From a virus: a DNA stretch of 64,000 nucleotides. Positions 1 to 64,000 of the stretch are shown here, in pieces. The notes beneath the pieces were generated by a model that was given only the letters and a program-made list of their open reading frames with translations, was not told the origin of the DNA and did no database searches. The position numbers and the translations under genes are program-made. Numbering within the stretch: position 1 is the first letter of the stretch; each line of letters starts with the position of its first letter. Where the stretch lies: positions 1-64,000 of IMG/VR virus record IMGVR_UViG_3300037333_000013; one strand, 5' to 3'.

Positions 1-260
1 AACTTAAAGATAGCACCAAAGAAGTTTTTCACACCTTCTATAAACCCACTCAAGAATGACTCTTCGTCCATCATCAATAATGTCTTTAACTGCCCTTTAC
101 GAACACCTACCTCTCTACTGATATAGTTGCCAAGTGCAGAGACCTCTCTCTCTACACGTTTGTCTATAAATGTTTCTTTATCAATACAGATAATATCTTT
201 CGTGGTTTCCATATCATATATCAATAAGTTTAACAAGTTCTCACGTTGTTCTATTGTCAT
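1..260 (-). CDS. Partial protein of unknown function (N-terminal 86 residues)
   Basis: The first 86 codons of a minus-strand gene that runs off the left edge. The start is ATG at 260, preceded by GGAG about 10 bases upstream. The visible part is charged and probably alpha-helical, ending in a hydrophobic stretch (FIEGVKNFFGAIF). It lies directly downstream of the portal-like gene with an 18-base gap, so it is probably co-transcribed and could be a head-assembly protein, but nothing in the sequence identifies it. Confidence 0.6.
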   Translation of the reverse strand, partial: MTIEQRENLLNLLIYDMETTKDIICIDKETFIDKRVEREVSALGNYISREVGVRKGQLKTLLMMDEESFLSGFIEGVKNFFGAIFK

Positions 261-278
261 CTTTCAACTCCTTTTCAT

Positions 279-2675
279 TTAACCCATAAAGTCTTTCATT
301 GGGTCATCTTCGTCTTTGTTATCGTCTTCTGGTTTTTCATTCGGTACATCGTTCTCTTTCGACGTATCTTTATCTTGTTCTTCTGGCTTGTCTTCCACAA
401 CATCACCAGTGTTATCATCACTTACAACTTCTTCTGGTTCTGTGTCATCTTCTTCACTGTTAAACTTCTCTAATGCTTTGTTTCCTTTCTTTCGTACTTT
501 CTTCATATCTTTATAGAATGTCTCCACACCCTCTTCAATCTGTTTACTATATTCAACATACTCTTCTAATAGTGGTATGGTTGTCTTACCGTCTACTGTA
601 TTGACAATCTTGAGTGTGTCTTTATAATATCCATTTTCATTCAGCCATCTACGTACGGCTGACGATTTCATCATTGCACGGAATGCTTCTATATTATCTC
701 CATTTTCACCAATAATTTCGGTAGGGAACATATCCTCATTCACCATCTCTTTTAGTATATTATCTAGTGTATCAACCATCGTACTAAACATCTCGCTATT
801 GACGTTCTCTTCAGCTTGGTCTACACTAGGTAGTGACACAGTGGACCTATCGAAGATATCTAACATTAACATCTCTACAAGCTCTTCGTCAGTTGTCTCT
901 TTTACAATATCTTTTACTGCATCGTTCTTTAATAGTGATTTACGCTCATTAACAATTGATGAAGTAATCGCATTTTTGATATTACTGCGTTGTAATCCAT
1001 CGTTTGATAAGATGACTTGTGATACTTTAGATAGGAAGTCATTGGTTCTCTCTATCTTTCTGATGAGTCTTCTCTTAAAGAGTACGTTTGATGTCTTTAC
1101 ACTCTCTGCATAATCAATATCTTTACTACCATCTACCATCTCTGGACTAATATGGAGTTTCATATATTGTAACTTTGCTAGTGACTCATCTAGGTCTCTA
1201 TCAGGTATCTTCTTATCTACATCCATACGTTGTAGGTCAACAGATACAGCAGGAATGGCATCATGTTCAAACTCTACAATAATACCTGCTGTCTTTAGGT
1301 AATCGCTTATATCTTCTACCTTTAGTAGTCCAGTTGGTACAGTGTCTGCCCTATTGTTATAGATAAAATCGTATGCCTCTTGGATACGAACTTCTAACTC
1401 CCTGTCATCGTCGTCTAGTTTGACTTTCACCTTTGTAAACTGTACAGCATTCTGAACCATTGCAGAGAGTGTTGTGTAACGAACCATTGCTCTAATCCCA
1501 CCAATAATGGTCAGGTCTTCCAATGGACTCTTTCCTACACCATTTCGTTTATAGTCATATGCTAAGTATGCTACATTTGAAGCATCTAGTACGAGCATCG
1601 TGACTTTGTTCTTAGCCATTGTGTTATTAAACATGACATTGCGAATGAGTTCTAGGTCTTTATCACTGACAAACCCATTGATACCCTCTTTAGACATCAT
1701 ATCGTTTAGCTTCTCTTGAATCGTTTGTTTTAGTAACTCAGAGGTATGCGGTATAGGTGCTTTCATATTCTCTCTACGTGTGTTATCCGTAGATATTTGT
1801 GTCACACGACTCCCCTTTAATGCACGCACCATCTCCGGCTCTTCTTGGTCGTTGTCTATCTTCAGTTCTGTCTCTTCTAAAGGGAACCCATGTTCATCAA
1901 GTAGCAAGATATATCTCAAATGGTTCGATGGTTCATTCTTTAACGTAACAGGAATAATAGACTCCATCGGCCACTCTAATACTGTTGGTCTATCGATATG
2001 CTCACCAGGTATATTTCCTAATGATATAAGGTTACGTATCTTCTCTAACTTCTTTCTAACACCAAAGGCTTCTGTATCTATGTTTAATGTTGGTTTATGC
2101 TTCGCTATCTTCTTAATGTTTCTAGTAATAGTAAAGTCATCCGTGTTAATACTGTATGTATCTCCGTCCTCTTTGTCCATACCTAGTGCATTGTCAAACT
2201 TATCACCAATACAGATAAAAGCGAATGCACCTGGATTATATGCCTTATAGACCCAGTCATATAGTTTCTTATCAACACCATAGAACCCAGTAAAGTCAGC
2301 AGATTGAATATCAATAATCTCTCGTTTCAGCTCATGACTCAAGAGTGTATTGTCCAACTTGTGTATAAAGTTTGTGGTAATCATATCCGTCGGCGATGTG
2401 ATAGAGGATACTAAAATCTCAACCGCTAACTCTAAGTCTGGATTCTCAACAAGGAGTGTATCGATGTTATTACGTTTCATCTTGTTGTATTTATAAACAG
2501 AAGAGAGGTCTTTAAAATCGACTATCTCTTTGTTACTTGGTTGGTTATTTTGTGTAGCACTTTGTCCCTTCTCTTTCACTTCTGCATCACTTATCTTCTT
2601 GTATCTAGAGAGTACCTCTTTACGTCTGTTGAGTGGCATTACACCACGATTATTTACGCTCTTCTTTTTACGCAT
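279..2675 (-). CDS. Probable portal vertex protein
   Basis: A 798-residue protein. The start at 2675 is chosen because GGAGG sits just upstream; a longer frame to 2780 has no ribosome site and would run into the divergent gene. The segment near residues 70-100 (NPDLELAVEILVSSITSPTD) and the later helix-rich part containing RNGVGKSPLEDL followed by a long alpha-helical stem resemble portal proteins of large phages, which form the dodecameric DNA channel at the capsid vertex. The last 60 residues are very acidic (runs of E and D) and probably disordered. Length is high for a portal but usual for jumbo phages. The assignment rests on pattern recognition only; another large virion protein is the alternative. 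Confidence 0.5.
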   Translation of the reverse strand: MRKKKSVNNRGVMPLNRRKEVLSRYKKISDAEVKEKGQSATQNNQPSNKEIVDFKDLSSVYKYNKMKRNNIDTLLVENPDLELAVEILVSSITSPTDMITTNFIHKLDNTLLSHELKREIIDIQSADFTGFYGVDKKLYDWVYKAYNPGAFAFICIGDKFDNALGMDKEDGDTYSINTDDFTITRNIKKIAKHKPTLNIDTEAFGVRKKLEKIRNLISLGNIPGEHIDRPTVLEWPMESIIPVTLKNEPSNHLRYILLLDEHGFPLEETELKIDNDQEEPEMVRALKGSRVTQISTDNTRRENMKAPIPHTSELLKQTIQEKLNDMMSKEGINGFVSDKDLELIRNVMFNNTMAKNKVTMLVLDASNVAYLAYDYKRNGVGKSPLEDLTIIGGIRAMVRYTTLSAMVQNAVQFTKVKVKLDDDDRELEVRIQEAYDFIYNNRADTVPTGLLKVEDISDYLKTAGIIVEFEHDAIPAVSVDLQRMDVDKKIPDRDLDESLAKLQYMKLHISPEMVDGSKDIDYAESVKTSNVLFKRRLIRKIERTNDFLSKVSQVILSNDGLQRSNIKNAITSSIVNERKSLLKNDAVKDIVKETTDEELVEMLMLDIFDRSTVSLPSVDQAEENVNSEMFSTMVDTLDNILKEMVNEDMFPTEIIGENGDNIEAFRAMMKSSAVRRWLNENGYYKDTLKIVNTVDGKTTIPLLEEYVEYSKQIEEGVETFYKDMKKVRKKGNKALEKFNSEEDDTEPEEVVSDDNTGDVVEDKPEEQDKDTSKENDVPNEKPEDDNKDEDDPMKDFMG

Positions 2676-2722
2676 ATTGACCTCCACGTCACTTAGTTGA
2701 AATCCCAAAATAGGAGAACTCA

Positions 2723-4678
2723 ATGAACAGATTGGATAACAACAAATATCTTCTATCGACACTCTCATTGGTAAAGTCAATCATTTGTAAGTCACATACA
2801 ACAGCTGTCCATATGAATAAGAAGTTTGCAGAATATGGTGTAGAGTACGATAAGCTCGATAAGTCTACATGGCCATACTATTTGAACATCTGTGGTAAGC
2901 CACACAGTGCTAATACGACTATCACTATGACATCGATGGATACAAATGAGCTATTCGAAGTCACAAGAGATACCTTACTAGAACACCCAAGAACACATGC
3001 AAAATTACTAGAGTTCGGAACACTCTTTGATACACTCACATCGATGTATACGGGGCAAGAAGTCTATATACGTGGTCTCATCACTGATGTCACATACGAA
3101 GATTTAGATACCTTTGATGGGGATATCTTGCACTACAACAAAGACTTAGTAGAAGAGAATGAAGTAAACTTGATATCTTCACTCTCTTTTGTATCCGGAA
3201 GGTTCTTATCTAGGTGGGTAAACAGAGAGTACTTACTTACAGATAATCTCTATGCTCCTGCTGTATATGCAACATACGTTTCATTCTTAACAAAACAACT
3301 CTTATCGATGCGACTAAAAAATATCACAACGAATGAGGTACATACCTACTATCAGGATATGATACTCGCATCAAACTTTAATATCGTAGAGCATAAAGAG
3401 GTTTTAAACAAAGCATCAACATTATGGCTTGTAAAGAACATCAAGTCACTAGGATATCATATTGGTTCACACGAAACAATGGATAAAGTTATTCGCAAGG
3501 TACTATCACCATCTGGATTTACAGTGGAAGTCATTAATGTGTCAAATAGAGAAGACAAAGATGATACACTCACATTAGAGGATTATATATCTAAAGATGT
3601 AGAGAGCACTGAACTATTGACATTCCTACCAAGTCTCATCTATGAAGATAATTTAACAGAACAATATCGTTCCGGTACAGTTAGATATAAACAGATACTC
3701 GATGAACTCACGCGTGTGCGTGGAATCTCTGAAAAAACAAAAGTAGTGATTATTAGCTTACGTTCATTTGTCTCTGATATAGAGATAACAAACCCAGAGA
3801 TAATACAGAAAGCTATCTTAAAGACACTCTTTCAAGATGAAGCAGAATACTTAATAGATACAACATATGGTAGAATACTCATGACAAACAGAGAGCTCTA
3901 CTACTCTACGCTCATAGCATTTTTCAAACTCTATCAGATAGATGGGTATGGGAGTGTCAAGAATGTCTCTATTGATAATATCTTTATTAAGACTGATGTA
4001 GATACTTCTACACTCACAACAGATGAAGAGAGACAAGAGAAGTTAGATGCTATACATGACGCAATAGATTTAATACTAGATTCAAATGCAAACAATGTAG
4101 AGAAACAGATACTCTGTAAGACACTCATAAATTATGAATCGAGTAATACAAATAACGAGATACTCACACACGAGATTGAATTGTTAAGAAAGGAGATTGT
4201 AGAAGAGATACTCTTAGAAGTGGATATGACATTAGGGGAGTACCAAGATACAGATAGACTCTTTGACAATGACACGCGAGATACCCTCGTACAAGTCTAT
4301 AAACTGTTTGGTATTGAATTCGATGCCACGCATAATATCATTACGAAGTTGACAAATGCATCATCACTCTTTAATAAGCTGACATCGTATACTATCACAA
4401 GTGTCATAGACTCTAACATTGTGGATGGAAATTGTGAGATTGAGCCGAATATGACATTAGAAGGAGAGACAATTATTAAGGTCACTGATGTGACATCTGA
4501 TTGTCAAGGTGCCGTAGCTGACGTAGAAGCATTCGGTGGAGAGATGTTAGATACGCTCTCTATTGTAGGTACAGATGTATTAAAAGAGGTAGAGACAAGA
4601 GTATTAGAACCAGATATATCCGTAGTGCAAGAGATGGAAGATGACTATTTAAAGGTAGTAAGACCAAGATTAAAGTAA
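2723..4678 (+). CDS. Large virion-type protein of unknown function
   Basis: A 651-residue protein, divergent from the portal-like gene. AGGAG lies 7 bases before the ATG, and a TTGAAA element is 20 bases further up. The protein is mostly mixed alpha/beta without signal peptide or membrane segments; the C-terminal 80 residues are rich in V, T, E and D and look like a beta domain with an acidic tail. No domain was recognised. Position beside the portal-like gene suggests a head or neck component; this is inference from context. Confidence 0.6.
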   Translation: MNRLDNNKYLLSTLSLVKSIICKSHTTAVHMNKKFAEYGVEYDKLDKSTWPYYLNICGKPHSANTTITMTSMDTNELFEVTRDTLLEHPRTHAKLLEFGTLFDTLTSMYTGQEVYIRGLITDVTYEDLDTFDGDILHYNKDLVEENEVNLISSLSFVSGRFLSRWVNREYLLTDNLYAPAVYATYVSFLTKQLLSMRLKNITTNEVHTYYQDMILASNFNIVEHKEVLNKASTLWLVKNIKSLGYHIGSHETMDKVIRKVLSPSGFTVEVINVSNREDKDDTLTLEDYISKDVESTELLTFLPSLIYEDNLTEQYRSGTVRYKQILDELTRVRGISEKTKVVIISLRSFVSDIEITNPEIIQKAILKTLFQDEAEYLIDTTYGRILMTNRELYYSTLIAFFKLYQIDGYGSVKNVSIDNIFIKTDVDTSTLTTDEERQEKLDAIHDAIDLILDSNANNVEKQILCKTLINYESSNTNNEILTHEIELLRKEIVEEILLEVDMTLGEYQDTDRLFDNDTRDTLVQVYKLFGIEFDATHNIITKLTNASSLFNKLTSYTITSVIDSNIVDGNCEIEPNMTLEGETIIKVTDVTSDCQGAVADVEAFGGEMLDTLSIVGTDVLKEVETRVLEPDISVVQEMEDDYLKVVRPRLK

Positions 4679-4693
4679 AAAAAAATGTAATAA

Positions 4694-4716
4694 ATGCTAA
4701 CCACAATGGTTAGCAT
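4694..4716. terminator. Hairpin between convergent genes
   Basis: Perfect 9-bp stem ATGCTAACC/GGTTAGCAT with a 5-base loop, 16 bases after the plus-strand stop codon. The following T-tract is weak on both strands. Confidence 0.6.
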
Positions 4717-4809
4717 ATGTTTTATAAGGTTACTCTTTTTACTTTGCTGTGCCATATCGAACAATAAGTCGGGGTTAAAATGGCACACTTTTAATATCTG
4801 ACAACTCGC

Positions 4810-5235
4810 TTATCGCCTTAAAAATGACTCGGTTTCAGACCACTCTGACAAGAGTGATACTCTACGCCGTATTTCAAACTCATTATCGATTGGTATAGCG
4901 TAGGAACTATCAAAGATAGCTAACTCAATATCATCATCTTCTTTAAGACCTCTCACTAAGTCTTTCAAGTTCTGAGTATCCCCATCAAAGATATACTGTT
5001 TCATATCATCTTCTTCGAACTCGCTTTTGATGCCATCATCGTACCTATTATAGGTGATATATGTTTTACCCCTAACGAGGACTTCTTTTCCAAGAACTAT
5101 GTCATCGCCATCTATTTTGTATATTTTATCTTTATAGATAACAGTATTATGACTTCCTTTATCTATTCTAGCGATAAAACCTCTTAGTTTATCTTGCATT
5201 ATTATTTTCTTTACTTTCTCACTTACGTTTTTCAT
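4810..5235 (-). CDS. Small acidic protein of unknown function with pseudoknot leader
   Basis: A 141-residue soluble protein. AAGGAT precedes the ATG. The first ~75 residues look like a small beta-rich fold (RGFIARIDKGSHNTVIYKDKIYKIDGDD), followed by an acidic helical half. No family was recognised. The gene has its own promoter box and a structured leader RNA of the family shared with MYG1 and both TraB/GumN-like genes, so it probably belongs to the same regulated accessory set. Its coding sequence contains many short perfect inverted repeats (for example ACCTA/TAGGT, TTATCT/AGATAA, TTTATC/GATAAA), like the MYG1 gene next to it. Confidence 0.75.
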   Translation of the reverse strand: MKNVSEKVKKIIMQDKLRGFIARIDKGSHNTVIYKDKIYKIDGDDIVLGKEVLVRGKTYITYNRYDDGIKSEFEEDDMKQYIFDGDTQNLKDLVRGLKEDDDIELAIFDSSYAIPIDNEFEIRRRVSLLSEWSETESFLRR

Positions 5236-5263
5236 TTGTTATCCTTTATGATAGTTAATTATT

Positions 5264-5330
5264 ATTGTGCATTACCACATCCTGGACTATGACCAAACCA
5301 AATATATGCCAGACTATTATATTGGTTTTA
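5264..5330 (-). promoter_or_regulatory. Pseudoknot leader RNA, copy A
   Basis: Minus-strand 5' leader of the gene at 4810-5235. P1 stem AAACCAA/TTGGTTT (5295-5328) closes a loop with AGTCTGGCA. Loop CTGG can pair with CCAG (5282-5285) downstream of the stem. A second mini-hairpin TGTG/CACA has a GTAAT-containing loop (5266-5279) and sits about 20 bases before the ribosome site. The same architecture with compensatory changes occurs in four other leaders in this window. Confidence 0.75.
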
Positions 5331-5346
5331 GTATTCAATACGCTAT

Positions 5347-5355
5347 AATAATATA
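5347..5355 (-). promoter_or_regulatory. Phage promoter box (TATATTATT core)
   Basis: Minus-strand TATATTATT inside the wider conserved context T9-ACCTA-TATATTATT-nnn-GCGTATTGAAT. It directly follows the T-tract of the upstream terminator and precedes leader copy A. Confidence 0.7.
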
Positions 5356-5400
5356 TAGGTAAAAAAAAAGGATACACAATAAATAAAAAAAGAATATTCT

Positions 5401-5420
5401 TAGTGGTCTAACGACCACTA
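5401..5420 (-). terminator. Terminator of the MYG1-like gene
   Basis: Stem TAGTGGTC/GACCACTA with a short loop, followed on the minus strand by T-rich sequence and then the GTATCC-T9 tract leading into the next promoter box. Confidence 0.75.
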
Positions 5421-5424
5421 AGTG

Positions 5425-6525
5425 TTAACCATAGATAACTAAATCTATGTAGATTTTCTCCTTTACTGGAATCTTTATTCCTACGACTTCTCCAGGGTAC
5501 GGGACTAAGTCCTGTTCTTTGTAAATACCAAAGAACCCACCCTTGTGAGTGAATATTTGGAATTGAACATTGTGTTCCGAGTCCAATGAGAACTTCCCAC
5601 CAAACTTACCCTCTTCAAGAGGGATTTGCGTTACGCCCCACCCCTCCTGCTTTTTGTCGTAGTTTACGACAAAGTCTGCACGACCAATACAGAACTTTGC
5701 TGGAACGAACCTTTCCCCTTTTTGGATTATGATGAACTTCACCCCATTTACCTCCTTTACAGGAGTCGATGAAGCTAAGTCATCAATCTTCTTTTGGATT
5801 TCCTCCCTCTTTTGTTTATTTTGCTCGGAAACCACCTGAGCTAAACTGTAATCGTCTAACTCGGAGTAGTCCTCAATATATTTTGAGGATAAGTGATTTA
5901 TGAACTTTATCGCATCCTCCGGACCTTTATCCTCCATATTCTGGAGTAACATTACGGTTGCATTAACCGCAACCTTGAAGTTCTTGTCTTGTGTTTCGCC
6001 ATAGACATCTTCGGGGTCGTTCATACCCTGAATCAATTTTATTAGAGGGTGGTCAGCCCTCTGCTCAATCCCACAATCGTGTTTGTCGACGATGTCAACA
6101 AGCCCCTTAATGTATCTACTTACATTAGAGAGAAATGGACCGTCATTCCATGGACATTGCCCAGTTTCACAACTCACAAATAGTGGTCTCGTCAATGCCA
6201 CTAAAATTAGCCCTGCTGAGGACTTCCCATAAAGGTCATCCCCCTCTTTGAATTGATGGTGGTCAAAGCGACCACCGAAAATTTTCCCAACTGGGAACGT
6301 CTGGGACATATAGTCCCCAGAGTATAAAGACACCGAATTGTCTTTATACTCTCCATTGACGTCCACCACGACGTCAAATCCCTCACTAGGGATATCTCTA
6401 CCCCTAGTGATTTTCACATCCACTCTAGGAAATGCTAGCTTGATGAGTGCTATTGCTAGCACCTCATCTGCGTGGAACACACCATTGTGTGTCAAAATAT
6501 TTAGTGTATTTGTTGTGTTAGTCAT
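5425..6525 (-). CDS. MYG1/UPF0160-family metal-dependent nuclease-like protein
   Basis: A 366-residue protein of near full family length. Start at 6525 has AAAGGA upstream. Hallmarks of the MYG1 (UPF0160, DHH-related) family are visible: THNGVFHADEVLA near the N terminus, DVVVDVNGEY around residue 50, and RFDHHQF near residue 87, which provide the His/Asp metal ligands. Family members are DHH-like phosphoesterases; MYG1 itself is reported as a 3'-5' RNA exonuclease. Here a role in RNA turnover is inferred. It has its own promoter, leader RNA (copy B) and terminator. The coding sequence is unusual: it is packed with short perfect inverted repeats, including a 12-bp stem at 6320-6351 and a 9-bp stem at 5653-5673. 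Confidence 0.85.
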   Translation of the reverse strand: MTNTTNTLNILTHNGVFHADEVLAIALIKLAFPRVDVKITRGRDIPSEGFDVVVDVNGEYKDNSVSLYSGDYMSQTFPVGKIFGGRFDHHQFKEGDDLYGKSSAGLILVALTRPLFVSCETGQCPWNDGPFLSNVSRYIKGLVDIVDKHDCGIEQRADHPLIKLIQGMNDPEDVYGETQDKNFKVAVNATVMLLQNMEDKGPEDAIKFINHLSSKYIEDYSELDDYSLAQVVSEQNKQKREEIQKKIDDLASSTPVKEVNGVKFIIIQKGERFVPAKFCIGRADFVVNYDKKQEGWGVTQIPLEEGKFGGKFSLDSEHNVQFQIFTHKGGFFGIYKEQDLVPYPGEVVGIKIPVKEKIYIDLVIYG

Positions 6526-6553
6526 ACTATATCCTTTATGATATTTTAATTAT

Positions 6554-6615
6554 GTTCCGAATTACCGGAGAGTGGTCTATTACGCATACAATGAGTGCCA
6601 CACTTCTCATTGCTA
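6554..6615 (-). promoter_or_regulatory. Pseudoknot leader RNA, copy B
   Basis: Leader of the MYG1-like gene on the minus strand. P1 stem CAATGAG/CTCATTG (6589-6612) with loop AAGTGTGGCA. Loop GTGG can pair with CCAC (6571-6574), a compensatory change relative to the CTGG/CCAG and CAGG/CCTG of the other copies. P2 stem TCCG/CGGA with GTAAT in the loop (6556-6569). Confidence 0.75.
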
Positions 6616-6655
6616 TCAATACTCCTAAACGACTAAGAGTAATTCAATACACTAC

Positions 6656-6664
6656 AATAATATA
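6656..6664 (-). promoter_or_regulatory. Phage promoter box (TATATTATT core)
   Basis: Minus-strand TATATTATT in context GTATCC-T10-ACCTA-box-GTAGTGTATTGAATTACT. It drives leader copy B and the MYG1-like gene. Confidence 0.7.
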
Positions 6665-6699
6665 TAGGTAAAAAAAAAAGGATACACAACGAGTGGTGT

Positions 6700-6716
6700 G
6701 TGACTCACAGAGTCAC
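6700..6716 (-). terminator. Terminator overlapping the end of the TraB/GumN-like gene
   Basis: Stem GTGACTC/GAGTCAC with a 3-base loop that includes the stop codon of the gene ending at 6705. A second weaker stem (ACAC/GTGT) abuts the GTATCC-T10 tract. Confidence 0.6.
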
Positions 6717-7289
6717 TTCTACCACATCGTATCCCATCATTTCCATCAGACCCAAGATACTCATATCTTTATCATTGTATGGTTCACGTACCACGTGACC
6801 ACCGCCAACAGCTATGAGTGTCACATCATCTGATTCCATAGCTTTGATAATCTTTGCTGTCCAGTAGACATCTCTCATAACCATCTCTTTTGTTTCGTCT
6901 GCTGCACCTGCCAACATAATCTTAATTCCCTCATAATTATCATCTTTAAAGAGCGATGCGAATATCCTATCTATACCATTTGGTTCTGCTGGTGCAAAGT
7001 TTTCCTCGCAAGTTTCAAGTCCTTCAGAACCTTTCAGCATATACCACATATCCATTGGATAACTATCTGGTAATCTCTTCATATATGTTAAGATAATGTT
7101 CTCTTTTGTTCTACCCAAATACTTTGATACCTTCTCTGCATAATGGTCTAGAGATACTTCTGTGTAGATTTTGTCAATCCCTACTATTGTCTTCTCTAAG
7201 TCATCTACTTCAAATATCCCAGCGATATGAATCGTAGGTACGATTCTGCCAATTAATTTTCCGTCTTTTTTAATGTCAAAATATTTCAT
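6705..7289 (-). CDS. TraB/PrgY/GumN-family protein, copy 1
   Basis: A 194-residue protein. The start at 7289 is preferred over an upstream in-frame ATG at 7370 because it has AAGGAATAA upstream, matches the start of the paralogue at 43434-44030 (both begin M-x-YFDIKKDGK), and keeps the leader RNA untranslated. The N-terminal IVPTIHIAG corresponds to the GTxH region and the C-terminal RDVYWTAKII...AVGGGHVV to the R-N-x2-W and VGAGH motifs of the TraB/GumN (Tiki-like) family. That family includes putative metalloproteases and inhibitors of peptide pheromones; function in phages is unknown. It is a short, soluble version without signal peptide. Confidence 0.65.
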   Translation of the reverse strand: MKYFDIKKDGKLIGRIVPTIHIAGIFEVDDLEKTIVGIDKIYTEVSLDHYAEKVSKYLGRTKENIILTYMKRLPDSYPMDMWYMLKGSEGLETCEENFAPAEPNGIDRIFASLFKDDNYEGIKIMLAGAADETKEMVMRDVYWTAKIIKAMESDDVTLIAVGGGHVVREPYNDKDMSILGLMEMMGYDVVEVTL

Positions 7290-7327
7290 TTGTTTTATTC
7301 CTTTAAGAATTGTTTTCTTTATAATTT

Positions 7328-7395
7328 GTATCACATTACTGATTACTGGATTATGAACATACGCATACATAGCACCAGACTAAACTATGTATGAA
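7328..7395 (-). promoter_or_regulatory. Pseudoknot leader RNA, copy C
   Basis: Minus-strand leader of the TraB/GumN copy 1 gene. P1 stem CATACATAG/CTATGTATG (7364-7393) closes loop TTTAGTCTGGTG; CTGG pairs with CCAG at 7346-7349; P2 ATCA/TGAT with GTAAT in the loop at 7330-7343. The stem sequences differ entirely from other copies while pairing is kept. Confidence 0.75.
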
Positions 7396-7410
7396 CCACT
7401 ATTACACGTT

Positions 7411-7419
7411 AATGATATA
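7411..7419 (-). promoter_or_regulatory. Variant phage promoter box (TATATCATT)
   Basis: One mismatch from the TATATTATT core. The flanks fit: a T-rich tract upstream and ACGTGTAATAG downstream, like the GTGTAATTGAAT of other boxes. It lies just upstream of leader copy C. Confidence 0.5.
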
Positions 7420-7437
7420 CATACAAAAAATACCAGT

Positions 7438-7467
7438 ATGATACAGTGCCATATGGCACTGTATCAT
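7438..7467 (-). terminator. Perfect 30-base palindromic terminator
   Basis: ATGATACAGTGCCAT followed by its exact reverse complement. It overlaps the stop codon of the gene ending at 7464 and is followed on the minus strand by ATACTGGTATTTTTTG. Confidence 0.75.
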
Positions 7468-8120
7468 AGACTAATGTCAATGTGCATCGCTTTAAAGTAT
7501 GCACTTAATGTCTTTGTGGCTTGTGTCTTTGTGACAAATGGTGCGAGTTCACTTTTACTCACTTTACCGTTTTTAAAGAGTAGTCCATTGAGTGCATTAC
7601 TCGCTTGCACATCTCCACCACGCACACCTAGAAACTCATCGAGTGTATTGTTTAGACCAAGTGGTTTCATTACTTGTACTTCTTGCAGTGTAATTCTGCC
7701 TGACGCACTGTTACCTGCTACTTGTCCAGTAATTCTATTCCGAGTCTTTCTATGCTTGTGTACGTTAAAATTCTTTAAGATATGCTGTGATGCTCTACGG
7801 ATAGACATATACATTACGGCATATTCTACCTCAGGTGTATAGACAAAGTCACCTCGCGTAATAGTGAGCTTCTGGTAGATATCAAACCCTAACCATTTTG
7901 CTATATCTACATTTCTATCAAAGTCTAACTCTACTTCACTATCTAATGGAGAGAACAACCTCAACGAGTGTCTACCGCTACGAAATTTCTCTATCATAGA
8001 TTCATAGTCTTTCTTACTCATCTTTGGTAGCTTCTCTTTATAAATCTTTGTGTTAAACCCAGATGGGTCTAACTTTGCTACGACTTCTAAGATAAACTGC
8101 TCTACATCTTTTCTTGCCAT
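7464..8120 (-). CDS. Possible RNA polymerase beta C-terminal fragment
   Basis: A 218-residue basic protein. The segment around residues 140-185 (GRITLQEVQVMKPLGLNNTL, then DEFLGVRGGDVQ) resembles the extreme C terminus of bacterial RNA polymerase beta ([24 protein letters not shown]...KSDDV). The beta-like protein at 48384-50444 already carries its own version of this region, so this gene, if correctly read, would belong to a second polymerase, as in phages that carry separate virion and non-virion enzymes. Only this short motif supports it; the rest is unrecognised. A structural or DNA-binding protein remains possible. Confidence 0.4.
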   Translation of the reverse strand: MARKDVEQFILEVVAKLDPSGFNTKIYKEKLPKMSKKDYESMIEKFRSGRHSLRLFSPLDSEVELDFDRNVDIAKWLGFDIYQKLTITRGDFVYTPEVEYAVMYMSIRRASQHILKNFNVHKHRKTRNRITGQVAGNSASGRITLQEVQVMKPLGLNNTLDEFLGVRGGDVQASNALNGLLFKNGKVSKSELAPFVTKTQATKTLSAYFKAMHIDISL

Positions 8121-8266
8121 AAGAACGCCTCTTGCTTTCTATCAATTGCTTTGTCCGCAATGAGTACTTTCTTGTCTGCTTGTTTTGTATGTTCATCTAT
8201 GACTTTGTTATCGTTTAAGATAGCAATAATCAAAAATGAAATACTGTATGCTATGAATGCCTTCAT
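8102..8266 (-). CDS. Small single-pass membrane protein
   Basis: A 54-residue protein starting at 8266 (AAAGGCG upstream); a longer frame to 8398 overlaps the neighbouring gene and has no ribosome site. Residues 3-17 (AFIAYSISFLIIAIL) form one hydrophobic segment, followed by a charged, probably helical tail. This layout is seen in small lysis accessory and other phage membrane proteins, but no family is recognised. It overlaps the next gene by 19 bases. Confidence 0.6.
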   Translation of the reverse strand: MKAFIAYSISFLIIAILNDNKVIDEHTKQADKKVLIADKAIDRKQEAFLWQEKM

Positions 8267-8276
8267 CACTACGCCT

Positions 8277-9035
8277 TTAAAATGGGAGCGGTAAGAGTAC
8301 ATCATCAATAGATGCTCTCTTTGTGACATATGTGGGTTGATTAAACATAGAAGTGAGTACAGCACATACACGAGGGTCAGACTCAAATAGGTCATCACTG
8401 TTCCCTAGTGATACGTAGTGATTCACCTCTGCTTTACCTGTCTCGACATAGTTCTCACTCGATAACATACACCCAATACTATCTCTGTTTGTGCCAATGT
8501 TTAAGTACCTCTCAAATAGGATATGTGTCTTTGAGTCTATAATATAGGTGTCGCGTGTCTCATCACTACCTGTATTGTTCTTCAATGTTGGGAGTGGTTG
8601 AGTATATACAGCAGGTGATGTAATACCATTCAATGTAGCACGCACACAATATCCATCTACCATATAGTCTCTACCAACGACCTTATCAAAGAGTGGCATA
8701 TATAAGAAGTCATTGTACTTCTTATCATAGTAGAGAATTACAGATTGGTCAATAATCTCACTGATAATTTCTGTAATAGGGAAGAACCTATCACCATCAA
8801 AATTATCATCTACTGGGTTTACTGTAATTTTTGCAGATAAATTATCACTACTAGAAACAATGCTAGATTGTGACAAATTATACTCAATTTTGTCTACCGT
8901 TCTTTGTGGTGTAGTGTTATCACCTTTACCTGCGACTTGTGATAAATCTAAGATACTGTAAAACTTCTTAATGGAAGTAGCCACATTTGTTTTGTCATCG
9001 TTGTCTAATGTAAAGACCCTTCTTTCTAGGTTCAT
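8277..9035 (-). CDS. Protein of unknown function
   Basis: A 252-residue soluble protein, beta-rich in appearance, in an operon between the RecA-fold ATPase pair upstream and the small membrane protein downstream. It overlaps the preceding 78-residue gene by 4 bases (ATGA type). No motif was recognised; a structural or replication accessory role cannot be told apart. Confidence 0.65.
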   Translation of the reverse strand: MNLERRVFTLDNDDKTNVATSIKKFYSILDLSQVAGKGDNTTPQRTVDKIEYNLSQSSIVSSSDNLSAKITVNPVDDNFDGDRFFPITEIISEIIDQSVILYYDKKYNDFLYMPLFDKVVGRDYMVDGYCVRATLNGITSPAVYTQPLPTLKNNTGSDETRDTYIIDSKTHILFERYLNIGTNRDSIGCMLSSENYVETGKAEVNHYVSLGNSDDLFESDPRVCAVLTSMFNQPTYVTKRASIDDVLLPLPF

Positions 9036-9268
9036 AATCTTCCTCTCTCTTTCATCATTGGTATTGCACTATCTAACCTTGCACAGAGTTCTGACTCTGT
9101 ATCAAAGTCATATGCTAGTAATAACAGAATGTCATTATCGTCTTCTGTTAATAAAGAACGAAACAGACAGTTAATATGTGTTAAGACACTGCGTGTCCTT
9201 GTCCTACTAAGTAGGTTGTCATACCCACTTAGATTATACTTGTTAAGCACGCTTTCTAGATTTTCCAT
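9032..9268 (-). CDS. Small protein of unknown function
   Basis: A 78-residue, probably helical protein whose start lies inside the end of the ATPase gene (26-base overlap), suggesting translational coupling. No family recognised. Confidence 0.6.
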   Translation of the reverse strand: MENLESVLNKYNLSGYDNLLSRTRTRSVLTHINCLFRSLLTEDDNDILLLLAYDFDTESELCARLDSAIPMMKERGRL

Positions 9269-10700
9269 TCTTGCTCCATTTTTCCTCTAACCACCACGGC
9301 GTATAGATGCCGTGATACATTTCTAAGAGAGAAACGATAGTTAAACACTTCTCTCTATCTCTATTTTCTGGTCGTTCATTATAATGGTCATCGTCCCACC
9401 AGTTACGTGTATTTGTAAGGATATCGTCCCAATCATATCCTTTCTCAATGAGTCCCGTGTAGAGTGTATGTGGGTCAACATAGAGCCCACCACGTTCATA
9501 TACCGGGAAGAACTTCTTGAGTTGGTAAAGGTCGTACCCTATCTGCATTGCTCTAAACAACTTCTTGTTCTTCTTCATTGTTTCTCTTACTGTATGTCGT
9601 GTTACTTTGACGTCTGGTAGGAATACAGATGCAAAGTTAGCAGTTCCGGCTAATGCGAAGTTATTGTTTTTTAAGTTGTATAGATAGGTTACATCTTCCA
9701 ACACACCATCCTCCTGAGAGATAACGACCTCAATAACATTACCAGTACCACCGTGTTTACTACGCAGTGTCTCTAATTTCACAACATATAAATCTTTCTC
9801 AGATTGCTCTACACCACGTTTCACACGATAGTATGGTTGTTTTTCATCATCCTTTAAGATACGCTTACCGACAACTTTCCACATTAACTTTGTCAAATAG
9901 TAGAACTCTTCTGTTACTTTCTTTAAGACTTCACCATCTTTTAAATCATGCAGCTTCTTCATCGGTTTAGAGTATTTATTTTCGTTCATATCATTTGCAG
10001 AACCAACGTGTGCGGTTGTTAAAAAATAGACATTTGGTTTAGATGCTACTGTTGGTATTTGTCCGAGTACTTTTGTCTTAAACGAACCAGCTTTCATAAA
10101 GATAGTGTTTGTGCTTCCATCTTCTGATTTTGACTTATCCATCATATCATCTACTGCTTTTGGGTCAAACTTAGACCAACTATCAATAATAACAGGAAAT
10201 GGCGGTTTAGCCATAACCTTTACACCATTAGAAGAAAATGGTTCGTATAGGTAACTCTTGTCTTTTGCAATGGACTTTAAATACTTCTTAAAGTCACTCC
10301 ACCAGAAGTCTGGGTATATTTTTGTTCTGTCTGTATAGAGTATCGTACTTGCATCTGGGTTGGATATATTAATAAACTCTTTTAAGTCACTGTCAGATAC
10401 GTTAGACATGACGTGGTTTACCCTAGATGGATTGATGTTTGACTCAGAGTCATAAATCATACCGAGTGGTTCGTGTGAATGAACTCGTGTTAAAATCTTT
10501 GCTTGCCAGTAGTAAAGAATGAGAGACTTCCCAACATTCCCTGGCCCAGTACAAACACTAAAGTTTGCAATGCCGCCATTCAGTACCATGTCTCCTCTTG
10601 GTCCCTGTATCCACTCTCCAGCAGCCATATCGAAACCAGCACCCACATTAATGGAGTAGTTTCTATCAGGTGTCTCCAGTGACATTCTTGTTCTAGCCAT
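9243..10700 (-). CDS. RecA/DnaB-fold ATPase (putative recombinase or helicase)
   Basis: A 485-residue P-loop protein. The start at 10700 follows AAAGGATAC; an in-frame ATG at 10730 has no ribosome site. Walker A is GPGNVGKS (residues 52-59), followed by MIYDSESNI and the Walker B-like hydrophobic strand ending in D (FPVIIDSWSKFD), then a strand ending NVYFLTTAH, the usual order in RecA-like cores. This suggests a recombinase of the UvsX/RecA type or a DNA-dependent motor acting in phage replication and repair. The C-terminal 150 residues are unrecognised and end in a basic tail. A TTTGAAG element lies about 28 bases before the start. Confidence 0.65.
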   Translation of the reverse strand: MARTRMSLETPDRNYSINVGAGFDMAAGEWIQGPRGDMVLNGGIANFSVCTGPGNVGKSLILYYWQAKILTRVHSHEPLGMIYDSESNINPSRVNHVMSNVSDSDLKEFINISNPDASTILYTDRTKIYPDFWWSDFKKYLKSIAKDKSYLYEPFSSNGVKVMAKPPFPVIIDSWSKFDPKAVDDMMDKSKSEDGSTNTIFMKAGSFKTKVLGQIPTVASKPNVYFLTTAHVGSANDMNENKYSKPMKKLHDLKDGEVLKKVTEEFYYLTKLMWKVVGKRILKDDEKQPYYRVKRGVEQSEKDLYVVKLETLRSKHGGTGNVIEVVISQEDGVLEDVTYLYNLKNNNFALAGTANFASVFLPDVKVTRHTVRETMKKNKKLFRAMQIGYDLYQLKKFFPVYERGGLYVDPHTLYTGLIEKGYDWDDILTNTRNWWDDDHYNERPENRDREKCLTIVSLLEMYHGIYTPWWLEEKWSKNGKSRKRA

Positions 10701-10766
10701 TTTTGTATCCTTTAAATTGTGTATCTTCAAATGAATAGGTAGAACTCGGAAAAAGAGAAACTATCT

Positions 10767-10793
10767 GTATGTGTGGGAAGTTCCCACACATAC
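10767..10793 (-). terminator. Terminator of the 540-residue gene
   Basis: 12-bp perfect stem GTATGTGTGGGA/TCCCACACATAC with a 3-base loop just after the stop at 10801, followed on the minus strand by a pyrimidine-rich stretch (TTTCTCTTTTTCC). Confidence 0.65.
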
Positions 10794-10800
10794 TTGTAAC

Positions 10801-12423
10801 TTATAGTAGTCTCTTACGCTCTTCGAATAGAGCGTTTAGAATCATTGTTATAGTATCAATGCCTCTTGTGTATGACGATAACATTCTTTCTAAGTCATAA
10901 TGTATCACAATAATCCTATCAATGTCAGAGAAACAAAGGTTCTTATATTCTTCGTAGAAGTATGATGCTAACCCATCAATCGTGAACATATCGAAATCAA
11001 TGTTGCGTATTACTCCAACAAATAAGCTATTTGGAATAGGTAATGAATTGAGCCAATCATTGAATGCCTCTGTATCGTTGTCTCTTTCTTCAACTTCGAT
11101 AGGACTATTTTCATCACACATAGCATCTCGTATGTCGAATGCTTCAGATAGACACATGCTCATCTCTTCTATCTCATCACTGTTTGTTGTATCACAAGCT
11201 TCCTCGTTTATTATAAAACACTCTTCGTACTTATTATAAATCCATTCTTTAAACTCTTTAACATTTGGCTCATTGTTTGTATACTCACAAGGACAAACAT
11301 TAACCATATTTGTCAGAAAGTTGTTATTGTTACTAGCAATTCGTAACGATTTAGGGTATATGCGTAGAACAATGTCATCGATTGACAAATAATTCTTATA
11401 CATGATATTTAAAGCTTGTTTGACGTGCCACGAAATTTTTGAGTTGAGTACTTGTTCGATATTATCCATACGTTCACCAACAAATACTGACGCAATACGT
11501 AACATATCTAAATGTTCATTATCGGACCCTTCATATGGGTATATATTAATGCTCTCAAGTACCTCAATAGACTCACCACTTATAAGTTCACTTGAGATGT
11601 CAAGCCCTGGTTTATAGTGGAACACTAAGTCTTTCCTCTTTGTATACGTAATGCATGTACACTTATCAAACTTAGCTACTATTGTTGGGACAACGAGATA
11701 TACATCACTCTGTCCAACTGCTTTGGTTGTATAAGGCTGTATAAACGCCAACGCACTTACTCTACTTGTAAATGTTGCGTTATGTCTAGTATACTCTAAT
11801 GTATTGTCATCTGAAACCATCATAAAGTTCATCTTCTCACTACGAATAAGATAAACATACCATTTTTCAGAGCTGTTGTTCATAACTACGGTAGCAGAAG
11901 GCATTTCGTTGTCGGCAGAAAGCGAGGACTTTACTGCTCTAAGCAAGTCATTCTTGCCCATAATGTTTAGTAATCGGTATCCAAGTTTATAGTAAATACT
12001 AAATGATTCTCTTCTAGCATCGTAGAATATATTAAACTTGGCTTCTTTGAAATCTCTTGCTCGCACGTGGTAGATTGTGTGGTCAGGATGTTCTGATATA
12101 GATATAATATCTTTATGCTCATATAGTGGCATGCTATCTACAACACTGTATTCTTCTTGTAATATATACTCAGAAACAACAATTAAGTTTAGACCATTAC
12201 ATGATACCTTGTGTAGATATTGTATTCTTTGTTTGCTATGGTTAGTATCCCCTAATCTCATAAGTCCATTGGTTGTACTTATAAACCCAAGTTTCTCTAA
12301 CTCTCTCTCTAAAGAGTCGTGTTGTGTATTGTCAAATTCGCCAGAGGCAATAATGCGTTCCATTGGTCTAATACCAACTCTTAATCCATAATTTCCATTT
12401 ACTTTGATAATGTAAAACTTCAT
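10801..12423 (-). CDS. Unknown protein with a repeated WYVYLIR domain
   Basis: A 540-residue soluble protein. Around residues 188-260 it contains EKWYVYLIRSEKMNFMMVS and a following section that aligns by eye with the smaller neighbour at 12548-13222 (DRWYIYLIRTDNIEFMMAS), so the two are paralogues sharing at least this domain. The C-terminal third is acidic and Cys-containing (CPCEY, CFIINEEACD). No known family recognised. It has its own promoter box and a short leader of the TGCTGTG type. Confidence 0.7.
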   Translation of the reverse strand: MKFYIIKVNGNYGLRVGIRPMERIIASGEFDNTQHDSLERELEKLGFISTTNGLMRLGDTNHSKQRIQYLHKVSCNGLNLIVVSEYILQEEYSVVDSMPLYEHKDIISISEHPDHTIYHVRARDFKEAKFNIFYDARRESFSIYYKLGYRLLNIMGKNDLLRAVKSSLSADNEMPSATVVMNNSSEKWYVYLIRSEKMNFMMVSDDNTLEYTRHNATFTSRVSALAFIQPYTTKAVGQSDVYLVVPTIVAKFDKCTCITYTKRKDLVFHYKPGLDISSELISGESIEVLESINIYPYEGSDNEHLDMLRIASVFVGERMDNIEQVLNSKISWHVKQALNIMYKNYLSIDDIVLRIYPKSLRIASNNNNFLTNMVNVCPCEYTNNEPNVKEFKEWIYNKYEECFIINEEACDTTNSDEIEEMSMCLSEAFDIRDAMCDENSPIEVEERDNDTEAFNDWLNSLPIPNSLFVGVIRNIDFDMFTIDGLASYFYEEYKNLCFSDIDRIIVIHYDLERMLSSYTRGIDTITMILNALFEERKRLL

Positions 12424-12447
12424 TTTTTATTCCTTTTATTTATGTTT

Positions 12448-12480
12448 TTGTTAGCTCACTACGTAAGCACAGCAATTCCT
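12448..12480 (-). promoter_or_regulatory. Short leader RNA of the TGCTGTG-hairpin-TAAC type, copy 1
   Basis: Minus-strand leader containing GGAATTGCTGTG, a small hairpin GCTTA/TGAGC, then TAAC. The same order recurs upstream of the genes starting at 15709, 19450 and 60840. Confidence 0.5.
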
Positions 12481-12489
12481 ATACATTAC

Positions 12490-12498
12490 AATAATATA
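12490..12498 (-). promoter_or_regulatory. Phage promoter box (TATATTATT core)
   Basis: Minus-strand TATATTATT after GTATGC-T8-ACTGG, continuing GTAATGTATAGGAATT. Confidence 0.7.
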
Positions 12499-12513
12499 CC
12501 AGTAAAAAAAAGC

Positions 12514-12540
12514 ATACAGTATACGCTGTGTATACTGTAT
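12514..12540 (-). terminator. Terminator fused to the next promoter
   Basis: Stem ATACAGTATAC/GTATACTGTAT with a 5-base loop, followed on the minus strand by GCTTTTTTTTAC and then the promoter box. Confidence 0.75.
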
Positions 12541-12547
12541 AACTATA

Positions 12548-13222
12548 TTACGAAAGTATATTTTCTAGTCTAATCCCATTCATAAATAATAGTAAGGGTT
12601 TATTTAATACTTTAGTATATTCAGCTTGCCTATCTGTATATATGAACTGTTTGCTATCTCTATCATCATAGACTATATTGTTGCATTTACTAAATGAAAA
12701 TTCTGTACAAACAGTAATGGGATACACATAAAATAATGTGCTTACAACATAACAAGTATACTTATCGATAAAGTAAATAGCATCTTCCTTCGTTATAAAT
12801 GATTTAGAATACTTTTCATAAGATAAGTAAGCATTTGTAGACGCCATCATAAACTCTATATTATCTGTTCTAATTAAGTAGATGTACCATCTATCACCAT
12901 TAACATCGTAGTTTTGTGTTTCATACGATTTTGTTAAATCACTGCCGTATTCACGATTGTAATTTTTGCTATCTTTACAGTTACTTATGCCAGTATACTT
13001 TGAAATGAACATATTGGTACCATCAATCAGCTTCTGCTCATTTGTTATACGGATAGAGTCACCATATTTTACTATACCGATTTTACACAACGCTTTATCT
13101 AGCCCATATGGAACTTCTTCATCGTAACAGCCACTATATAATATATCTTCTGTAACGCATGTCAACTTACCAAAGGTTAATTTAATTTCAGTATCGTTAT
13201 CTCTTAATATATTAAAAGTCAT
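12548..13222 (-). CDS. Unknown protein, paralogue of the 540-residue neighbour
   Basis: A 224-residue protein. Its centre (residues ~112-180) contains RWYIYLIRTDNIEFMMAS and aligns by eye with residues ~188-260 of the adjacent larger protein, indicating a tandem duplication followed by divergence or a shared domain. No catalytic motif recognised. Confidence 0.65.
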   Translation of the reverse strand: MTFNILRDNDTEIKLTFGKLTCVTEDILYSGCYDEEVPYGLDKALCKIGIVKYGDSIRITNEQKLIDGTNMFISKYTGISNCKDSKNYNREYGSDLTKSYETQNYDVNGDRWYIYLIRTDNIEFMMASTNAYLSYEKYSKSFITKEDAIYFIDKYTCYVVSTLFYVYPITVCTEFSFSKCNNIVYDDRDSKQFIYTDRQAEYTKVLNKPLLLFMNGIRLENILS

Positions 13223-13239
13223 GTTTAGTACCTATTTCA

Positions 13240-13422
13240 TTAGTTCTTTGTCGCTTCATTCACGATAATGGCAAACATTAATGCTATTGAAAACAAACTA
13301 ATGACTTCAAAGATTGTATGTTGCATCTCACTTACTCGTGTTTCGTCAGGTACAAATACACTTAGAATAAATATACATAGCAGCACAGCAATAAGTTTGT
13401 AATTTTTGTCTTGGATGTTCAT
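13240..13422 (-). CDS. Small two-pass membrane protein
   Basis: 60 residues with two hydrophobic segments (LIAVLLCIFILSVFV and TIFEVISLFSIALMFAIIV) joined by a short polar loop. AAGGAAA lies before the ATG. No family recognised. Confidence 0.6.
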   Translation of the reverse strand: MNIQDKNYKLIAVLLCIFILSVFVPDETRVSEMQHTIFEVISLFSIALMFAIIVNEATKN

Positions 13423-13436
13423 ATTTTTCCTTTTAA

Positions 13437-13835
13437 TTATAGATTTCCAAATACTACCATACCATTATGGTAGTATTCTATACGATTGAGTTTAAAGTTG
13501 TGCATATACAACGGTTTGTTATACTTCTTAGATAGTCTGATATTGTCTTTCGTACCAACACTCTCACCATCCCAAAATGCAATACAAACATCACACTCCT
13601 TAAACATATCTTCATTTCTAACAAATCCAGCATGCTTCCCAATACTCCAGTCAGGAATAAATTCCTTAACCGGTATCCCTCTATCATCACCATACTTTTT
13701 AGCAAGTGTATCCACACCTCTAGCACCACCACTAATTATCATTGTGACTGGCATGCGTGATATGAACTTATCAAGATATCTATTGATACGTGATTTATCT
13801 GTAATTGAGCGTGAACCAACAACTAACAATTTCAT
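13437..13835 (-). CDS. SLOG-superfamily nucleotide-binding protein
   Basis: A 132-residue Rossmann-like protein. MKLLVVGSRSITD at the N terminus, ISGGARGVDTLAKKYG in the middle and a strand leading to CDVCIAFWDGESVGTKDNI are the pattern of small SLOG proteins (DprA/YspA-like), which bind nucleotides or nucleotide-derived ligands. Small phage members are common but of unknown role. The start overlaps the upstream ThyX-like gene by a few bases, so it is translated from the same message. Confidence 0.75.
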   Translation of the reverse strand: MKLLVVGSRSITDKSRINRYLDKFISRMPVTMIISGGARGVDTLAKKYGDDRGIPVKEFIPDWSIGKHAGFVRNEDMFKECDVCIAFWDGESVGTKDNIRLSKKYNKPLYMHNFKLNRIEYYHNGMVVFGNL

Positions 13836-15026
13836 CTACATCTCACTCTTTGCAAACTGGTACATCTTGTACATCTTTTTGACAGCATCCTTCGTACATT
13901 GTTGTGTGTGGTTCTTACCACTTTCATCTCCAATAGCACCACGTTCGATAAAGAACTTCTCCCAATACTCATCGGTGCCACTCATTGTTATTGAAGTAGA
14001 CACAGAATGATGTGGGTATCTCTGATAGATTTCTTTTGGGTACCCTAGCTCTTTAAACGCATTCATATAGACGTCAATAGTATGATAACCATTTTTAATC
14101 TCTTTGTTTGCATCTAACGATTCTTTAACATCTCCAAGGAACTTATTATAACCAGTGTATTTCTCTAGTCTTTCGTAGAAATCGTCTGGTATAAAGTACT
14201 CACAATTTATTGTTACAGTATTCATAGTTATAAAGAGCGTTTTGTGCGTAGCCAATTGGTCAGCAACAAACTTTGGAACAACAGTGCGTATAGAAATAGT
14301 GTCTCCTATTTTATTCAAACCAGTATTATTGCTAACTAAGGATAATATGTCATAAGTATCCGATTTCGTGAATATAACATCAATGACACGTTTATATGTT
14401 TCTTCAGAGTCACAAAACCCATCGATGATAAATGTCTTGTTTACTAATCCATTTGCACCAACTAACCTCCCACTATATTCACACACAGGTTTTTCTAATC
14501 GTGCACTTGTAGAGGTGTACCTGTTGCTCTGTGCAATCGTCGTGACTTCTTCAGATTGAGCATGTGTGATTCTGTCCCATCTCTCATGTGTGGTCTTAAT
14601 TCTAAAGACATAGTAGCTCTCTAACAGACGTTTTACTTCTCCTACATTTCCGTGCATCTCAATCTCTTTTAGATTTGGGTTCTCAAGCACCAATCTTCTG
14701 TTTGCTAGGACAAACCTATTATAGTTGTTTCTACAAAACCTAGATTGTTCATATGTTAATACGCCATCTTTGTTGTCTAATACAACAGGTTCTAATTGTA
14801 ATGGTCTACTAGGTCCACCTGCAAACGTCTCTTTCAGTAGTAGTTTATACCGTAACTCTGGGTTGTTGCTCGCTTTCTTGTTTCTAGAGACAGACGCAAA
14901 CATAGAGACCCACTCTTTTGGGTCGTAGTCTACTGAATATCTAAATACTTCCACATCAAATGGGTCTTTTTCTGTCCCTAGTGATAGTGTGTCTATTGCT
15001 TTAATCTCTCTGTATTCTTTTTCCAT
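13836..15026 (-). CDS. ThyX-like (flavin-dependent thymidylate synthase family) protein, atypical
   Basis: A 396-residue protein, longer than a usual ThyX (~220-320). Towards the middle, ERWDRITHAQ and TTIAQSNRYTS recall the helix and the QSxRY end of the ThyX signature, and near the C terminus VSTSITMSGTDEYWEKFF followed by an NHTQQCTKD stretch resembles the conserved T-x-SG-x2-x-W-x2-F-x2-R and AQ-E regions. However, the RHR part of the RHRx7S motif is missing, so FAD/dUMP binding may be altered. Neighbours (RNase H, SLOG protein) fit nucleotide metabolism. AAAGGA precedes the ATG. Confidence 0.45.
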   Translation of the reverse strand: MEKEYREIKAIDTLSLGTEKDPFDVEVFRYSVDYDPKEWVSMFASVSRNKKASNNPELRYKLLLKETFAGGPSRPLQLEPVVLDNKDGVLTYEQSRFCRNNYNRFVLANRRLVLENPNLKEIEMHGNVGEVKRLLESYYVFRIKTTHERWDRITHAQSEEVTTIAQSNRYTSTSARLEKPVCEYSGRLVGANGLVNKTFIIDGFCDSEETYKRVIDVIFTKSDTYDILSLVSNNTGLNKIGDTISIRTVVPKFVADQLATHKTLFITMNTVTINCEYFIPDDFYERLEKYTGYNKFLGDVKESLDANKEIKNGYHTIDVYMNAFKELGYPKEIYQRYPHHSVSTSITMSGTDEYWEKFFIERGAIGDESGKNHTQQCTKDAVKKMYKMYQFAKSEM

Positions 15027-15027
15027 T

Positions 15028-15453
15028 TTAGTTTCCTTTTAATATTCTGATTGCCTCGCTGTGTGCTAACACATCACAGCGTTCATTTTGTTTATGTCCT
15101 TTATGCCCACGTACCCACTCTGTCGTGATAGTATAGTTTCTTCTTATGTTACTGAATTGCACCCACAAGTCACCATTCTTTACGTCGACAAACTTACGTT
15201 TCTCCCAACCATATATCCACTTATTGATTCCGTTTAGTACATATTGGCTATCTGATATAATATGTACAGTACTTCCTCTTGGAATAATTGAGAGTCCTTG
15301 TATTACAGCTTTTAACTCCATCCTATTGTTTGTTGTATGTCGTTCAGCTCCTTTGAATTCTGTTGTCATTCCATCTGACTCTATGACACCACCGTATCCA
15401 CCTGCACCGGGGTTACCGATGCAAGAACCATCAGTGTACAGTCGGTACATCAT
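15028..15453 (-). CDS. rnhA: Ribonuclease HI
   Basis: A 141-residue type 1 RNase H that cleaves the RNA strand of RNA-DNA hybrids, useful for primer removal in phage replication. All catalytic acids are visible: D in YTDGSCIGNPGAGGYG, E in NNRMELKAV, D in ISDSQYV, and D in NERCDVLA near the C terminus, with the WVRGHKGHKQNE loop. Length is normal for the family. The start lies within the end of the preceding 92-residue gene. Confidence 0.92.
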   Translation of the reverse strand: MMYRLYTDGSCIGNPGAGGYGGVIESDGMTTEFKGAERHTTNNRMELKAVIQGLSIIPRGSTVHIISDSQYVLNGINKWIYGWEKRKFVDVKNGDLWVQFSNIRRNYTITTEWVRGHKGHKQNERCDVLAHSEAIRILKGN

Positions 15454-15709
15454 AGATAATCACAAACTCTAATAGTTTACTATTATACGCACGTTTGAAC
15501 TCTCTTAGTGTAAGCTCCACATCGTTTAATACAATCTCATTACTGTTTACGCAGACTTCCCCGACAGAGCATGTCTTTCCGTATTCGTCTTTAATATAGA
15601 CATTTATATTGTATCTCCCACCGATAACATCTAGCATCTCTCTACAATCAACGACACGTTGTAGGTCTTTTTTCTTCTTTACAAAGAATGTTTTTATTGG
15701 GTATTTCAT
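15431..15709 (-). CDS. Small protein of unknown function
   Basis: A 92-residue protein, basic at the N terminus (FFVKKKKDLQ) and beta-rich after it, overlapping RNase H by 23 bases. It is the first gene of the RNase H/ThyX-like operon and carries a promoter box and a TGCTGTG-type leader. No family recognised. Confidence 0.6.
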   Translation of the reverse strand: MKYPIKTFFVKKKKDLQRVVDCREMLDVIGGRYNINVYIKDEYGKTCSVGEVCVNSNEIVLNDVELTLREFKRAYNSKLLEFVIIYDVPTVH

Positions 15710-15735
15710 TATCTATCCTTAATGTTTTGTTCTTT

Positions 15736-15768
15736 TTATTAACCTATCAGGCACAGCAGTTCCTATAC
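15736..15768 (-). promoter_or_regulatory. Short leader RNA of the TGCTGTG-hairpin-TAAC type, copy 2
   Basis: GGAACTGCTGTG then mini-hairpin CCT/AGG then TTAAT on the minus strand, matching copies upstream of 12423, 19450 and 60840. Confidence 0.5.
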
Positions 15769-15773
15769 GTAAT

Positions 15774-15782
15774 AATAATATA
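15774..15782 (-). promoter_or_regulatory. Phage promoter box (TATATTATT core)
   Basis: Minus-strand TATATTATT in TTTACTTA-box-ATTACGTATAGGAACT, upstream of the RNase H operon. Confidence 0.65.
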
Positions 15783-15819
15783 TAAGTAAATAGTTATCAC
15801 TTTTTGTAAAGAAACAAAA

Positions 15820-15952
15820 AAAGAAAGACTCCTAGTGGTACACACCACTAGAAGCGAAACAGGACTACCAGTACATATGGTGCATTGAATTACTGTTAAA
15901 AAAGGAGAAAGGTCGTTTGCCTGTTTACTCACATATGTACTGGTGCTATGGT
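15820..15952 (-). ncRNA. Probable small RNA with a long-arm hairpin and loop pseudoknot
   Basis: A promoter box at 15961-15969 and a T-tailed terminator at 15832-15851 bracket about 120 bases with no credible reading frame. The transcript has 13-bp perfect arms ACCAGTACATATG/CATATGTACTGGT (15932-15944 and 15867-15879) enclosing a ~52-base loop. The loop holds ACAGGC, whose CAGG can pair with CCTG (15860-15863) just after the stem, in the context TAGTCCTG. That is the same relation, and nearly the same downstream sequence, as in the leader RNAs upstream of 44030 and 60249. Ends are estimates. Confidence 0.6.
15832..15851 (-). terminator. Terminator of the small RNA
   Basis: Stem CTAGTGGT/ACCACTAG with a 4-base loop, followed on the minus strand by GAGTCTTTCTTTTTTTG. 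Confidence 0.75.
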
Positions 15953-15960
15953 AGCATTGA

Positions 15961-15969
15961 AATAATATA
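15961..15969 (-). promoter_or_regulatory. Phage promoter box of the small RNA
   Basis: Minus-strand TATATTATT preceded by TTTTTATATCCG and followed by TCAATGC. No minus-strand gene follows it before the terminator at 15832. Confidence 0.65.
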
Positions 15970-16038
15970 CGGATATAAAAATACCGAACCACTTATCGTA
16001 TATCGATAGACTTATGTGAAATATTAAGGAGTAGAAAA

Positions 16039-16557
16039 ATGCCTATTATCAGAGTACATCATATTGATGAAAGGGACCTCTTAGAGAGCGACATTATTGT
16101 AAACCCAGTCTCACTCATACATACCAGTAAGAACTGCATTAACAAGAAACTAAAGAAGATGTTTAAGAAAGAGTACCGTACGATAGATGATGCTATTAAA
16201 GTGAATGCTATTAAAGGAAAGAAGAAGCGTTCTGAGGCGATGCTGTCTTGCTTACATAGACCTATTACACCAACATCTTTTAATACGATTGTTTCTCAAT
16301 ATGATGGTAAAATAAAATATATCTCAACTATACCATATAAGAAGAGTAAAGAGATGAAATCGTATTTAGTCACACTAGCGAAATTCTTTGAAGAAGCCAA
16401 GACATATAGTGGTGTATCTATTGGTATACCATTATATGGTGATAGCTTCGGTAGATTAAAAAAAGAAGTATTATCTATGGCGGTAAATAGTGGATATCCT
16501 GCATACATTGACGTCTACATAGATGATACGACAAAGGATTTATTATTAGGCATGTAA
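16039..16557 (+). CDS. Macro-domain-like protein
   Basis: A 172-residue protein. DIIVNPVSLIHTSKNCINKK near the N terminus resembles the VNxAN region of macro domains, and VSIGIPLYGDSFGRLKK near residue 130 resembles the strand plus GxG-x-G phosphate loop. Macro domains bind or hydrolyse ADP-ribose; in phages they may act against ADP-ribose based defence or salvage nucleotides. The first loop is atypical. AAGGAG precedes the ATG. Its last codons overlap the proposed start of the HNH gene. Confidence 0.6.
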   Translation: MPIIRVHHIDERDLLESDIIVNPVSLIHTSKNCINKKLKKMFKKEYRTIDDAIKVNAIKGKKKRSEAMLSCLHRPITPTSFNTIVSQYDGKIKYISTIPYKKSKEMKSYLVTLAKFFEEAKTYSGVSIGIPLYGDSFGRLKKEVLSMAVNSGYPAYIDVYIDDTTKDLLLGM

Positions 16558-16874
16558 GCGGTAAACAGAGTTGGCGTAGGACAAAGGCATATAAAGAGTG
16601 GAGAAATAGTGTATTAGAAGAGGCAGGACATTGTTGTGATATCTGTGGTGTCAATAATAAAGTGATGCACGCACACCATATCGAAGATGCGAGCAATCAC
16701 CCAGATATAAAGTTTGACGTAAAGAATGGAAAGTGCTTATGTAAAAAGCACCATACGTGGTTACATATACTTTATAAACAGGGGTATAGGAAGAAGACAA
16801 CAAAGAAAGACTATAAGTACTTTAAGTCATTATATAAAGCTGTAGAGCGAGAAACAAAGAAGAAAACAATGTAG
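16545..16874 (+). CDS. HNH endonuclease with non-canonical start
   Basis: A 109-residue HNH homing-type nuclease. The core is CDICG, then HAHHIED, KNGKCLCKKHHTWLH: a zinc-binding Cys pair, the catalytic HH and the second CxxxHH. The family-typical N-terminal WRRTKAYKEWR lies upstream of the first ATG (16662), so that ATG would remove half of the zinc site. Upstream in frame there is no ATG, GTG or TTG before a stop near 16524; the best candidate is ATT at 16545, six bases after AAGGA. Alternatively a frameshift from the macro-domain gene makes a fusion. Typical of selfish endonucleases inserted in phages. Confidence 0.65.
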   Translation: MRHVSGKQSWRRTKAYKEWRNSVLEEAGHCCDICGVNNKVMHAHHIEDASNHPDIKFDVKNGKCLCKKHHTWLHILYKQGYRKKTTKKDYKYFKSLYKAVERETKKKTM

Positions 16875-16978
16875 GTATGTGTATCTGACGTTAAGATACA
16901 ACGTATATTCAATATTTTTCTTAGCGTAAAATGCTAAATGAATGTAGTATAGCTGAATAAAAAAGATACTAATGGTGA

Positions 16979-17000
16979 ATGATGACGAGTAGTCATCATT
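16979..17000. terminator. Hairpin between convergent genes
   Basis: Stem AATGATGAC/GTCATCATT with a 4-base loop in the gap between the HNH gene and the minus-strand membrane protein gene. The rest of the 150-base gap holds a weaker TTAGC/GCTAA hairpin at about 16921 after a T-tract. Confidence 0.6.
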
Positions 17001-17027
17001 CATATTCTTTAGAACCTACATTAACAA

Positions 17028-17597
17028 CTATACATACTGCTTCAGTATCTTCAATCTACTCACTTCGTAATATATAGCAATAGTAGATACAACAACAGAA
17101 ATACAGAACGTCATCTCATAAGGTATGACCGATGCAACTATTGCTGAACAAATCATCACTAACTTACCATACGCACTAATACTGTCTTTTAAATCAACAA
17201 TATACTCTTTCATGTGGTCAGCAATCACTTTATCTATTCTGTTCAGAAACAGTACATTGGCAGTCATCCACACCGGACCAATAATGAGTGTGGTGTAAAT
17301 GAAGTAATTATGGTCTATAAACCATAGACTTATCACAGCTGGGTAGAATACACCTATCACTAATAATACCTTATATAGTGTCAGTAGAGACATTGAACGT
17401 ACTACCCTACTGAATATAACCAATCCAAAGATTGAGCTATATACAATATGGAGATTCATATCTAGACCTATTTGTATCAGTGCTTTACCTTGGTACGTTG
17501 TCAAGTATCCTACAATTAGTCCATTGACCAATGTATTCAACATCTCTATAATAAAAGTAGTCCATATGTAATTGGACATCTTAATATGTTTTAACAT
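17028..17597 (-). CDS. Polytopic membrane protein of unknown function
   Basis: A 189-residue protein with about six hydrophobic segments and a short charged loop (NRIDKVIADHMKEYIVDLKD) before the last pair. The start at 17597 has AAAGGAGAA upstream; a frame reaching 17711 overlaps the divergent holin promoter region. It lies next to the lysis cassette, so a lysis or superinfection role is possible but unproven. Confidence 0.6.
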   Translation of the reverse strand: MLKHIKMSNYIWTTFIIEMLNTLVNGLIVGYLTTYQGKALIQIGLDMNLHIVYSSIFGLVIFSRVVRSMSLLTLYKVLLVIGVFYPAVISLWFIDHNYFIYTTLIIGPVWMTANVLFLNRIDKVIADHMKEYIVDLKDSISAYGKLVMICSAIVASVIPYEMTFCISVVVSTIAIYYEVSRLKILKQYV

Positions 17598-17680
17598 CTT
17601 TTCTCCTTTGTTAATACGTATAAATAATAAATAGATAAAAAAAAACCGATACTTTTTTGAACTTAACAGAAAGGAATAAG

Positions 17681-18250
17681 ATGGGATTTGTGAGTACATT
17701 ATTATCATCACTTGTGAATAATGGATTTCAAGATATTGCAGACGTAGTATTTGAGAAAGGAGAAGACTTTGTAAAAGGAAAGATTAAAGACGTAACAGGG
17801 CTAGAGCTAAGTGATAGACTAAGCGAAATGGACATCTCTAAGATTAAAGATAATGAAGAGAAGATACTCGAAACATTAGAGGAGCGAAACAGACACCAAG
17901 AAGCTATGGCACGCATAGAGTTGAAAGAGTTAGAACTCAATCAGGAAGACAGGGAGAGTGCTAGAGAACTCAATACAGTATATATCGATTCTGATGATAA
18001 GTTCATCAGTCGGTTCTTGCCTATTATGACACTCATCATTATTATACTCAGTTTCGTATTGATGACAGCTGTTATCTTTGTCACTATACCAGAAGAGAAC
18101 CAACGCAATGCTACTTATGTCATTAACCTAGTTGGGTTTATTGTCAACTCTGTTGTCATGTTCTACTATGGGAAACATAGTGCAGAGAAGAAACAGTTAG
18201 AGAAGAGAGAATCTGAAAACAGGGTAGGTGGTATTGATGTATGGAAATAA
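17681..18250 (+). CDS. Holin (3TM, gene-transfer-agent type)
   Basis: A 189-residue protein. The N-terminal half is a charged, coiled-coil-like region ending DRESARELN, followed by two or three hydrophobic segments (RFLPIMTLIIIILSFVLMTAVIFV and NLVGFIVNSVVMFYYG) and a basic tail. This order, including the DRxSAR signature and the terminal FYYGxxxxEKK, fits the GTA-type 3TM holin family. Holins permeabilise the inner membrane to release endolysin. AAGGAATAAG precedes the ATG, TTGAAC is 24 bases upstream, and the endolysin gene overlaps its end. Confidence 0.8.
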   Translation: MGFVSTLLSSLVNNGFQDIADVVFEKGEDFVKGKIKDVTGLELSDRLSEMDISKIKDNEEKILETLEERNRHQEAMARIELKELELNQEDRESARELNTVYIDSDDKFISRFLPIMTLIIIILSFVLMTAVIFVTIPEENQRNATYVINLVGFIVNSVVMFYYGKHSAEKKQLEKRESENRVGGIDVWK

Positions 18251-19121
18251 CAAGTACTTAAATTATGTAAAACGAGAGTTTGGAGAGAGATATTATAAAG
18301 AGTTACTGTTCATCGTAAGAAATGCTTTGGTAGATAAACTACAAGAGTCTTTAAATACTGTATCAGAAGAGCAACTCGTCGTTGATGGTGTACTAGGTGG
18401 AAAGACGATTGTGAGTCTTGGAAGTGTGTTGTCGGGAGATACACACATTATGTCCAATGTCATTAATGAAAGTCATAACGTATCTGTAACAGAGGATGAC
18501 AGATTGGAGAGTGACTTGCTAAACTTCTTATCAGATGCAGAGGGAACAACGATGCACTACAATAGAAGAACAGAACACTCTTATACTACACCATATGGTA
18601 TCTATAAATATGAACACCCACACGCTGAAGTAGTCAAGTATATCGATAGTCTTTTTATCAAGTATGGACTAAACAGTCGCTCTTATAAAGATGTACGTGC
18701 AATCAATAGTAAGTTTACTGTCTTAGAGAAAAATAGAATTAAAACACTAGCCTTAAAATTCTATAAAGAGAACTTTATGGATATGCGTATCATTAACTTA
18801 GTAGATAGACATGTTGCAATTACGTTCTTGAGTATTGCTATTAATGGTGGTAAGAGTAGAGGAGTGAAGAGTATACAGAAATCTATTGGAACAGCAGTAG
18901 ATGGACAGTTTGGAAAACAATCATTACATGCTCTTTCTGAGTATATTGAAAACCATACATGGAAAGCATTGAACTTTCATATGTTAGAGTATATGTTATA
19001 CTTTTACAGTGGACTGATTAAGAGAAATAAAAAGTTTGGTGTCTATAAGAACGGTTGGTACAACAGACTGAAGAAGACTGCATGTAGTCTGTTTACAGAT
19101 AGGTTTAAACGAATACCATAA
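18237..19121 (+). CDS. Endolysin, GH108-like with C-terminal peptidoglycan domain
   Basis: A 294-residue protein (start ATG 18237 with AGGGTAGG upstream; GTG 18228 is an alternative). The middle part, SDAEGTTMHYNRRTEHSYT followed by TPYGIYKYE, is like the E-G-G...YG catalytic region of GH108 muramidases, with the Glu at the usual place. Then FLSIAINGGKSRGVKSIQKS and VDGQFGKQSLHAL match the predicted peptidoglycan-binding domain that follows it. The N-terminal ~100 residues are unrecognised. It overlaps the holin gene by 14 bases, giving a classical lysis cassette. Confidence 0.78.
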   Translation: MYGNNKYLNYVKREFGERYYKELLFIVRNALVDKLQESLNTVSEEQLVVDGVLGGKTIVSLGSVLSGDTHIMSNVINESHNVSVTEDDRLESDLLNFLSDAEGTTMHYNRRTEHSYTTPYGIYKYEHPHAEVVKYIDSLFIKYGLNSRSYKDVRAINSKFTVLEKNRIKTLALKFYKENFMDMRIINLVDRHVAITFLSIAINGGKSRGVKSIQKSIGTAVDGQFGKQSLHALSEYIENHTWKALNFHMLEYMLYFYSGLIKRNKKFGVYKNGWYNRLKKTACSLFTDRFKRIP

Positions 19122-19140
19122 AAAAATAAAGTATTAGTAT

Positions 19141-19162
19141 AGTGGTAGCGTATGCTACCACT
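19141..19162. terminator. Shared terminator of convergent genes
   Basis: Perfect stem AGTGGTAGC/GCTACCACT with a 4-base loop between the endolysin gene and the minus-strand gene ending at 19166. The minus-strand side is followed by T-rich sequence. Confidence 0.7.
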
Positions 19163-19165
19163 GTC

Positions 19166-19450
19166 CTAGAACTCTTTTACAAATTCTAATATTTTATTCA
19201 TATCCCTGGAAGATAATTTTCTTCCACACTTAATAAATCTAACACTTGTGTTATCTATCTTTAACGCATGAAGCATCATTAGTAGGTTGTTTATTCCTTT
19301 AAGAAGAGATATCTCATACTCAGCTCCCTGGAAGTCTACTACCTCAACGACTGTATCCTGTGGATATAACTCCACAGTAATTTGACGCACAGCGTCAGTT
19401 GTTGTTGTTGTTGCACAAACAACAACTTCCTCGAATTTTGCTTCTATCAT
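19166..19450 (-). CDS. Small protein of unknown function
   Basis: A 94-residue protein with promoter box and a TGCTGTG-type leader. Its coding sequence holds several short perfect inverted repeats (TGGAAG/CTTCCA, AACAC/GTGTT, GACGC/GCGTC, AGTTGTTGTT/ACAACAACT), as in the 4.8-6.5 kb genes. No family recognised. Confidence 0.65.
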   Translation of the reverse strand: MIEAKFEEVVVCATTTTTDAVRQITVELYPQDTVVEVVDFQGAEYEISLLKGINNLLMMLHALKIDNTSVRFIKCGRKLSSRDMNKILEFVKEF

Positions 19451-19485
19451 AATTTCTCCTTTATTGTAGTGGCTTATGAGACCAT

Positions 19486-19516
19486 ATGGTTAGCCTATTG
19501 TTAGACATAGCAATTC
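19486..19516 (-). promoter_or_regulatory. Short leader RNA of the TGCTGTG-hairpin-TAAC type, copy 3
   Basis: GAATTGCTATG, hairpin GTCTA/TAGGC, then CTAAC on the minus strand, followed by a further stem-prone segment (ACCATATGGT). Confidence 0.5.
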
Positions 19517-19527
19517 AATTACACCAT

Positions 19528-19536
19528 AATAATATA
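19528..19536 (-). promoter_or_regulatory. Phage promoter box (TATATTATT core)
   Basis: Minus-strand GTATGCC-T10-ACCCA-TATATTATT-ATGGTGTAATTGAATT. Confidence 0.7.
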
Positions 19537-19559
19537 TGGGTAAAAAAAAAAGGCATACA

Positions 19560-19580
19560 CAGATGTACATTGTACATCTG
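19560..19580 (-). terminator. Terminator fused to the next promoter
   Basis: Stem CAGATGTAC/GTACATCTG with a 3-base loop, followed by TGTGTATGCC-T10 and then the promoter box. Confidence 0.75.
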
Positions 19581-19585
19581 TATGG

Positions 19586-20026
19586 TTATGTAGCTATGGT
19601 GTCTTTGCCTTGTATTCTCTTGCGTAAATCTATGCAATACTTATAGTCTTCATAGACTTTGTTGTAGTTAAACTCACTCCTAACAAATCCAGGTATATGT
19701 TTTTTATATACTTTAAATAGTCTACTAGAGAGTCTCTCTGACATCGTTGGTGCGTAGAGTACTGGTTTTGTATATCCGACACTGTTTGCTATCTCTGTCT
19801 TCGTTACACCAACATCTAGTAGATAGTCTATAAATGGTATACCAGCATCAGCCGACTTCTTCTTTTTTGTAAAGATACATTCAAACAGACATGTCCTCAC
19901 CATACCGTTATTCAACCTCACTTTATCGTAGAGTTTCCTAGACAATACGACTAAGACCGACGTATAGGTAGAGTCGACTATTCTAGCCAACTCTCCGTAA
20001 TCATTTGTATTCTTGTGCTTGCACAT
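19586..20026 (-). CDS. Putative DNA-binding paralogue 4
   Basis: A 146-residue protein (ATG 20026 after GGAG; TTG 20032 is an alternative). GVTKTEIANSVGYTKPVLYA looks like a helix-turn-helix, and the C-terminal FVRSEFNYNKVYEDYKYC matches the family tail (SEYNYLKTLEKFE and similar) of three neighbouring genes. The N-terminal half diverges from the others. Infer a DNA-binding regulator or silencer; unproven. Confidence 0.55.
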   Translation of the reverse strand: MCKHKNTNDYGELARIVDSTYTSVLVVLSRKLYDKVRLNNGMVRTCLFECIFTKKKKSADAGIPFIDYLLDVGVTKTEIANSVGYTKPVLYAPTMSERLSSRLFKVYKKHIPGFVRSEFNYNKVYEDYKYCIDLRKRIQGKDTIAT

Positions 20027-20420
20027 CTTCAAACTTCTCCAGTGTCTTTAAGTAGTTATATTCAGATTCTCTAAATGCTTCTTTATGTTCCTTTAAGAAA
20101 CATTTGTGTATGTCTTTTAATAAGTTGTCGTGTAGGTTGTGTACAGTGAGGTTTCCGTCCGGTTTATTTAAACCATCTCTGATAAACTTCAATCCATATC
20201 TATCTTTTAAGAAGTAATAAATCATCAATCCTAACTCACGACTCACTTCTTTCTTTATCGTACGCTTGTACTCTATCTCTCTCACTTTATCGATATCTAT
20301 AAACTCACCGTTCTCTAAGAGTGCTGACTCCCATCTACCACCATTTCTTGTGTGTGTGTTTAGTGTTGTTTTTGTTATATCTAGAATGTAGTGTGCTATC
20401 TTTGTGTGTTCAATATTCAT
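20001..20420 (-). CDS. Putative DNA-binding paralogue 3
   Basis: A 139-residue protein with the family layout: an N-terminal helix-turn-helix-like part (HYILDITKTTLNTHTRNGGRW then FIDIDKV), a middle segment SRELGLMIYYFLKDRYGLKF, and the tail HKEAFRESEYNYLKTLEKFED. It overlaps the next gene of the cluster and shares its start with the previous one (ATGA overlap). Confidence 0.6.
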   Translation of the reverse strand: MNIEHTKIAHYILDITKTTLNTHTRNGGRWESALLENGEFIDIDKVREIEYKRTIKKEVSRELGLMIYYFLKDRYGLKFIRDGLNKPDGNLTVHNLHDNLLKDIHKCFLKEHKEAFRESEYNYLKTLEKFEDVQAQEYK

Positions 20421-20830
20421 TTTGTTTCCTTTATTTTTTCATATCTTTCAATAGAACCAAGGTAGTCATACCCTGTTCTAATCATCTCTTTCTTACACTC
20501 ATCTAGGTAGATATCAATGAGTCTCTGTTGATTCTCTTTACTTATCATACCTAGTTGAACGAAGTACCTGGTGATACCTAACTTTTTTCCGATATCTATA
20601 TCGTCTTGACCGAGTTCTGTTGTGAGATAGTGGTATATCATTGCAGACAGTTCAGAGACGGCCTCTCGCTTCTCTATCTTTAACGCTATTAGAGAGATGA
20701 CCTTGTCGATGTCTAATTTCTTACCTACTTTAGCATCTCTTAAGTACCCACGCTTACCTGATTGAACACGTAAGTTTATCTCTGATAACCCGGTAACGAT
20801 ACTTGCTTCCTTGTATGTGACTAACTTCAT
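20417..20830 (-). CDS. Putative DNA-binding paralogue 2
   Basis: A 137-residue protein. TYKEASIVTGLSEINLRVQS with GKKLDIDKV fits a MerR/excisionase-like N-terminal helix-turn-helix; a second helix-turn-helix-like stretch is DIGKKLGITRYFVQLGMIS; the tail is MIRTGYDYLGSIERYEKI. Stop and start overlap with neighbours on both sides. Confidence 0.6.
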   Translation of the reverse strand: MKLVTYKEASIVTGLSEINLRVQSGKRGYLRDAKVGKKLDIDKVISLIALKIEKREAVSELSAMIYHYLTTELGQDDIDIGKKLGITRYFVQLGMISKENQQRLIDIYLDECKKEMIRTGYDYLGSIERYEKIKETK

Positions 20831-21339
20831 TACGATGATAAGATTAGATATGTAGCAGTGAGAGCCATCATAGACCAGAAGATACCTACTACTACATTCT
20901 CATACCTCTCAATAGGAGATGTCGTATTCTTTGTGTCTTCTATGTATAGTGTACTATGTGGATATTCACCATACAACTCTTTAAATAATGTGTCTACCAC
21001 ACCCACCTTTGTCTTAACATCACCCTTGCGTACAGTACCGTAGTGTTTCTCATCAACGATACTGAATGTTGGTAACTTCTCTTTCGGGACAGACATATCA
21101 GTAGCAAGTAGATAGAAGTACGATACCACTAATCCATTATCACAGTGCTTTGTATATCCGTCAGATAGGACATACTTATTTGTTCTTGATGTTGGTAATA
21201 GGTTAAAGAGTTTCTCTTTCTCTTTCAGGTGTATCCCATTATGGTCTTCTACGAAACCGGCACACCCTGCTGGCACTCTTCTCTTGTTTGCAATGATAAT
21301 GGTATCGCCTTTAAATCCATGGTAGTAAAATCCTAACAT
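20830..21339 (-). CDS. Tail-anchored membrane protein of unknown function
   Basis: A 169-residue protein with a soluble, beta-rich body and a single C-terminal hydrophobic segment (VVVGIFWSMMALTATYLIL). It is placed between two of the paired DNA-binding paralogues in the same operon. No family recognised. Confidence 0.6.
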   Translation of the reverse strand: MLGFYYHGFKGDTIIIANKRRVPAGCAGFVEDHNGIHLKEKEKLFNLLPTSRTNKYVLSDGYTKHCDNGLVVSYFYLLATDMSVPKEKLPTFSIVDEKHYGTVRKGDVKTKVGVVDTLFKELYGEYPHSTLYIEDTKNTTSPIERYENVVVGIFWSMMALTATYLILSS

Positions 21340-21764
21340 ACTAATTTCTCCTCATTTTCTTCATAGTTCTCAAGGTCCTCATTGTAGTTAAACTCTGATT
21401 TCCTAAACGCTTCTTTATGTTCCTCTAAGTATCTATCCACAATTCTCCTATGCAATCTGAAGTTCCCATTCTTTGCATTGAATGTTGTGGGATGTACATT
21501 GAGTGCATCTGCCATTGTCACTTTCTTTACACCGATTGATACGAGGTACTCTACAAGCATCTCCCCCAATATACTCTTTGGTGTCTCGGAGTATACGTTT
21601 GAAAAATACTTCTTAAAGAACTTCTTCTTATCGTAGATACCATATCCAACTTTAGTGTCGTGATACTTATGTCCTTTTGCACTCATTGAGTACAATGTTG
21701 CTCTCTTCATACCAGTCATCTTGATTATTTCCTTACTTGTGATTGTCTCTATCTCTTGGTTCAT
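21333..21764 (-). CDS. Putative DNA-binding paralogue 1
   Basis: A 143-residue protein. TSKEIIKMTGMKRATLYSMS then GIYDKKKFF resembles an excisionase-type helix-turn-helix, VTMADALNVHPTTFNAKNG a second one, and KEAFRKSEFNYNEDLENYEE is the family tail. It is the best-formed member of the four-gene family. Confidence 0.6.
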   Translation of the reverse strand: MNQEIETITSKEIIKMTGMKRATLYSMSAKGHKYHDTKVGYGIYDKKKFFKKYFSNVYSETPKSILGEMLVEYLVSIGVKKVTMADALNVHPTTFNAKNGNFRLHRRIVDRYLEEHKEAFRKSEFNYNEDLENYEENEEKLVC

Positions 21765-21768
21765 CTCT

Positions 21769-22272
21769 TTATTTTCCTTTCATTTCATTCACACTATGTA
21801 TCTCCACTGCGATAGAGAGTAACTCATACATCACTTTGATAGCAGTCTTCTTCATCTCTTCACCATCTTTGTTCGTCTTAATGTATGTGTTATACCCTTT
21901 GAGTGGTTCGAATACAACCTCCTTACCTTTATGAGAAACGTGTATCTTGTAGTCTCCAGATACCTCGAATACCATAATACCACGACTCTCTAATTCCTCA
22001 GTACGTTTATCATCTACATACTTATGGTTAAGAGAGTTCACCTCTAACGGTATGGTGTCATCGCCATTGATAGATGCTTGTATGCTTCTCAATACTGTCA
22101 ATAGTGTATGTGTATTGAATGTAATAGAGGCAAATAGTTTACTCTCATTACCATCATCTTCAAACACTACAAATCTAGGATACCCATTCATAAACGATAA
22201 ACCTAACCGATACTTTACATTATCTACAACTGCCTCTACTGATACAGCACCAAAGTTATGATATACTGCCAT
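21769..22272 (-). CDS. Protein of unknown function
   Basis: A 167-residue soluble protein with an alternating, beta-rich first half and a helical C terminus. Good ribosome site (AAAGGAG). It leads the operon that continues with the four DNA-binding paralogues. No family recognised. Confidence 0.6.
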   Translation of the reverse strand: MAVYHNFGAVSVEAVVDNVKYRLGLSFMNGYPRFVVFEDDGNESKLFASITFNTHTLLTVLRSIQASINGDDTIPLEVNSLNHKYVDDKRTEELESRGIMVFEVSGDYKIHVSHKGKEVVFEPLKGYNTYIKTNKDGEEMKKTAIKVMYELLSIAVEIHSVNEMKGK

Positions 22273-22286
22273 AACACACTCCTTTC

Positions 22287-23114
22287 TTAATACGGATTAC
22301 TAAATCCTCTAATATAATCTCCTATGTCACTGTCACGCATCAGTATCGTCTTAATACGTGAACAATTATCATTTGGAGAAATCTTTGCTTGTGATAGTAC
22401 GCTAACCACTTTATGTCTTAAAGATGGTTTTAAGAGTAGTTTAATTAAGCCACTCTTATCACCTAGAAGATAGAGTAACTCAGGACAGAACGGTAAGAAC
22501 GTATAAGTATCTTTCTGTCTGTACTTCTTTGTAAACGCTTTCTTCTCTAGTATCTTTCCTGTATGTGACTCTAGTACCTTCATCCCTTTTGACTTCCTGT
22601 TTAGTAAGTCAAAGTTAATATGTGATAAAAGTAACCCATTGCTACTGAGTGCGAAGTTATGACTGTTATCAAAATCCATCATTGGTTTGAGTTGTTGTGC
22701 ATAACGAAACACTCTGATAGCATCATTCTTTCCATCTTCTACAATAGGATATGCACCAAAGACATACCTATATGACGGAAAGAGTAACTTGAATGTAAGT
22801 CCCTCAGATACCGAGAGTGCATGAATAACTTCTATCTCATTCATAGCCACAGCTATCACATCAGAAGCACCTCTTCCTTTCAATATCTTCTCTTTCATAT
22901 TTTTGTCTACTGCACTCAGTATGTTCCTTATAATCGTATACCAGCTGACTGCAAAGACGCTAAACTGTTTCACATCTACTTTTTCAATAGGTGTTATTTC
23001 AGAATCCTCTTTGTATACTTCAGCAGTTGGTATAAACAATGCACGCAGTGCATTACCTGTACCAATACTGATACCAAACCCTGAACAGGTTCTCTCTTCT
23101 AAAACATCTCTCAC
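22287..23114 (-). CDS. Protein of unknown function
   Basis: A 275-residue protein starting at GTG 23114 with AAGGAG upstream. No membrane segment. The C-terminal half is basic (KKAFTKKYRQKDTY). It sits 37 bases below a promoter box. No family recognised. Confidence 0.6.
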   Translation of the reverse strand: MRDVLEERTCSGFGISIGTGNALRALFIPTAEVYKEDSEITPIEKVDVKQFSVFAVSWYTIIRNILSAVDKNMKEKILKGRGASDVIAVAMNEIEVIHALSVSEGLTFKLLFPSYRYVFGAYPIVEDGKNDAIRVFRYAQQLKPMMDFDNSHNFALSSNGLLLSHINFDLLNRKSKGMKVLESHTGKILEKKAFTKKYRQKDTYTFLPFCPELLYLLGDKSGLIKLLLKPSLRHKVVSVLSQAKISPNDNCSRIKTILMRDSDIGDYIRGFSNPY

Positions 23115-23150
23115 TGCTCTCCTTAACTTTTAATGTATTCAATACACAGT

Positions 23151-23159
23151 AATAATATA
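23151..23159 (-). promoter_or_regulatory. Phage promoter box (TATATTATT core)
   Basis: Minus-strand TTTTATTCA-TATATTATT-ACTGTGTATTGAATAC, immediately upstream of the GTG-start gene at 23114. Confidence 0.65.
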
Positions 23160-23168
23160 TGAATAAAA

Positions 23169-24233
23169 CTACTTGATGTGTTCTATGGCATCTCGATACT
23201 CTTGTGTATCTCTACCTATCTCTTTCAATATGAGTTCTGTTATGTTCTCTGTATTAATCTGTAAGTCCTCAAATGTCACGTCTAGTGTGAGCGTGTGCTT
23301 CTCTTCTTGTTTCTTTTTCTTTATTTCTAATTTTACTTCATACTCCTTTGTTATTTGTTGTAGTATAGATGTCTCTATCTGTTCGTTTCCAGTCACGTCG
23401 ATACGCAAGTACTTTGATGGGTAGTCCTTTAGGAACTGCGTAAGTCTCTTCACAGCAGACTCTGTATCGGATTCTGTAAAGTCTAACGTATCTAATCTAT
23501 GGCTGTTTGTATTCTCTATAAAGTAAAAGAGTGCTTTATCTAGTAATGGAGAGATAGTAATGATATACCCACCCTTATTTCCCTCTTCTCCAAAGAAGTT
23601 TCTCTCTAAACTCCCTGGTGTACAGATATTCCCTACAATAGACTTTGTATGGTTATGACCAATGACAATAAACCACTCTACAAACTGAAAGTCTTCTATT
23701 TGATACGACGTCTTTCCTGGCATATGATATAAGAAGCTACCATGCATCACAGCACAAGTCACTGTATCTAAACATTTAAGTTCCATCTTTCTATGTATTT
23801 CACTAACGACATCAATCGCAGTGTCACCCATCTCGTCAGGCACATAGAGTATCGTCATATCATACTCTGCATCATACTCTATCTCTATTGAGGAGAAGTA
23901 CTTGAAATCAACATCATAGGCATCACACATTAAGGAGAGTGTCTCTACTTGCTTAAAGTCGTGACTTGGTGTCCCCTCTAGAAACCTCAACTTAATGTTA
24001 TTGTCTTGACAAAACCTTAATAAGTACTGAAACGTCTTAACAGCATATTGGTACTCTTCACTAGACGCTGTTAGTTGTCTATGTGTAAAGTCACCACTGA
24101 CTACCAAGTGTGTGACATCAGATACCTCTGGTGTCAACATACCACATACACTTTTAAACGTATGCTCAGCAGTTGTCTTAGACTCACCTATATGTATGTC
24201 CGACAAACATAACATTCTCACTTCTTTATTCAT
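23169..24233 (-). CDS. SbcD/Mre11-type nuclease subunit (metallophosphoesterase)
   Basis: A 354-residue protein; start 24233 has AAAGG upstream and directly precedes the first motif. Calcineurin-like motifs are in order: LSDIHIG (DxH), VVSGDFTH (GD), MHGS and IGHNHT (GHxH). The GNHD box is replaced by EGTPSHD, which keeps HD but not the Asn. These enzymes pair with an SbcC/Rad50 ATPase to process DNA ends, as T4 gp47 does with gp46. The C-terminal part (EVKLEIKKKKQEEKH) is charged. The partner ATPase is not in this window. Confidence 0.75.
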   Translation of the reverse strand: MNKEVRMLCLSDIHIGESKTTAEHTFKSVCGMLTPEVSDVTHLVVSGDFTHRQLTASSEEYQYAVKTFQYLLRFCQDNNIKLRFLEGTPSHDFKQVETLSLMCDAYDVDFKYFSSIEIEYDAEYDMTILYVPDEMGDTAIDVVSEIHRKMELKCLDTVTCAVMHGSFLYHMPGKTSYQIEDFQFVEWFIVIGHNHTKSIVGNICTPGSLERNFFGEEGNKGGYIITISPLLDKALFYFIENTNSHRLDTLDFTESDTESAVKRLTQFLKDYPSKYLRIDVTGNEQIETSILQQITKEYEVKLEIKKKKQEEKHTLTLDVTFEDLQINTENITELILKEIGRDTQEYRDAIEHIK

Positions 24234-24303
24234 GCTAAACCTTTCTTTAATCAATCAATGTGGCATCTATTACTTTTTTGAATTTACTAAAAGGAAACAG
24301 CAT

Positions 24304-24741
24304 ATGAGAATACCAACACTCAGCACACACTACGATTTAACACCAACACAGACTTTAAAGAAACTCTTTGATTACTTTATTATTGCAAACTTTTCACAAT
24401 CAACCATGTACTACGGAAACATTAGTAGCTTAAAATACATTATGCTAAAGGAGAAAGAAGACGCACTGCTTGAGTCTGTTAAAGAGTCACTCTACACACT
24501 ATATAGAAGATACTTTGAATCAAGTGATAAGGTACTCAACGATATCACAGTAGAAGTGACATACGATGCTGTTCCTGAGACATCGCTACACTACTTAAAA
24601 ATTAGAGTAGAAGTCACGTTAGATGATGTCTTGTTTAGTATCAATACAGATGTAAACAACGAAGATGTACTAGAAATCTTTGATGGGGACCATCGGTTTG
24701 AAATTGATGAAGACTTCAATACTACTATTTTTAAAGGATAA
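24304..24741 (+). CDS. Protein of unknown function
   Basis: A 145-residue protein, starting at ATG 24304 after AAAAGGAAA; TTGAAT lies 26 bases upstream of the start. It looks like a small alpha/beta protein with an acidic C terminus. First gene of a two-gene plus-strand unit. Possibly a head-tail or baseplate accessory protein by position only. Confidence 0.6.
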   Translation: MRIPTLSTHYDLTPTQTLKKLFDYFIIANFSQSTMYYGNISSLKYIMLKEKEDALLESVKESLYTLYRRYFESSDKVLNDITVEVTYDAVPETSLHYLKIRVEVTLDDVLFSINTDVNNEDVLEIFDGDHRFEIDEDFNTTIFKG

Positions 24742-24744
24742 GAT

Positions 24745-25257
24745 ATGAGAGAGTTGCAACAATTAGTAAAAGACATTGAAGAGACACCACTCTATAAAAG
24801 AAACCAAATAAACGTTCCTATGTTTATAGAGTTTATTAAAAGGTTCTTAAACAAGGATACCAGAGACAAAGCTGTAAATAAGTGGATTGAATTTGCAGGA
24901 TATGATAGCGAACTAAATATGAATCAATCTGGTATGTTTAAAGAGGTAGAATTGGTAAATGAAAAGATGGAAGTGATAGCTATCATTCCACCACTCTACT
25001 CAAACAGACTACCAACATCAGTCGAACCTAAGTTTGACGATATGATTACAGAGACAACAAAGAAAATCTCAACGTATGGAGACGCAGGTGCAACAGAGTT
25101 CAACTTTAATATGATGAATATGTCTAAAGCGATGATTAACAAGCGTTATGATACTTGGTCAGAAGTAATTAGAGATATTCTTCTCTCTGAGAATTCCGAA
25201 CCACAAGAAGAAGAACCACAAGAAACAGACGAAGAAAATGATACATACTATGAGTAG
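24745..25257 (+). CDS. Protein of unknown function
   Basis: A 170-residue helical protein with a strongly acidic, probably disordered C-terminal tail (EEEPQETDEEND). Three bases separate it from the preceding gene. Its stop codon lies inside a 27-base terminator hairpin shared with the convergent gene. Confidence 0.6.
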   Translation: MRELQQLVKDIEETPLYKRNQINVPMFIEFIKRFLNKDTRDKAVNKWIEFAGYDSELNMNQSGMFKEVELVNEKMEVIAIIPPLYSNRLPTSVEPKFDDMITETTKKISTYGDAGATEFNFNMMNMSKAMINKRYDTWSEVIRDILLSENSEPQEEEPQETDEENDTYYE

Positions 25258-25274
25258 GGATACCCTACTCATAG
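25248..25274. terminator. Shared terminator overlapping two stop codons
   Basis: 12-bp perfect stem CTATGAGTAGGG/CCCTACTCATAG with a 3-base loop. It contains the stop codons of both convergent genes. Its arms are nearly the same as those of the hairpin at 31641-31668. Confidence 0.75.
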
Positions 25275-25555
25275 CTATATGATACACCATTTATTTCAGA
25301 GATAAATCCAAGATGTATCTCCATACAGAATGTTTTTGTTTTATGTGTTGTGATAATGACACACTTCTCAATCTCTTTATGTCTATTCATAAAGTCCTCT
25401 ACAACTTTCCGTACCATTAGTTCTCTTCTTAAGACATCTTTAGAGAGCTGAGATACTGACTCTGTCTTTGTGATGTGTTCTATTAACGCATCGATGGTTT
25501 CGATATCACTCTCTTTTATCTCTACACTGAATGGTTTTGTATGTTTGTTTCCCAC
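25265..25555 (-). CDS. Small protein of unknown function
   Basis: A 96-residue protein starting at GTG 25555 (AAAGGAG upstream), overlapping the preceding stop by one base. It ends an operon of probable virion proteins. No family recognised. Confidence 0.55.
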   Translation of the reverse strand: MGNKHTKPFSVEIKESDIETIDALIEHITKTESVSQLSKDVLRRELMVRKVVEDFMNRHKEIEKCVIITTHKTKTFCMEIHLGFISEINGVSYSYE

Positions 25556-26910
25556 TATATCTCCTTTGATAATGATGTTGCTATATTGTTTATCTGTTTG
25601 AATGTGGTGTTACCACCATCAAATCCACTGATTGGTTTAATAAAAATAAACAGTAAACTATTTTCTACTTTCTCATTGTTTCCTGTTACTGTATCTATAC
25701 GTTGTAGTGTTCCTTTGTATCGGACGAGTGTGTTTCCCACTTCTTGTGTATAGAAGACTGTCATCATAGGCTTTAAGAGTCGTGCATTTGAGTACTTCCA
25801 CTCTAACTTAATGAGTATTCCATCTTGTTTTAATACGGAAGAGCGTACTGCATAGTGGTTTCCTGTGACACCGTGGTCTTCGATAGGTGCTTCTCCATCT
25901 GGCAACTTCTTGTGTGCTTGTCTATTGATTAACCACTCATCATTGAGCTTTAGTTTTCCTTTCTCTGTTTGGTAAGGTCTAGAGATAATAGCATTTGCTT
26001 CTGTTGATGTGGTAGATACACCAGAATCTCTATTTAATGTATCGTCATTGTTTACTTTATCGCTCTTCTTCACCAATATCTTTACAGTGTCGTTATCCAT
26101 AGCATAACTACTCTCTATGGTTGATATGACTGTTGAAGATAATCCAAATATCTCTAATGTCCCTTTTGATACTTCTGTGTCAGCCTTATGCGTTGGGAAG
26201 ACATAAAGAGACTCTTCTCCTATTGCATTAAAGAAAGTTGATATTCCACCATTGTATACTCCGTATGTTTTATGCTCTTGTAAGTAGCTAGGAACATCTA
26301 ACAGGAAGATGTTATCTGTACTCTTTAAGATAACGTGGTCATAGACACGTGTGTTATCTGCTGGACTCATCTGCAAGTGACTGAATGTTCCAAATGGTGT
26401 CTTTAGAGAGACTGAGTCTGAGAGTAACGTCGTAATCACATCTGTGACTGTGGCTTTCTTATAAACACCATCTGCTTTCTTTGTACGTAAACTTTTGAAT
26501 GTCTTTGGCACACACTGTCCTCTGAATGCTGTGAAACTCCTGTTGAGTTCTTCCAAGCTGGTTGTATCTAATATATTTGAACTAATATCACTATCCACAT
26601 CTTTTAGTAGAAATACATATTCGGTTGTTGATAGTTCTCCAACTGTTCTATGTATGAGTGTCAAAGTGAGTGTCTCTCTTTCTGGATAGACGAACTTGAT
26701 AAAATCACCTTGTGCTAGTTGTCCATCTATCTCTATATAAGAGACTTGGTCATTAATGAAATCATTCTTTACATATACGGATACTAGGAGTTCTATTTTA
26801 AAGTCGTGTGAAGAGGTGTGGAGAATCGCCTCATAGGACGACTCTCTCACCAAATCAGGACTAGCACCACTGATATTAAACTGTTCTTCTGTCAGTAGAT
26901 TGTTCGCCAT
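25555..26910 (-). CDS. Probable baseplate or tail hub protein
   Basis: A 451-residue, beta-rich protein. The stretch from residue 30 (HDFKIELLVSVYVKNDFIND to FVYPERETLTLTL) and the layout of repeated beta segments resemble baseplate hub proteins of contractile tails, but no signature is decisive. It is within a run of six minus-strand genes (25265-30775) with overlapping ends that look like one structural operon. Confidence 0.4.
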   Translation of the reverse strand: MANNLLTEEQFNISGASPDLVRESSYEAILHTSSHDFKIELLVSVYVKNDFINDQVSYIEIDGQLAQGDFIKFVYPERETLTLTLIHRTVGELSTTEYVFLLKDVDSDISSNILDTTSLEELNRSFTAFRGQCVPKTFKSLRTKKADGVYKKATVTDVITTLLSDSVSLKTPFGTFSHLQMSPADNTRVYDHVILKSTDNIFLLDVPSYLQEHKTYGVYNGGISTFFNAIGEESLYVFPTHKADTEVSKGTLEIFGLSSTVISTIESSYAMDNDTVKILVKKSDKVNNDDTLNRDSGVSTTSTEANAIISRPYQTEKGKLKLNDEWLINRQAHKKLPDGEAPIEDHGVTGNHYAVRSSVLKQDGILIKLEWKYSNARLLKPMMTVFYTQEVGNTLVRYKGTLQRIDTVTGNNEKVENSLLFIFIKPISGFDGGNTTFKQINNIATSLSKEI

Positions 26911-27607
26911 CTAACACCCCTATAATATCTAAAATTCTTCTTGTTTCATTGTTTGCGACATTAATACGCATTGGATTTAATATTTCGTTCAGTGTATTGA
27001 GTTGCTGATACTCATAAACACCATCTATTATCTTCTTATTTACCTCTTCTAAGAGTGTGATTGTATCTTGAGATAGATTTGATAAGAGTTCTAGTACTCT
27101 TCCTAATAAGAATATTGCATCTTCGTTCGTAAAACCATTATCTGGAACCTCATCATATTCTGTATCTACATTAACTGTTGGTTCTAGTGTTGCTTCGATA
27201 GAACGCACAACATGATTAGCATATTCAAATGTAGGGAATCCTAGGTAGATTTTGTCATCTCCAACAATAGCCCCTAAACGTGCAGAGAGTGCACTGACAC
27301 TGTCACCATCTAACGCTGTTAATGTAGACAAAGCGTTTGTCACATTACTCACATCACACTGTAGCAGTGACCCTAAGTTATCTACTTCATAACAATCACC
27401 AAGTTTATCCCTCATTTCACGCATACGTTTTTTCAATACAGCTAGATACTCTTCTCTAAATGTTTCTGAACGTTTAATCATCACAAACTCATCGTCTGTA
27501 ATTTCTATTTTTAAACCATCTTTGATACATTTTACATTATCTAGTGTCACACCATTATTCTCTAAGTCTTTTGAAAACTTGTCACATTTTATATACTCTT
27601 TTATCAT
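26876..27607 (-). CDS. Structural-operon protein of unknown function
   Basis: A 243-residue protein, helical, overlapping both neighbours (4 bases upstream, 35 bases downstream). No motif recognised. Assigned to the virion operon by context. Confidence 0.55.
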   Translation of the reverse strand: MIKEYIKCDKFSKDLENNGVTLDNVKCIKDGLKIEITDDEFVMIKRSETFREEYLAVLKKRMREMRDKLGDCYEVDNLGSLLQCDVSNVTNALSTLTALDGDSVSALSARLGAIVGDDKIYLGFPTFEYANHVVRSIEATLEPTVNVDTEYDEVPDNGFTNEDAIFLLGRVLELLSNLSQDTITLLEEVNKKIIDGVYEYQQLNTLNEILNPMRINVANNETRRILDIIGVLDGEQSTDRRTV

Positions 27608-28125
27608 CCCATCCTCTTTCTAATTTCATTTATTCTCTTTTGCTTAGGAGAGACAATCTTTTTGTACTCCATACGCTTCTTCATCTCATCTTCTGATATA
27701 AATCCTAGTGAATGTGTCATCTCTTTAATACTGACACTGACAGATAGTTTGCTTCTGTTTAGCTTCATCACAGTGTTTGCGAACATGGTGAGATTCTCAG
27801 AGACAGAATACATATCCTCTGTCATTCTGTTATTGATACGTCTATGGCTATCCTCTAATAGCCCCACTAATTCTGCACACGCATCATAGAGTTTACTTAA
27901 GTCTCTTTTGTCGTATAGGTAAATTCTATATCCTTGTGAGTTGTAATCTGCTAAATCTTCTAATGTCATTCCGAAGATATCATATTTCGATAAGTCTGGC
28001 TCATGATACTTCCCGTTGACCATCTCACCGTATGTTAGTTCTGATATATTCCTACGAAGAACCATCGGTGCTTTCACAATATAGACTTTCCCTACCAGTT
28101 TTAAAATTCGGTCTCTTGGAGACAT
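27604..28125 (-). CDS. Structural-operon protein of unknown function
   Basis: A 173-residue protein with a helical C-terminal half and a basic end (KQKRINEIRKRMG). It overlaps its downstream neighbour by 4 bases. No family recognised. Confidence 0.55.
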   Translation of the reverse strand: MSPRDRILKLVGKVYIVKAPMVLRRNISELTYGEMVNGKYHEPDLSKYDIFGMTLEDLADYNSQGYRIYLYDKRDLSKLYDACAELVGLLEDSHRRINNRMTEDMYSVSENLTMFANTVMKLNRSKLSVSVSIKEMTHSLGFISEDEMKKRMEYKKIVSPKQKRINEIRKRMG

Positions 28126-28127
28126 TC

Positions 28128-29291
28128 CTACTCCTCACTCTTTACATATTTGATTAACATCAATATAATGATGCCATACTTGTATTTCTCAAATGTTTGA
28201 TATTGGAAATACTCTTTTGCTAACTCTAAGAGTGTCTCCTTTTGCACTTCTCCACTGTTCATATAGGAATTCACTAAGAACTCTATCTTCGTTGCACCAT
28301 CTCTACCAATATCGTTCATGAGATAGAACGTGTCATCTACTGGTAATGTCTCTGTCTCATTAATAAGGTTAATATCTCCATCTGTACTCATCGCATAATC
28401 TATATCATAAGTTAAGTTATTCCCTAACTTTCTCATATAGAGTTCTCCATCATAGTACTCGAAGTTATATCTCTTATACATTGGGTTTGTCATATTGAGC
28501 ATCATTAAGTCACTGCGTTTGATGAGTGCGTGAATGATTGTATTGTCAAAGTACTCAATGTGATTATTAAACTGGTTACACTTACCACCAACAATATAGT
28601 AGTATAATGTATTTAACAATGGATCAAAGTATACTTCATCTTCATAAGTTAAAAGAAACATATCTCTCTTTGAGTAGAAGAGTGTATTATAGTCTTTATC
28701 AATCATCTGATAGAGTGTGTCTAAGTCCTCATATGTCTTTAACTCATTGTTCTTCAATAATGGTTTCGATGTCAAGTACTCTCTGTTTCTATTAAATGTA
28801 TACTCATCAACAGAACGCTCAATGAGCATTGGGTGCATCGTAATGTCTGAACTCGTTAACATAAAGATAGAGTATTCTATCTCATAGACATCTCTTAAGT
28901 ACATGCTCTTTCGTGTGACACTGTCTACTTTAAAGATAGCTTCTTCACCGCCAAGTATCTTTGCGACGAACACATCATTGACGTTTGGTTTAAAGAATGC
29001 TGTACTTGCTGTTCCAGTAATGTCAGACGACGTAGAGCCACTAAGTGGTGACGTGACTCTTAATGGTATGTGATACCTAATATATTGTTGCTCTGTCTCT
29101 GGTAAGTCTGGGTCTGGTAGACTGAGTGTATCGTTCGATGTGGTGCTGTTCTTAAAGTACTCTACGTCCCAATCTGTCCCACCAATCATCGTGATGGACT
29201 GTGCGTCTAATTCATCTTCTTCTAATCGTACCTGAGATACAATCGTGTCATCTGTTGGTGTCACTGTGAGTGTTGGAAACTCTTCTATCAT
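28128..29291 (-). CDS. Structural-operon protein of unknown function
   Basis: A 387-residue mixed alpha/beta protein, acidic at the N terminus, helical at the C terminus. GGAG precedes the ATG, which overlaps the end of the upstream gene. No family recognised; probably a baseplate or neck component from its position. Confidence 0.55.
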   Translation of the reverse strand: MIEEFPTLTVTPTDDTIVSQVRLEEDELDAQSITMIGGTDWDVEYFKNSTTSNDTLSLPDPDLPETEQQYIRYHIPLRVTSPLSGSTSSDITGTASTAFFKPNVNDVFVAKILGGEEAIFKVDSVTRKSMYLRDVYEIEYSIFMLTSSDITMHPMLIERSVDEYTFNRNREYLTSKPLLKNNELKTYEDLDTLYQMIDKDYNTLFYSKRDMFLLTYEDEVYFDPLLNTLYYYIVGGKCNQFNNHIEYFDNTIIHALIKRSDLMMLNMTNPMYKRYNFEYYDGELYMRKLGNNLTYDIDYAMSTDGDINLINETETLPVDDTFYLMNDIGRDGATKIEFLVNSYMNSGEVQKETLLELAKEYFQYQTFEKYKYGIIILMLIKYVKSEE

Positions 29292-30775
29292 CTATTCTCC
29301 TTTAGTATCACACTGATATAAGATGTGAGTACTGTTAACATTGCATATTTGTCATTCTCAAAATAACTCAAGTCTAAGTTGATGTTCTGTATGACACCAG
29401 ATGAGAGTAAGTTTCCTCTATTCTCAAACCAATCTTTCTCTTCTGTATCGAGTGTCTCTTTAAAGAATGCTTTGTCACCTGCACTATACGTTAAAAGTAC
29501 CTCTCTTGCCTCTGACGTATGTGTGCTTATGTTTGGTTGTACTCTAACCATCACCCTATATAAGTTCTCAATGTTTAATGGATCTCGTGTTCTTACTGTC
29601 ATCTCTTCATCGACATATATCTCATTGTCGGATAACTCACCATCTTCATAAAGTGCCAAGTAGAAGAATGTGCTGTCTATGGTTGTCATATACTCACGTA
29701 CATCACGCATATATGATAATACATTGTCAGAGATAGATACAGAACCTAAGTCTAACAATGAGAAGAGCCTTGTATCATCTTCTTTATCCATTAAACAGAG
29801 TACAGAGAATAAGTTTAGCATAGATGGAATACGCTCAATTTGTGACTCAATATCTAAACGTGGTATCTGAACGTACCCTCGATTCGCAACAGACTCCATT
29901 GCAACATAGAGCCAATCTGTCGATGTGAGTCCATTTTGCATCGCAATCTCACCAATGTATCGCTTATCAACAATCGACTGACGCTCTTTCAAAACGAGTA
30001 CTTCTCTTGGTAGGAGTTTATTATGCACCACATAACGGTAGTCTACATCTACATACTCTGCCTTATCGAATTCTATCTCATAGTTGAATGTTGCAATGTA
30101 CTCCCCTCTATCTTTATCTTTATCAATGTCTGAGAACTTTGGTATGTTTCTAAAGTATCCCGTCACATTCAACTGCTTCTCTAACATAGCTAACTCTTTT
30201 GGGATACCATCTTGTGTAAATACGAGGTTTAAGTTGTCTTCCATAATAGATTCTATGTACTCTTTAAAGTCTAACACTATCTGCTCCTCTTTATACTTAA
30301 AAACAATATAGAGCATCTTCAGGATACTCCTATTGATATAGTAATGGTATGTGATAGTTTGTTTATGCGAAGTCCTTCTATCTAGTATAAACTGTTCTAA
30401 TCGCTTAACAAAGTCATTCACTTCGGTTTGGCTCTTTGACTTGAACGTAAACGTCACTGTCAACTTTGTTCTTGTGTAGACTGGTTTAATCGCTATCTCT
30501 TTATCCCTTAGAATGTAAGGCACTCTGTTTCCATCTTTTACAATAATTCCGAAGTCACTTCTAGACTCTGTATAAGATACGTTAATAATGTTTGGGTGTA
30601 TATCTTCATCGCTGTCTTCTTCGATGTTAAAGTTCTTGTTTGTAATATCTCCAACAGTATATGTAGAGAGTGTCTCTACCTTTCCAAAGAGTCTTTTTAA
30701 TTCCTCTACTAAAGAGACTGCAACAGACTGTGTGACACTCTTTTGTGTCCCACTTACTGGGTGTCTAAATCTCAT
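29288..30775 (-). CDS. Large structural-operon protein of unknown function
   Basis: A 495-residue protein (start 30775 after AAAGGAGAC). The region around residues 110-190 (KLTVTFTFKSKSQTEVNDF, TITYHYYINRSILKMLYIVF) is a long alternating beta/alpha stretch often seen in baseplate wedge-like proteins of large phages. First gene of the six-gene operon ending at 25265. The assignment to the virion is contextual. Confidence 0.55.
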   Translation of the reverse strand: MRFRHPVSGTQKSVTQSVAVSLVEELKRLFGKVETLSTYTVGDITNKNFNIEEDSDEDIHPNIINVSYTESRSDFGIIVKDGNRVPYILRDKEIAIKPVYTRTKLTVTFTFKSKSQTEVNDFVKRLEQFILDRRTSHKQTITYHYYINRSILKMLYIVFKYKEEQIVLDFKEYIESIMEDNLNLVFTQDGIPKELAMLEKQLNVTGYFRNIPKFSDIDKDKDRGEYIATFNYEIEFDKAEYVDVDYRYVVHNKLLPREVLVLKERQSIVDKRYIGEIAMQNGLTSTDWLYVAMESVANRGYVQIPRLDIESQIERIPSMLNLFSVLCLMDKEDDTRLFSLLDLGSVSISDNVLSYMRDVREYMTTIDSTFFYLALYEDGELSDNEIYVDEEMTVRTRDPLNIENLYRVMVRVQPNISTHTSEAREVLLTYSAGDKAFFKETLDTEEKDWFENRGNLLSSGVIQNINLDLSYFENDKYAMLTVLTSYISVILKENR

Positions 30776-30834
30776 GGTGTCTCCTTTCATTAGTCAGAAA
30801 AATTGTTTTATGAAATATATACAAAAGGCATACG

Positions 30835-31650
30835 ATGTTTAAAATACCAGTGAATGATATGGATACAGAAGGATTCTTAGACCATTTAGATTTTAAAAGA
30901 GGAGATACATTCTTCGTGAAAGTAAAGACATCTTTTGCAGATATCTTGAATATTAAACAGCATCTTGAAGATATGATGTCAAGTGGCGTTGATAAGAAGT
31001 TAAAGGGGGTGATAGCGAGGGAGAAGAGTATCCTTAATGCAAAGTGGGATAAAATTATGGATGAGTCTGTTCCTGTAACGATTGGATTTGATGCAAACTT
31101 ATTTATGCTATCAACGTTCTTAAATCAGCACACAAGAGCAAGTTATAAGATGTATGTAGATTACTATACTAGAGTCGATAAAGAGATTACAGCCTTTATT
31201 GGAGATAAAGACTACCGTAACAGAAAACACATCACATTTACCTTTAAAGATGAGAAAGAGGAGATTGCTGTACTAACAAAACAGTTTAATACATTATTAA
31301 ACTTTGAAACAAAGAGTATGCAGAAAGGGAGTATCAAGTCATTGATTATTAGTCGAGATGGATTTATGGACACAACAAAGAACGTTTATAATGTCATTGG
31401 AAAGATTAATGAACGAGAGTATGCAGAGTTTGTAAATAGAAACGCTAAACTCGACCATAAGTTAAAAGTTCTCTTTGAACTCTTAGATGGCGAAGAGGTG
31501 ACGTTCTCTAAGGAGACATTGAAGTCGCTCTCAGAATCTATTAGTGTCTTAGCAGACTTCTCAACAATGATGGGTAAGTTTATCTTAGCAACATACGAGA
31601 CATCATTTATCTTATTTAATATCGATAAAGTTATCAAACACTATGAGTAG
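30835..31650 (+). CDS. Protein of unknown function
   Basis: A 271-residue, mostly helical protein in a single-gene plus-strand unit, divergent from the structural operon. AAAAGG precedes the ATG and TGAAA lies 24 bases upstream of it. No family recognised. Confidence 0.6.
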   Translation: MFKIPVNDMDTEGFLDHLDFKRGDTFFVKVKTSFADILNIKQHLEDMMSSGVDKKLKGVIAREKSILNAKWDKIMDESVPVTIGFDANLFMLSTFLNQHTRASYKMYVDYYTRVDKEITAFIGDKDYRNRKHITFTFKDEKEEIAVLTKQFNTLLNFETKSMQKGSIKSLIISRDGFMDTTKNVYNVIGKINEREYAEFVNRNAKLDHKLKVLFELLDGEEVTFSKETLKSLSESISVLADFSTMMGKFILATYETSFILFNIDKVIKHYE

Positions 31651-31668
31651 GCATATGCCTACTCATAG
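31641..31668. terminator. Shared 28-base palindromic terminator
   Basis: CTATGAGTAGGCAT followed by its exact reverse complement, spanning the plus-strand stop codon and the end of the minus-strand gene. Confidence 0.75.
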
Positions 31669-32889
31669 GAGTCCTTTGTTATTGAATGGTGCGTAAGAGA
31701 TGAGTTTCTTTCCTGTCTCTTCATCATGTATCTCTGTGACATACTTAAACGCCTCTTCATTGTCATAGATACATAGATGTATCTTTGGTTTTTTCATCTT
31801 ATTAAAAGCTGGCTTTGTTAGTGTATCTACACCCAACCTAACGACGATTTTTATCTTCTTATAAGGTATCTTCACGAGTTCGGTATTGTTAAACGACTTA
31901 AATACTTTTCCTGTACTTTTATCAATAATCGCGTCAGTGATATCTATCCTTATGAGTCCGTCATTTGCCCACACTGTATCAATGACACGGAACACTTCTG
32001 TTTGCATCTTAAAGAGCAGTCCTGGTGGAGAGAACAATACACTCACAGAGGAACCATTCAACGCTAGGTTCTCCACACAGTTGTAGTATGTATCGCTCTT
32101 TAGTCGCTCTGCTGTTGCAATTGAACGCAATGTATCTTTCGAGAAGAGGTTCTTTGGCTTAATTAAGAGTGGTATTGCTAGGTCATTCTCTTGATGTTCA
32201 GTAACCCAATCAATAATCTCTGAGTCAGATGTGAGACTAATTGTGTAGTTCGTATCTGATAATACTTTATGAATGGTGTTGTTCTTTACCGCTACATCTT
32301 CTTTCTTCACGGCAAGTGATGTAGATACAGATACATACGCTTTACGTTTATCAGATTTTAAATAGATAAGGGTGTTTCCTATTAACCAAAAAGGTGACGG
32401 TACCTTTGGCTCCCAATAACTATCTCCTTTCTTATTATAGAGCTTCTCTTTCTCTAATGTCTCGGATAACAATGATAACTCTTCAGCATACCCTTTTAGA
32501 ACCTCAAAGTCACTATGGTTCACTGTGAACGAACTTGACTTTAAATCTCTTATATTAAACGAAAAGTCACTGTCTTGATACCCATTAAAAACACTTCCAG
32601 ATAACATATAACGTAAGAGTTTTCTAGCACCTTTATCTATAAGTAACTTTGTTATCTCTTTCTTTTTGAGCATTTCAGATATGCTCTTTGGAGTATTCTC
32701 ACACCACCCATAAAAGTAGTGTTCCGGTATCACATACTCTGTTGGTTTGAGTTTCTTTGTTGCTGGTACATAACCATTGATACTTGCTACTAATGACTTA
32801 GGTCCTGTTCTCCCTAACTTCTTATTCTGTTTAATGTCAAACCCAAACAGAATGAACTTATCGTTGACTTCTACAATATGTAATATCAT
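31663..32889 (-). CDS. Protein of unknown function
   Basis: A 408-residue protein with no membrane segment. AAAGGG precedes the ATG. Lysine-rich throughout. No family recognised; neighbours suggest a virion protein, without direct support. Confidence 0.6.
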   Translation of the reverse strand: MILHIVEVNDKFILFGFDIKQNKKLGRTGPKSLVASINGYVPATKKLKPTEYVIPEHYFYGWCENTPKSISEMLKKKEITKLLIDKGARKLLRYMLSGSVFNGYQDSDFSFNIRDLKSSSFTVNHSDFEVLKGYAEELSLLSETLEKEKLYNKKGDSYWEPKVPSPFWLIGNTLIYLKSDKRKAYVSVSTSLAVKKEDVAVKNNTIHKVLSDTNYTISLTSDSEIIDWVTEHQENDLAIPLLIKPKNLFSKDTLRSIATAERLKSDTYYNCVENLALNGSSVSVLFSPPGLLFKMQTEVFRVIDTVWANDGLIRIDITDAIIDKSTGKVFKSFNNTELVKIPYKKIKIVVRLGVDTLTKPAFNKMKKPKIHLCIYDNEEAFKYVTEIHDEETGKKLISYAPFNNKGLL

Positions 32890-32965
32890 CTTTACCCTTT
32901 ATTTTTATACTATTGAATATACAACCAACTGAATTAAGTGATTTTTACACATAAAAGGATAATGA

Positions 32966-33559
32966 ATGGCTATGCATAACTATACATTTAGTGGAAACTA
33001 CTCTACACTAAATACAAAAAAGAAACTGGAAAGACTCCCAAACAGAGAGATGAAAGAGATGCTAGACTCTGGTATAGATGTCTATACACTCGTCTATAAA
33101 CCATTTGGATTAACACAAGAGGATTTCACTTCTGACTTAAATAGTGGTGTAGAGATAGCCACACTACGTAAACAGAGTGGAGAGTATGTCAGTGTACCAG
33201 AAACCTATGTCTCTAGAGATGTTGATGAATTTAACAATGTGAATTATATTGGTCGTGGGATTGTGATGGATTTAGGGGGAATTCCAGAAGCAGAGAACAT
33301 TGATTCTACGTTGGAGGATATCTTAACGTATATAGAAGCACGATTAGGCATCACTGCAAAGATACGACTCGTAAATACAGCCACTATCTCTGTATCAGAA
33401 GATGACCACACTGCATATGAATCAGAAAGAGAATTATTGAGAAATGATAAGGGAAACTATTACAATCAACTGTTGATGTGCAAAAAAGAAAAAGATAGTC
33501 TCCAGACATACGTAGATAGTCTGGAGGAGTGTATTAAAGAGGAGCTATGTGATTGTTAA
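32966..33559 (+). CDS. Protein of unknown function with C-terminal coiled coil
   Basis: A 197-residue protein starting at the second of two ATGs after AAAAGG (the first, at 32962, opens a 5-codon frame). The body is alpha/beta; the last ~50 residues (ESERELLRNDK..., KKEKDSLQTYVDSLEECI) form a coiled coil ending CDC. It converges with and overlaps the next gene by 4 bases. Confidence 0.6.
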   Translation: MAMHNYTFSGNYSTLNTKKKLERLPNREMKEMLDSGIDVYTLVYKPFGLTQEDFTSDLNSGVEIATLRKQSGEYVSVPETYVSRDVDEFNNVNYIGRGIVMDLGGIPEAENIDSTLEDILTYIEARLGITAKIRLVNTATISVSEDDHTAYESERELLRNDKGNYYNQLLMCKKEKDSLQTYVDSLEECIKEELCDC

Positions 33560-34536
33560 TCGATATACTTGATTCGTATCTTCTTACCGTGTGTGATAGT
33601 AAAGAGTCTATTATTGACTCTAATATATGACTCTACCACAGACAGAGCATCTAACACAGTAAAGAGTGCACTATCTGTTGGAATATCGAGTGTAGATAGT
33701 GTGTCAATTGACATCACTTCATCTTTCACTTCTTGAATATCGGTGTGAAGTAGCATCGTGATAGATTTCACTTTGAATACTTCTCCTTTCTTATACGATG
33801 ATTTATTATTCATCGCAATGATGTCTGATAGATATCCACAGAATGTGAGTTTATCTGCCTCGAAGTCCGGTGACTCAAATGCTTCCAGTAACTCATTGCT
33901 ATCCTCTAGCAGACTACCGAAAGATAGTGACGGCATAATAGAACTGATTCTCTCTGCGATGAGTACGTCCACTGTCGCATCAATACGTTTTGGGACGATA
34001 CTGTGCTTCTCCCCTCTTGAGAGTTTTGATAACCATGTCATAACGATACTGTTCATCTCTACCTCTAGAGTTACTTCATCTTCGCCATAACAGATACATC
34101 GTGTATTTCCTCTTATCTTTAACTTTAAGATATCCTCTTTTTCTACGGTTGTTGTTGAAAACTCTGGAACGTTGTTGTAGAGTGGTACAACAGTGTATAC
34201 TTTGTTGTCTACCTCAACTACTTTTTCTACGACTTCTTTTTCATATCTCTGCGTACTACCACCAGTGATTGGTTTCCCCAACTCGTCATATTGAACTGAG
34301 TCAAGTGAACTCGCACCGTTCATCGCATGATTTTGTGTTCCATAGTTATACTGTGGTGTCTTTTGTGTACCATAACTATAACTCTGTTGTTGTTGAATGT
34401 TAGGTTGAATTAGTTTAGGTTGTGGTAACGACATACGTACACCATTTTTCATCACCTCTGTTAAGTATTTTCTTCCGTCATGTGCGATGCCGAATACGTT
34501 TCCGTACGCATCTTCTTCTCTTCCTATAAATTGCAT
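33556..34536 (-). CDS. Protein with Q/Y-rich linker, unknown function
   Basis: A 326-residue protein (start 34536 after AGGAGA; the upstream frame to 34575 lacks a ribosome site). Residues ~45-80 form a low-complexity Q/Y/N-rich segment (IQQQQSYSYGTQKTPQYNYG), followed by a folded C-terminal domain. A similar segment is in the protein at 50836-52206. A promoter box lies 56 bases upstream of the start. Possibly a virion protein. Confidence 0.6.
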   Translation of the reverse strand: MQFIGREEDAYGNVFGIAHDGRKYLTEVMKNGVRMSLPQPKLIQPNIQQQQSYSYGTQKTPQYNYGTQNHAMNGASSLDSVQYDELGKPITGGSTQRYEKEVVEKVVEVDNKVYTVVPLYNNVPEFSTTTVEKEDILKLKIRGNTRCICYGEDEVTLEVEMNSIVMTWLSKLSRGEKHSIVPKRIDATVDVLIAERISSIMPSLSFGSLLEDSNELLEAFESPDFEADKLTFCGYLSDIIAMNNKSSYKKGEVFKVKSITMLLHTDIQEVKDEVMSIDTLSTLDIPTDSALFTVLDALSVVESYIRVNNRLFTITHGKKIRIKYID

Positions 34537-34591
34537 TGTCTCTCCTGAAAAATTTAATGTTAGTAACCCTTGCAATCGATTACTACACTGA

Positions 34592-34600
34592 AATAATATA
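34592..34600 (-). promoter_or_regulatory. Phage promoter box (TATATTATT core)
   Basis: Minus-strand TTTTATATCTG-TATATTATT-TCAGTGTAGTAATC, upstream of the gene starting at 34536. A CTAG/CTAG-ended imperfect hairpin (about 34619-34642) just before it may terminate the upstream unit. Confidence 0.65.
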
Positions 34601-34626
34601 CAGATATAAAATTACTACTAGCGTAC

Positions 34627-34734
34627 CTACTGGCACACTAGCATTGTAATCCGTAATAGAACGCAGACAAACACTGTGATTGCCGCTGCTCTATATGAAC
34701 GATGTATCTTTTCACTAAGGTTAAATACCGTCAC
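34627..34734 (-). CDS. Tiny single-pass membrane peptide
   Basis: A 35-residue frame from GTG 34734 with GGAGATAAAT just upstream, overlapping the end of the holin-like gene. Residues ~18-33 (AITVFVCVLLRITMLV) are hydrophobic. Position, ribosome site and overlap suggest a genuine small lysis or membrane accessory peptide, but length alone makes this tentative. Confidence 0.4.
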   Translation of the reverse strand: MTVFNLSEKIHRSYRAAAITVFVCVLLRITMLVCQ

Positions 34735-35059
34735 ATTTATCTCCTAATATTTTCTTAAATGCTTTCTTTGTCGCTTTCACTATACCACTATTAAATACTG
34801 TAATCAACTTCACACTTGCCAATGATGACAGTGAGTAGATGACGACCGCTGTTGTAGAGTGTGCATCAATCACAAACTTCTCTAATACAAATGGTACTAT
34901 CGTCAGTGCGATAAAGATTGATGAAAAAAAGATAGCCATATAATGGCTCATATTTCTTATATCAGTGTGGAATATCTGTGTAAATATTCCTATCAACACA
35001 GCGACACCACACTCGAACGTGTTGTAAAATTCCACGAACTCTTTTGTTGTAAATAACAT
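34721..35059 (-). CDS. Holin-like small membrane protein
   Basis: A 112-residue protein with three hydrophobic segments (CGVAVLIGIFTQIF, YMAIFFSSIFIALTIVPFVL, AVVIYSLSSLASVKLITVF) and a basic C-terminal tail (KATKKAFKKILGDK). This is the general layout of class I holins. A second, clearer holin lies at 17681-18250, so this could be an antiholin or an unrelated membrane protein. GGGGGAT precedes the ATG, overlapping the end of the upstream gene. Confidence 0.5.
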   Translation of the reverse strand: MLFTTKEFVEFYNTFECGVAVLIGIFTQIFHTDIRNMSHYMAIFFSSIFIALTIVPFVLEKFVIDAHSTTAVVIYSLSSLASVKLITVFNSGIVKATKKAFKKILGDKCDGI

Positions 35060-35617
35060 CTATCCCCCAATAGTATCCTTTGATACCTCTATATGAAATG
35101 CATCATCTCTCAGTAGTGTGATTTTCTTTGTCACAATCTCTCCTGACACCGATGCAGTAAACTCAATTGAACTCCCAGGTCTCATTAATAGTAATGGTAA
35201 GTCATATGCGTCGTTCTCTATGTATACACTGATATTTGTGAGTTCCTTACAACCTGAAGTGAATGTATATGTCATTGCTTCTATATGATGAAACGGTGGT
35301 TCAAATAGACAATAGACACCTTCTTTATTCTCTGTGTTTCCTACAAAATAGACAGGTAACCCACGCACGTCCTTCACACTCTCTTTACCACGCTTGATAG
35401 GTATCAAACTGAATGATGAACCAAACAGTGTCACCGTTCTCTCTTTGTTAAATAATGCATCTTCATAGAGTGTATCTACCACACCTATCGATACACCAAA
35501 TGTACTCTCGTCACTGACATTATACTTAATGTTATAGTGCCTATTACCGTTTATGGTTGTTAACACAGCCTCTACGGGTTCGACACTATTGTCTCTCTTA
35601 ATCTTTCTGATAAACAT
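35060..35617 (-). CDS. Protein of unknown function
   Basis: A 185-residue, beta-rich soluble protein, first in the short operon ahead of the holin-like gene. No family recognised. Confidence 0.6.
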   Translation of the reverse strand: MFIRKIKRDNSVEPVEAVLTTINGNRHYNIKYNVSDESTFGVSIGVVDTLYEDALFNKERTVTLFGSSFSLIPIKRGKESVKDVRGLPVYFVGNTENKEGVYCLFEPPFHHIEAMTYTFTSGCKELTNISVYIENDAYDLPLLLMRPGSSIEFTASVSGEIVTKKITLLRDDAFHIEVSKDTIGG

Positions 35618-35692
35618 ATCAACCTCTTTTATTTATTTAAAAATTCACAAAAAATAGCCTCGTATTGAATGAACTTTAAGAAAGGAGTGATT

Positions 35693-36823
35693 ATGGGTAC
35701 CCCTTTAGGGATAGAAAGTAAAAGTGATTATACTGCTGGGTCTAGTGGTAAACTATTTGCTGGTGAATTTATGACGATGTTAGACAACATCAATACCTCT
35801 ATTGATAAGATACCTGGTTGGGAAAATATTGATAGTGACAAGCGTCTGTTGTTTGCTCTCTCTTCTGCATTGCACATTAATGGATTTACTGTCGGTGGAG
35901 ATGAGAATGACATTACATTAACCAGCAATGGATATGAACGGTTGTTGCTGAAGGATAAAGATACAGTATCTTTTGTAACACCACTTAGCAATACAGATGA
36001 AGTAACATTAACTATTGATTCGTTACGTTCTAGACCACTTGTCACTGATGATGGTATTGTTTTAACAAGTGGGTTCTTAAAAGAGAATCATATGCAGTAT
36101 GCTGTGTATGATGAAGAGAATGATGTCTTTCGTTTAATTAATACCAATGCTGATGCTAGTATGGTCGAAGAGAAGCTAGAAGAGGTAAAAGAGAGCTTAG
36201 AGTATCTCATTCTAGACAACAGGCTCACAGCAGGTATGAATGACAACAACATCATTGATAGAGTGAATGCATTGACTAATCTTGTGCATAGTATGGAAAC
36301 AAAGATAGAAGAACTCTTTGAAAAGAACACTATCTTAGAAGATGCAGTATCAAAACAGCTAGTCAACAACGATGGAACAATAGAGACATATGACGGAATC
36401 AAGTTGGTGTCTGGCGACTTTGCTGGTGTAGAAGGACCAACTGAGTATGTGAAACGATATGTTTCAAAATGGGGTGGTAGCACATTTACAACAAATACGA
36501 GACTCTTTACTATTAAAGAGAACGGAATACAAGTCAACCACGATGGTTACTATCGTGTACATATGAGACAACGTGTAAATAGCAATGGTGAGAATGGATA
36601 TGTCACTATCAGTATCGATGGTGATAGACGTAAGTTAGAAGATAGAGAAGATGGGTTATGGACACATGACCATAGTGATTATGTCAATAACTTTACATCA
36701 TCTATCTATATTGGAAAGTTATATAATGGTGAACTGATTTGTGGTGGATTTAACGAAGCGGAAGATGGCATATACTCAGATGCGGGATATGTTGGTATGT
36801 TGACAGTTGAGAGAATTAAGTAA
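35693..36823 (+). CDS. Fibre-type protein with coiled coil and C-terminal C1q-like domain
   Basis: A 376-residue protein (start 35693 after AAAGGAG; 35669 is an alternative without ribosome site). Residues ~155-225 are coiled-coil-like (EEKLEEVKESLEYL, MTKIEELFEKNTILEDAV-like heptads). The C-terminal ~130 residues (DGYYRVHMRQRV, GYVTISIDGDRRK, GYVGMLTVERIK) have the alternating beta pattern and terminal LTVERI strand of C1q/TNF-like trimeric heads used in virion fibres. First gene of the 35.7-42 kb plus-strand fibre module. Confidence 0.6.
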   Translation: MGTPLGIESKSDYTAGSSGKLFAGEFMTMLDNINTSIDKIPGWENIDSDKRLLFALSSALHINGFTVGGDENDITLTSNGYERLLLKDKDTVSFVTPLSNTDEVTLTIDSLRSRPLVTDDGIVLTSGFLKENHMQYAVYDEENDVFRLINTNADASMVEEKLEEVKESLEYLILDNRLTAGMNDNNIIDRVNALTNLVHSMETKIEELFEKNTILEDAVSKQLVNNDGTIETYDGIKLVSGDFAGVEGPTEYVKRYVSKWGGSTFTTNTRLFTIKENGIQVNHDGYYRVHMRQRVNSNGENGYVTISIDGDRRKLEDREDGLWTHDHSDYVNNFTSSIYIGKLYNGELICGGFNEAEDGIYSDAGYVGMLTVERIK

Positions 36824-36835
36824 GAAAGGATAGAC

Positions 36836-38383
36836 ATGTTAATAGAAGAGTTAGCAGAGAAGATTGATAATGCATTGCAGTCTAGCAATGACATTGCACT
36901 GTTTTATAGAGATTTCTTCACAACAGATGGTGATGTGACATTCACTATGGTAAATGAAGATGGTGATGAAGTCAGTGAGACAGTGAGCAGTTACTTAAAA
37001 CTGAGTGGAGAACTGAAAACATTGATTAGTGATTCGTTCTCAGAGACTATCATGAGTAAAGTAACTGTGGATACTGGCGAACTAGATGAACAATTACGGT
37101 TAGGTACATCGCATGTAGTAAAGGTATTAACAGACCAAGGTGGTACGATTACAAGTAGTGATAGTTTTAATGTACACCACGCTGGAGAGACTGATAATGC
37201 TATCGAATGGGTCACAAACTACTACGATGCACGATACCCAGACTCTGACCTAAATGAGATTACTGCTGAAGATAAGATTCTCACCGCTGATGGAGAGATT
37301 ATTCTTAGACCTAATCTACAAGCTGATGATAGAACAAGTGATGGTGTAGAGATGTCTTTCTCTATGGAAGAAGTAAATCTATTAAGACAAATCATTAACA
37401 GCAAAGAGATTATCGTTGGAACTGAACAAGATAGGGAAGATGGAACATATAGTAGATTATATAAGAATGAGCTACAATTAAAATCTATCCACGAAGATAT
37501 TGGTAATGTGAATGCTGTTCTTAATATGCTTTATAATGGGGAATTACTAGAACTTAATATACTTGACGATGATAGAAATGCATTGGCTAGAGGAATTAAA
37601 TTATATAGCAACAAAGATATATTTCCGAAAATTGATAACTTTGATATACTGACAGCAAGAACCAGATATATATATGTGGATTCTGAGATTGGTGACGATA
37701 CAAATGAGGGAACAAGTCCGGATAGACCTAAGAAGACATTTATTGCTGGATGGAATGCATGTAGATATAGACACGATTGTGTACTTTATCTAGCGGAAGG
37801 TCAAGAGTTTGACGTTGATTCAAATATAGATGCTGGATATAATACACTTATCCGGGTAATTAGACGTGGGTCGACTGACGATGTTGATGACCCAAAACTA
37901 AAGTTTGGTGGTTATCGATACACATCTGGTGATGGGAATGATTATAGTGGTACTAAATATATAAGTGCAAGTTATGGAAGTTCTATTTCTATCGGACATA
38001 TTGAGTTAATACCACCAGGAAAGACGGATGACTTAGATTTCCGAGCGTGGGATTATCAATCTTCACTGATACTCGCATATGGTGCAATATTTATCTCTAT
38101 TAATAATTGTAGCTGTGATATAAGTGGACTAACTAATATTCAAGTGATTAAGCAAACTAAATACAGATCTATTTGTACATTCTCAATTTATGGTTCAGAT
38201 ATCACACTAGGGTCAGAATACTTCTTATACAATAGGTCAAATTCTCCAGTTGTTGCATATATTGACTATGGTAGATTTAGCAATGATGATGACTTAAAAG
38301 ACCAAATGTTTAAAAATGTAATTAGGGACGCTGATACTGGGATGCCGATAAATATCAATTCAAACTTTGATGTGACAAAATAG
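36836..38383 (+). CDS. Tail fibre or tailspike with beta-helix-like domain
   Basis: A 515-residue protein. The N-terminal ~260 residues are acidic with helical parts; then RYIYVDSEIGDDTNEGTSPD and RPKKTFIAGWNACR match the typical entry of right-handed beta-helix proteins (YVD-x-GsD-x-N-x-G-s-x2-x-P), followed by short repeating strands to the end. Such domains bind or cleave surface polysaccharides. No catalytic residues can be assigned. Twelve bases follow the previous fibre gene. Confidence 0.65.
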   Translation: MLIEELAEKIDNALQSSNDIALFYRDFFTTDGDVTFTMVNEDGDEVSETVSSYLKLSGELKTLISDSFSETIMSKVTVDTGELDEQLRLGTSHVVKVLTDQGGTITSSDSFNVHHAGETDNAIEWVTNYYDARYPDSDLNEITAEDKILTADGEIILRPNLQADDRTSDGVEMSFSMEEVNLLRQIINSKEIIVGTEQDREDGTYSRLYKNELQLKSIHEDIGNVNAVLNMLYNGELLELNILDDDRNALARGIKLYSNKDIFPKIDNFDILTARTRYIYVDSEIGDDTNEGTSPDRPKKTFIAGWNACRYRHDCVLYLAEGQEFDVDSNIDAGYNTLIRVIRRGSTDDVDDPKLKFGGYRYTSGDGNDYSGTKYISASYGSSISIGHIELIPPGKTDDLDFRAWDYQSSLILAYGAIFISINNCSCDISGLTNIQVIKQTKYRSICTFSIYGSDITLGSEYFLYNRSNSPVVAYIDYGRFSNDDDLKDQMFKNVIRDADTGMPININSNFDVTK

Positions 38384-38392
38384 GAGTACGTG

Positions 38393-38860
38393 ATGGAATT
38401 AAGACTAATTAATAGGATAAAGATAGGTTCTTCAGATTATAGGAACTTATGGACATATGAACAATATGATGATAGTGGTGTAGTAAGATATAATATACCG
38501 GAAGACTTAGGGGAATTTAGGGTTATCGCTATTGATACTTTAAATTGGCTCATAGGCAAGAACGTACTTAAAGTGGCTGGTGGAAAAGCAATTGATGTCG
38601 GTACAGCGAACTCAAAGCTAGGAGTACTACTAGTAAAAGCTGTTTTACAGTTAGGTGTAGACACCACACAATTTACAGAACTAGAACAAGAAACAATCAG
38701 AGACTGTGATGCACTCTATGATGCAGGATATTCTGACAGTGAAAAACTTCGTGATACTGTTGCAACATTGCTTCCGACTATATCCACATTCACTGAGAGA
38801 ATCGCTAGAGTGTCTCAAGCAACGTCACACGAAGAAATTATTGACATACTCAATGAGTAG
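38393..38860 (+). CDS. Fibre-module protein of unknown function
   Basis: A 155-residue protein (ATG 38393, AGGAG six bases upstream). The N-terminal third is beta-rich and the rest helical. No family recognised; probably a fibre accessory or chaperone from its place in the module. Confidence 0.6.
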   Translation: MELRLINRIKIGSSDYRNLWTYEQYDDSGVVRYNIPEDLGEFRVIAIDTLNWLIGKNVLKVAGGKAIDVGTANSKLGVLLVKAVLQLGVDTTQFTELEQETIRDCDALYDAGYSDSEKLRDTVATLLPTISTFTERIARVSQATSHEEIIDILNE

Positions 38861-38888
38861 AATTATCTGACCACTATAAAGGATTAAT

Positions 38889-39548
38889 ATGGCAACAGAT
38901 TTACAAGACCAGAAGATTGTGATTGAAGATATGACTCTCACTACTTCAAAGTTTAACACTATTAAAGCAATGATGTCGAACATCGACATCTTAGCACAAG
39001 GACACAATGCGTTTACTGATGCAGTAGAAGATGAGTTCAACCGTTTAAAAGAGCTATTTGACGCCGCAGAGTTAGCAGATGATGTAGACATCGATAAGAT
39101 TAATGAAACACTCTTATCAGTCCAGGAACTTATGTCTGATGAAGAGAATGGTGCAAACATTATCGCTGCACTAGGGACTGTCTTTACAGAGTTAAACAGA
39201 CGTACAGAGACCATCGTAAGAGAAGAGACTATTACGTCTGAGACAGGGATTGCTGAGGTAGACCTCACTGCACAAGGGTTTAGTTCAGTAGATGAGTATT
39301 CACTACTCGTTACTCCATATGGTAGAAACCCAGTCTCTATCAGTGTAGAGAAAGTCGATGAGACAAAATGTAATATTGTTGTTGAAGACAGACGTTTCTG
39401 GGAGGAGTCTACTGAAGATATTAGGCTAAAAGATTGTAGTGCTGATGAAGACAATGTTAAAGTTTGTCTCACTATCCATAGAGTACCAAGACCTATATCA
39501 TTAACATTAACAGAAGTTGATGGAGATGAAACAACAATTGGTGAGTAA
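38889..39548 (+). CDS. Fibre-module protein with DCS C-terminal domain (1)
   Basis: A 219-residue protein. Residues ~1-110 are helical and may be coiled coil; the C-terminal ~85 residues are beta-rich, ending IRLKDCSADEDNVKVCLTIHRVP and a short tail. The LKDCS element recurs near the C terminus of the next three proteins, implying a shared oligomerisation or attachment domain. AAAGGA precedes the ATG. Confidence 0.6.
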   Translation: MATDLQDQKIVIEDMTLTTSKFNTIKAMMSNIDILAQGHNAFTDAVEDEFNRLKELFDAAELADDVDIDKINETLLSVQELMSDEENGANIIAALGTVFTELNRRTETIVREETITSETGIAEVDLTAQGFSSVDEYSLLVTPYGRNPVSISVEKVDETKCNIVVEDRRFWEESTEDIRLKDCSADEDNVKVCLTIHRVPRPISLTLTEVDGDETTIGE

Positions 39549-39554
39549 CAACGA

Positions 39555-39598
39555 CACAGGACAGAGATTTCTCTCTGTTCTGTGATAGTCTTTTTTTT
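39555..39598 (+). terminator. Terminator inside the fibre module
   Basis: 13-bp stem CACAGGACAGAGA/TCTCTGTTCTGTG (one G-T pair), followed by ATAGTC and a run of eight T. Confidence 0.85.
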
Positions 39599-39635
39599 TA
39601 TTAAATAGACTACACAAAATAAAAAAGGAACACAT

Positions 39636-40418
39636 ATGACAAAAGAAGATTTCATTCTCTTACAACAATCAGTCTTAGGAGAACTTTCTGAGATTATCAA
39701 AGGGTACGTTGATGCTGGTGATGCAAAGTCTGCAACAGAACTCCTAGCTGTACAGGAACAACTTGGTGGTGTTGAAGAGAGACTTGACTTACTCGATAAG
39801 ATTGACTCAGAAGATGGGTTTGACTCACTCGTTGAGAAGTACAATGCTATCAAAGAGATGCTTGCGTCAGAAGAGGCTGTTACTGAAGTAGCGGAACTTG
39901 TTGATGGCGTAAAAGAGGAAGTCGCATCACTGTCTGAAGAAGTAGATGCTATTGTATCTAGACTCGATGGTGTTGAAGCATCTATCGTAGCTGTCTCAGA
40001 TAGAGTTTCCAAAACAGAGACTAATATTGAATCTATTGAAGAGGAGATTGCACTTGGAAGAGAAGCACAACTTGCAACTGAGAAGCGTATTGACGATGTT
40101 ATCTCTGGTGGAACTGGCTCACTTACTGACGTCAATGCTAGAACTCTTGCGTTAGAGAAACAAGTTAATGACGTAACAGAAGAAGATGGTACTGTTACAA
40201 AAGGTATTGGGACACGCCTTACTGAAGTAGAGAACGTTGTTGATACTGCTAAGGAAGAACTCATCACACTCGTTGAAACAAGAACAATGACTGATGAAGA
40301 TTTAGAGTACCTCAAGACTTCTGGTGTATGTGGTATCTTAAATACGGCTAGAGGGGTATTTGGTGTACCACTTATCGATTGTAGTGCTACTGAAGACGAT
40401 AACGCGTCTGAACTTTAA
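39636..40418 (+). CDS. Long coiled-coil fibre-module protein ending in a DCS motif (2)
   Basis: A 260-residue acidic protein. Most of it is heptad-like (EEVASLSEEVDAIVSRLDGV, VSKTETNIESIEEEI), predicting a long trimeric coiled coil. It ends GVFGVPLIDCSATEDD, so only the start of the DCS domain of its neighbours is present. Codon use is slightly richer in CTT/GTT than its neighbours. AAAAAGGAAC precedes the ATG. Confidence 0.65.
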   Translation: MTKEDFILLQQSVLGELSEIIKGYVDAGDAKSATELLAVQEQLGGVEERLDLLDKIDSEDGFDSLVEKYNAIKEMLASEEAVTEVAELVDGVKEEVASLSEEVDAIVSRLDGVEASIVAVSDRVSKTETNIESIEEEIALGREAQLATEKRIDDVISGGTGSLTDVNARTLALEKQVNDVTEEDGTVTKGIGTRLTEVENVVDTAKEELITLVETRTMTDEDLEYLKTSGVCGILNTARGVFGVPLIDCSATEDDNASEL

Positions 40419-40424
40419 TGATTA

Positions 40425-40454
40425 TATACTGTATGGGTCTTCCCATACAGTATA
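40425..40454 (+). terminator. Terminator after the coiled-coil gene
   Basis: 13-bp perfect stem TATACTGTATGGG/CCCATACAGTATA with a 4-base loop, followed by CTGTTTCTTTTTTTG. Confidence 0.85.
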
Positions 40455-40482
40455 CTGTTTCTTTTTTTGATTAGGAGGTAAT

Positions 40483-41073
40483 ATGGATTTTACAGAATAT
40501 ATGGGTGTTGTGAATATCGTCGAACTCAAACGTGGGATTAAAGAAGACAGTACCGCAACATTAGACTTTGCACTAGACTATTATAGGAAGCAGGCAAATA
40601 ATGCTGCTGACTTATCCGACTATGACACACGTGTAGAGATGGTAGATAGACGCATAACAGATGAAGCAAAGTCACTAAGACAAGGTCGTGGAAATATCTA
40701 TCAGATATACTCTGATAAGTATGTAGAGAAGTATGGCATGCCACATTGGTGGAGTTTAAAATTGGATAACTTCTCTTTATTAGAGTTATTGGAATTAAGT
40801 ACAACAGATAACAATGACAGCACAATGCAAGTAGGTGATATTTTCATCACTACGTCTGATGGTGTGGGGTATATTAAAGTGGGCAATCCAGATGGAAAAG
40901 AATTCAATAGCTTTGTGAATATCGATAACAATCATACTATAAGAGTAGAGAAAGAGACGATTGACTATGAAACAGTCAAAGTATCACTCATTGATATCTC
41001 ATCTTTTGAAGAGCAAGCATTAGATTGTAGCACAACAACCATAGAGGTGAACTATGCAATTGTCTTCTTATAG
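40483..41073 (+). CDS. Fibre-module protein with DCS C-terminal domain (3)
   Basis: A 196-residue protein starting right after AGGAGGT, the strongest ribosome site in the module. Helical N-terminal half; C-terminal beta domain ends FEEQALDCSTTTIEVNYAIV, aligning with the DCS endings of genes 1, 2 and 4. Overlaps the next gene by 20 bases. Confidence 0.6.
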   Translation: MDFTEYMGVVNIVELKRGIKEDSTATLDFALDYYRKQANNAADLSDYDTRVEMVDRRITDEAKSLRQGRGNIYQIYSDKYVEKYGMPHWWSLKLDNFSLLELLELSTTDNNDSTMQVGDIFITTSDGVGYIKVGNPDGKEFNSFVNIDNNHTIRVEKETIDYETVKVSLIDISSFEEQALDCSTTTIEVNYAIVFL

Positions 41074-41530
41074 CCCAACTGAAGAGGAGTTTGAATCTTT
41101 CTACAAAAACAGTAAGAAAGAGAGTATCCGAGAGCTATTCTATATCTCTAAGACATTACTGAATGTCTTTGAAAAGTTAGGTGATAATGACAATGATACT
41201 ATTATGAAACTCGTTGACACTATGATGGCTGATGAGAGACTTGTAACCATCAATACAGAGCTTAATAAGATATCTGGAAGTGTGTGTGTGATAGATAAAT
41301 ATGGTAGATTTGAGTTCTCATTCTATAATCCACAAGGAAGAGATTATACTGTGTCTATCTCACTAGACTTGATTAAGAACTTTGACTTTCGGGTCATTGA
41401 GAAGACCTCTGATAGGTGTGCCTTACAACTCATTAACACGTCAACAATTGACAACTTACCATTAGACTGTTCTAGTTTTAATGTTGAAGCAACAGTCACA
41501 ATTACATTAAAGGAAGATTATGGAGATTAA
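41054..41530 (+). CDS. Fibre-module protein with DCS C-terminal domain (4)
   Basis: A 158-residue protein. Helical N-terminal ~70 residues, then a beta domain (GRFEFSFYNPQGRDYTVSIS) ending DNLPLDCSSFNVEATVTI. GAGGTG precedes the ATG within the previous gene; its own end overlaps the amidase gene by 11 bases. Confidence 0.6.
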   Translation: MQLSSYSPTEEEFESFYKNSKKESIRELFYISKTLLNVFEKLGDNDNDTIMKLVDTMMADERLVTINTELNKISGSVCVIDKYGRFEFSFYNPQGRDYTVSISLDLIKNFDFRVIEKTSDRCALQLINTSTIDNLPLDCSSFNVEATVTITLKEDYGD

Positions 41531-42014
41531 AGTAGCTTTTTATAAAAAGCAAACATCGTTATATACAAAAGGAATATACTATGTTCAGAAGTTACAACGT
41601 ACTGAACGACCTGACTTTGTTCACGTTGAGCTTGTTGTAGATGGTGTTTGGCATACCTCGTCATCAATAGATGGTGGTGTAAGAGAGAGGAGAATTAGTG
41701 GCGATAGTGGAAATTGGGAATTCATTACATTGAATGTCAGTGTAGACGAGTTAGCCTTACTTAAGTCATTCTTCTATTCGCAGAGAAATTGTGGTTATGA
41801 CTACTTAGGTGTCTTCTTAACGCAACTACTACCACTAGATATTCAGAGTAGAGAGAGATGGTTTTGTAGCGAGATTGTCGCTGAAGCTTTGATGCTCATT
41901 GGTGTGCTTCCTAGACTCGTTTCCCCAAGTTATTATAGTCCAGCTAGACTGAATGACACGTTGACTATTCTACACAATATCACAAACAAACCAAGCTTTA
42001 AAGTAGAGCTCTAG
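41520..42014 (+). CDS. Permuted papain-like amidase/peptidase (NlpC/P60-like)
   Basis: A 164-residue protein. FVHVELVVDG (catalytic His first), YDYLGVFLTQLL, and RWFCSEIVAEAL (catalytic Cys late) give the order of circularly permuted NlpC/P60 enzymes (YiiX/C92-like). Such proteins cleave amide bonds in peptidoglycan peptides or in lipids. As the last gene of the fibre module it could act at host entry, but there is no signal peptide and no other evidence. GGAAGATT upstream lies in the previous gene. Confidence 0.72.
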   Translation: MEIKVAFYKKQTSLYTKGIYYVQKLQRTERPDFVHVELVVDGVWHTSSSIDGGVRERRISGDSGNWEFITLNVSVDELALLKSFFYSQRNCGYDYLGVFLTQLLPLDIQSRERWFCSEIVAEALMLIGVLPRLVSPSYYSPARLNDTLTILHNITNKPSFKVEL

Positions 42015-42043
42015 TAGTATGGTGCATATGCACCATACTACTA
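42012..42043. terminator. Shared 32-base palindromic terminator
   Basis: TAGTAGTATGGTGCAT followed by its exact reverse complement; includes the stop codons of both converging genes. Confidence 0.75.
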
Positions 42044-42475
42044 TTTGCTTACTTCTGACTTGATGTAATTCGACAGGTCTTCTAAAGCTATGGAAGAACA
42101 TTCTACTGCATATGCAATATCTTCATCTTCAGCTTTTGCAGATACTTCTTCATCATCTACAAACTTACGGATTGTGTCCTCAGTATAATCTAACATATAC
42201 TTAACATTCTCTTTTGTTAATAAGATGACGTTCTCGAAGACACTAATATCTACACCAAACCCTTTCTCTTTTAGTTTCTCTTTAGTCTTGTCTGATACTT
42301 TGTAGTCTGCCAACTTATCCCAACCTTTTTCCCACTTCAAGAATGATTCTTTTGACTCGTGTGAGTCTTTGATAATCTGTCTTAATCTTAAGTACGCTGG
42401 GTCGATAACACCCACTTCTTTTTCATTTACAAGCATTCTTATAAACTCTACTGTTTGTGGTTTCATGTTCTTCAT
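42041..42475 (-). CDS. Protein of unknown function
   Basis: A 144-residue helical, charged protein (start 42475 after AAAGGA; a frame to 42508 has no ribosome site). No family recognised. A CACAT/ATGTG hairpin lies just upstream. Confidence 0.6.
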   Translation of the reverse strand: MKNMKPQTVEFIRMLVNEKEVGVIDPAYLRLRQIIKDSHESKESFLKWEKGWDKLADYKVSDKTKEKLKEKGFGVDISVFENVILLTKENVKYMLDYTEDTIRKFVDDEEVSAKAEDEDIAYAVECSSIALEDLSNYIKSEVSK

Positions 42476-42530
42476 TTTATTCCTTTGTAATTTGTTATCT
42501 CTGCACATAAATGTGATTAAGAATAAAATA

Positions 42531-43388
42531 TTATGTTCTTAATACGTAGTGCCAATTTGTCTTTTCTCCGTTCAATGTTCCTCGTACTCTGACAAACAAT
42601 GTATCATCGTTGACGTTCTCTGACACATCTACCGATGTAGAATCAATATCGTCATCATTGTATGTTGATTCATACTTTATATCAATTACTTCTACATCAT
42701 ACGATTCGAATGTAATGTGTGCTTTTAAGTTAAACTTAATTGGAACACCATTATCATATTCAATAGACTCCCTTATCACTTTGAAAGCATTGTCCTCTTT
42801 GTATGTCTTAAATAGTAGAGAACCGAACTTTGAAACAGAACCACTATGTGTTTTTACCATTGCTCTTACAATATACGGCGTGTTGATAGCGAGTTGTTTT
42901 GGTACTGTAATATGTGTATCTAATTGTTTAATGTCGTCTAGGTATAGTTTTGTGTTTCCTTGCATATCTTCTATAATCACAGACATAGAGTCTATATGTG
43001 ACTTATTTAAGTCGTGTGGTGTGATGTCTATTCTAAAGTCCCTGGTTGGTGTGCTGTACTTATCAAAGTATGGAATTGAGAGTGTTGGTGTTACTGCTAG
43101 TACAGGTCGTTCCATCTTGATGTTTACTTCATCTACATCTCTTGCTGTAAATGCATAGACGTTTGACCACCCCTGGTATCCACCTGGGTCTAAGTAGTAT
43201 CTTGCCCGAACATAATACTTCTTATCTGGTGTGAGTGATTCATCATATTGTCTTCTAAATAGATTCTCATCTGAGTCATCATCAATGAGTGGGTCATCGA
43301 ATGATGGGTCATCATCTACTTGCACAATAGTTCGTTCATGTTCTTCATCATTGATGAGTGTTGGTGATGATATGTTTATTACTAACAT
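42531..43388 (-). CDS. Fibronectin type III/Ig-like beta-sandwich protein
   Basis: A 285-residue protein. LTPDKKYYVRARYYLDPGGY followed by QGWSNVYAFTA is the hallmark of a fibronectin type III module (Tyr corner, W-S), and two further repeats (TPYIVRAMVKTHSGSVSKFG; TLFVRVRGTLNGEKTNWHYV) follow at ~90-residue spacing. Such modules decorate capsids or tails and aid weak binding to host surfaces. Confidence 0.7.
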   Translation of the reverse strand: MLVINISSPTLINDEEHERTIVQVDDDPSFDDPLIDDDSDENLFRRQYDESLTPDKKYYVRARYYLDPGGYQGWSNVYAFTARDVDEVNIKMERPVLAVTPTLSIPYFDKYSTPTRDFRIDITPHDLNKSHIDSMSVIIEDMQGNTKLYLDDIKQLDTHITVPKQLAINTPYIVRAMVKTHSGSVSKFGSLLFKTYKEDNAFKVIRESIEYDNGVPIKFNLKAHITFESYDVEVIDIKYESTYNDDDIDSTSVDVSENVNDDTLFVRVRGTLNGEKTNWHYVLRT

Positions 43389-43427
43389 GGATATCCTTTA
43401 TCTATAATCAAAAAAGAAAAGAGCTTT

Positions 43428-43446
43428 GGTGGTCTAGATGACCACC
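43428..43446 (-). terminator. Terminator of the second TraB/GumN-like gene
   Basis: Stem GGTGGTC/GACCACC with a 5-base loop overlapping the stop codon, followed on the minus strand by AAAGCTCTTTTCTTTTTTG. Confidence 0.7.
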
Positions 43447-44030
43447 TCCACAACCTCATAACCCAGTGTCTTCACTAAGTCTATGAGATTCATATCACCT
43501 TTTGTTAAAGGGTCTCTAATAATGTGGGCAGCACCAAACACCATTGCTGGAATTGTTCCAGCTTCGAGTTCTTCTATAACCTTAATGTGCCACCCATAAT
43601 CTCTTTTATAGATGGACTCATATCCTTTGGACATAACGTCCAGGATATATTTTATCTCTTTGAGATTATTCTCTTTAAATAGTTTACTAAACTTCTCTAT
43701 AATTTTCATTGTCCTCTCATTCATCTCCATTTCTGGCATGTCTGTGTATAAAGGTTCAATTCCACTATGTCTTCTTCTCATATAGAGATAGTCCATTGGT
43801 AACTTGTCATCATCCCCCCACAGGATTTTGTCTACTATTTCTCCCTCTGATTTCCCAGATACTTTTGATGCGTATTTTGCAATCTCATTTATGTCTGACT
43901 CTAATATAATCTTATTTGTGCCAACTAAGGACTTTTCTATATCTTCTTCAGACACAATCCCTGGGATATGGATTGATGGGATAAATCTCCCTTGAAGTTT
44001 TCCGTCTTTTTTAATGTCAAAGTATACCAT
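43434..44030 (-). CDS. TraB/PrgY/GumN-family protein, copy 2
   Basis: A 198-residue paralogue of the protein at 6705-7289: both start YFDIKKDGK, both have a PxIHIxG motif near residue 20 and a C-terminal HI(V)xRDP(Y)xxxDM stretch and end in GYxVVEV. Here the R-D-x2-W segment is KRDYGWHIKVIEEL and the glycine motif is VFGAAHII. Carries leader RNA copy D and its own promoter box. The coding sequence also holds many short hairpins (GCTGGAA/TTCCAGC, AGTTT/AAACT). Confidence 0.65.
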   Translation of the reverse strand: MVYFDIKKDGKLQGRFIPSIHIPGIVSEEDIEKSLVGTNKIILESDINEIAKYASKVSGKSEGEIVDKILWGDDDKLPMDYLYMRRRHSGIEPLYTDMPEMEMNERTMKIIEKFSKLFKENNLKEIKYILDVMSKGYESIYKRDYGWHIKVIEELEAGTIPAMVFGAAHIIRDPLTKGDMNLIDLVKTLGYEVVEVVI

Positions 44031-44059
44031 TGTTATTCCTTATGATTTGTTATTTATTA

Positions 44060-44120
44060 ATCCGCATTACCGGTTACAGGACTATGAACACTTGAGTATT
44101 GCCTGACTATATACTCAATT
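44060..44120 (-). promoter_or_regulatory. Pseudoknot leader RNA, copy D
   Basis: P1 stem TTGAGTAT/ATACTCAA (44092-44118) with loop ATAGTCAGGCA; loop CAGG pairs with CCTG (44077-44080) in CATAGTCCTG; P2 CCG/CGG with GTAAT in the loop (44062-44073). The clearest copy. Confidence 0.78.
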
Positions 44121-44128
44121 ACTACTTT

Positions 44129-44137
44129 AATAATATA
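44129..44137 (-). promoter_or_regulatory. Phage promoter box (TATATTATT core)
   Basis: Minus-strand GTATCC-T9-ACTGG-TATATTATT-AAAGTAGTAATTGAG, directly upstream of leader copy D. Confidence 0.7.
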
Positions 44138-44154
44138 CCAGTAAAAAAAAAGGA

Positions 44155-44180
44155 TACACAGTACCACGTGGTACTGTGTA
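44155..44180 (-). terminator. Terminator of the polymerase/helicase operon
   Basis: 26-base perfect palindrome TACACAGTACCAC plus reverse complement, directly after the helicase stop codon, followed on the minus strand by TCC-T9. Confidence 0.8.
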
Positions 44181-46514
44181 TTAATATCTTAACATCTTGT
44201 TATAAGAACCAATAATATAGTCCTCAACTCTTGGAACAACATATTCCTTGTTCCCACTAATATACTTAAAGTGTTTCGGTATGTTCTTACAGTATAACTG
44301 TACAAACTTCACATCGAACCCCTTAATCTCCCTAAGTCTACCAATCATCTGTATATATGTGGCAATGCTGTCTATGTTCACCGTGTTTAGTGTAAAGATA
44401 AGGTTCTTCACATCAATCGCTTCTGCAAAGACTTGTGGGTGTGTTACTCTAATGTCTGGTTCTAATGCATTCTCGTACTTGTCTTTCCCAGTATACTCTC
44501 TCACATCTAGCGTAGGATACCACTCCTTAACGGCATTTGTGATGACAGTCACCATCTTCAAACTAGATGCAAAGATGAGACATCTGTCATTTCCTCTGTT
44601 CTTTTTTATATAGAACATATCTACGTAGTGTCTTATCATCTCTAAGTAGTCCTCTAATAGTCTACTATTTCTGATAATGATATCTTCAAACATATCGTGG
44701 TTGTAACCATACCCACCATTCACACGTAACTCTCTAGCGGTATCTATACTATACCCAACATTCTCTAACTTAATATAGCTTTTATACGTCAGTAAGTCTA
44801 GACGCATATCTTCTGTAAAGAGTCCGTAGTGGAATCGGTTCAGTGCTTTGTCTTTTGTAATCAATGTGGCTGTTAGACCAATGACTTTCTTTGGGTCTAG
44901 TGCTAAGACTGCACGATAGACGTTGCTAAAGCTCTTGTGTGTTTCATCATTGACGAATGTGTGTATCTTTAGTTTACGCATAAACTCTTTCGGAGTAATG
45001 CAATATTCAGTCTCATCTGCTTTAATGGTATTCAAAAAGTATTCGTCAAAGTTATGGAACGTAGAACCACTTACCAAGATGAATGGAGGTACTTTATCCA
45101 TACCCATCAATTTACAGAATGACTTCTTGCCACTAAGTACAAATATATCATCATCCTCTACATCAAAGTATGTCTTGATGTCTAGTATCCACTTGCTGAT
45201 GTGTCCAGCTAACAGATAAAATAGTGTACGTTTCTTTAACTTTGAGATAACTAAGTTTGCCATATAAGTATTATGTGTTACGATATAATCTGTTGTGACA
45301 TAGAGTTCAGACTCATTGTACACTTCAATGCACGTCGCATTACAGACTCTCGTCGGTTCACACGACACGACTTCGACATATGAATCATCAAACCCTCTGA
45401 GTACATAGACAACATTTTCATATTTAATGTCTACTTGATACCCTGTTGAATAAAGTAGATGTTTTACAATTTCATAGAGTGTTCTATTGGTTGTCACATA
45501 CTTTATCCCACTGTTATTCCTAATTCCTTCTAAATGAAAACCTCTTAGTATTGAATGGCGTTCTTCTACTGTCAATTTTGCAAAGTAAAGACTTGGATTA
45601 TGTCTCATCTTACGAACAATGGATGTCACCTCTTTAAAGTGTGTAAATGATATATTCTGGCCAACCACTTTAAATTCATTGTCACTTACTACCCCATAGA
45701 GTTTAGATAGGTGACTCTCACCAAGCATCATATAGTCATCACCGCATACACCGAACATCAATACTGTTGATGCTATATAGTGTAACTCCGATAGTGCGTG
45801 TGTCTTATAAGGTTTAAACAATGGTATCTCAACACGTATCTTTGTCTTAAGACAAGCCTTTAATACTTTCGTATTAATCGTTTGTTCTAGTCCCCCTATC
45901 TTACATTTCCACAAGTGTTCGAGACCACACTCCGTTTTTCTACCATCTTTCAGTGCTACCTCATACATCTGTTTATTATAGTGTTTTGATACACTTGTAA
46001 TAAACGTCTCTTTACCATTATATGTTGTGACACTCTTTCCTACGTATGAACTCCCTATTGTTTCCCAGCCACGCTCTGTGAGTATTGGCGTATCGTCTGG
46101 TTGCATCTTCCCATATCCAGTACGTGCCATTACAAGTACTCTATCTGGATTCCGTTCTTTCAACATACCATTAATAAAGAACTCCTGTTCATCGCGTGGT
46201 TCGAATGTGTTCTTAAATGGAACATCAATGTCATCATATTCAGTCTCATCTACGATAACCGGAGAGAGTTTCTTTGCACCAAATCTGCTGACAAATTTAT
46301 AAATAAAAAACTGTGCGTCAGACGAGAGAATGGTATACTCGTTCTCTCTAATATTATGAAGATAGTATTTGTCTTTTGGGACGAACGTTGTCTTCCCTTT
46401 CACACGTAACATCTTCATTGTCACGAGTGTCTGACAGAAGTCTTTCATAAAGAAGTCCTCCTCATTGTTCTCAGGCATACACCTGAGAACTTGGTTTCCC
46501 TCTACTAACTTCAT
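44181..46514 (-). CDS. SF2 DNA helicase (UvsW-like) interrupted by an intein
   Basis: A 777-residue precursor. The helicase parts carry motif I (ARTGYGK at 130-136 continuing as T416 after the intein), motif II NDETH (~522-526), motif III GLTATL (546-551) and a C-terminal QMIGRLRE (motif VI). This order fits UvsW-type helicases that remodel recombination and replication intermediates. The Walker A lysine and threonine are separated by a 279-residue insert, so the unspliced protein cannot bind ATP normally. The exteins together are 498 residues, like UvsW. The gene follows the beta/beta-prime genes by 14 bases in the same operon. Confidence 0.85.
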   Translation of the reverse strand: MKLVEGNQVLRCMPENNEEDFFMKDFCQTLVTMKMLRVKGKTTFVPKDKYYLHNIRENEYTILSSDAQFFIYKFVSRFGAKKLSPVIVDETEYDDIDVPFKNTFEPRDEQEFFINGMLKERNPDRVLVMARTGYGKMQPDDTPILTERGWETIGSSYVGKSVTTYNGKETFITSVSKHYNKQMYEVALKDGRKTECGLEHLWKCKIGGLEQTINTKVLKACLKTKIRVEIPLFKPYKTHALSELHYIASTVLMFGVCGDDYMMLGESHLSKLYGVVSDNEFKVVGQNISFTHFKEVTSIVRKMRHNPSLYFAKLTVEERHSILRGFHLEGIRNNSGIKYVTTNRTLYEIVKHLLYSTGYQVDIKYENVVYVLRGFDDSYVEVVSCEPTRVCNATCIEVYNESELYVTTDYIVTHNTYMANLVISKLKKRTLFYLLAGHISKWILDIKTYFDVEDDDIFVLSGKKSFCKLMGMDKVPPFILVSGSTFHNFDEYFLNTIKADETEYCITPKEFMRKLKIHTFVNDETHKSFSNVYRAVLALDPKKVIGLTATLITKDKALNRFHYGLFTEDMRLDLLTYKSYIKLENVGYSIDTARELRVNGGYGYNHDMFEDIIIRNSRLLEDYLEMIRHYVDMFYIKKNRGNDRCLIFASSLKMVTVITNAVKEWYPTLDVREYTGKDKYENALEPDIRVTHPQVFAEAIDVKNLIFTLNTVNIDSIATYIQMIGRLREIKGFDVKFVQLYCKNIPKHFKYISGNKEYVVPRVEDYIIGSYNKMLRY
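45270..46106 (-). other. Class 3 intein with LAGLIDADG-like domain, within the helicase
   Basis: Residues 137-415 of the helicase precursor. It begins MQPDDTPILTERGW, lacking Cys/Ser1, and ends DYIVTHN before T416. It has the class 3 triad: Trp202 in block B (GLEHLWKC), Cys395 in block F (ATCIEVY) and Thr413 in block G (VTHN). Between them, YIASTVLMFGVCGDD and ILRGFHLEG resemble the two LAGLIDADG helices, followed by TLYEIVKHLLYSTGYQV. The second has Glu where Asp is typical, so endonuclease activity is uncertain. Confidence 0.82.
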
Positions 46515-46528
46515 TGTAGCTCCTTTTT

Positions 46529-48397
46529 TTAGTCGTAGTTATCTAAAAATCCTTGTGGGTCTATGAGTACATCTAAGTTATGTGGCTCTTTCATCTCAGA
46601 CTCAATATTATGTATGGTAAACATATTTTGCAATGTCCCAGTAGAAGCCATTGATGTAAACCCACGATACTTTGTAATGGTCCGTATTGTACCAACCTTT
46701 GCATCTAGCCCTCTAGACATCATATAATTCGTCTTTGATGGGTCTTTTGACGCTAGTCCATAGATAACTGTGGCTAGGTGTGAAATGTGCAGACTTAGCT
46801 TTGTATTGTATAAGTCGAAGGTCTCATTTAGAATACGTTCTAGAGACTCAATCTTACCACCATTAATACTCTTACCAGAACCCATGAGTGATTCCAGGTT
46901 CTTTACAAGTTGGTTGTAGTTGAATACATGATTTGGTATGAATAAGAACGGTGTCTTGTAGTTCCAGTTTGTGATATCTACCTCATAACTATCACCATTC
47001 ATTGTCTTACCATATGTTACCATATGCTTTAAGAACTCGGATGTGAATGCCCCGGACTTGTTACCTGCACCTATCTTGAGTTCTAACTCTTCTATCTTCC
47101 CTTTGCTATCTTCTAACTTGATAACGACTGTTTTCACATTAGAAATTCTCTCTGGTGAGACTCTCATGACATCTCTCTCTGTTGTGATGTCCTTAAACCC
47201 ATATGACTCACGCACCTTAACAGAGAGTGTTACGCGTTTGTATTTCTTGTAGAACCTTGTAAATGATAAATTAATATCAGATACTTTAATGTATTTAGAT
47301 AAGTCTCGGCTCAATACGTAGATACCACCATCTGCTGATACGATGAAGTGCTTTGCAGAGAGCAATGACTGTACTGCTGGCTCATTTACCTTTGTACAAG
47401 ACCACTGCCCTAAGTTGAATGCTTTGTGCTTCGCATACCCATGCTTACCGAAACAAGCACTACATACTTCTTTATTGTCCTTAAGTGTACAAGACAATGC
47501 TGTTCTGACATATATTGTCTTTCCGAATAGATGTGTATCATCTCTCGTAATTGTCTTCCACTCGTCTTCAATGTTTATCTTATACATCTGACCTAACAAA
47601 TGTTGTATATCACCATCGTAGTAGTCCCCATGTTCAGTCTTACCTGGTGGTCTAACAAACCGTTGTATCCCAACCTTTGAACCACAGTCTGTATATTTTA
47701 GCTTCTGCACATACTCTGATATAATCTGCGTCGCCTTTGCAAACGACTCAGCATCTCTAATAGATTGTGACGAATAGAAGAGTGCAGTAACAGCACCACG
47801 AGAATCAATCGCTTCAGAAATCAAGTCCGTGTATCCCTCAGCATAGGACTCTGGAATAATCGTACTGAAGATATCGCCAGCAATGTCATTACCGAACCCT
47901 CTTAGTGCTAAACATTGGTCTCCTTGCTTTGTATTAAAAGACTCTGTCAAGTATCCTATACGTACTTGGTTATCTTCACGTATCTCCTCGTTAATGACAC
48001 GTTTTGTCTCTTGGTAAACTTTCTTTACATTTACTGGGTTAGGGTTATCCAATAGTTCTCGTTTTACCTTTCTAATATTCTCATTGTTTATAATTTCATA
48101 AATATCAGATGTTGGCATAAACGACATGTACTTATCGTGCCCGAATCCATACTTATTATACACATCATTAATGAGTTTAAATGTGAGTATGTTGAACTGT
48201 TCTAATGCTTGTTGAAGTTTATCTACTGGTATATAAATAAACATATCTTTGTAAACATCATTTAGTGTAGATACAAGTGTCTTCTTTCCGTAGAGACCAC
48301 TTTTATAATGGTCTCTAATATCGTAGCGTGTTGTTAATCCTACTGAACGTGCTATGTCATTTATCTTAGTGTTCAAGTCAACTTCAGTCTTTGTCAC
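46529..48397 (-). CDS. RNA polymerase beta-prime-like subunit, C-terminal half
   Basis: A 622-residue protein. SRGAVTALFYSSQSIRDAES through KYTDCGSKVGI aligns by eye with the trigger-loop region and DCGT of bacterial beta-prime. The four zinc ligands are kept: Cys in TDCGS, then SCTLKDNKEVCSAC. LGQWSCTKVNEPAVQSLLSAKH corresponds to the [20 protein letters not shown]...H region. The catalytic NADFDGD motif of the beta-prime N-terminal half is absent, so another gene outside the window must supply it. Jumbo phages carry such split polymerases for host-independent transcription. Overlaps the beta gene by 14 bases. Confidence 0.82.
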   Translation of the reverse strand: MTKTEVDLNTKINDIARSVGLTTRYDIRDHYKSGLYGKKTLVSTLNDVYKDMFIYIPVDKLQQALEQFNILTFKLINDVYNKYGFGHDKYMSFMPTSDIYEIINNENIRKVKRELLDNPNPVNVKKVYQETKRVINEEIREDNQVRIGYLTESFNTKQGDQCLALRGFGNDIAGDIFSTIIPESYAEGYTDLISEAIDSRGAVTALFYSSQSIRDAESFAKATQIISEYVQKLKYTDCGSKVGIQRFVRPPGKTEHGDYYDGDIQHLLGQMYKINIEDEWKTITRDDTHLFGKTIYVRTALSCTLKDNKEVCSACFGKHGYAKHKAFNLGQWSCTKVNEPAVQSLLSAKHFIVSADGGIYVLSRDLSKYIKVSDINLSFTRFYKKYKRVTLSVKVRESYGFKDITTERDVMRVSPERISNVKTVVIKLEDSKGKIEELELKIGAGNKSGAFTSEFLKHMVTYGKTMNGDSYEVDITNWNYKTPFLFIPNHVFNYNQLVKNLESLMGSGKSINGGKIESLERILNETFDLYNTKLSLHISHLATVIYGLASKDPSKTNYMMSRGLDAKVGTIRTITKYRGFTSMASTGTLQNMFTIHNIESEMKEPHNLDVLIDPQGFLDNYD

Positions 48398-50444
48398 GTA
48401 CTATTCCTTTTAAATTTAACCCTATTGATTGGGTAATCCCTTTGAGTGTCTTTAATACGACCTCTTCTCCAAACGGAATCTCTTTTCTGTTTACAATCTT
48501 ATCGATATTGGATGGCTTTGGTTCATCGAGTAGTTTCCTAGCAATGTGATACTTTGTCTTCATTGCTAAGGAACGGTCTCTCATCTCTGCCAATACAGCT
48601 GGGTGACAGTAGCTCGCCACAAATCGTGTCTCCGTCTCAGACCACTTCGTTGATTTCTCATTGATGACAGAACCTTCTTTTTGAGAAGTCGGTGGTGCAA
48701 CAGGTATCCCTAACGGATTAAGTCTAGAACTCGCAACAACCAACCCATCATCTGCAATCTTATTCAGAGAGAACATATATTGTGTATGCACATGTGTTGG
48801 CATGACACTCATCTCGTATCCTCCGTCGGATGTTGGTATCTTTACTACTTCCTCTTTAATAGCATACTCTGACTCACGTATCTTATCCATAATCACTGAG
48901 AACTTTGTCGCTTTACCATCTTCTCCTTTTACACCTAATGGTATTGGGTATGATATATGCGACTTATAGAACGACAGATACATCCTCGCACGTCGTTCCG
49001 GTTTTGCGTTTTCTAGTATCATTGCTTTCTCTGGATTCACTAACTTAAAGAGACCGATATACATTCTATCTAATTCAGATAGGTTGTCATTGACAAACTC
49101 TTTCACACTACCATTACGTGTGTTTATGAATGCTTTTATTTTCATATCTAAGACACGTACTGCTGTCCCAACATACCCCTCACCTAGATTTCCTAAATTC
49201 ATACGGTGCATATTTGAGTTCGATACAATCATGATATCTGCACGAATTCCGTTTGCATCGACAGGCATCATCTCTTTAGGGACAACAACAGAGATAACCC
49301 CTTTACTACCATGTGTTGTTGTTTGTTTAAATCCAACGTTTACCTTTCTTGTGTATTGCAACGTAATCTCTATGGTGAATGTAGGAACACGTTGTTTCTT
49401 CACTTGTCTGTCTACTTTAGGGTGATAAAGCTTTTGTAGTCTGACTAGTTCTACATATAGTTCATTCTCAAAGTCTACATCTCTATGTGTGTCACTGTAA
49501 TGTTTACATCTGTTGATGAAGTTTAGGTCAAAACTCTTCTTGTTCATCGCAAGCTCCATGAGCATGTCGTGTGCTACTGATAAAGTGTTTGTTTTCTTAC
49601 CGTCAGGGTTGTGTAGTACGGTGACATCAACAACACGTGCGGCTGGAGAGTCTACTTTATACAGATGGTCGTGTATATAGTCAACATAAGACAAATCTTT
49701 ATAACTACAATTTGATAAGAAGTTATCATCGTCCATCTCACGGGTTGCCATGACCAATGCACCACTACCAATAATATCTCCTACTCTAGGGAGTGGCTTA
49801 TATTCATTCTCATCTCCATGCACGTTTAATAGTACTGTTCTACCGTCAGAGTATGTCTTAAAGGACGAGAACAAGTCCATTTCAAACATATCTTGATAAG
49901 CATCAGAGATGTAGAATGCATCTTCTGCTACTTCTGATTTACTGGTATACATAATACTACAGTTCTTTCCGTATGCAAATATACCATCTTTCTCTGCATT
50001 TGTTGACGTTAAGTCTAAAGTGTCATAGATACCACCTTCTCTTAGGTTCATCATATCTTTCGTGAACTTCTGTTCGTAGCCGAACTTCTTATCTTTCTTC
50101 CCCCATCTATCTACTTTAATAAATCCTAGCTTGTTTTCATCTAGGTTCTTATAAATCACGTTGACATAGGTTGCATCTTCTATCTCGCCGTACGTACCTT
50201 TTCCTAGCTCAAAATATGGCAGTATTGCTATGACTTCGAACTTACACCTTATGCGATGATGATAGTTCATCTCTCTAAACTCTTTCTCTAGTGTTGAGAT
50301 GATATATGGTGTATCTGGATTCTTTATTGAAACAGCGTTACCCATTTGTGTAAAGAACATATACTTTCTACTAGACGAATCCATATTCGCTTGTGGACAA
50401 AGTGCTGTTGCACTATACGCTTTTTTATCTAACTCTACCTGCAT
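48384..50444 (-). CDS. RNA polymerase beta-like subunit, C-terminal half
   Basis: A 686-residue protein. SRKYMFFTQMGNAVSIKNPD near the N terminus, THGSKGVISVVVPKEMMPVD followed by GIRADIMIVSNSNMHRMNLG in the middle (compare GRHGNKGVVSxxxPxEDMP and NPLGVPSRMNIGQ of bacterial beta), and near the end QYMFSLNKIADD...GLVVASSRLNPLG with a clamp-like helix. The N-terminal beta half must be encoded elsewhere. Start at 50444 has AAAGGAG upstream; the promoter box is 30 bases further. Forms one operon with beta-prime and the helicase. Confidence 0.82.
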   Translation of the reverse strand: MQVELDKKAYSATALCPQANMDSSSRKYMFFTQMGNAVSIKNPDTPYIISTLEKEFREMNYHHRIRCKFEVIAILPYFELGKGTYGEIEDATYVNVIYKNLDENKLGFIKVDRWGKKDKKFGYEQKFTKDMMNLREGGIYDTLDLTSTNAEKDGIFAYGKNCSIMYTSKSEVAEDAFYISDAYQDMFEMDLFSSFKTYSDGRTVLLNVHGDENEYKPLPRVGDIIGSGALVMATREMDDDNFLSNCSYKDLSYVDYIHDHLYKVDSPAARVVDVTVLHNPDGKKTNTLSVAHDMLMELAMNKKSFDLNFINRCKHYSDTHRDVDFENELYVELVRLQKLYHPKVDRQVKKQRVPTFTIEITLQYTRKVNVGFKQTTTHGSKGVISVVVPKEMMPVDANGIRADIMIVSNSNMHRMNLGNLGEGYVGTAVRVLDMKIKAFINTRNGSVKEFVNDNLSELDRMYIGLFKLVNPEKAMILENAKPERRARMYLSFYKSHISYPIPLGVKGEDGKATKFSVIMDKIRESEYAIKEEVVKIPTSDGGYEMSVMPTHVHTQYMFSLNKIADDGLVVASSRLNPLGIPVAPPTSQKEGSVINEKSTKWSETETRFVASYCHPAVLAEMRDRSLAMKTKYHIARKLLDEPKPSNIDKIVNRKEIPFGEEVVLKTLKGITQSIGLNLKGIVRDKD

Positions 50445-50473
50445 ACTTTCTCCTTTGTTGTAGGTTACATTTA

Positions 50474-50482
50474 AATAATATA
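50474..50482 (-). promoter_or_regulatory. Phage promoter box of the polymerase operon
   Basis: Minus-strand TTTTTATACTTA-TATATTATT-TAAATGTAACC, 30 bases before the beta start codon. There is no structured leader here. Confidence 0.65.
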
Positions 50483-50516
50483 TAAGTATAAAAAGACATT
50501 AAAAATAGGATAGATA

Positions 50517-50813
50517 ATGCTAGATAAATTCGTGACAGTTGGAAAACGTGTAGTTGATAAAAGTAAGAAATATGAAGTACGTAAAGTTATTACTGCTAAT
50601 GATAAAGATATAGTAGAGATAGAACTCAATACAGTCAATGCACGTGCTTATATTGGTGACTTCTATGGGTTACTTATGACGTTAAAGATTGATAGACATT
50701 TATGGAACGAAGTGATGGACTTAAACAATATACGATGCTCCTCTGATTATAATGGAAATATTCACGTATTAAAGACGTTCGGAACAACAACTATACAAAA
50801 AACAAATATGTAG
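50517..50813 (+). CDS. Small protein of unknown function
   Basis: A 98-residue basic, beta-rich protein, divergent from the polymerase operon. ATAGGAT precedes the ATG. Single-gene unit ended by a shared hairpin. No family recognised. Confidence 0.6.
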   Translation: MLDKFVTVGKRVVDKSKKYEVRKVITANDKDIVEIELNTVNARAYIGDFYGLLMTLKIDRHLWNEVMDLNNIRCSSDYNGNIHVLKTFGTTTIQKTNM

Positions 50814-50817
50814 CACC

Positions 50818-50843
50818 TCCCATAGGCACACGTGCCTATGGGA
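50818..50843. terminator. Shared terminator of convergent genes
   Basis: 12-bp perfect stem TCCCATAGGCAC/GTGCCTATGGGA with a 2-base centre; it overlaps the end of the minus-strand gene. Confidence 0.7.
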
Positions 50844-52206
50844 TAGATGTTCTTGTTATTTTTGTGTTCTGTTGTTGTGGTATGTATCCTTGTTGCATAT
50901 ATTGTGGATATGCCTGTTGTGCTTGTTGGTATTGCTGTGTCTGTTGTGGTGGCACGTTATAACTATATTGTTGTACCTGTTGACTTTGTTGTTGTCCTTT
51001 ACCATACACATATGGTGTAACAGCCATCTGTCCATTTTGCGTATTCTGAGCCACTACCATCTCGATACCATTCATCAAGTTTATGACATTCCCATAGTTG
51101 TCTACATATGGATAGGTCTTCTGTTGTTGCATTTGTTGTTGTGTCTGCTGTTGTGGCATTACATACTGTTGTTGTAGTTGTTGTTGCATTTGCTGTTGTG
51201 GAACTACATACTGTTGTTGCATTTGTTGTTGTGCAAGTTGTGGTATGATGTCTGACAGTGGTACGATGTTTGTTCCATTGTTTGACTCCTCTTCAGATGT
51301 GTCGGTATCTTCTTGTTGTTCATACCTGATTTCTGTTTTATCCTTAATGTCGATGTATGGTATCGCCGATGCCATTGATGTAAAACTAGAAAGTTTCTTT
51401 ACGTCATTATAGGTTAGTGTCTTGTTAAACATAGAAACATATCCAGAGTCAGGTGTAGCTATTGGTTCAATCTCGTCAAGTACATCGGTTATCTTTACGA
51501 TTGACTTAATGAGCGTTGTTGCAACTGTATGTTTTGCTAATACAGAGTAACCTAGTCTTGTACCAAACATATCGTTAATGTGTTCTAGATACGCAATCAA
51601 TACTTCACTGTCTATTCTTCTGTACTTTGGATACAGTTCTTTCACTGTCTCTGACTCGATTGATTCTAATAGCTTATGCTTAATAACCATAGCACTAGGG
51701 ACTTTCTCACCATCTACCTCAATGTTCGTTCTATAATGCAGTGAGACAATCTTATCACCACTCTCCAAGAACTTGATGTAGTTAGATAGCATTGTCTCAT
51801 CATAGAGTTTCTTCGATGCTTTCTTTGCACCTTCTACTGTTGAGAAGAACTTACCATTTGAACGCACTGTCTTAAAGTCATAATCTACCTTGTTAATCTG
51901 GTTCTGAACAAACGACACCAAGATAGATTTTAGTGTTAAGTTTAAGTTCAACTCTATAATCTTTAATATCTTGTTTGTGATTGGTTCCTTTGATTGGTTC
52001 CTATATCTGATTAGGTTTTCATAGAGTGGGTTGAAAATCACTGCCCTAATCTCCCCATCAATTAGATACCTCTTATTCACATTGTACAACTCTAGTGGAT
52101 ACCCTTGTACCATTAACTTAGAGTTTCCAACCATCACGACATCATCTTCTACATCCAGACAGAGGCTCTTTAAGAACCTCTTATAAAACTTTTGTAACTC
52201 TTCCAT
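50836..52206 (-). CDS. Protein with long glutamine-rich C-terminal tail
   Basis: A 456-residue protein. Residues 1-290 are folded-looking and helical; from about 300 to the end the sequence is dominated by Q with Y, V, P and M (for example QQQMQQQLQQQYVMPQQQTQ). The coding repeat is CAA/CAG triplets, a substrate for slippage. Such tails resemble prion-like disordered regions. It lies among the structural genes 50.8-57.3 kb and may be a virion or scaffold-type protein; no family recognised. Confidence 0.65.
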   Translation of the reverse strand: MEELQKFYKRFLKSLCLDVEDDVVMVGNSKLMVQGYPLELYNVNKRYLIDGEIRAVIFNPLYENLIRYRNQSKEPITNKILKIIELNLNLTLKSILVSFVQNQINKVDYDFKTVRSNGKFFSTVEGAKKASKKLYDETMLSNYIKFLESGDKIVSLHYRTNIEVDGEKVPSAMVIKHKLLESIESETVKELYPKYRRIDSEVLIAYLEHINDMFGTRLGYSVLAKHTVATTLIKSIVKITDVLDEIEPIATPDSGYVSMFNKTLTYNDVKKLSSFTSMASAIPYIDIKDKTEIRYEQQEDTDTSEEESNNGTNIVPLSDIIPQLAQQQMQQQYVVPQQQMQQQLQQQYVMPQQQTQQQMQQQKTYPYVDNYGNVINLMNGIEMVVAQNTQNGQMAVTPYVYGKGQQQSQQVQQYSYNVPPQQTQQYQQAQQAYPQYMQQGYIPQQQNTKITRTSIP

Positions 52207-52217
52207 AATACCTCCTC

Positions 52218-53717
52218 TTAGATATTTATAATTGCTTCTGATAATGTTTTTACATTATTAGACGCTGTTGTTTGCTCATCGTAGTTTGCTATGACAGGAC
52301 TCATCGTTGAGTATGCATAAGTACTGAACGACGATACTTTTGTCCCTATTCCACCTACTGTTACCTCTACTCTTGCACCCATCTTATTGATGAGTATCCC
52401 TAATCCAATATCTCTTCCTTGCGACACCAATGGGAATACAGTTGTCTGTACCATAGACACAATTGCTTGGAACACTGTTACTGGATTCATACCATCCCTT
52501 GAGAACATCAAATGGTCGTTAATGAGGTCTACTACAACATTATTTCCTATGTTCATATTGGATACTGTGATATGCATCTCTGTTATTGCAAACTTCTTCA
52601 TAATTGGTTGTAGTGCATCGACAAACATATGGGCAGTTGTATCTAATATAGACTCACCACTATTTTCATCAGCATCATATAGATTACTTGCTACATTCGC
52701 GTTCGTTTCAACCAGGAGCATATTGTCATCTACATATCTTTCACCATTGATACCTATCTCGTTGAATAGTTCTACCAATGTATTGTATGTAAAACTCGAT
52801 GTACTGTCAAACATACGCTTACTCAACCAGTTGAAAAACGTGTTCATTACCAATTTTGGCTCGCTCACGTACGTTGCCGCTCTCGCACCTACTCTGTATC
52901 TATCTTCTTCTTTCATACCGTAGTCGTGTGCTAACGATATATTTGTGAGTGTTGTACCTAGTGACTCGATAGGATTGTTATGTTCCGATTTACTCTCTAT
53001 TGGTTTTGTATCGATAGTTGATACCACAGCATTGTCACCATTCATTCCGGATGCCATAAAGTCTAAACTTAAGTCTGTTGGTCTGATACTATACAACTTC
53101 TCATGTTTTCCCATAATCTCCATCTTCTCATAATCAAACTCTATTGTCGTTCCGTATGGATTAGACAATACATTATATGCCTCACTAAGTACATTGTTCT
53201 GATAGATAGAGACAGAGTCAACGATAAACTCTGTATTTGGGTCCAGTGTTCCTTGTAGTGTCTTATCTGCACCATAAGTATACCCAGAGATGACAGTCTC
53301 TTCTACCGTACACCCCATACCTTGTATTGGCGACTCATTTGTTGTAACGAGCGTAAGCTCAAACGCATAGCGTTTTCCCCATCCACCTTTAATCATTGCC
53401 TCTGATGCGAGTGGTGAATATTGGACAATGTTTGAGTAATTGTTCGATAAATTCTCTACTGAAAACGCATTCTCTCTAAATCTACTAAAGTCCTCTTGCA
53501 GTCCTGCCTTTGACATATCATCTAGCACTAGGTGTTTACCTCTACGGTAGTTCTTCGTAGCAAGTGTCTCAGTAAGTTCGAAACTCTTGATTCTCATTGT
53601 TCTGAGTTTTATCAAGTGTAAGTCGAATGTCTCTTGCACCATTGCTGTTTGCTCATCTAGTGTTGGCTGTGCTTGTTGTGTCATTTGATTATTTAGTTCG
53701 TTTAAGTATGGGTTCAT
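52218..53717 (-). CDS. Probable virion structural protein
   Basis: A 499-residue protein, Asn/Ser/Thr-rich with long beta-prone stretches and few lysines in the centre. AGGAGG-like ribosome sites flank it and its start overlaps the preceding stop. Between the capsid-like gene and the Q-rich gene, so it is likely a head, neck or tail component. No family recognised. Confidence 0.55.
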   Translation of the reverse strand: MNPYLNELNNQMTQQAQPTLDEQTAMVQETFDLHLIKLRTMRIKSFELTETLATKNYRRGKHLVLDDMSKAGLQEDFSRFRENAFSVENLSNNYSNIVQYSPLASEAMIKGGWGKRYAFELTLVTTNESPIQGMGCTVEETVISGYTYGADKTLQGTLDPNTEFIVDSVSIYQNNVLSEAYNVLSNPYGTTIEFDYEKMEIMGKHEKLYSIRPTDLSLDFMASGMNGDNAVVSTIDTKPIESKSEHNNPIESLGTTLTNISLAHDYGMKEEDRYRVGARAATYVSEPKLVMNTFFNWLSKRMFDSTSSFTYNTLVELFNEIGINGERYVDDNMLLVETNANVASNLYDADENSGESILDTTAHMFVDALQPIMKKFAITEMHITVSNMNIGNNVVVDLINDHLMFSRDGMNPVTVFQAIVSMVQTTVFPLVSQGRDIGLGILINKMGARVEVTVGGIGTKVSSFSTYAYSTMSPVIANYDEQTTASNNVKTLSEAIINI

Positions 53718-55228
53718 TATATTTCCTTTATGTGTTTGATATATCTGGCGAAGTCATTTCGCACATCTGGTGTTTGTCCCATATAGTCTTCTTGTACGTC
53801 TCTATATGGTTCTTCTAGTAGGTATGTATAGTGACCCAAGTTAATAGAGTCTGTCATCGCATTGATGACCTCTGTTATCTTGTCATCTTTACTCTTCTTT
53901 ACATATACTCTATACTCATTCGATAGCTCTTCTACTAGCTCTCTCTTTACAGAATATAATCGTATCGGCTTTGTAATTCTACCTTTACCTATCGTATATG
54001 TCGTATCCACTGACATCAACATATATTTTGCCATCGGTGCATGACCATTCTCTATTGCGTAAGCAGCAAACACAACAGCCATATTTACAACTTGTTCCCT
54101 CTCTAGTACAGGATAAGCTAATGGACTATCGTACGGTAATCCTAATATACGTTTTGTCATAGTGAGTTTTAATAAATTCACAGTGAACGGATGTAAGATA
54201 TGTGTACTGTCAAACATTGGTTCAGCCATCTTCAAGAATTTCTCAACAAGAGACATATCTTTTATGCCGAAGTCTTTTGCTAGTCTTGTTATATCACGAT
54301 ACTGTTTACGCATCACCTCGACTTTACCAGGGCTATATGGTGTTGCTTGTCTATATGTCTCAAAGATAGACTGTTCACTATCAGCATCACCAGTAGAAGA
54401 TGGTCCTTTCACAGTAAACTTATGCTCTGATTTCTTATTGCTGTTGAAGATGTTAGACACCAAGTAGTACATTCCACCAATGATGTTGCTATGTGATGGG
54501 GGGTTCTTAATGGTTGCATAAGTTGGGAATGTCTTGAATAAAAGCGTCCCTAACACATACTCTGTCACCTCTGTTGAACCAATGTTCTCTACCATAGTAG
54601 AGACTCGCATTCTATTCTCTTCTCCACCAGACGTCTTATCAATGTGTGATGTGATGAAACGTTCTAGTCTCAACATTGGCTCAGTCTGTGTGAACTCTTT
54701 ATACCCTCTCTTTAGGATAATGAACAATGCTTCGTGTGTGTATTGCTTAATCAACATATCCGTTAGTGGTATCAGCACTTTAGAAGCTATGACGATTGTC
54801 ATTAAGTCTATAAACTCACTCTTTAAATAAGTCTGGTCTCTAGACTCAATAGCGTTCTTCTCGTTATCCATATTGAATGTCTCTTTTAGTCTATCTGGTG
54901 CAGTCATTCCCTCCCTGAGTATAAACTCTTTAATCACAGTGATATCCATATAAGATAGTAACTCTCTCATATAGTATCCTGCTTTTTGTATATCAGCACC
55001 TTTGGATAACTCTTTCCACATCTGCTTGTAGACAGTCTCTATTCTATCGTTCAATTTATAGTGTTCTACAAACCGATTAAATAGTTCCAGCATCTCTGGA
55101 TTCTTTAGTAGTTTACTCTGGCTCTTTGCTGTAAATGAAGCGATAGAGAACAATGTTTCTGGATTATCGTTCAGATACGCCATATGTGAACTGTTCTCCC
55201 TTCCTAAAGCTAGTGTTATCAAATTCAC
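53717..55228 (-). CDS. Probable virion structural protein
   Basis: A 503-residue, strongly helical protein starting at GTG 55228 with AAAGGAG upstream. It follows the capsid-like gene's terminator with its own promoter box. No family recognised; structural role inferred from position. Confidence 0.55.
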   Translation of the reverse strand: MNLITLALGRENSSHMAYLNDNPETLFSIASFTAKSQSKLLKNPEMLELFNRFVEHYKLNDRIETVYKQMWKELSKGADIQKAGYYMRELLSYMDITVIKEFILREGMTAPDRLKETFNMDNEKNAIESRDQTYLKSEFIDLMTIVIASKVLIPLTDMLIKQYTHEALFIILKRGYKEFTQTEPMLRLERFITSHIDKTSGGEENRMRVSTMVENIGSTEVTEYVLGTLLFKTFPTYATIKNPPSHSNIIGGMYYLVSNIFNSNKKSEHKFTVKGPSSTGDADSEQSIFETYRQATPYSPGKVEVMRKQYRDITRLAKDFGIKDMSLVEKFLKMAEPMFDSTHILHPFTVNLLKLTMTKRILGLPYDSPLAYPVLEREQVVNMAVVFAAYAIENGHAPMAKYMLMSVDTTYTIGKGRITKPIRLYSVKRELVEELSNEYRVYVKKSKDDKITEVINAMTDSINLGHYTYLLEEPYRDVQEDYMGQTPDVRNDFARYIKHIKEI

Positions 55229-55281
55229 ATTTTCTCCTTTCTGAATTCGTTAGTTCTATTAGCTACTTAGAACTACACCAA

Positions 55282-55290
55282 AATAATATA
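55282..55290 (-). promoter_or_regulatory. Phage promoter box (TATATTATT core)
   Basis: Minus-strand TTTTTTAATTTG-TATATTATT-TTGGTGTAGTTCTAAG between the capsid-like gene's terminator and the gene starting at 55228. Confidence 0.65.
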
Positions 55291-55304
55291 CAAATTAAAA
55301 AATA

Positions 55305-55332
55305 TTACATGTAGACCGAAGTCTACATGTAA
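55305..55332 (-). terminator. UUCG-capped terminator after the capsid-like gene
   Basis: 12-bp perfect stem TTACATGTAGAC/GTCTACATGTAA; on the minus strand the loop reads C-TTCG-G, an extra-stable tetraloop, followed by TATTTTTTAATTTG. Confidence 0.85.
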
Positions 55333-55337
55333 TTTAC

Positions 55338-57326
55338 TTAAGCGATTGCTTGGTAGTATCTAACGTTTTTCTTCGCATACTCTGCGATATCTGGTAACTC
55401 GATATCTAAGAAGATTGGAAGTGTGACGTGGTGTTTACCATAAGATACAGTAGTGATTTTTGATTTGTTATTATCAATACGTTCTGCAACAGCAACGTGT
55501 GATTTAACAAATGAACCTACTCTAAACCCAGCTTTCATTGGGTCACTCGGTGCACCAGATGTACCAATAGCCATTACAGCTCTTTTTGAGAACACTGAAG
55601 ATTCGTTTGACTCTAACTTAACAGGCATCCCGTTCACAGTAATGTCTGAACCAATAGCAGCTACGAGTGCCGGTGGAACGATAAGGACTGGATGATATGC
55701 AATACCACTAGCTTTCGCTACTCTGTTATATCTTGTTCTTGTTGTCATGTCTGCAAAGTGAACACCTAAGAAGTCTTCGAATGAAGTCTTGAATGCTTCT
55801 CTTTTGTCAGTTGACTTATCAGCATCTACCTGGTCATTGACTGAGAATGTTACTTTGTCGTAGTATGAATCAACAACTGCCATAAGTGGATATACGAATG
55901 CTGTTGGTGTTGTTGGTTCTCCACCCCCTACATATGATGCCATCTCTGCAAGTGTATTTTTGATTTTGATAATACCCCTTACAGTTGCTGAGCTGTATGC
56001 TAAAGAGATGAGTGCATTAACATCTAAGTTATCATTTATGTTCCCACCATTAAGAATGCTAGTATGTACACTCGCAACACTGAATGGCTCAATACCTAAC
56101 AGCTTTGTATGGTTCTTACTTACAAGTACAGGTCCCTCTTTTGCTAATGCTAAGTCTGAGATAGTTGCATCGTAGTATACACCTTTTGGCACAATAGTAG
56201 CGACAGCATCGACAATATCTTTTACTGCGGCATCATCTAATGAAATGATGTTTCCAGCTAAATCTCTGATAGCAACAAGTTTGATAGATGTTACGTTTGT
56301 AAGCAGTGGTGTTTTTAAGTTACCAGAACCAGAAACTTGGAACTCTAACTCTGCATTATATGTCATAGGCAATGTATTAAGGTTCTCAGTCTCAGTACCG
56401 TCATACTTTGTCATTGTTGCTAAGTTGAACGCACGTGTCCCACGAATGTTAAGGATAAGACCTTGTTCTTCTCCTTCTCCTTCTCCAGCAATGAATGTTG
56501 TACCATTCATACCCGCAAGATTGAATTTGATATAATCGATAACATCATTATCATCATCATCTTTTGTTGTAATCTCACAAGCAATAGCTTCTACTGATGG
56601 TAGTGTTGCGAGGATTGTTTCTGTTGTTGGAACACCCTCTGTAAGCATTACATCTGTCATAGACTCTGCAATAAGGTCTACATCTACACCTAGCTCTACT
56701 GGTGCTGTTTTGACTTCTTCTTTCGTTTGTGGGTGTACGATTGTTTGCTCGAAATCCGATACAGTATGACCATCATCATTCACAACTGGAATAAGTCTTA
56801 AATCATTGACTGCAAGTGGTCCTTCTACATCATACATCGCATTGATAATGGCGACTGATTCTGGTTTCACTGCTGTTCTTGTTCTACGTGTAGGACGTTC
56901 GATGTATGTTGTTGCAACAGATACTTTCATACCAGCTATGGCCGGGTCTACTTCAACTGTTGGGAAGAAAGCTTCAATAGAGCTATCTTGGTGTCTCTCA
57001 GAAGCATTTACTTCAAAGTTTACTGCGATGATAGCTGCAGGGTCACTATTGTCAAAGTTTTCTGTATCAATCCCTTTGAGACTTAACTCTTTGTCACCAA
57101 CAGCAATTTCATTCTCACCAACCTTTAACGGCTCAGAACCAACTTTTAACCCTTTTGCGAGAGAAAATACTTTCTTTGCTACTTCTTGTCTTCTCTGTGA
57201 ATTTGATTCACTTTCTGCATCCATCGTTGTTACATCAGCACCTGCAATGAGAGAAACTGCTTCATCTTCATCATGTACCGAGCCAATAGAGACAGCTTTG
57301 AGGTCTTCGAATCTTTCTTTTAACAT
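55338..57326 (-). CDS. Probable major capsid protein
   Basis: A 662-residue protein of capsid size for a jumbo phage. It is Ala/Val/Thr/Gly-rich, with codon use shifted to GCA/GTA/ACA compared with its neighbours, has a good ribosome site (AAAGGAT) and an extra-stable terminator, all signs of high expression. The N-terminal ~75 residues are charged and could be removed at maturation. The C-terminal half alternates beta strands and loops, ending DIAEYAKKNVRYYQAIA. No sequence signature proves the fold; an abundant tail protein such as sheath is the main alternative. Confidence 0.5.
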   Translation of the reverse strand: MLKERFEDLKAVSIGSVHDEDEAVSLIAGADVTTMDAESESNSQRRQEVAKKVFSLAKGLKVGSEPLKVGENEIAVGDKELSLKGIDTENFDNSDPAAIIAVNFEVNASERHQDSSIEAFFPTVEVDPAIAGMKVSVATTYIERPTRRTRTAVKPESVAIINAMYDVEGPLAVNDLRLIPVVNDDGHTVSDFEQTIVHPQTKEEVKTAPVELGVDVDLIAESMTDVMLTEGVPTTETILATLPSVEAIACEITTKDDDDNDVIDYIKFNLAGMNGTTFIAGEGEGEEQGLILNIRGTRAFNLATMTKYDGTETENLNTLPMTYNAELEFQVSGSGNLKTPLLTNVTSIKLVAIRDLAGNIISLDDAAVKDIVDAVATIVPKGVYYDATISDLALAKEGPVLVSKNHTKLLGIEPFSVASVHTSILNGGNINDNLDVNALISLAYSSATVRGIIKIKNTLAEMASYVGGGEPTTPTAFVYPLMAVVDSYYDKVTFSVNDQVDADKSTDKREAFKTSFEDFLGVHFADMTTRTRYNRVAKASGIAYHPVLIVPPALVAAIGSDITVNGMPVKLESNESSVFSKRAVMAIGTSGAPSDPMKAGFRVGSFVKSHVAVAERIDNNKSKITTVSYGKHHVTLPIFLDIELPDIAEYAKKNVRYYQAIA

Positions 57327-57384
57327 ATATAAATCCTTTAATGTCTGTGTATTATGTATAGTCGACTACACATCAAGTAATAAG

Positions 57385-57729
57385 CTAATCGTTCTGTGAC
57401 ATCATAATAAGATAGCATCGTTTTAACTCGCCTTTTTTCAGTGCCCGTATCTCTTCTATCTTACGATATACCTCTATGCTCATACCTCCATCACCAATCA
57501 TATTTTTATCCATTTCAAGTAGTGATTCATGAATAATTAGATTCACACCGTCTGTACTCAATAAGTTCTCATTTTCTGGTTTCTGCTTAAGTATACTTTT
57601 TGCACTCATCACGTTCCTTACATACGTTGCTGCATTGTCTATATGTTTCCTATCATACTTATTCAACTTCTCTATGTCGAAGTTTAGTTCTCTCATCAAG
57701 CCATACATACTCTTAGGTATCACTAACAT
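57385..57729 (-). CDS. Small helical protein of unknown function
   Basis: A 114-residue helical protein, upstream of the capsid-like gene on the same strand with a 58-base gap containing a hairpin-prone GTCGAC region. AAAAGGAT precedes the ATG. Possibly a head assembly factor by position; no family recognised. Confidence 0.55.
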   Translation of the reverse strand: MLVIPKSMYGLMRELNFDIEKLNKYDRKHIDNAATYVRNVMSAKSILKQKPENENLLSTDGVNLIIHESLLEMDKNMIGDGGMSIEVYRKIEEIRALKKGELKRCYLIMMSQND

Positions 57730-57798
57730 ATTTATCCTTTTCTATTATTCAGTTAATCTCCATCTGATTCTGTTGTTTGAAAATTTAAAGGATAAACA

Positions 57799-59322
57799 AT
57801 GAATTCTGTTACACTTTTAGTAGATTGTATTCTACTGTTACTCTTAGAGAGTAAAGCAAATTTAGAGAACGAGAGTAGCCAGATGATACAGAAGTTACTA
57901 GATTATCAAGAGTCAACTTCTACACGATGGAATGTATCGGATGACAGTATCACGATGAAACTCTCTACCATTATTGCATCACTCTTATCTTCTGTAAATA
58001 AAGGTGAACCTATTGATGTGGATAGAACGGTGCGTATCTTAAAGATTGAAACTGCTACTACGAGTGATTTAGAGGGTGATGAAGATTTAAGAGATACCAT
58101 CTTAGATATGATTAAGTCTGTTGAGTCACTAGATGGTGATGAACTATACAGATACATTGATAATATTAGAGCTTCTGTTTCCGACGCTTATAACAATGAA
58201 GCACTAAAACGTTTCTTGCAGTCACAAACTATGGATATGAATAAACGAAACAACAGCAAGAGTTTTAGAGATAGGTTAGAGAGCTTGAGAGTTTACGTGG
58301 ATAAACTTGAAGATGGTTCTGGAGATAAAGATGACGCTATTCTATTTGAACTCGATTTGGACGACTTATCAAAACCAGAAGTGGTTGAGAAGCTTGAGTC
58401 TAGTATTGTTACAAAACATATCTTTAGAACTGGTTGGAAGGGCATTAACAGAATGTATCAGGGTGGTAGACGTGTTCCAGAGTTCTCTTCCGTTGGTGCA
58501 TTAACACACAACTATAAGTCTGGCTATCATCTCTCTATCTTTGCGAGTATTGTATTGTACAATAAACCTATTATGAGGGATAAAGGAAAGCCACTGGCGG
58601 TATACTTTAGCTTCGAAGATGATGTTATGCCTATCTTTGAGTTCTTATATCAATTGCTATACATTACTGAGACAGGTTCTGTACTAAAAGAGATTTCTGT
58701 TAAACCTGTTGATATGGTGCGAGACGTTGCTAAGAAGTTGCAGGCTAAGGGATTTGCTGTAAAGATTATTAAAATTGACCCTACAAGATGGTCTTATGTA
58801 TCATTTGTAAATAAGGTGAAGCGTTATATCGCACAGGGATACGACCCACAGATTGTCGATGTAGACTACTTTGAAAAACTCCCAACCACTGGCATTGATG
58901 CAAATGGTCCTATGGGATACGATAAGAAAGTACTTGTAAGGAAAGTCAGAAACTTCCTAGCTAGTATTGACGCGAGTGGGAGTACTCCGTGGCAGCTCTC
59001 TTCTAAGGCATCAGACTTAAAGAAAGATGGATTGACAGATAAAGACTTCTTATCATTCGTTGCACCAAAGCAATATTATCAAGGGAGTGCTACGTTAGGA
59101 AATGAAATGGATTTAGAGACATTTACCAATATCGTAGAGACAAACGACAATGGGTGTTGGCTTAATATTCATATGGGTAAACATAAAATACCGACAGTTG
59201 TAGATAAGAAGTACAAAAGTTACTTCCTACCATATCCACAAAATGGACCAATACCATTTGATATAGAGTTAGAAAATGAAATTGGTTCATATGATGTAAA
59301 AACACCAAATCCATTCTACTAA
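57799..59322 (+). CDS. DnaB-like replicative helicase with degenerate Walker A
   Basis: A 507-residue protein. The C-terminal RecA-like domain starts TGWKGINRMYQGGRRVPEFS, the typical TG-x2-x-LN-x4-GG of DnaB/gp41 helicases, but the P-loop reads GALTHNYKSGYH, with only K-S kept of GxGK[ST]. VYFSFEDD corresponds to the strand with the catalytic Glu. N-terminal ~190 residues are helical, as in the primase-interacting domain. It unwinds DNA at the phage fork if active. TTTGAAAA lies 22 bases before the ATG and AAAGGAT at the ribosome site. Confidence 0.65.
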   Translation: MNSVTLLVDCILLLLLESKANLENESSQMIQKLLDYQESTSTRWNVSDDSITMKLSTIIASLLSSVNKGEPIDVDRTVRILKIETATTSDLEGDEDLRDTILDMIKSVESLDGDELYRYIDNIRASVSDAYNNEALKRFLQSQTMDMNKRNNSKSFRDRLESLRVYVDKLEDGSGDKDDAILFELDLDDLSKPEVVEKLESSIVTKHIFRTGWKGINRMYQGGRRVPEFSSVGALTHNYKSGYHLSIFASIVLYNKPIMRDKGKPLAVYFSFEDDVMPIFEFLYQLLYITETGSVLKEISVKPVDMVRDVAKKLQAKGFAVKIIKIDPTRWSYVSFVNKVKRYIAQGYDPQIVDVDYFEKLPTTGIDANGPMGYDKKVLVRKVRNFLASIDASGSTPWQLSSKASDLKKDGLTDKDFLSFVAPKQYYQGSATLGNEMDLETFTNIVETNDNGCWLNIHMGKHKIPTVVDKKYKSYFLPYPQNGPIPFDIELENEIGSYDVKTPNPFY

Positions 59323-59331
59323 GGAAATCCT

Positions 59332-60084
59332 ATGTTTCTATTTAAAGACATTATTACACCAGACGTCTGTCGTAGACACACAGAGTTTCTCTATGTATAT
59401 GGTGATAATCTAAAGCACACAGGAACGGGTGGTCAAGCTATTATACGCGATGAGCCAAACAGTTTCGGAATACCAACAAAACATGAACCTACTCGTAGTC
59501 CAGCGGCATACTTCTCCGATAGAAGTGATGAAGTATCTGTTGTTGAGAGATATTTAAAAGAGCTTGATGAGATGAGTGATGGTGGTAGAGTCATTGTACT
59601 TCCTACTAACCCTGTTGGCACTGGCCTCGCTAAACTAGATGAGTGGTCCCCAAAGATAGCTAAAATGATACGCGATTGGTGGAGTAGCAAACCTAGATTA
59701 TACACGTCTAATTTCGCTAGTATAAAGAAAGACAGGTCTATTAGGGTGATTCCAATCACACGGTTTACACCTAAGTGGATTGATTGTGAATTTGAAATGA
59801 AAGAGTTATCTCCTAAATCACTCACTTTATTAAAGTATAAGAAAGGTGAGATTAACGATAAAGAGTATATCTATGCGTTTGATGATGTATTACGGGAGTT
59901 ACTACCACTAAACGTCATTGAGACGTGCATTGATAAAGATAGTGCGTTTACGTGCTTCTGTGGTAAGGGTGCGTTCTGTCATAGGCATCTAGTTGCTGAA
60001 TGGATTGAACGTGAGTTAGATATCATCATTAATGAGTTTGGGTATGAAAAAACAAAAAGAAAACTAGGTAAGCTGAGTAGATAG
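59332..60084 (+). CDS. Phage protein with nucleotide-sugar/ADP-ribose-like N-terminal and DUF488-like C-terminal part
   Basis: A 250-residue protein. VYGDNLKHTGTGGQAIIRDE with later VLPTNPVGTGLAKL is a conserved phage domain often annotated only as DUF; the C-terminal FTCFCGKGAFCHRHLVAEWI with clustered Cys/His is the end motif of DUF488-type proteins. Function is unknown; a metal site is likely from C-F-C-x5-CHRH. Translated 9 bases after the helicase gene, so linked to replication. Confidence 0.6.
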   Translation: MFLFKDIITPDVCRRHTEFLYVYGDNLKHTGTGGQAIIRDEPNSFGIPTKHEPTRSPAAYFSDRSDEVSVVERYLKELDEMSDGGRVIVLPTNPVGTGLAKLDEWSPKIAKMIRDWWSSKPRLYTSNFASIKKDRSIRVIPITRFTPKWIDCEFEMKELSPKSLTLLKYKKGEINDKEYIYAFDDVLRELLPLNVIETCIDKDSAFTCFCGKGAFCHRHLVAEWIERELDIIINEFGYEKTKRKLGKLSR

Positions 60085-60104
60085 GGATTAATCCCTATCT
60101 ACTC
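60075..60104. terminator. Shared 30-base palindromic terminator
   Basis: GAGTAGATAGGGATT followed by its exact reverse complement, covering the ends of both converging genes. Confidence 0.75.
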
Positions 60105-60249
60105 TCTTCTTCATCATCTGACTTATCAGAACCTTTCCATTGACAAACGTTGTCTGATGTGAACCTCTAGGAACCCACCCACCATCAACAGCCTCCTTTA
60201 GTCGTTTATTAAATTTCTCTATTGTGGTTGTCAATAATTGATATTCCAT
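60088..60249 (-). CDS. DUF1737-like mini-protein with pseudoknot leader
   Basis: A 53-residue frame too short for most ORF cut-offs. MEYQLLTTTIEKFNKRLKEA then VDGGWVPRGSHQTTFVNGKV resembles small DUF1737-type proteins (beta-helix-beta with G-W-x-P-x-G). AAAGGAATAA is at the usual distance from ATG 60249. Presence of a promoter box, leader copy E and a terminator supports a real gene despite its size. Confidence 0.7.
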   Translation of the reverse strand: MEYQLLTTTIEKFNKRLKEAVDGGWVPRGSHQTTFVNGKVLISQMMKKRVDRD

Positions 60250-60279
60250 AATTTATTCCTTTATTATATTAAATATTAT

Positions 60280-60340
60280 TCTGCATTACCAGATACAGGT
60301 CTATGTCTTCATACTATAATGCCTGACTATTATAGTATTA
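60280..60340 (-). promoter_or_regulatory. Pseudoknot leader RNA, copy E
   Basis: P1 stem ATACTATAAT/ATTATAGTAT (60311-60338) with loop AGTCAGGC; CAGG pairs with CCTG (60296-60299); P2 CTG/CAG with GTAAT in the loop (60281-60292). P1 is wholly different in sequence from copy D yet fully paired. Confidence 0.78.
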
Positions 60341-60358
60341 GTAATTCAATTACACCAT

Positions 60359-60367
60359 AATAATATA
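60359..60367 (-). promoter_or_regulatory. Phage promoter box (TATATTATT core)
   Basis: Minus-strand GTATGCC-T10-ACCTA-TATATTATT-ATGGTGTAATTGAATTAC, upstream of leader copy E. Confidence 0.7.
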
Positions 60368-60386
60368 TAGGTAAAAAAAAAAGGCA

Positions 60387-60412
60387 TACACAATGTCATA
60401 TGACATTGTGTA
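60387..60412 (-). terminator. Terminator fused to the next promoter
   Basis: 26-base perfect palindrome TACACAATGTCAT plus reverse complement, followed by GCC-T10 and the promoter box. Confidence 0.8.
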
Positions 60413-60417
60413 TTCTA

Positions 60418-60840
60418 TCACTTCTTGAACACGTTCAAAATACCACGTTTACTAATCACTACGCACATATCTTCTGTAATGAATCCGATACAACTCACCC
60501 TCTCCTTAAATCCTCTCATTGTTTTAGGTACAGGATAGAGTTCTACTCCTTTATCACTCATCTTCTCACCCCGTAATTTCATCTTTTTATTACTGTTTGA
60601 CCTAACTAAGTTAAACAATCTTATGATTATCTTCTCCTCTATGTATGATACTCTTACGTTATCTACTGGCTTGAAATCAATTACCAGTTTATCATTATTC
60701 AATCGTAGTATATAACGATTCCCATTTGGTGCTGTTAGTTTCACTTTTCCGCATTTGCATTTTACACTACAAAACTCTGATAGTGTCAAAATCGCGTTTC
60801 TTGTTTGTTCTGTCTCATTCTTAATTAATGTGTTAATCAT
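60418..60840 (-). CDS. Protein of unknown function
   Basis: A 140-residue basic protein (ATG 60840 eight bases after GGAG; ATG 60852 would put the ribosome site inside the gene). CSVKCKCGKVKL near residue 28 has three clustered Cys that could bind a metal. Own promoter box and TGCTGTG-like leader. No family recognised. Confidence 0.65.
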   Translation of the reverse strand: MINTLIKNETEQTRNAILTLSEFCSVKCKCGKVKLTAPNGNRYILRLNNDKLVIDFKPVDNVRVSYIEEKIIIRLFNLVRSNSNKKMKLRGEKMSDKGVELYPVPKTMRGFKERVSCIGFITEDMCVVISKRGILNVFKK

Positions 60841-60862
60841 TCTTATCTCCATTACGTATTTT

Positions 60863-60895
60863 TGTTAAGTATTTCTACCGCAGCTGTTTATACAT
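60863..60895 (-). promoter_or_regulatory. Short leader RNA of the TGCTGTG-hairpin-TAAC type, copy 4 (divergent)
   Basis: AAACAGCTGCG, mini-hairpin GTA/TAC with GAAA loop, then TTAAC on the minus strand. The least similar of the four copies. Confidence 0.4.
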
Positions 60896-60898
60896 ATC

Positions 60899-60907
60899 AA
60901 TAATATA
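60899..60907 (-). promoter_or_regulatory. Phage promoter box (TATATTATT core)
   Basis: Minus-strand alternating TA tract running into TATATTATT-GATATGTATAAAC. The upstream T-tract is replaced by a (TA)n run. Confidence 0.55.
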
Positions 60908-60947
60908 TATATATATAAACATAAATACTATTGCTAGTTAATATTAC

Positions 60948-60979
60948 ATACTATACGTAGGAAGACCTACGTATAGTAT
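60948..60979 (-). terminator. Terminator of the 378-residue gene
   Basis: 14-bp perfect stem ATACTATACGTAGG/CCTACGTATAGTAT with a 4-base loop right at the stop codon. No long T-tract follows. Confidence 0.65.
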
Positions 60980-62115
60980 TATTTTTTATAGTTTGATGCG
61001 ATATCAATTGTCTTTAATAAGTCCATCAATAATGCATACCTTGAGAATAAAACAACGTGTGTCATATTGTATACGTCGAAGTATGTCGCATCTGGAAACG
61101 ACATTCCCCTCATAACTGGCATTGTTAAGTTTTGTAGCTTTGCTATCTCTTTATTTATATAGATTAACTCCTTCTCTACTTCATCGGTGAATGCTTTTGC
61201 ATCGTTCACGTCGAGTTCGAAGTTCGTTATCTTAAATGCATTTGAAGTTGTTGTGATAGAGAAGCGTTCTGAGAAGTCTACTTTATTTAAAGCTTTCTGA
61301 GCAAAGTTTCTTTCTATTACACCAACAGCAACAAAGTAGAAATTGTTTTGTGCTGTTGATGTTGCAATAAACTTCACATCACCATTATCAATTTCTGTCT
61401 TCATTCCATATATCTTCTTCGGAACCTTAAATTCACTCTCTTTACTAATCACACTTGATGTGAGTTTATCAATCGTTGTTGACTTGCATATCTTTAACAA
61501 CTCTTCTTTAATTGTTTTTGGTTCTTTGTCAGTGTCCCTGAACGTAAGAAGAAAGTCCATCGTCTCGTTCAGTGTATTCAGTTGTTCGGTAATGTCATCT
61601 TTGACGATACTATCCAATAACCCTTTCACGGAAGTGATGTCTTTTGCACGAGCATAAGCTAAGAAAGAACGATTGATATACCCTTCGTGTTTCTTTTCAA
61701 TAGGAACAACTTTCACTGGTAAGTCAGATAGGCGTTTTGATATAGCATCAGCTGGATGTTTCTTCAGTGCTAATGAGAGCCTCTTAGAAAAGTCTCCAGC
61801 ACTCTCCTTGACTTTCTGCATTCCACTCATAATAGAGCGACCAATAGCATCCAATGTCTCGTTCTCCACATCAAAAACTGCACCATATGCATCATCTTCA
61901 ATTTTGTGCTTTCCGAGTACCTTAAATGATACGTCGTGCTTCTCTGCAATTGAGAGTGCTTTATCAATAATGATTTCTTTTTCAACTTCACTATATGATT
62001 CTACATCGCCAGAGAATAGTTCTGATAAAGATGTGAGTTCAGACATCTCACTTAGTGCGTTTAATGTTATAGAGAGTGATGATGCACTCCCTGGATAACT
62101 TACTTTATATTTCAT
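60979..62115 (-). CDS. Probable head-associated protein of unknown function
   Basis: A 378-residue, Ser/Lys-rich, mostly helical protein. The stretch SKRLSLALKKHPADAISKRL suggests repeated amphipathic helices. No catalytic motif. It ends a four-gene minus-strand operon entering from the right edge (64000 to 60979) with overlapping ends. Might be an internal head protein as in other jumbo phages; contextual only. Confidence 0.5.
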   Translation of the reverse strand: MKYKVSYPGSASSLSITLNALSEMSELTSLSELFSGDVESYSEVEKEIIIDKALSIAEKHDVSFKVLGKHKIEDDAYGAVFDVENETLDAIGRSIMSGMQKVKESAGDFSKRLSLALKKHPADAISKRLSDLPVKVVPIEKKHEGYINRSFLAYARAKDITSVKGLLDSIVKDDITEQLNTLNETMDFLLTFRDTDKEPKTIKEELLKICKSTTIDKLTSSVISKESEFKVPKKIYGMKTEIDNGDVKFIATSTAQNNFYFVAVGVIERNFAQKALNKVDFSERFSITTTSNAFKITNFELDVNDAKAFTDEVEKELIYINKEIAKLQNLTMPVMRGMSFPDATYFDVYNMTHVVLFSRYALLMDLLKTIDIASNYKK

Positions 62116-62428
62116 CTATTCCCTCCACAATATTCAATACTGTTTTTGTATCAAACATATCAATCCACTCATATGCCTCTTTCTTAATGTTGTTAATGAA
62201 CATAATGGTTTCGTCTGTCGCTATCTCTTTCTCACCTCTATGATTTAAGAAGTAATTATCTTCTATACGCTTAGTGATAGTATCATGTTTAATACGTTTA
62301 CATAGATTCATCTCTCTAGAAAACATATTGAGTGCTTTTGGTACAGTAGCACCTTTTACAATCTTACCATACTGACTCTGAATAGACTTTACTCTATTCA
62401 CAATGTGATATATCCTACTTACAGACAT
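62105..62428 (-). CDS. Small protein of unknown function
   Basis: A 107-residue basic helical protein overlapping both neighbours by 1-11 bases. No family recognised. Confidence 0.55.
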   Translation of the reverse strand: MSVSRIYHIVNRVKSIQSQYGKIVKGATVPKALNMFSREMNLCKRIKHDTITKRIEDNYFLNHRGEKEIATDETIMFINNIKKEAYEWIDMFDTKTVLNIVEGIDEI

Positions 62429-63297
62429 TATACACCTCTCAGTGATGCTATCTTTTTATCGAGTTTCTGCACACGCTTCTCATAGTATGCAATAGCTTCA
62501 TCTGTCTCAACTGTGACATTCCCACGCTCTTTCTTCTCTCTTAGTTGTAGTAGTTTATACTCGACTAAGTACTTTGTATCTTCTGCTTTATCTGCACGAT
62601 ATAGTTCAAAGTCTACCCACCACTTACCAATCGCTTGAATAGGGTTTCCATTAAATCCATTGATTGGTAATTTAAATATTTTATCGAAGTTAGATGTTAC
62701 TTCATTTAGAACAGCTTCATTTTCAATCACACGTACGTCTGATAGCTTCCTAATGTCATTCATTACTTTTTTCACGTTTCCACGATAGATACGCATCATC
62801 TTCTCATACTTCTCTAAGCCATCTACAATATCTTCCGTTTTCTTCTTGTAGATAATCTGTGTCTCTTCGTTCAAGTTGTAAACAATCAACATCAATAACT
62901 CTGAGTAGTAATTCGCTAATGTATCAATGTGGTCTAATATATCTAACACTGCTGATTGTTTAATAGTGATTGTGTCCTGTATAGATATTTCTGGCATTAC
63001 TTCATCAATCAGTACATACGTCTCTGAAATCATCTCATAGATTGTCTCATAATCTACTTTTAACATAGCAACAATATCTGCCTCTGTTGATACATTGACA
63101 CCATGTGTTGCCAAGAGTTTAATTACTTTTGGTGCCTTTGTTGTTTTGAGTGTATCTTGTATAGAGAGACTATTTACTTTCATTGTCTCTTCTAAGACTC
63201 TCTTTAAAGAGTCTACTCCTATTAGCACATCTCTCTTTTTGATACTGTCAGTTGAACCGACAGACTTTTTAATCTCTCTAATTAAGTTACGTAGCAT
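62428..63297 (-). CDS. Helical protein of unknown function
   Basis: A 289-residue, coiled-coil-prone protein (long charged helices; C-terminal EKKERGNVTVETDEAIAYYE then KRVQKLDKKIASLRG). AGGAGA precedes the ATG. Possibly a structural or scaffold component; no family recognised. Confidence 0.55.
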   Translation of the reverse strand: MLRNLIREIKKSVGSTDSIKKRDVLIGVDSLKRVLEETMKVNSLSIQDTLKTTKAPKVIKLLATHGVNVSTEADIVAMLKVDYETIYEMISETYVLIDEVMPEISIQDTITIKQSAVLDILDHIDTLANYYSELLMLIVYNLNEETQIIYKKKTEDIVDGLEKYEKMMRIYRGNVKKVMNDIRKLSDVRVIENEAVLNEVTSNFDKIFKLPINGFNGNPIQAIGKWWVDFELYRADKAEDTKYLVEYKLLQLREKKERGNVTVETDEAIAYYEKRVQKLDKKIASLRGV

Positions 63298-63305
63298 TTT
63301 ATCTC

Positions 63306-64000
63306 CTAGTATTGTCTATTTGCTAAGAATTTCAAGATTTCACTTGTGTCATTCTTATCACTCTTCTTCAAGTCTTTATATGGTATGGACATCTCATCTT
63401 CTAAGTCGTGGATAAATATATCTGCCATCTCATAGTTATCGTCCATTGAAGCAAAAATCATTGACTTTGTAAATTCGAGTACTCTCTCTTTGTATCTCTT
63501 TTTACTCATATTTCCACGAACTAGCTTCTCGATACGCTCACGTTCATAGCTATTCGTATTGATACACTGGTAGAATCTAGCAAACCCCAACGCTTGCTTT
63601 TGTGCGAGTTTTGATACAGATACCATTTTCCTCTTATTCACAGCTAAGAGTAAATCATCTTTATCTTTAAGTCTATCTTCTTTATACTGTTTAATAATAT
63701 CAAGTGGTACGAAGAAGTTGAATGTAGAGATAACACCAGCTTTCTTATCATCCCACCTACTACTAAGTGAATTTGTATCACCTTCAACTTCTACCAGATT
63801 ATAGATAGATGATGGCTCTACATACTGTACACTTGCTGAGATAAGTACTCTGATTTTAATCTCCCTACTCTTCCCATTGTCTCCCTCTAAGTTTGCTGTC
63901 AATATCGCTTCTCTAAATACCTTTGTGATAGGTTTCTCTTTATCTAGTGTATCTCTTTCAGCATCTATGTTTAGACCTTTAATACCATTGTTTAAGAAGT
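63306..64000 (-). CDS. Partial protein of unknown function (C-terminal part)
   Basis: The frame stays open to the right edge; a TTG at 63902 has no ribosome site, so the true start lies outside the window. At least 230 residues are visible. The visible part is beta-rich at first (REIKIRVLISASVQYVEPSS) and then helical and basic. No family recognised. Confidence 0.6.
   Translation of the reverse strand, partial: FLNNGIKGLNIDAERDTLDKEKPITKVFREAILTANLEGDNGKSREIKIRVLISASVQYVEPSSIYNLVEVEGDTNSLSSRWDDKKAGVISTFNFFVPLDIIKQYKEDRLKDKDDLLLAVNKRKMVSVSKLAQKQALGFARFYQCINTNSYERERIEKLVRGNMSKKRYKERVLEFTKSMIFASMDDNYEMADIFIHDLEDEMSIPYKDLKKSDKNDTSEILKFLANRQY

Follow-up and report, generated by a model that had tools for sequence, protein, structure and literature searches.

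Class 3 inteins, which splice by a less common chemistry through two branched intermediates, are recognized by a Trp at position 12 of block B (B:12), a Cys at F:4, and a Thr at G:5, and are without an N-terminal nucleophile; their +1 residue is Ser or Thr, with a single known Cys exception (PMC3196547, PMC5222942, PMC6195587, PMC7664689), and the Cys at F:4 was required in all three class 3 inteins with such a signature that were examined (PMC5222942). Insertion between the Lys and Thr of a P-loop has been termed 'classic' (PMC5050341), and for another P-loop intein, that of P. horikoshii RadA, loss of ATPase activity is cited in PMC6195587. A class 3 intein in an SF2 helicase, Deinococcus Snf2, was characterized in 2010 (as cited in PMC3196547), and the D. 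radiodurans Snf2 intein splices via a block F branched intermediate according to the citations in PMC3196547 and PMC7664689. Class 3 inteins, insertion at P-loop K^T, and SF2 helicase hosts were thus each known before. A search of the open-access literature found no description of inteins in the phiKZ-like SF2 helicase; an intein in ORF40 of phage EL is probably listed in InBase.

The window analyzed here is a stretch of 64,000 nucleotides (positions 1 to 64,000) of IMG/VR record IMGVR_UViG_3300037333_000013, a phage record of 164.7 kb that may be a fragment. We are highly confident that it comes from a divergent phiKZ-like jumbo phage whose conserved SF2 helicase has a class 3 intein lodged in its Walker A motif, and that this intein would splice as proposed below. 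The precursor gene (44181..46514, on the minus strand, as are all features below unless noted) was recognized as an open reading frame and by PHROG, tblastn, and profile matches, and encodes 777 aa, comprising an SF2 (XPB/UvsW-like) helicase with an in-frame intein; a likely ribosome-binding site, AGGAG, lies 5′ of its ATG (46519..46524; aaaaaaaGGAGctacaATG). The N-extein (residues 1-136; 46107..46514) aligned with empty-site helicases and ends in the Walker A sequence RTGYGK; the insert (residues 137-415; 45270..46106) was identified as an intein by profiles, alignments, and an AlphaFold (AF2) model; and the C-extein (residues 416-777; 44184..45269) carries DETH (motif II), TATL (motif III), and QMIGRLRE (motif VI). 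The insert splits the Walker A motif (MARTGYGK^TYMANL), with Lys136 on one side and Thr416 on the other, and on re-reading of the ORF the coordinates, the length of 279 residues, and the GYGK^T site given by the initial annotation were all exact, as was its Met in place of Cys or Ser at the start of the insert (Met137, intein residue 1, which supplies no N-terminal nucleophile; 46104..46106). The 777-codon frame is open through the insert and continuous with the N-extein, and the precursor minus the insert is a protein of 498 aa that reads ARTGYGKTYMANL across the join.

The exteins matched the PHROG 'DNA helicase' (1.5e-22), recovered by tblastn the same helicase gene in named phiKZ-like phages, and matched XPB/RAD25 in a profile search (E = 1.9e-7), with T4 UvsW weaker; the full-length precursor model had a low pLDDT of 63 and was used only for its C-terminal helicase half, which matched XPB and UvsW folds. 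The SF2 motifs GYGKT (with the insert removed), DETH, TATL, and QMIGRLR were all found in the host, and the D-E-H, A-T, and Q-G-R-R columns were invariant in the alignment with relatives. These lines of evidence agree on the UvsW-like helicase that the initial annotation had named as the host; its suggestion that such a host is uncommon was wrong, given that the corresponding site is occupied by a class 3 intein in many phiKZ-like helicases and that Deinococcus Snf2 provides a precedent. Directly upstream lies a phage RNA polymerase subunit gene (46529..48397; phrog_3015, 1.8e-95), and such a gene adjoined the helicase in almost all relatives read. The phiKZ-like (Chimalliviridae) markers recovered were RNA polymerase subunits, a major head protein, and a DnaB-like helicase (PHROGs 3015, 3295, 3231, 3213); the nearest named phages were PhiPA3, FLC9, and 201phi2-1, and only about one-quarter to one-third of residues were identical in the nearest named relatives. 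A single-sequence search of IMG/VR found no close relatives of the intein or the C-extein, and the C-exteins proved too divergent for their alignment to serve as an IMG/VR query. Across the searches, no relative was closer than ∼30%. The DnaB-like replicative helicase of the same phage (phrog_3213; window 57799-59322, plus strand) is without an intein, and a scan of the phage record with the family profile and TIGR01445 found no intein other than the one described here. Recent transfer of the intein was also considered; its GC3 was lower (0.32 vs. 0.41-0.43), but its codon usage fits the phage genes, and no clear sign of recent arrival was seen.

There is almost no doubt that the insert belongs to the class 3 inteins. 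Two profile HMMs were made, one with the 10 helicase inteins at this site and the other with 39 inteins of IMG/VR; the window sequence was excluded from both, and the window protein scored E = 1.8e-27 and 2.4e-40, respectively; neither 1000 shuffles of the insert nor the 222 other six-frame ORFs of the window gave a profile match. Six residues, H64, W66, C259, T277, H278, and N279 (intein numbering), were invariant across the 11 helicase inteins at this site as well as across 40 aligned viral inteins of diverse kinds, and the W, C, and T fall on conserved class 3 columns of both profiles. In the precursor, they correspond to H200-L-W202 of block B (His B:10 and Trp B:12; 45909..45917), Cys395 of block F (F:4; 45330..45332), which is the predicted first nucleophile, and T413-H414-N415 of block G (G:5, G:6, and G:7; 45270..45278). 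The Trp202, Cys395, and Thr413 proposed earlier as the class 3 triad were accordingly present, together with His200, His414, and Asn415, and independent alignments and profiles put all three on the class 3 columns of blocks B, F, and G. Position 1 is not Cys, Ser, or Thr, whereas Trp is found at B:12, Cys at F:4, Thr-His-Asn at G:5-7, and Thr at +1; a Met at intein position 1 was also seen in phage EL and two other relatives (L072 and L081).

The AF2 model of the intein had a pLDDT of 88.3, with ∼95-98 in the splicing domain, and showed the HINT fold when compared by Foldseek; the best PDB match was PI-SceI (E = 2.8e-10, TMq 0.72), and, over the splicing domain, the structures of the class 3 inteins Msm DnaB1 and Mch DnaB1 (6BS8, 6RIX, 6RIY) matched with E-values of ∼1e-7 to 1e-6 and TMt of 0.74-0.84. 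TIGR01445 gave 19.1 bits on the window intein, under the curated cut-off of 24.5, and no family matched it in a Pfam search. In a splicing-domain tree without a class 1 outgroup, placement lacked resolution and the window intein formed a long branch; an independent acquisition, suggested by its position in this tree beside inteins from other ATPases, was not supported, as a constraint with the helicase inteins was not worse (p-AU 0.80). The window intein contains seven cysteines (intein positions 60, 68, 85, 121, 249, 255, and 259), two of them near Trp66 and a further one lying four residues ahead of the catalytic Cys. Redox control of the M. smegmatis DnaBi1 intein operates via a comparable second Cys.

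The intein also contains a diverged and shortened LAGLIDADG homing-endonuclease region (approximately residues 237-376; 45387..45806), in which AF2 keeps two alpha-beta-beta repeats at lower confidence. The spacing from W to C is 192 residues vs. a median of 257, or ∼65 shorter than usual, and Pfam LAGLIDADG_3, which matched 31 of 40 relatives, did not match the window intein. Block C reads FGVCGDD vs. the usual LGVLLGDG, with the packing Gly replaced, and block D has an Arg where Lys is conserved. The earlier description of a LAGLIDADG-like region with Glu as its second acidic residue held up; this Glu is E329 of the precursor and E193 of the intein (45528..45530), and stands in block E (RGFHLEG vs. 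RGLMDTDG) where the usual residue is a catalytic Asp, found in 29 of 39 relatives. The block C acidic residues D259-D260 (45735..45740) and E329 are near the expected catalytic places, with both motifs shortened. Each motif is one residue shorter, at equivalent places (FGV-CGDD, RGF-HLEG), and this paired shortening is perhaps a compensated change and not plain decay.

Judged from its sequence, the endonuclease part is probably decaying, either inactive or on the way out, although Glu as the second acid would not by itself prove inactivity. That it is still active, as a LAGLIDADG enzyme of compact form whose active site pairs Asp with Glu, would be compatible with the splicing explanation preferred here but is unlikely. 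The two-repeat LAGLIDADG-like fold in AF2, the closest fold being PI-SceI, the possibly compensated shortening of both motifs alike, and the example of I-DmoI, in which the second acid is naturally Glu (E117), speak for activity; however, the lack of the Pfam LAGLIDADG match seen in most relatives, the reduced W-to-C span, and the substituted block C Gly and block D Lys speak against it, and the AF2 model has low confidence at 194-197, its fold call depending in part on aligned relatives that have an endonuclease. The I-DmoI E117A structure was among the Foldseek listings. With an endonuclease that is shortened, diverged, and probably inactive, this copy therefore most likely persists now through splicing and vertical inheritance.

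From the conserved residues, the insert is predicted to splice itself out, and we infer a chemistry in which Cys395 would attack the peptide bond that joins Lys136 to Met137; His200 would act as the base, Trp202 and Thr413 would shape the active site, and the product would be the class 3 branched thioester. The N-extein would then pass to Thr416 (45267..45269), which is the predicted +1 nucleophile and, after splicing, the Walker A Thr, and Asn415 would cyclize, aided by His414, freeing the 279-aa intein and leaving the exteins joined as a 498-aa helicase with an intact GYGKT P-loop. The +1 Thr doubles as the Thr of the P-loop, and the insert breaks the phosphate-binding loop; we therefore infer that before splicing the precursor is likely unable to hydrolyze ATP and inactive as a helicase.

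It is very improbable that the insert is a pseudogene, that is, a class 3-type intein that does not splice and leaves the helicase dead. A pseudogene is documented among class 3 relatives (Arsp-FB24; PMC3196547), and the window copy has a long branch and a diverged endonuclease; however, no catalytic splicing residue has been lost, the +1 Thr is likewise in place, the whole frame is open, the flanking helicase motifs (GYGK, DETH, TATL, QxxGRxR) are preserved, codon usage is the same as in the phage's genes, and a conserved phage gene would pay a high price for a dead in-frame insert in its P-loop. Splicing by a class 2 or class 1 route, in which the +1 Thr directly attacks the N-terminal junction or some other residue acts first and Cys395 is incidental, is less credible still: Met1 fits class 2, and a Cys at F:4 is known in some class 1 inteins (PMC3196547), but Trp B:12 and Thr G:5 are also present, the +1 residue is Thr and not Cys, Cys F:4 is invariant across the family, and the three class 3 inteins of like signature all depend on it (PMC5222942). 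It is equally hard to believe that the product is a fusion that stays unspliced or that the Met137 ATG opens a gene of its own, since, although the intein starts with an ATG preceded by GGATATGGGAAG, most relatives have Ala and not a conserved Met at position 1, and the frame runs on from the N-extein of a precursor that has its own ribosome-binding site.

A class 3 intein was found exactly at GxGK^T in the helicases of ten named phages (Rebecca, Proteus phage 10, FishSpeaker, AerS_266, BUCT660, Kwan, VP4B, EL, LucasX, and LPKP23) and in an eleventh, Salmonella phage SA002, and the empty site that the initial annotation had proposed to look for in related phages was present in six phiKZ-like helicases (Eowyn, Ea35-70, Moabite, U5, DT01, and FLC9); because the named phages were picked by similarity to the intein-bearing query, these counts are not an occupancy rate. 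The SA002 gene (L011:1070-3660) is annotated as two ORFs, and the split between helicase 1 and helicase 2, which may reflect a frameshift or a sequencing error, falls just before the intein. The exteins of Rebecca (filled) and Ea35-70 (empty) were identical at 514 of 515 residues and those of BUCT660 (filled) and Moabite (empty) at 505 of 505, and the inserts in the two pairs, 1035 and 1044 bp, lie exactly at GK^T/S. The sole difference between the Rebecca and Ea35-70 helicases is at the +1 position, which is Thr with the intein and Ser without it. These pairs are precise presence/absence alleles of the kind that intein homing usually leaves behind, and the site is therefore a homing target; we propose that this family of elements spreads through homing at the GxGK^T helicase site. 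On the helicase tree, in which the window lies on a long branch, the intein distribution needs at least four gains or losses. Several silent changes near the site were observed between Rebecca and Ea35-70 (L002:1923-4505, L014:2030-3577), as co-conversion during homing predicts.

Used as a query against IMG/VR, the intein alignment recovered at least 416 relatives. Among the matches listed, HWCTHN was kept in 67 of 69 distinct complete relatives; the +1 residue, in 70 distinct relatives, was Thr (63) or Ser (7) and in no case Cys; insertion was directly after GK in 47 of the 50 with a readable N-junction; and most sat at P-loop K^T/S. The core variants seen in IMG/VR (L045-L049, L052, and L026/L027) were of two kinds, one with Phe replacing the B:12 Trp (HFCTHN) and one that apparently lacks His B:10, although the apparent absence of this His may be an alignment error. 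In the EL RNA polymerase subunit gene gp039 (L009:3-1838), the C-terminal end of an intein of class 3 type can be read (Cys...Thr-His-Asn, with Ser at +1); EL thus has inteins in two neighboring essential genes, gp039 and the adjoining helicase. Class 3 inteins of the same family were also seen in another large ATPase of phiKZ-like phages, again at the P-loop (GTGK^T / GSGK^T), in SL2_135 (L017) and in a second gene of VP4B (L018); VP4B thus has at least two inteins.

The window intein adds a very divergent lineage to class 3, and the phiKZ-like SF2 helicase beside the RNA polymerase subunit gene emerges as a repeated class 3 landing site at which full-length, shortened, and mini forms coexist with empty alleles. 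Rebecca and Ea35-70, and BUCT660 and Moabite, offer cultivable material for the study of homing, the cost of splicing, and Thr vs. Ser at +1, and public labels (helicase, terminase, 'DOD-type homing endonuclease', 'replicative DNA helicase (DnaB)') can be corrected. It is a speculative and rather improbable extension that the helicase Walker A motif, as a homing target shared among nucleus-forming phages, makes the intein a weapon in competition between phages in addition to a parasite: phages with the intein would cleave the helicase gene of relatives that lack it during co-infection, and in old lineages, this one among them, the endonuclease would decay while splicing stays and might delay activation of the helicase.

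By whole fold, the closest known system is PI-SceI (the Sce VMA intein), with HINT and LAGLIDADG parts, which differs from the window intein in being class 1, with Cys1, an active endonuclease, and a V-ATPase host. The Msm DnaBi1 and Mch DnaB1 mini-inteins (6BS8, 6RIX, 6RIY) share with the window intein the class 3 triad, the HINT fold, and insertion in a P-loop whose hydroxyl residue is the +1 nucleophile (PMC6195587), but they have a DnaB host, no endonuclease, and DxxH in block B (PMC6195587), whereas the residue three positions before the His is Gly in the window intein (GxxH). The D. radiodurans Snf2 intein is likewise class 3 and in an SF2-type helicase, although its host is the bacterial Snf2. 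Ghost gp214 (Bixzunavirus), apparently an orthologue of mycobacteriophage Catera Gp206, was among the best named-phage matches (24% over 98% of the intein) and has the WCT triad in a different host protein. The most similar setting is that of Pseudomonas phage EL gp040 (YP_418073) and the inteins of nine other named phages, which have the same helicase, RNA polymerase gene neighborhood, GxGK^T site, and triad as the window, at 24-30% intein identity. Most of these are 342-359 aa with a full LAGLIDADG region, whereas the window intein has 279 aa and a diverged endonuclease, and the EL intein (248 aa) and the mini-inteins of VP4B (198 aa) and LPKP23 (197 aa) are further stages of endonuclease loss.
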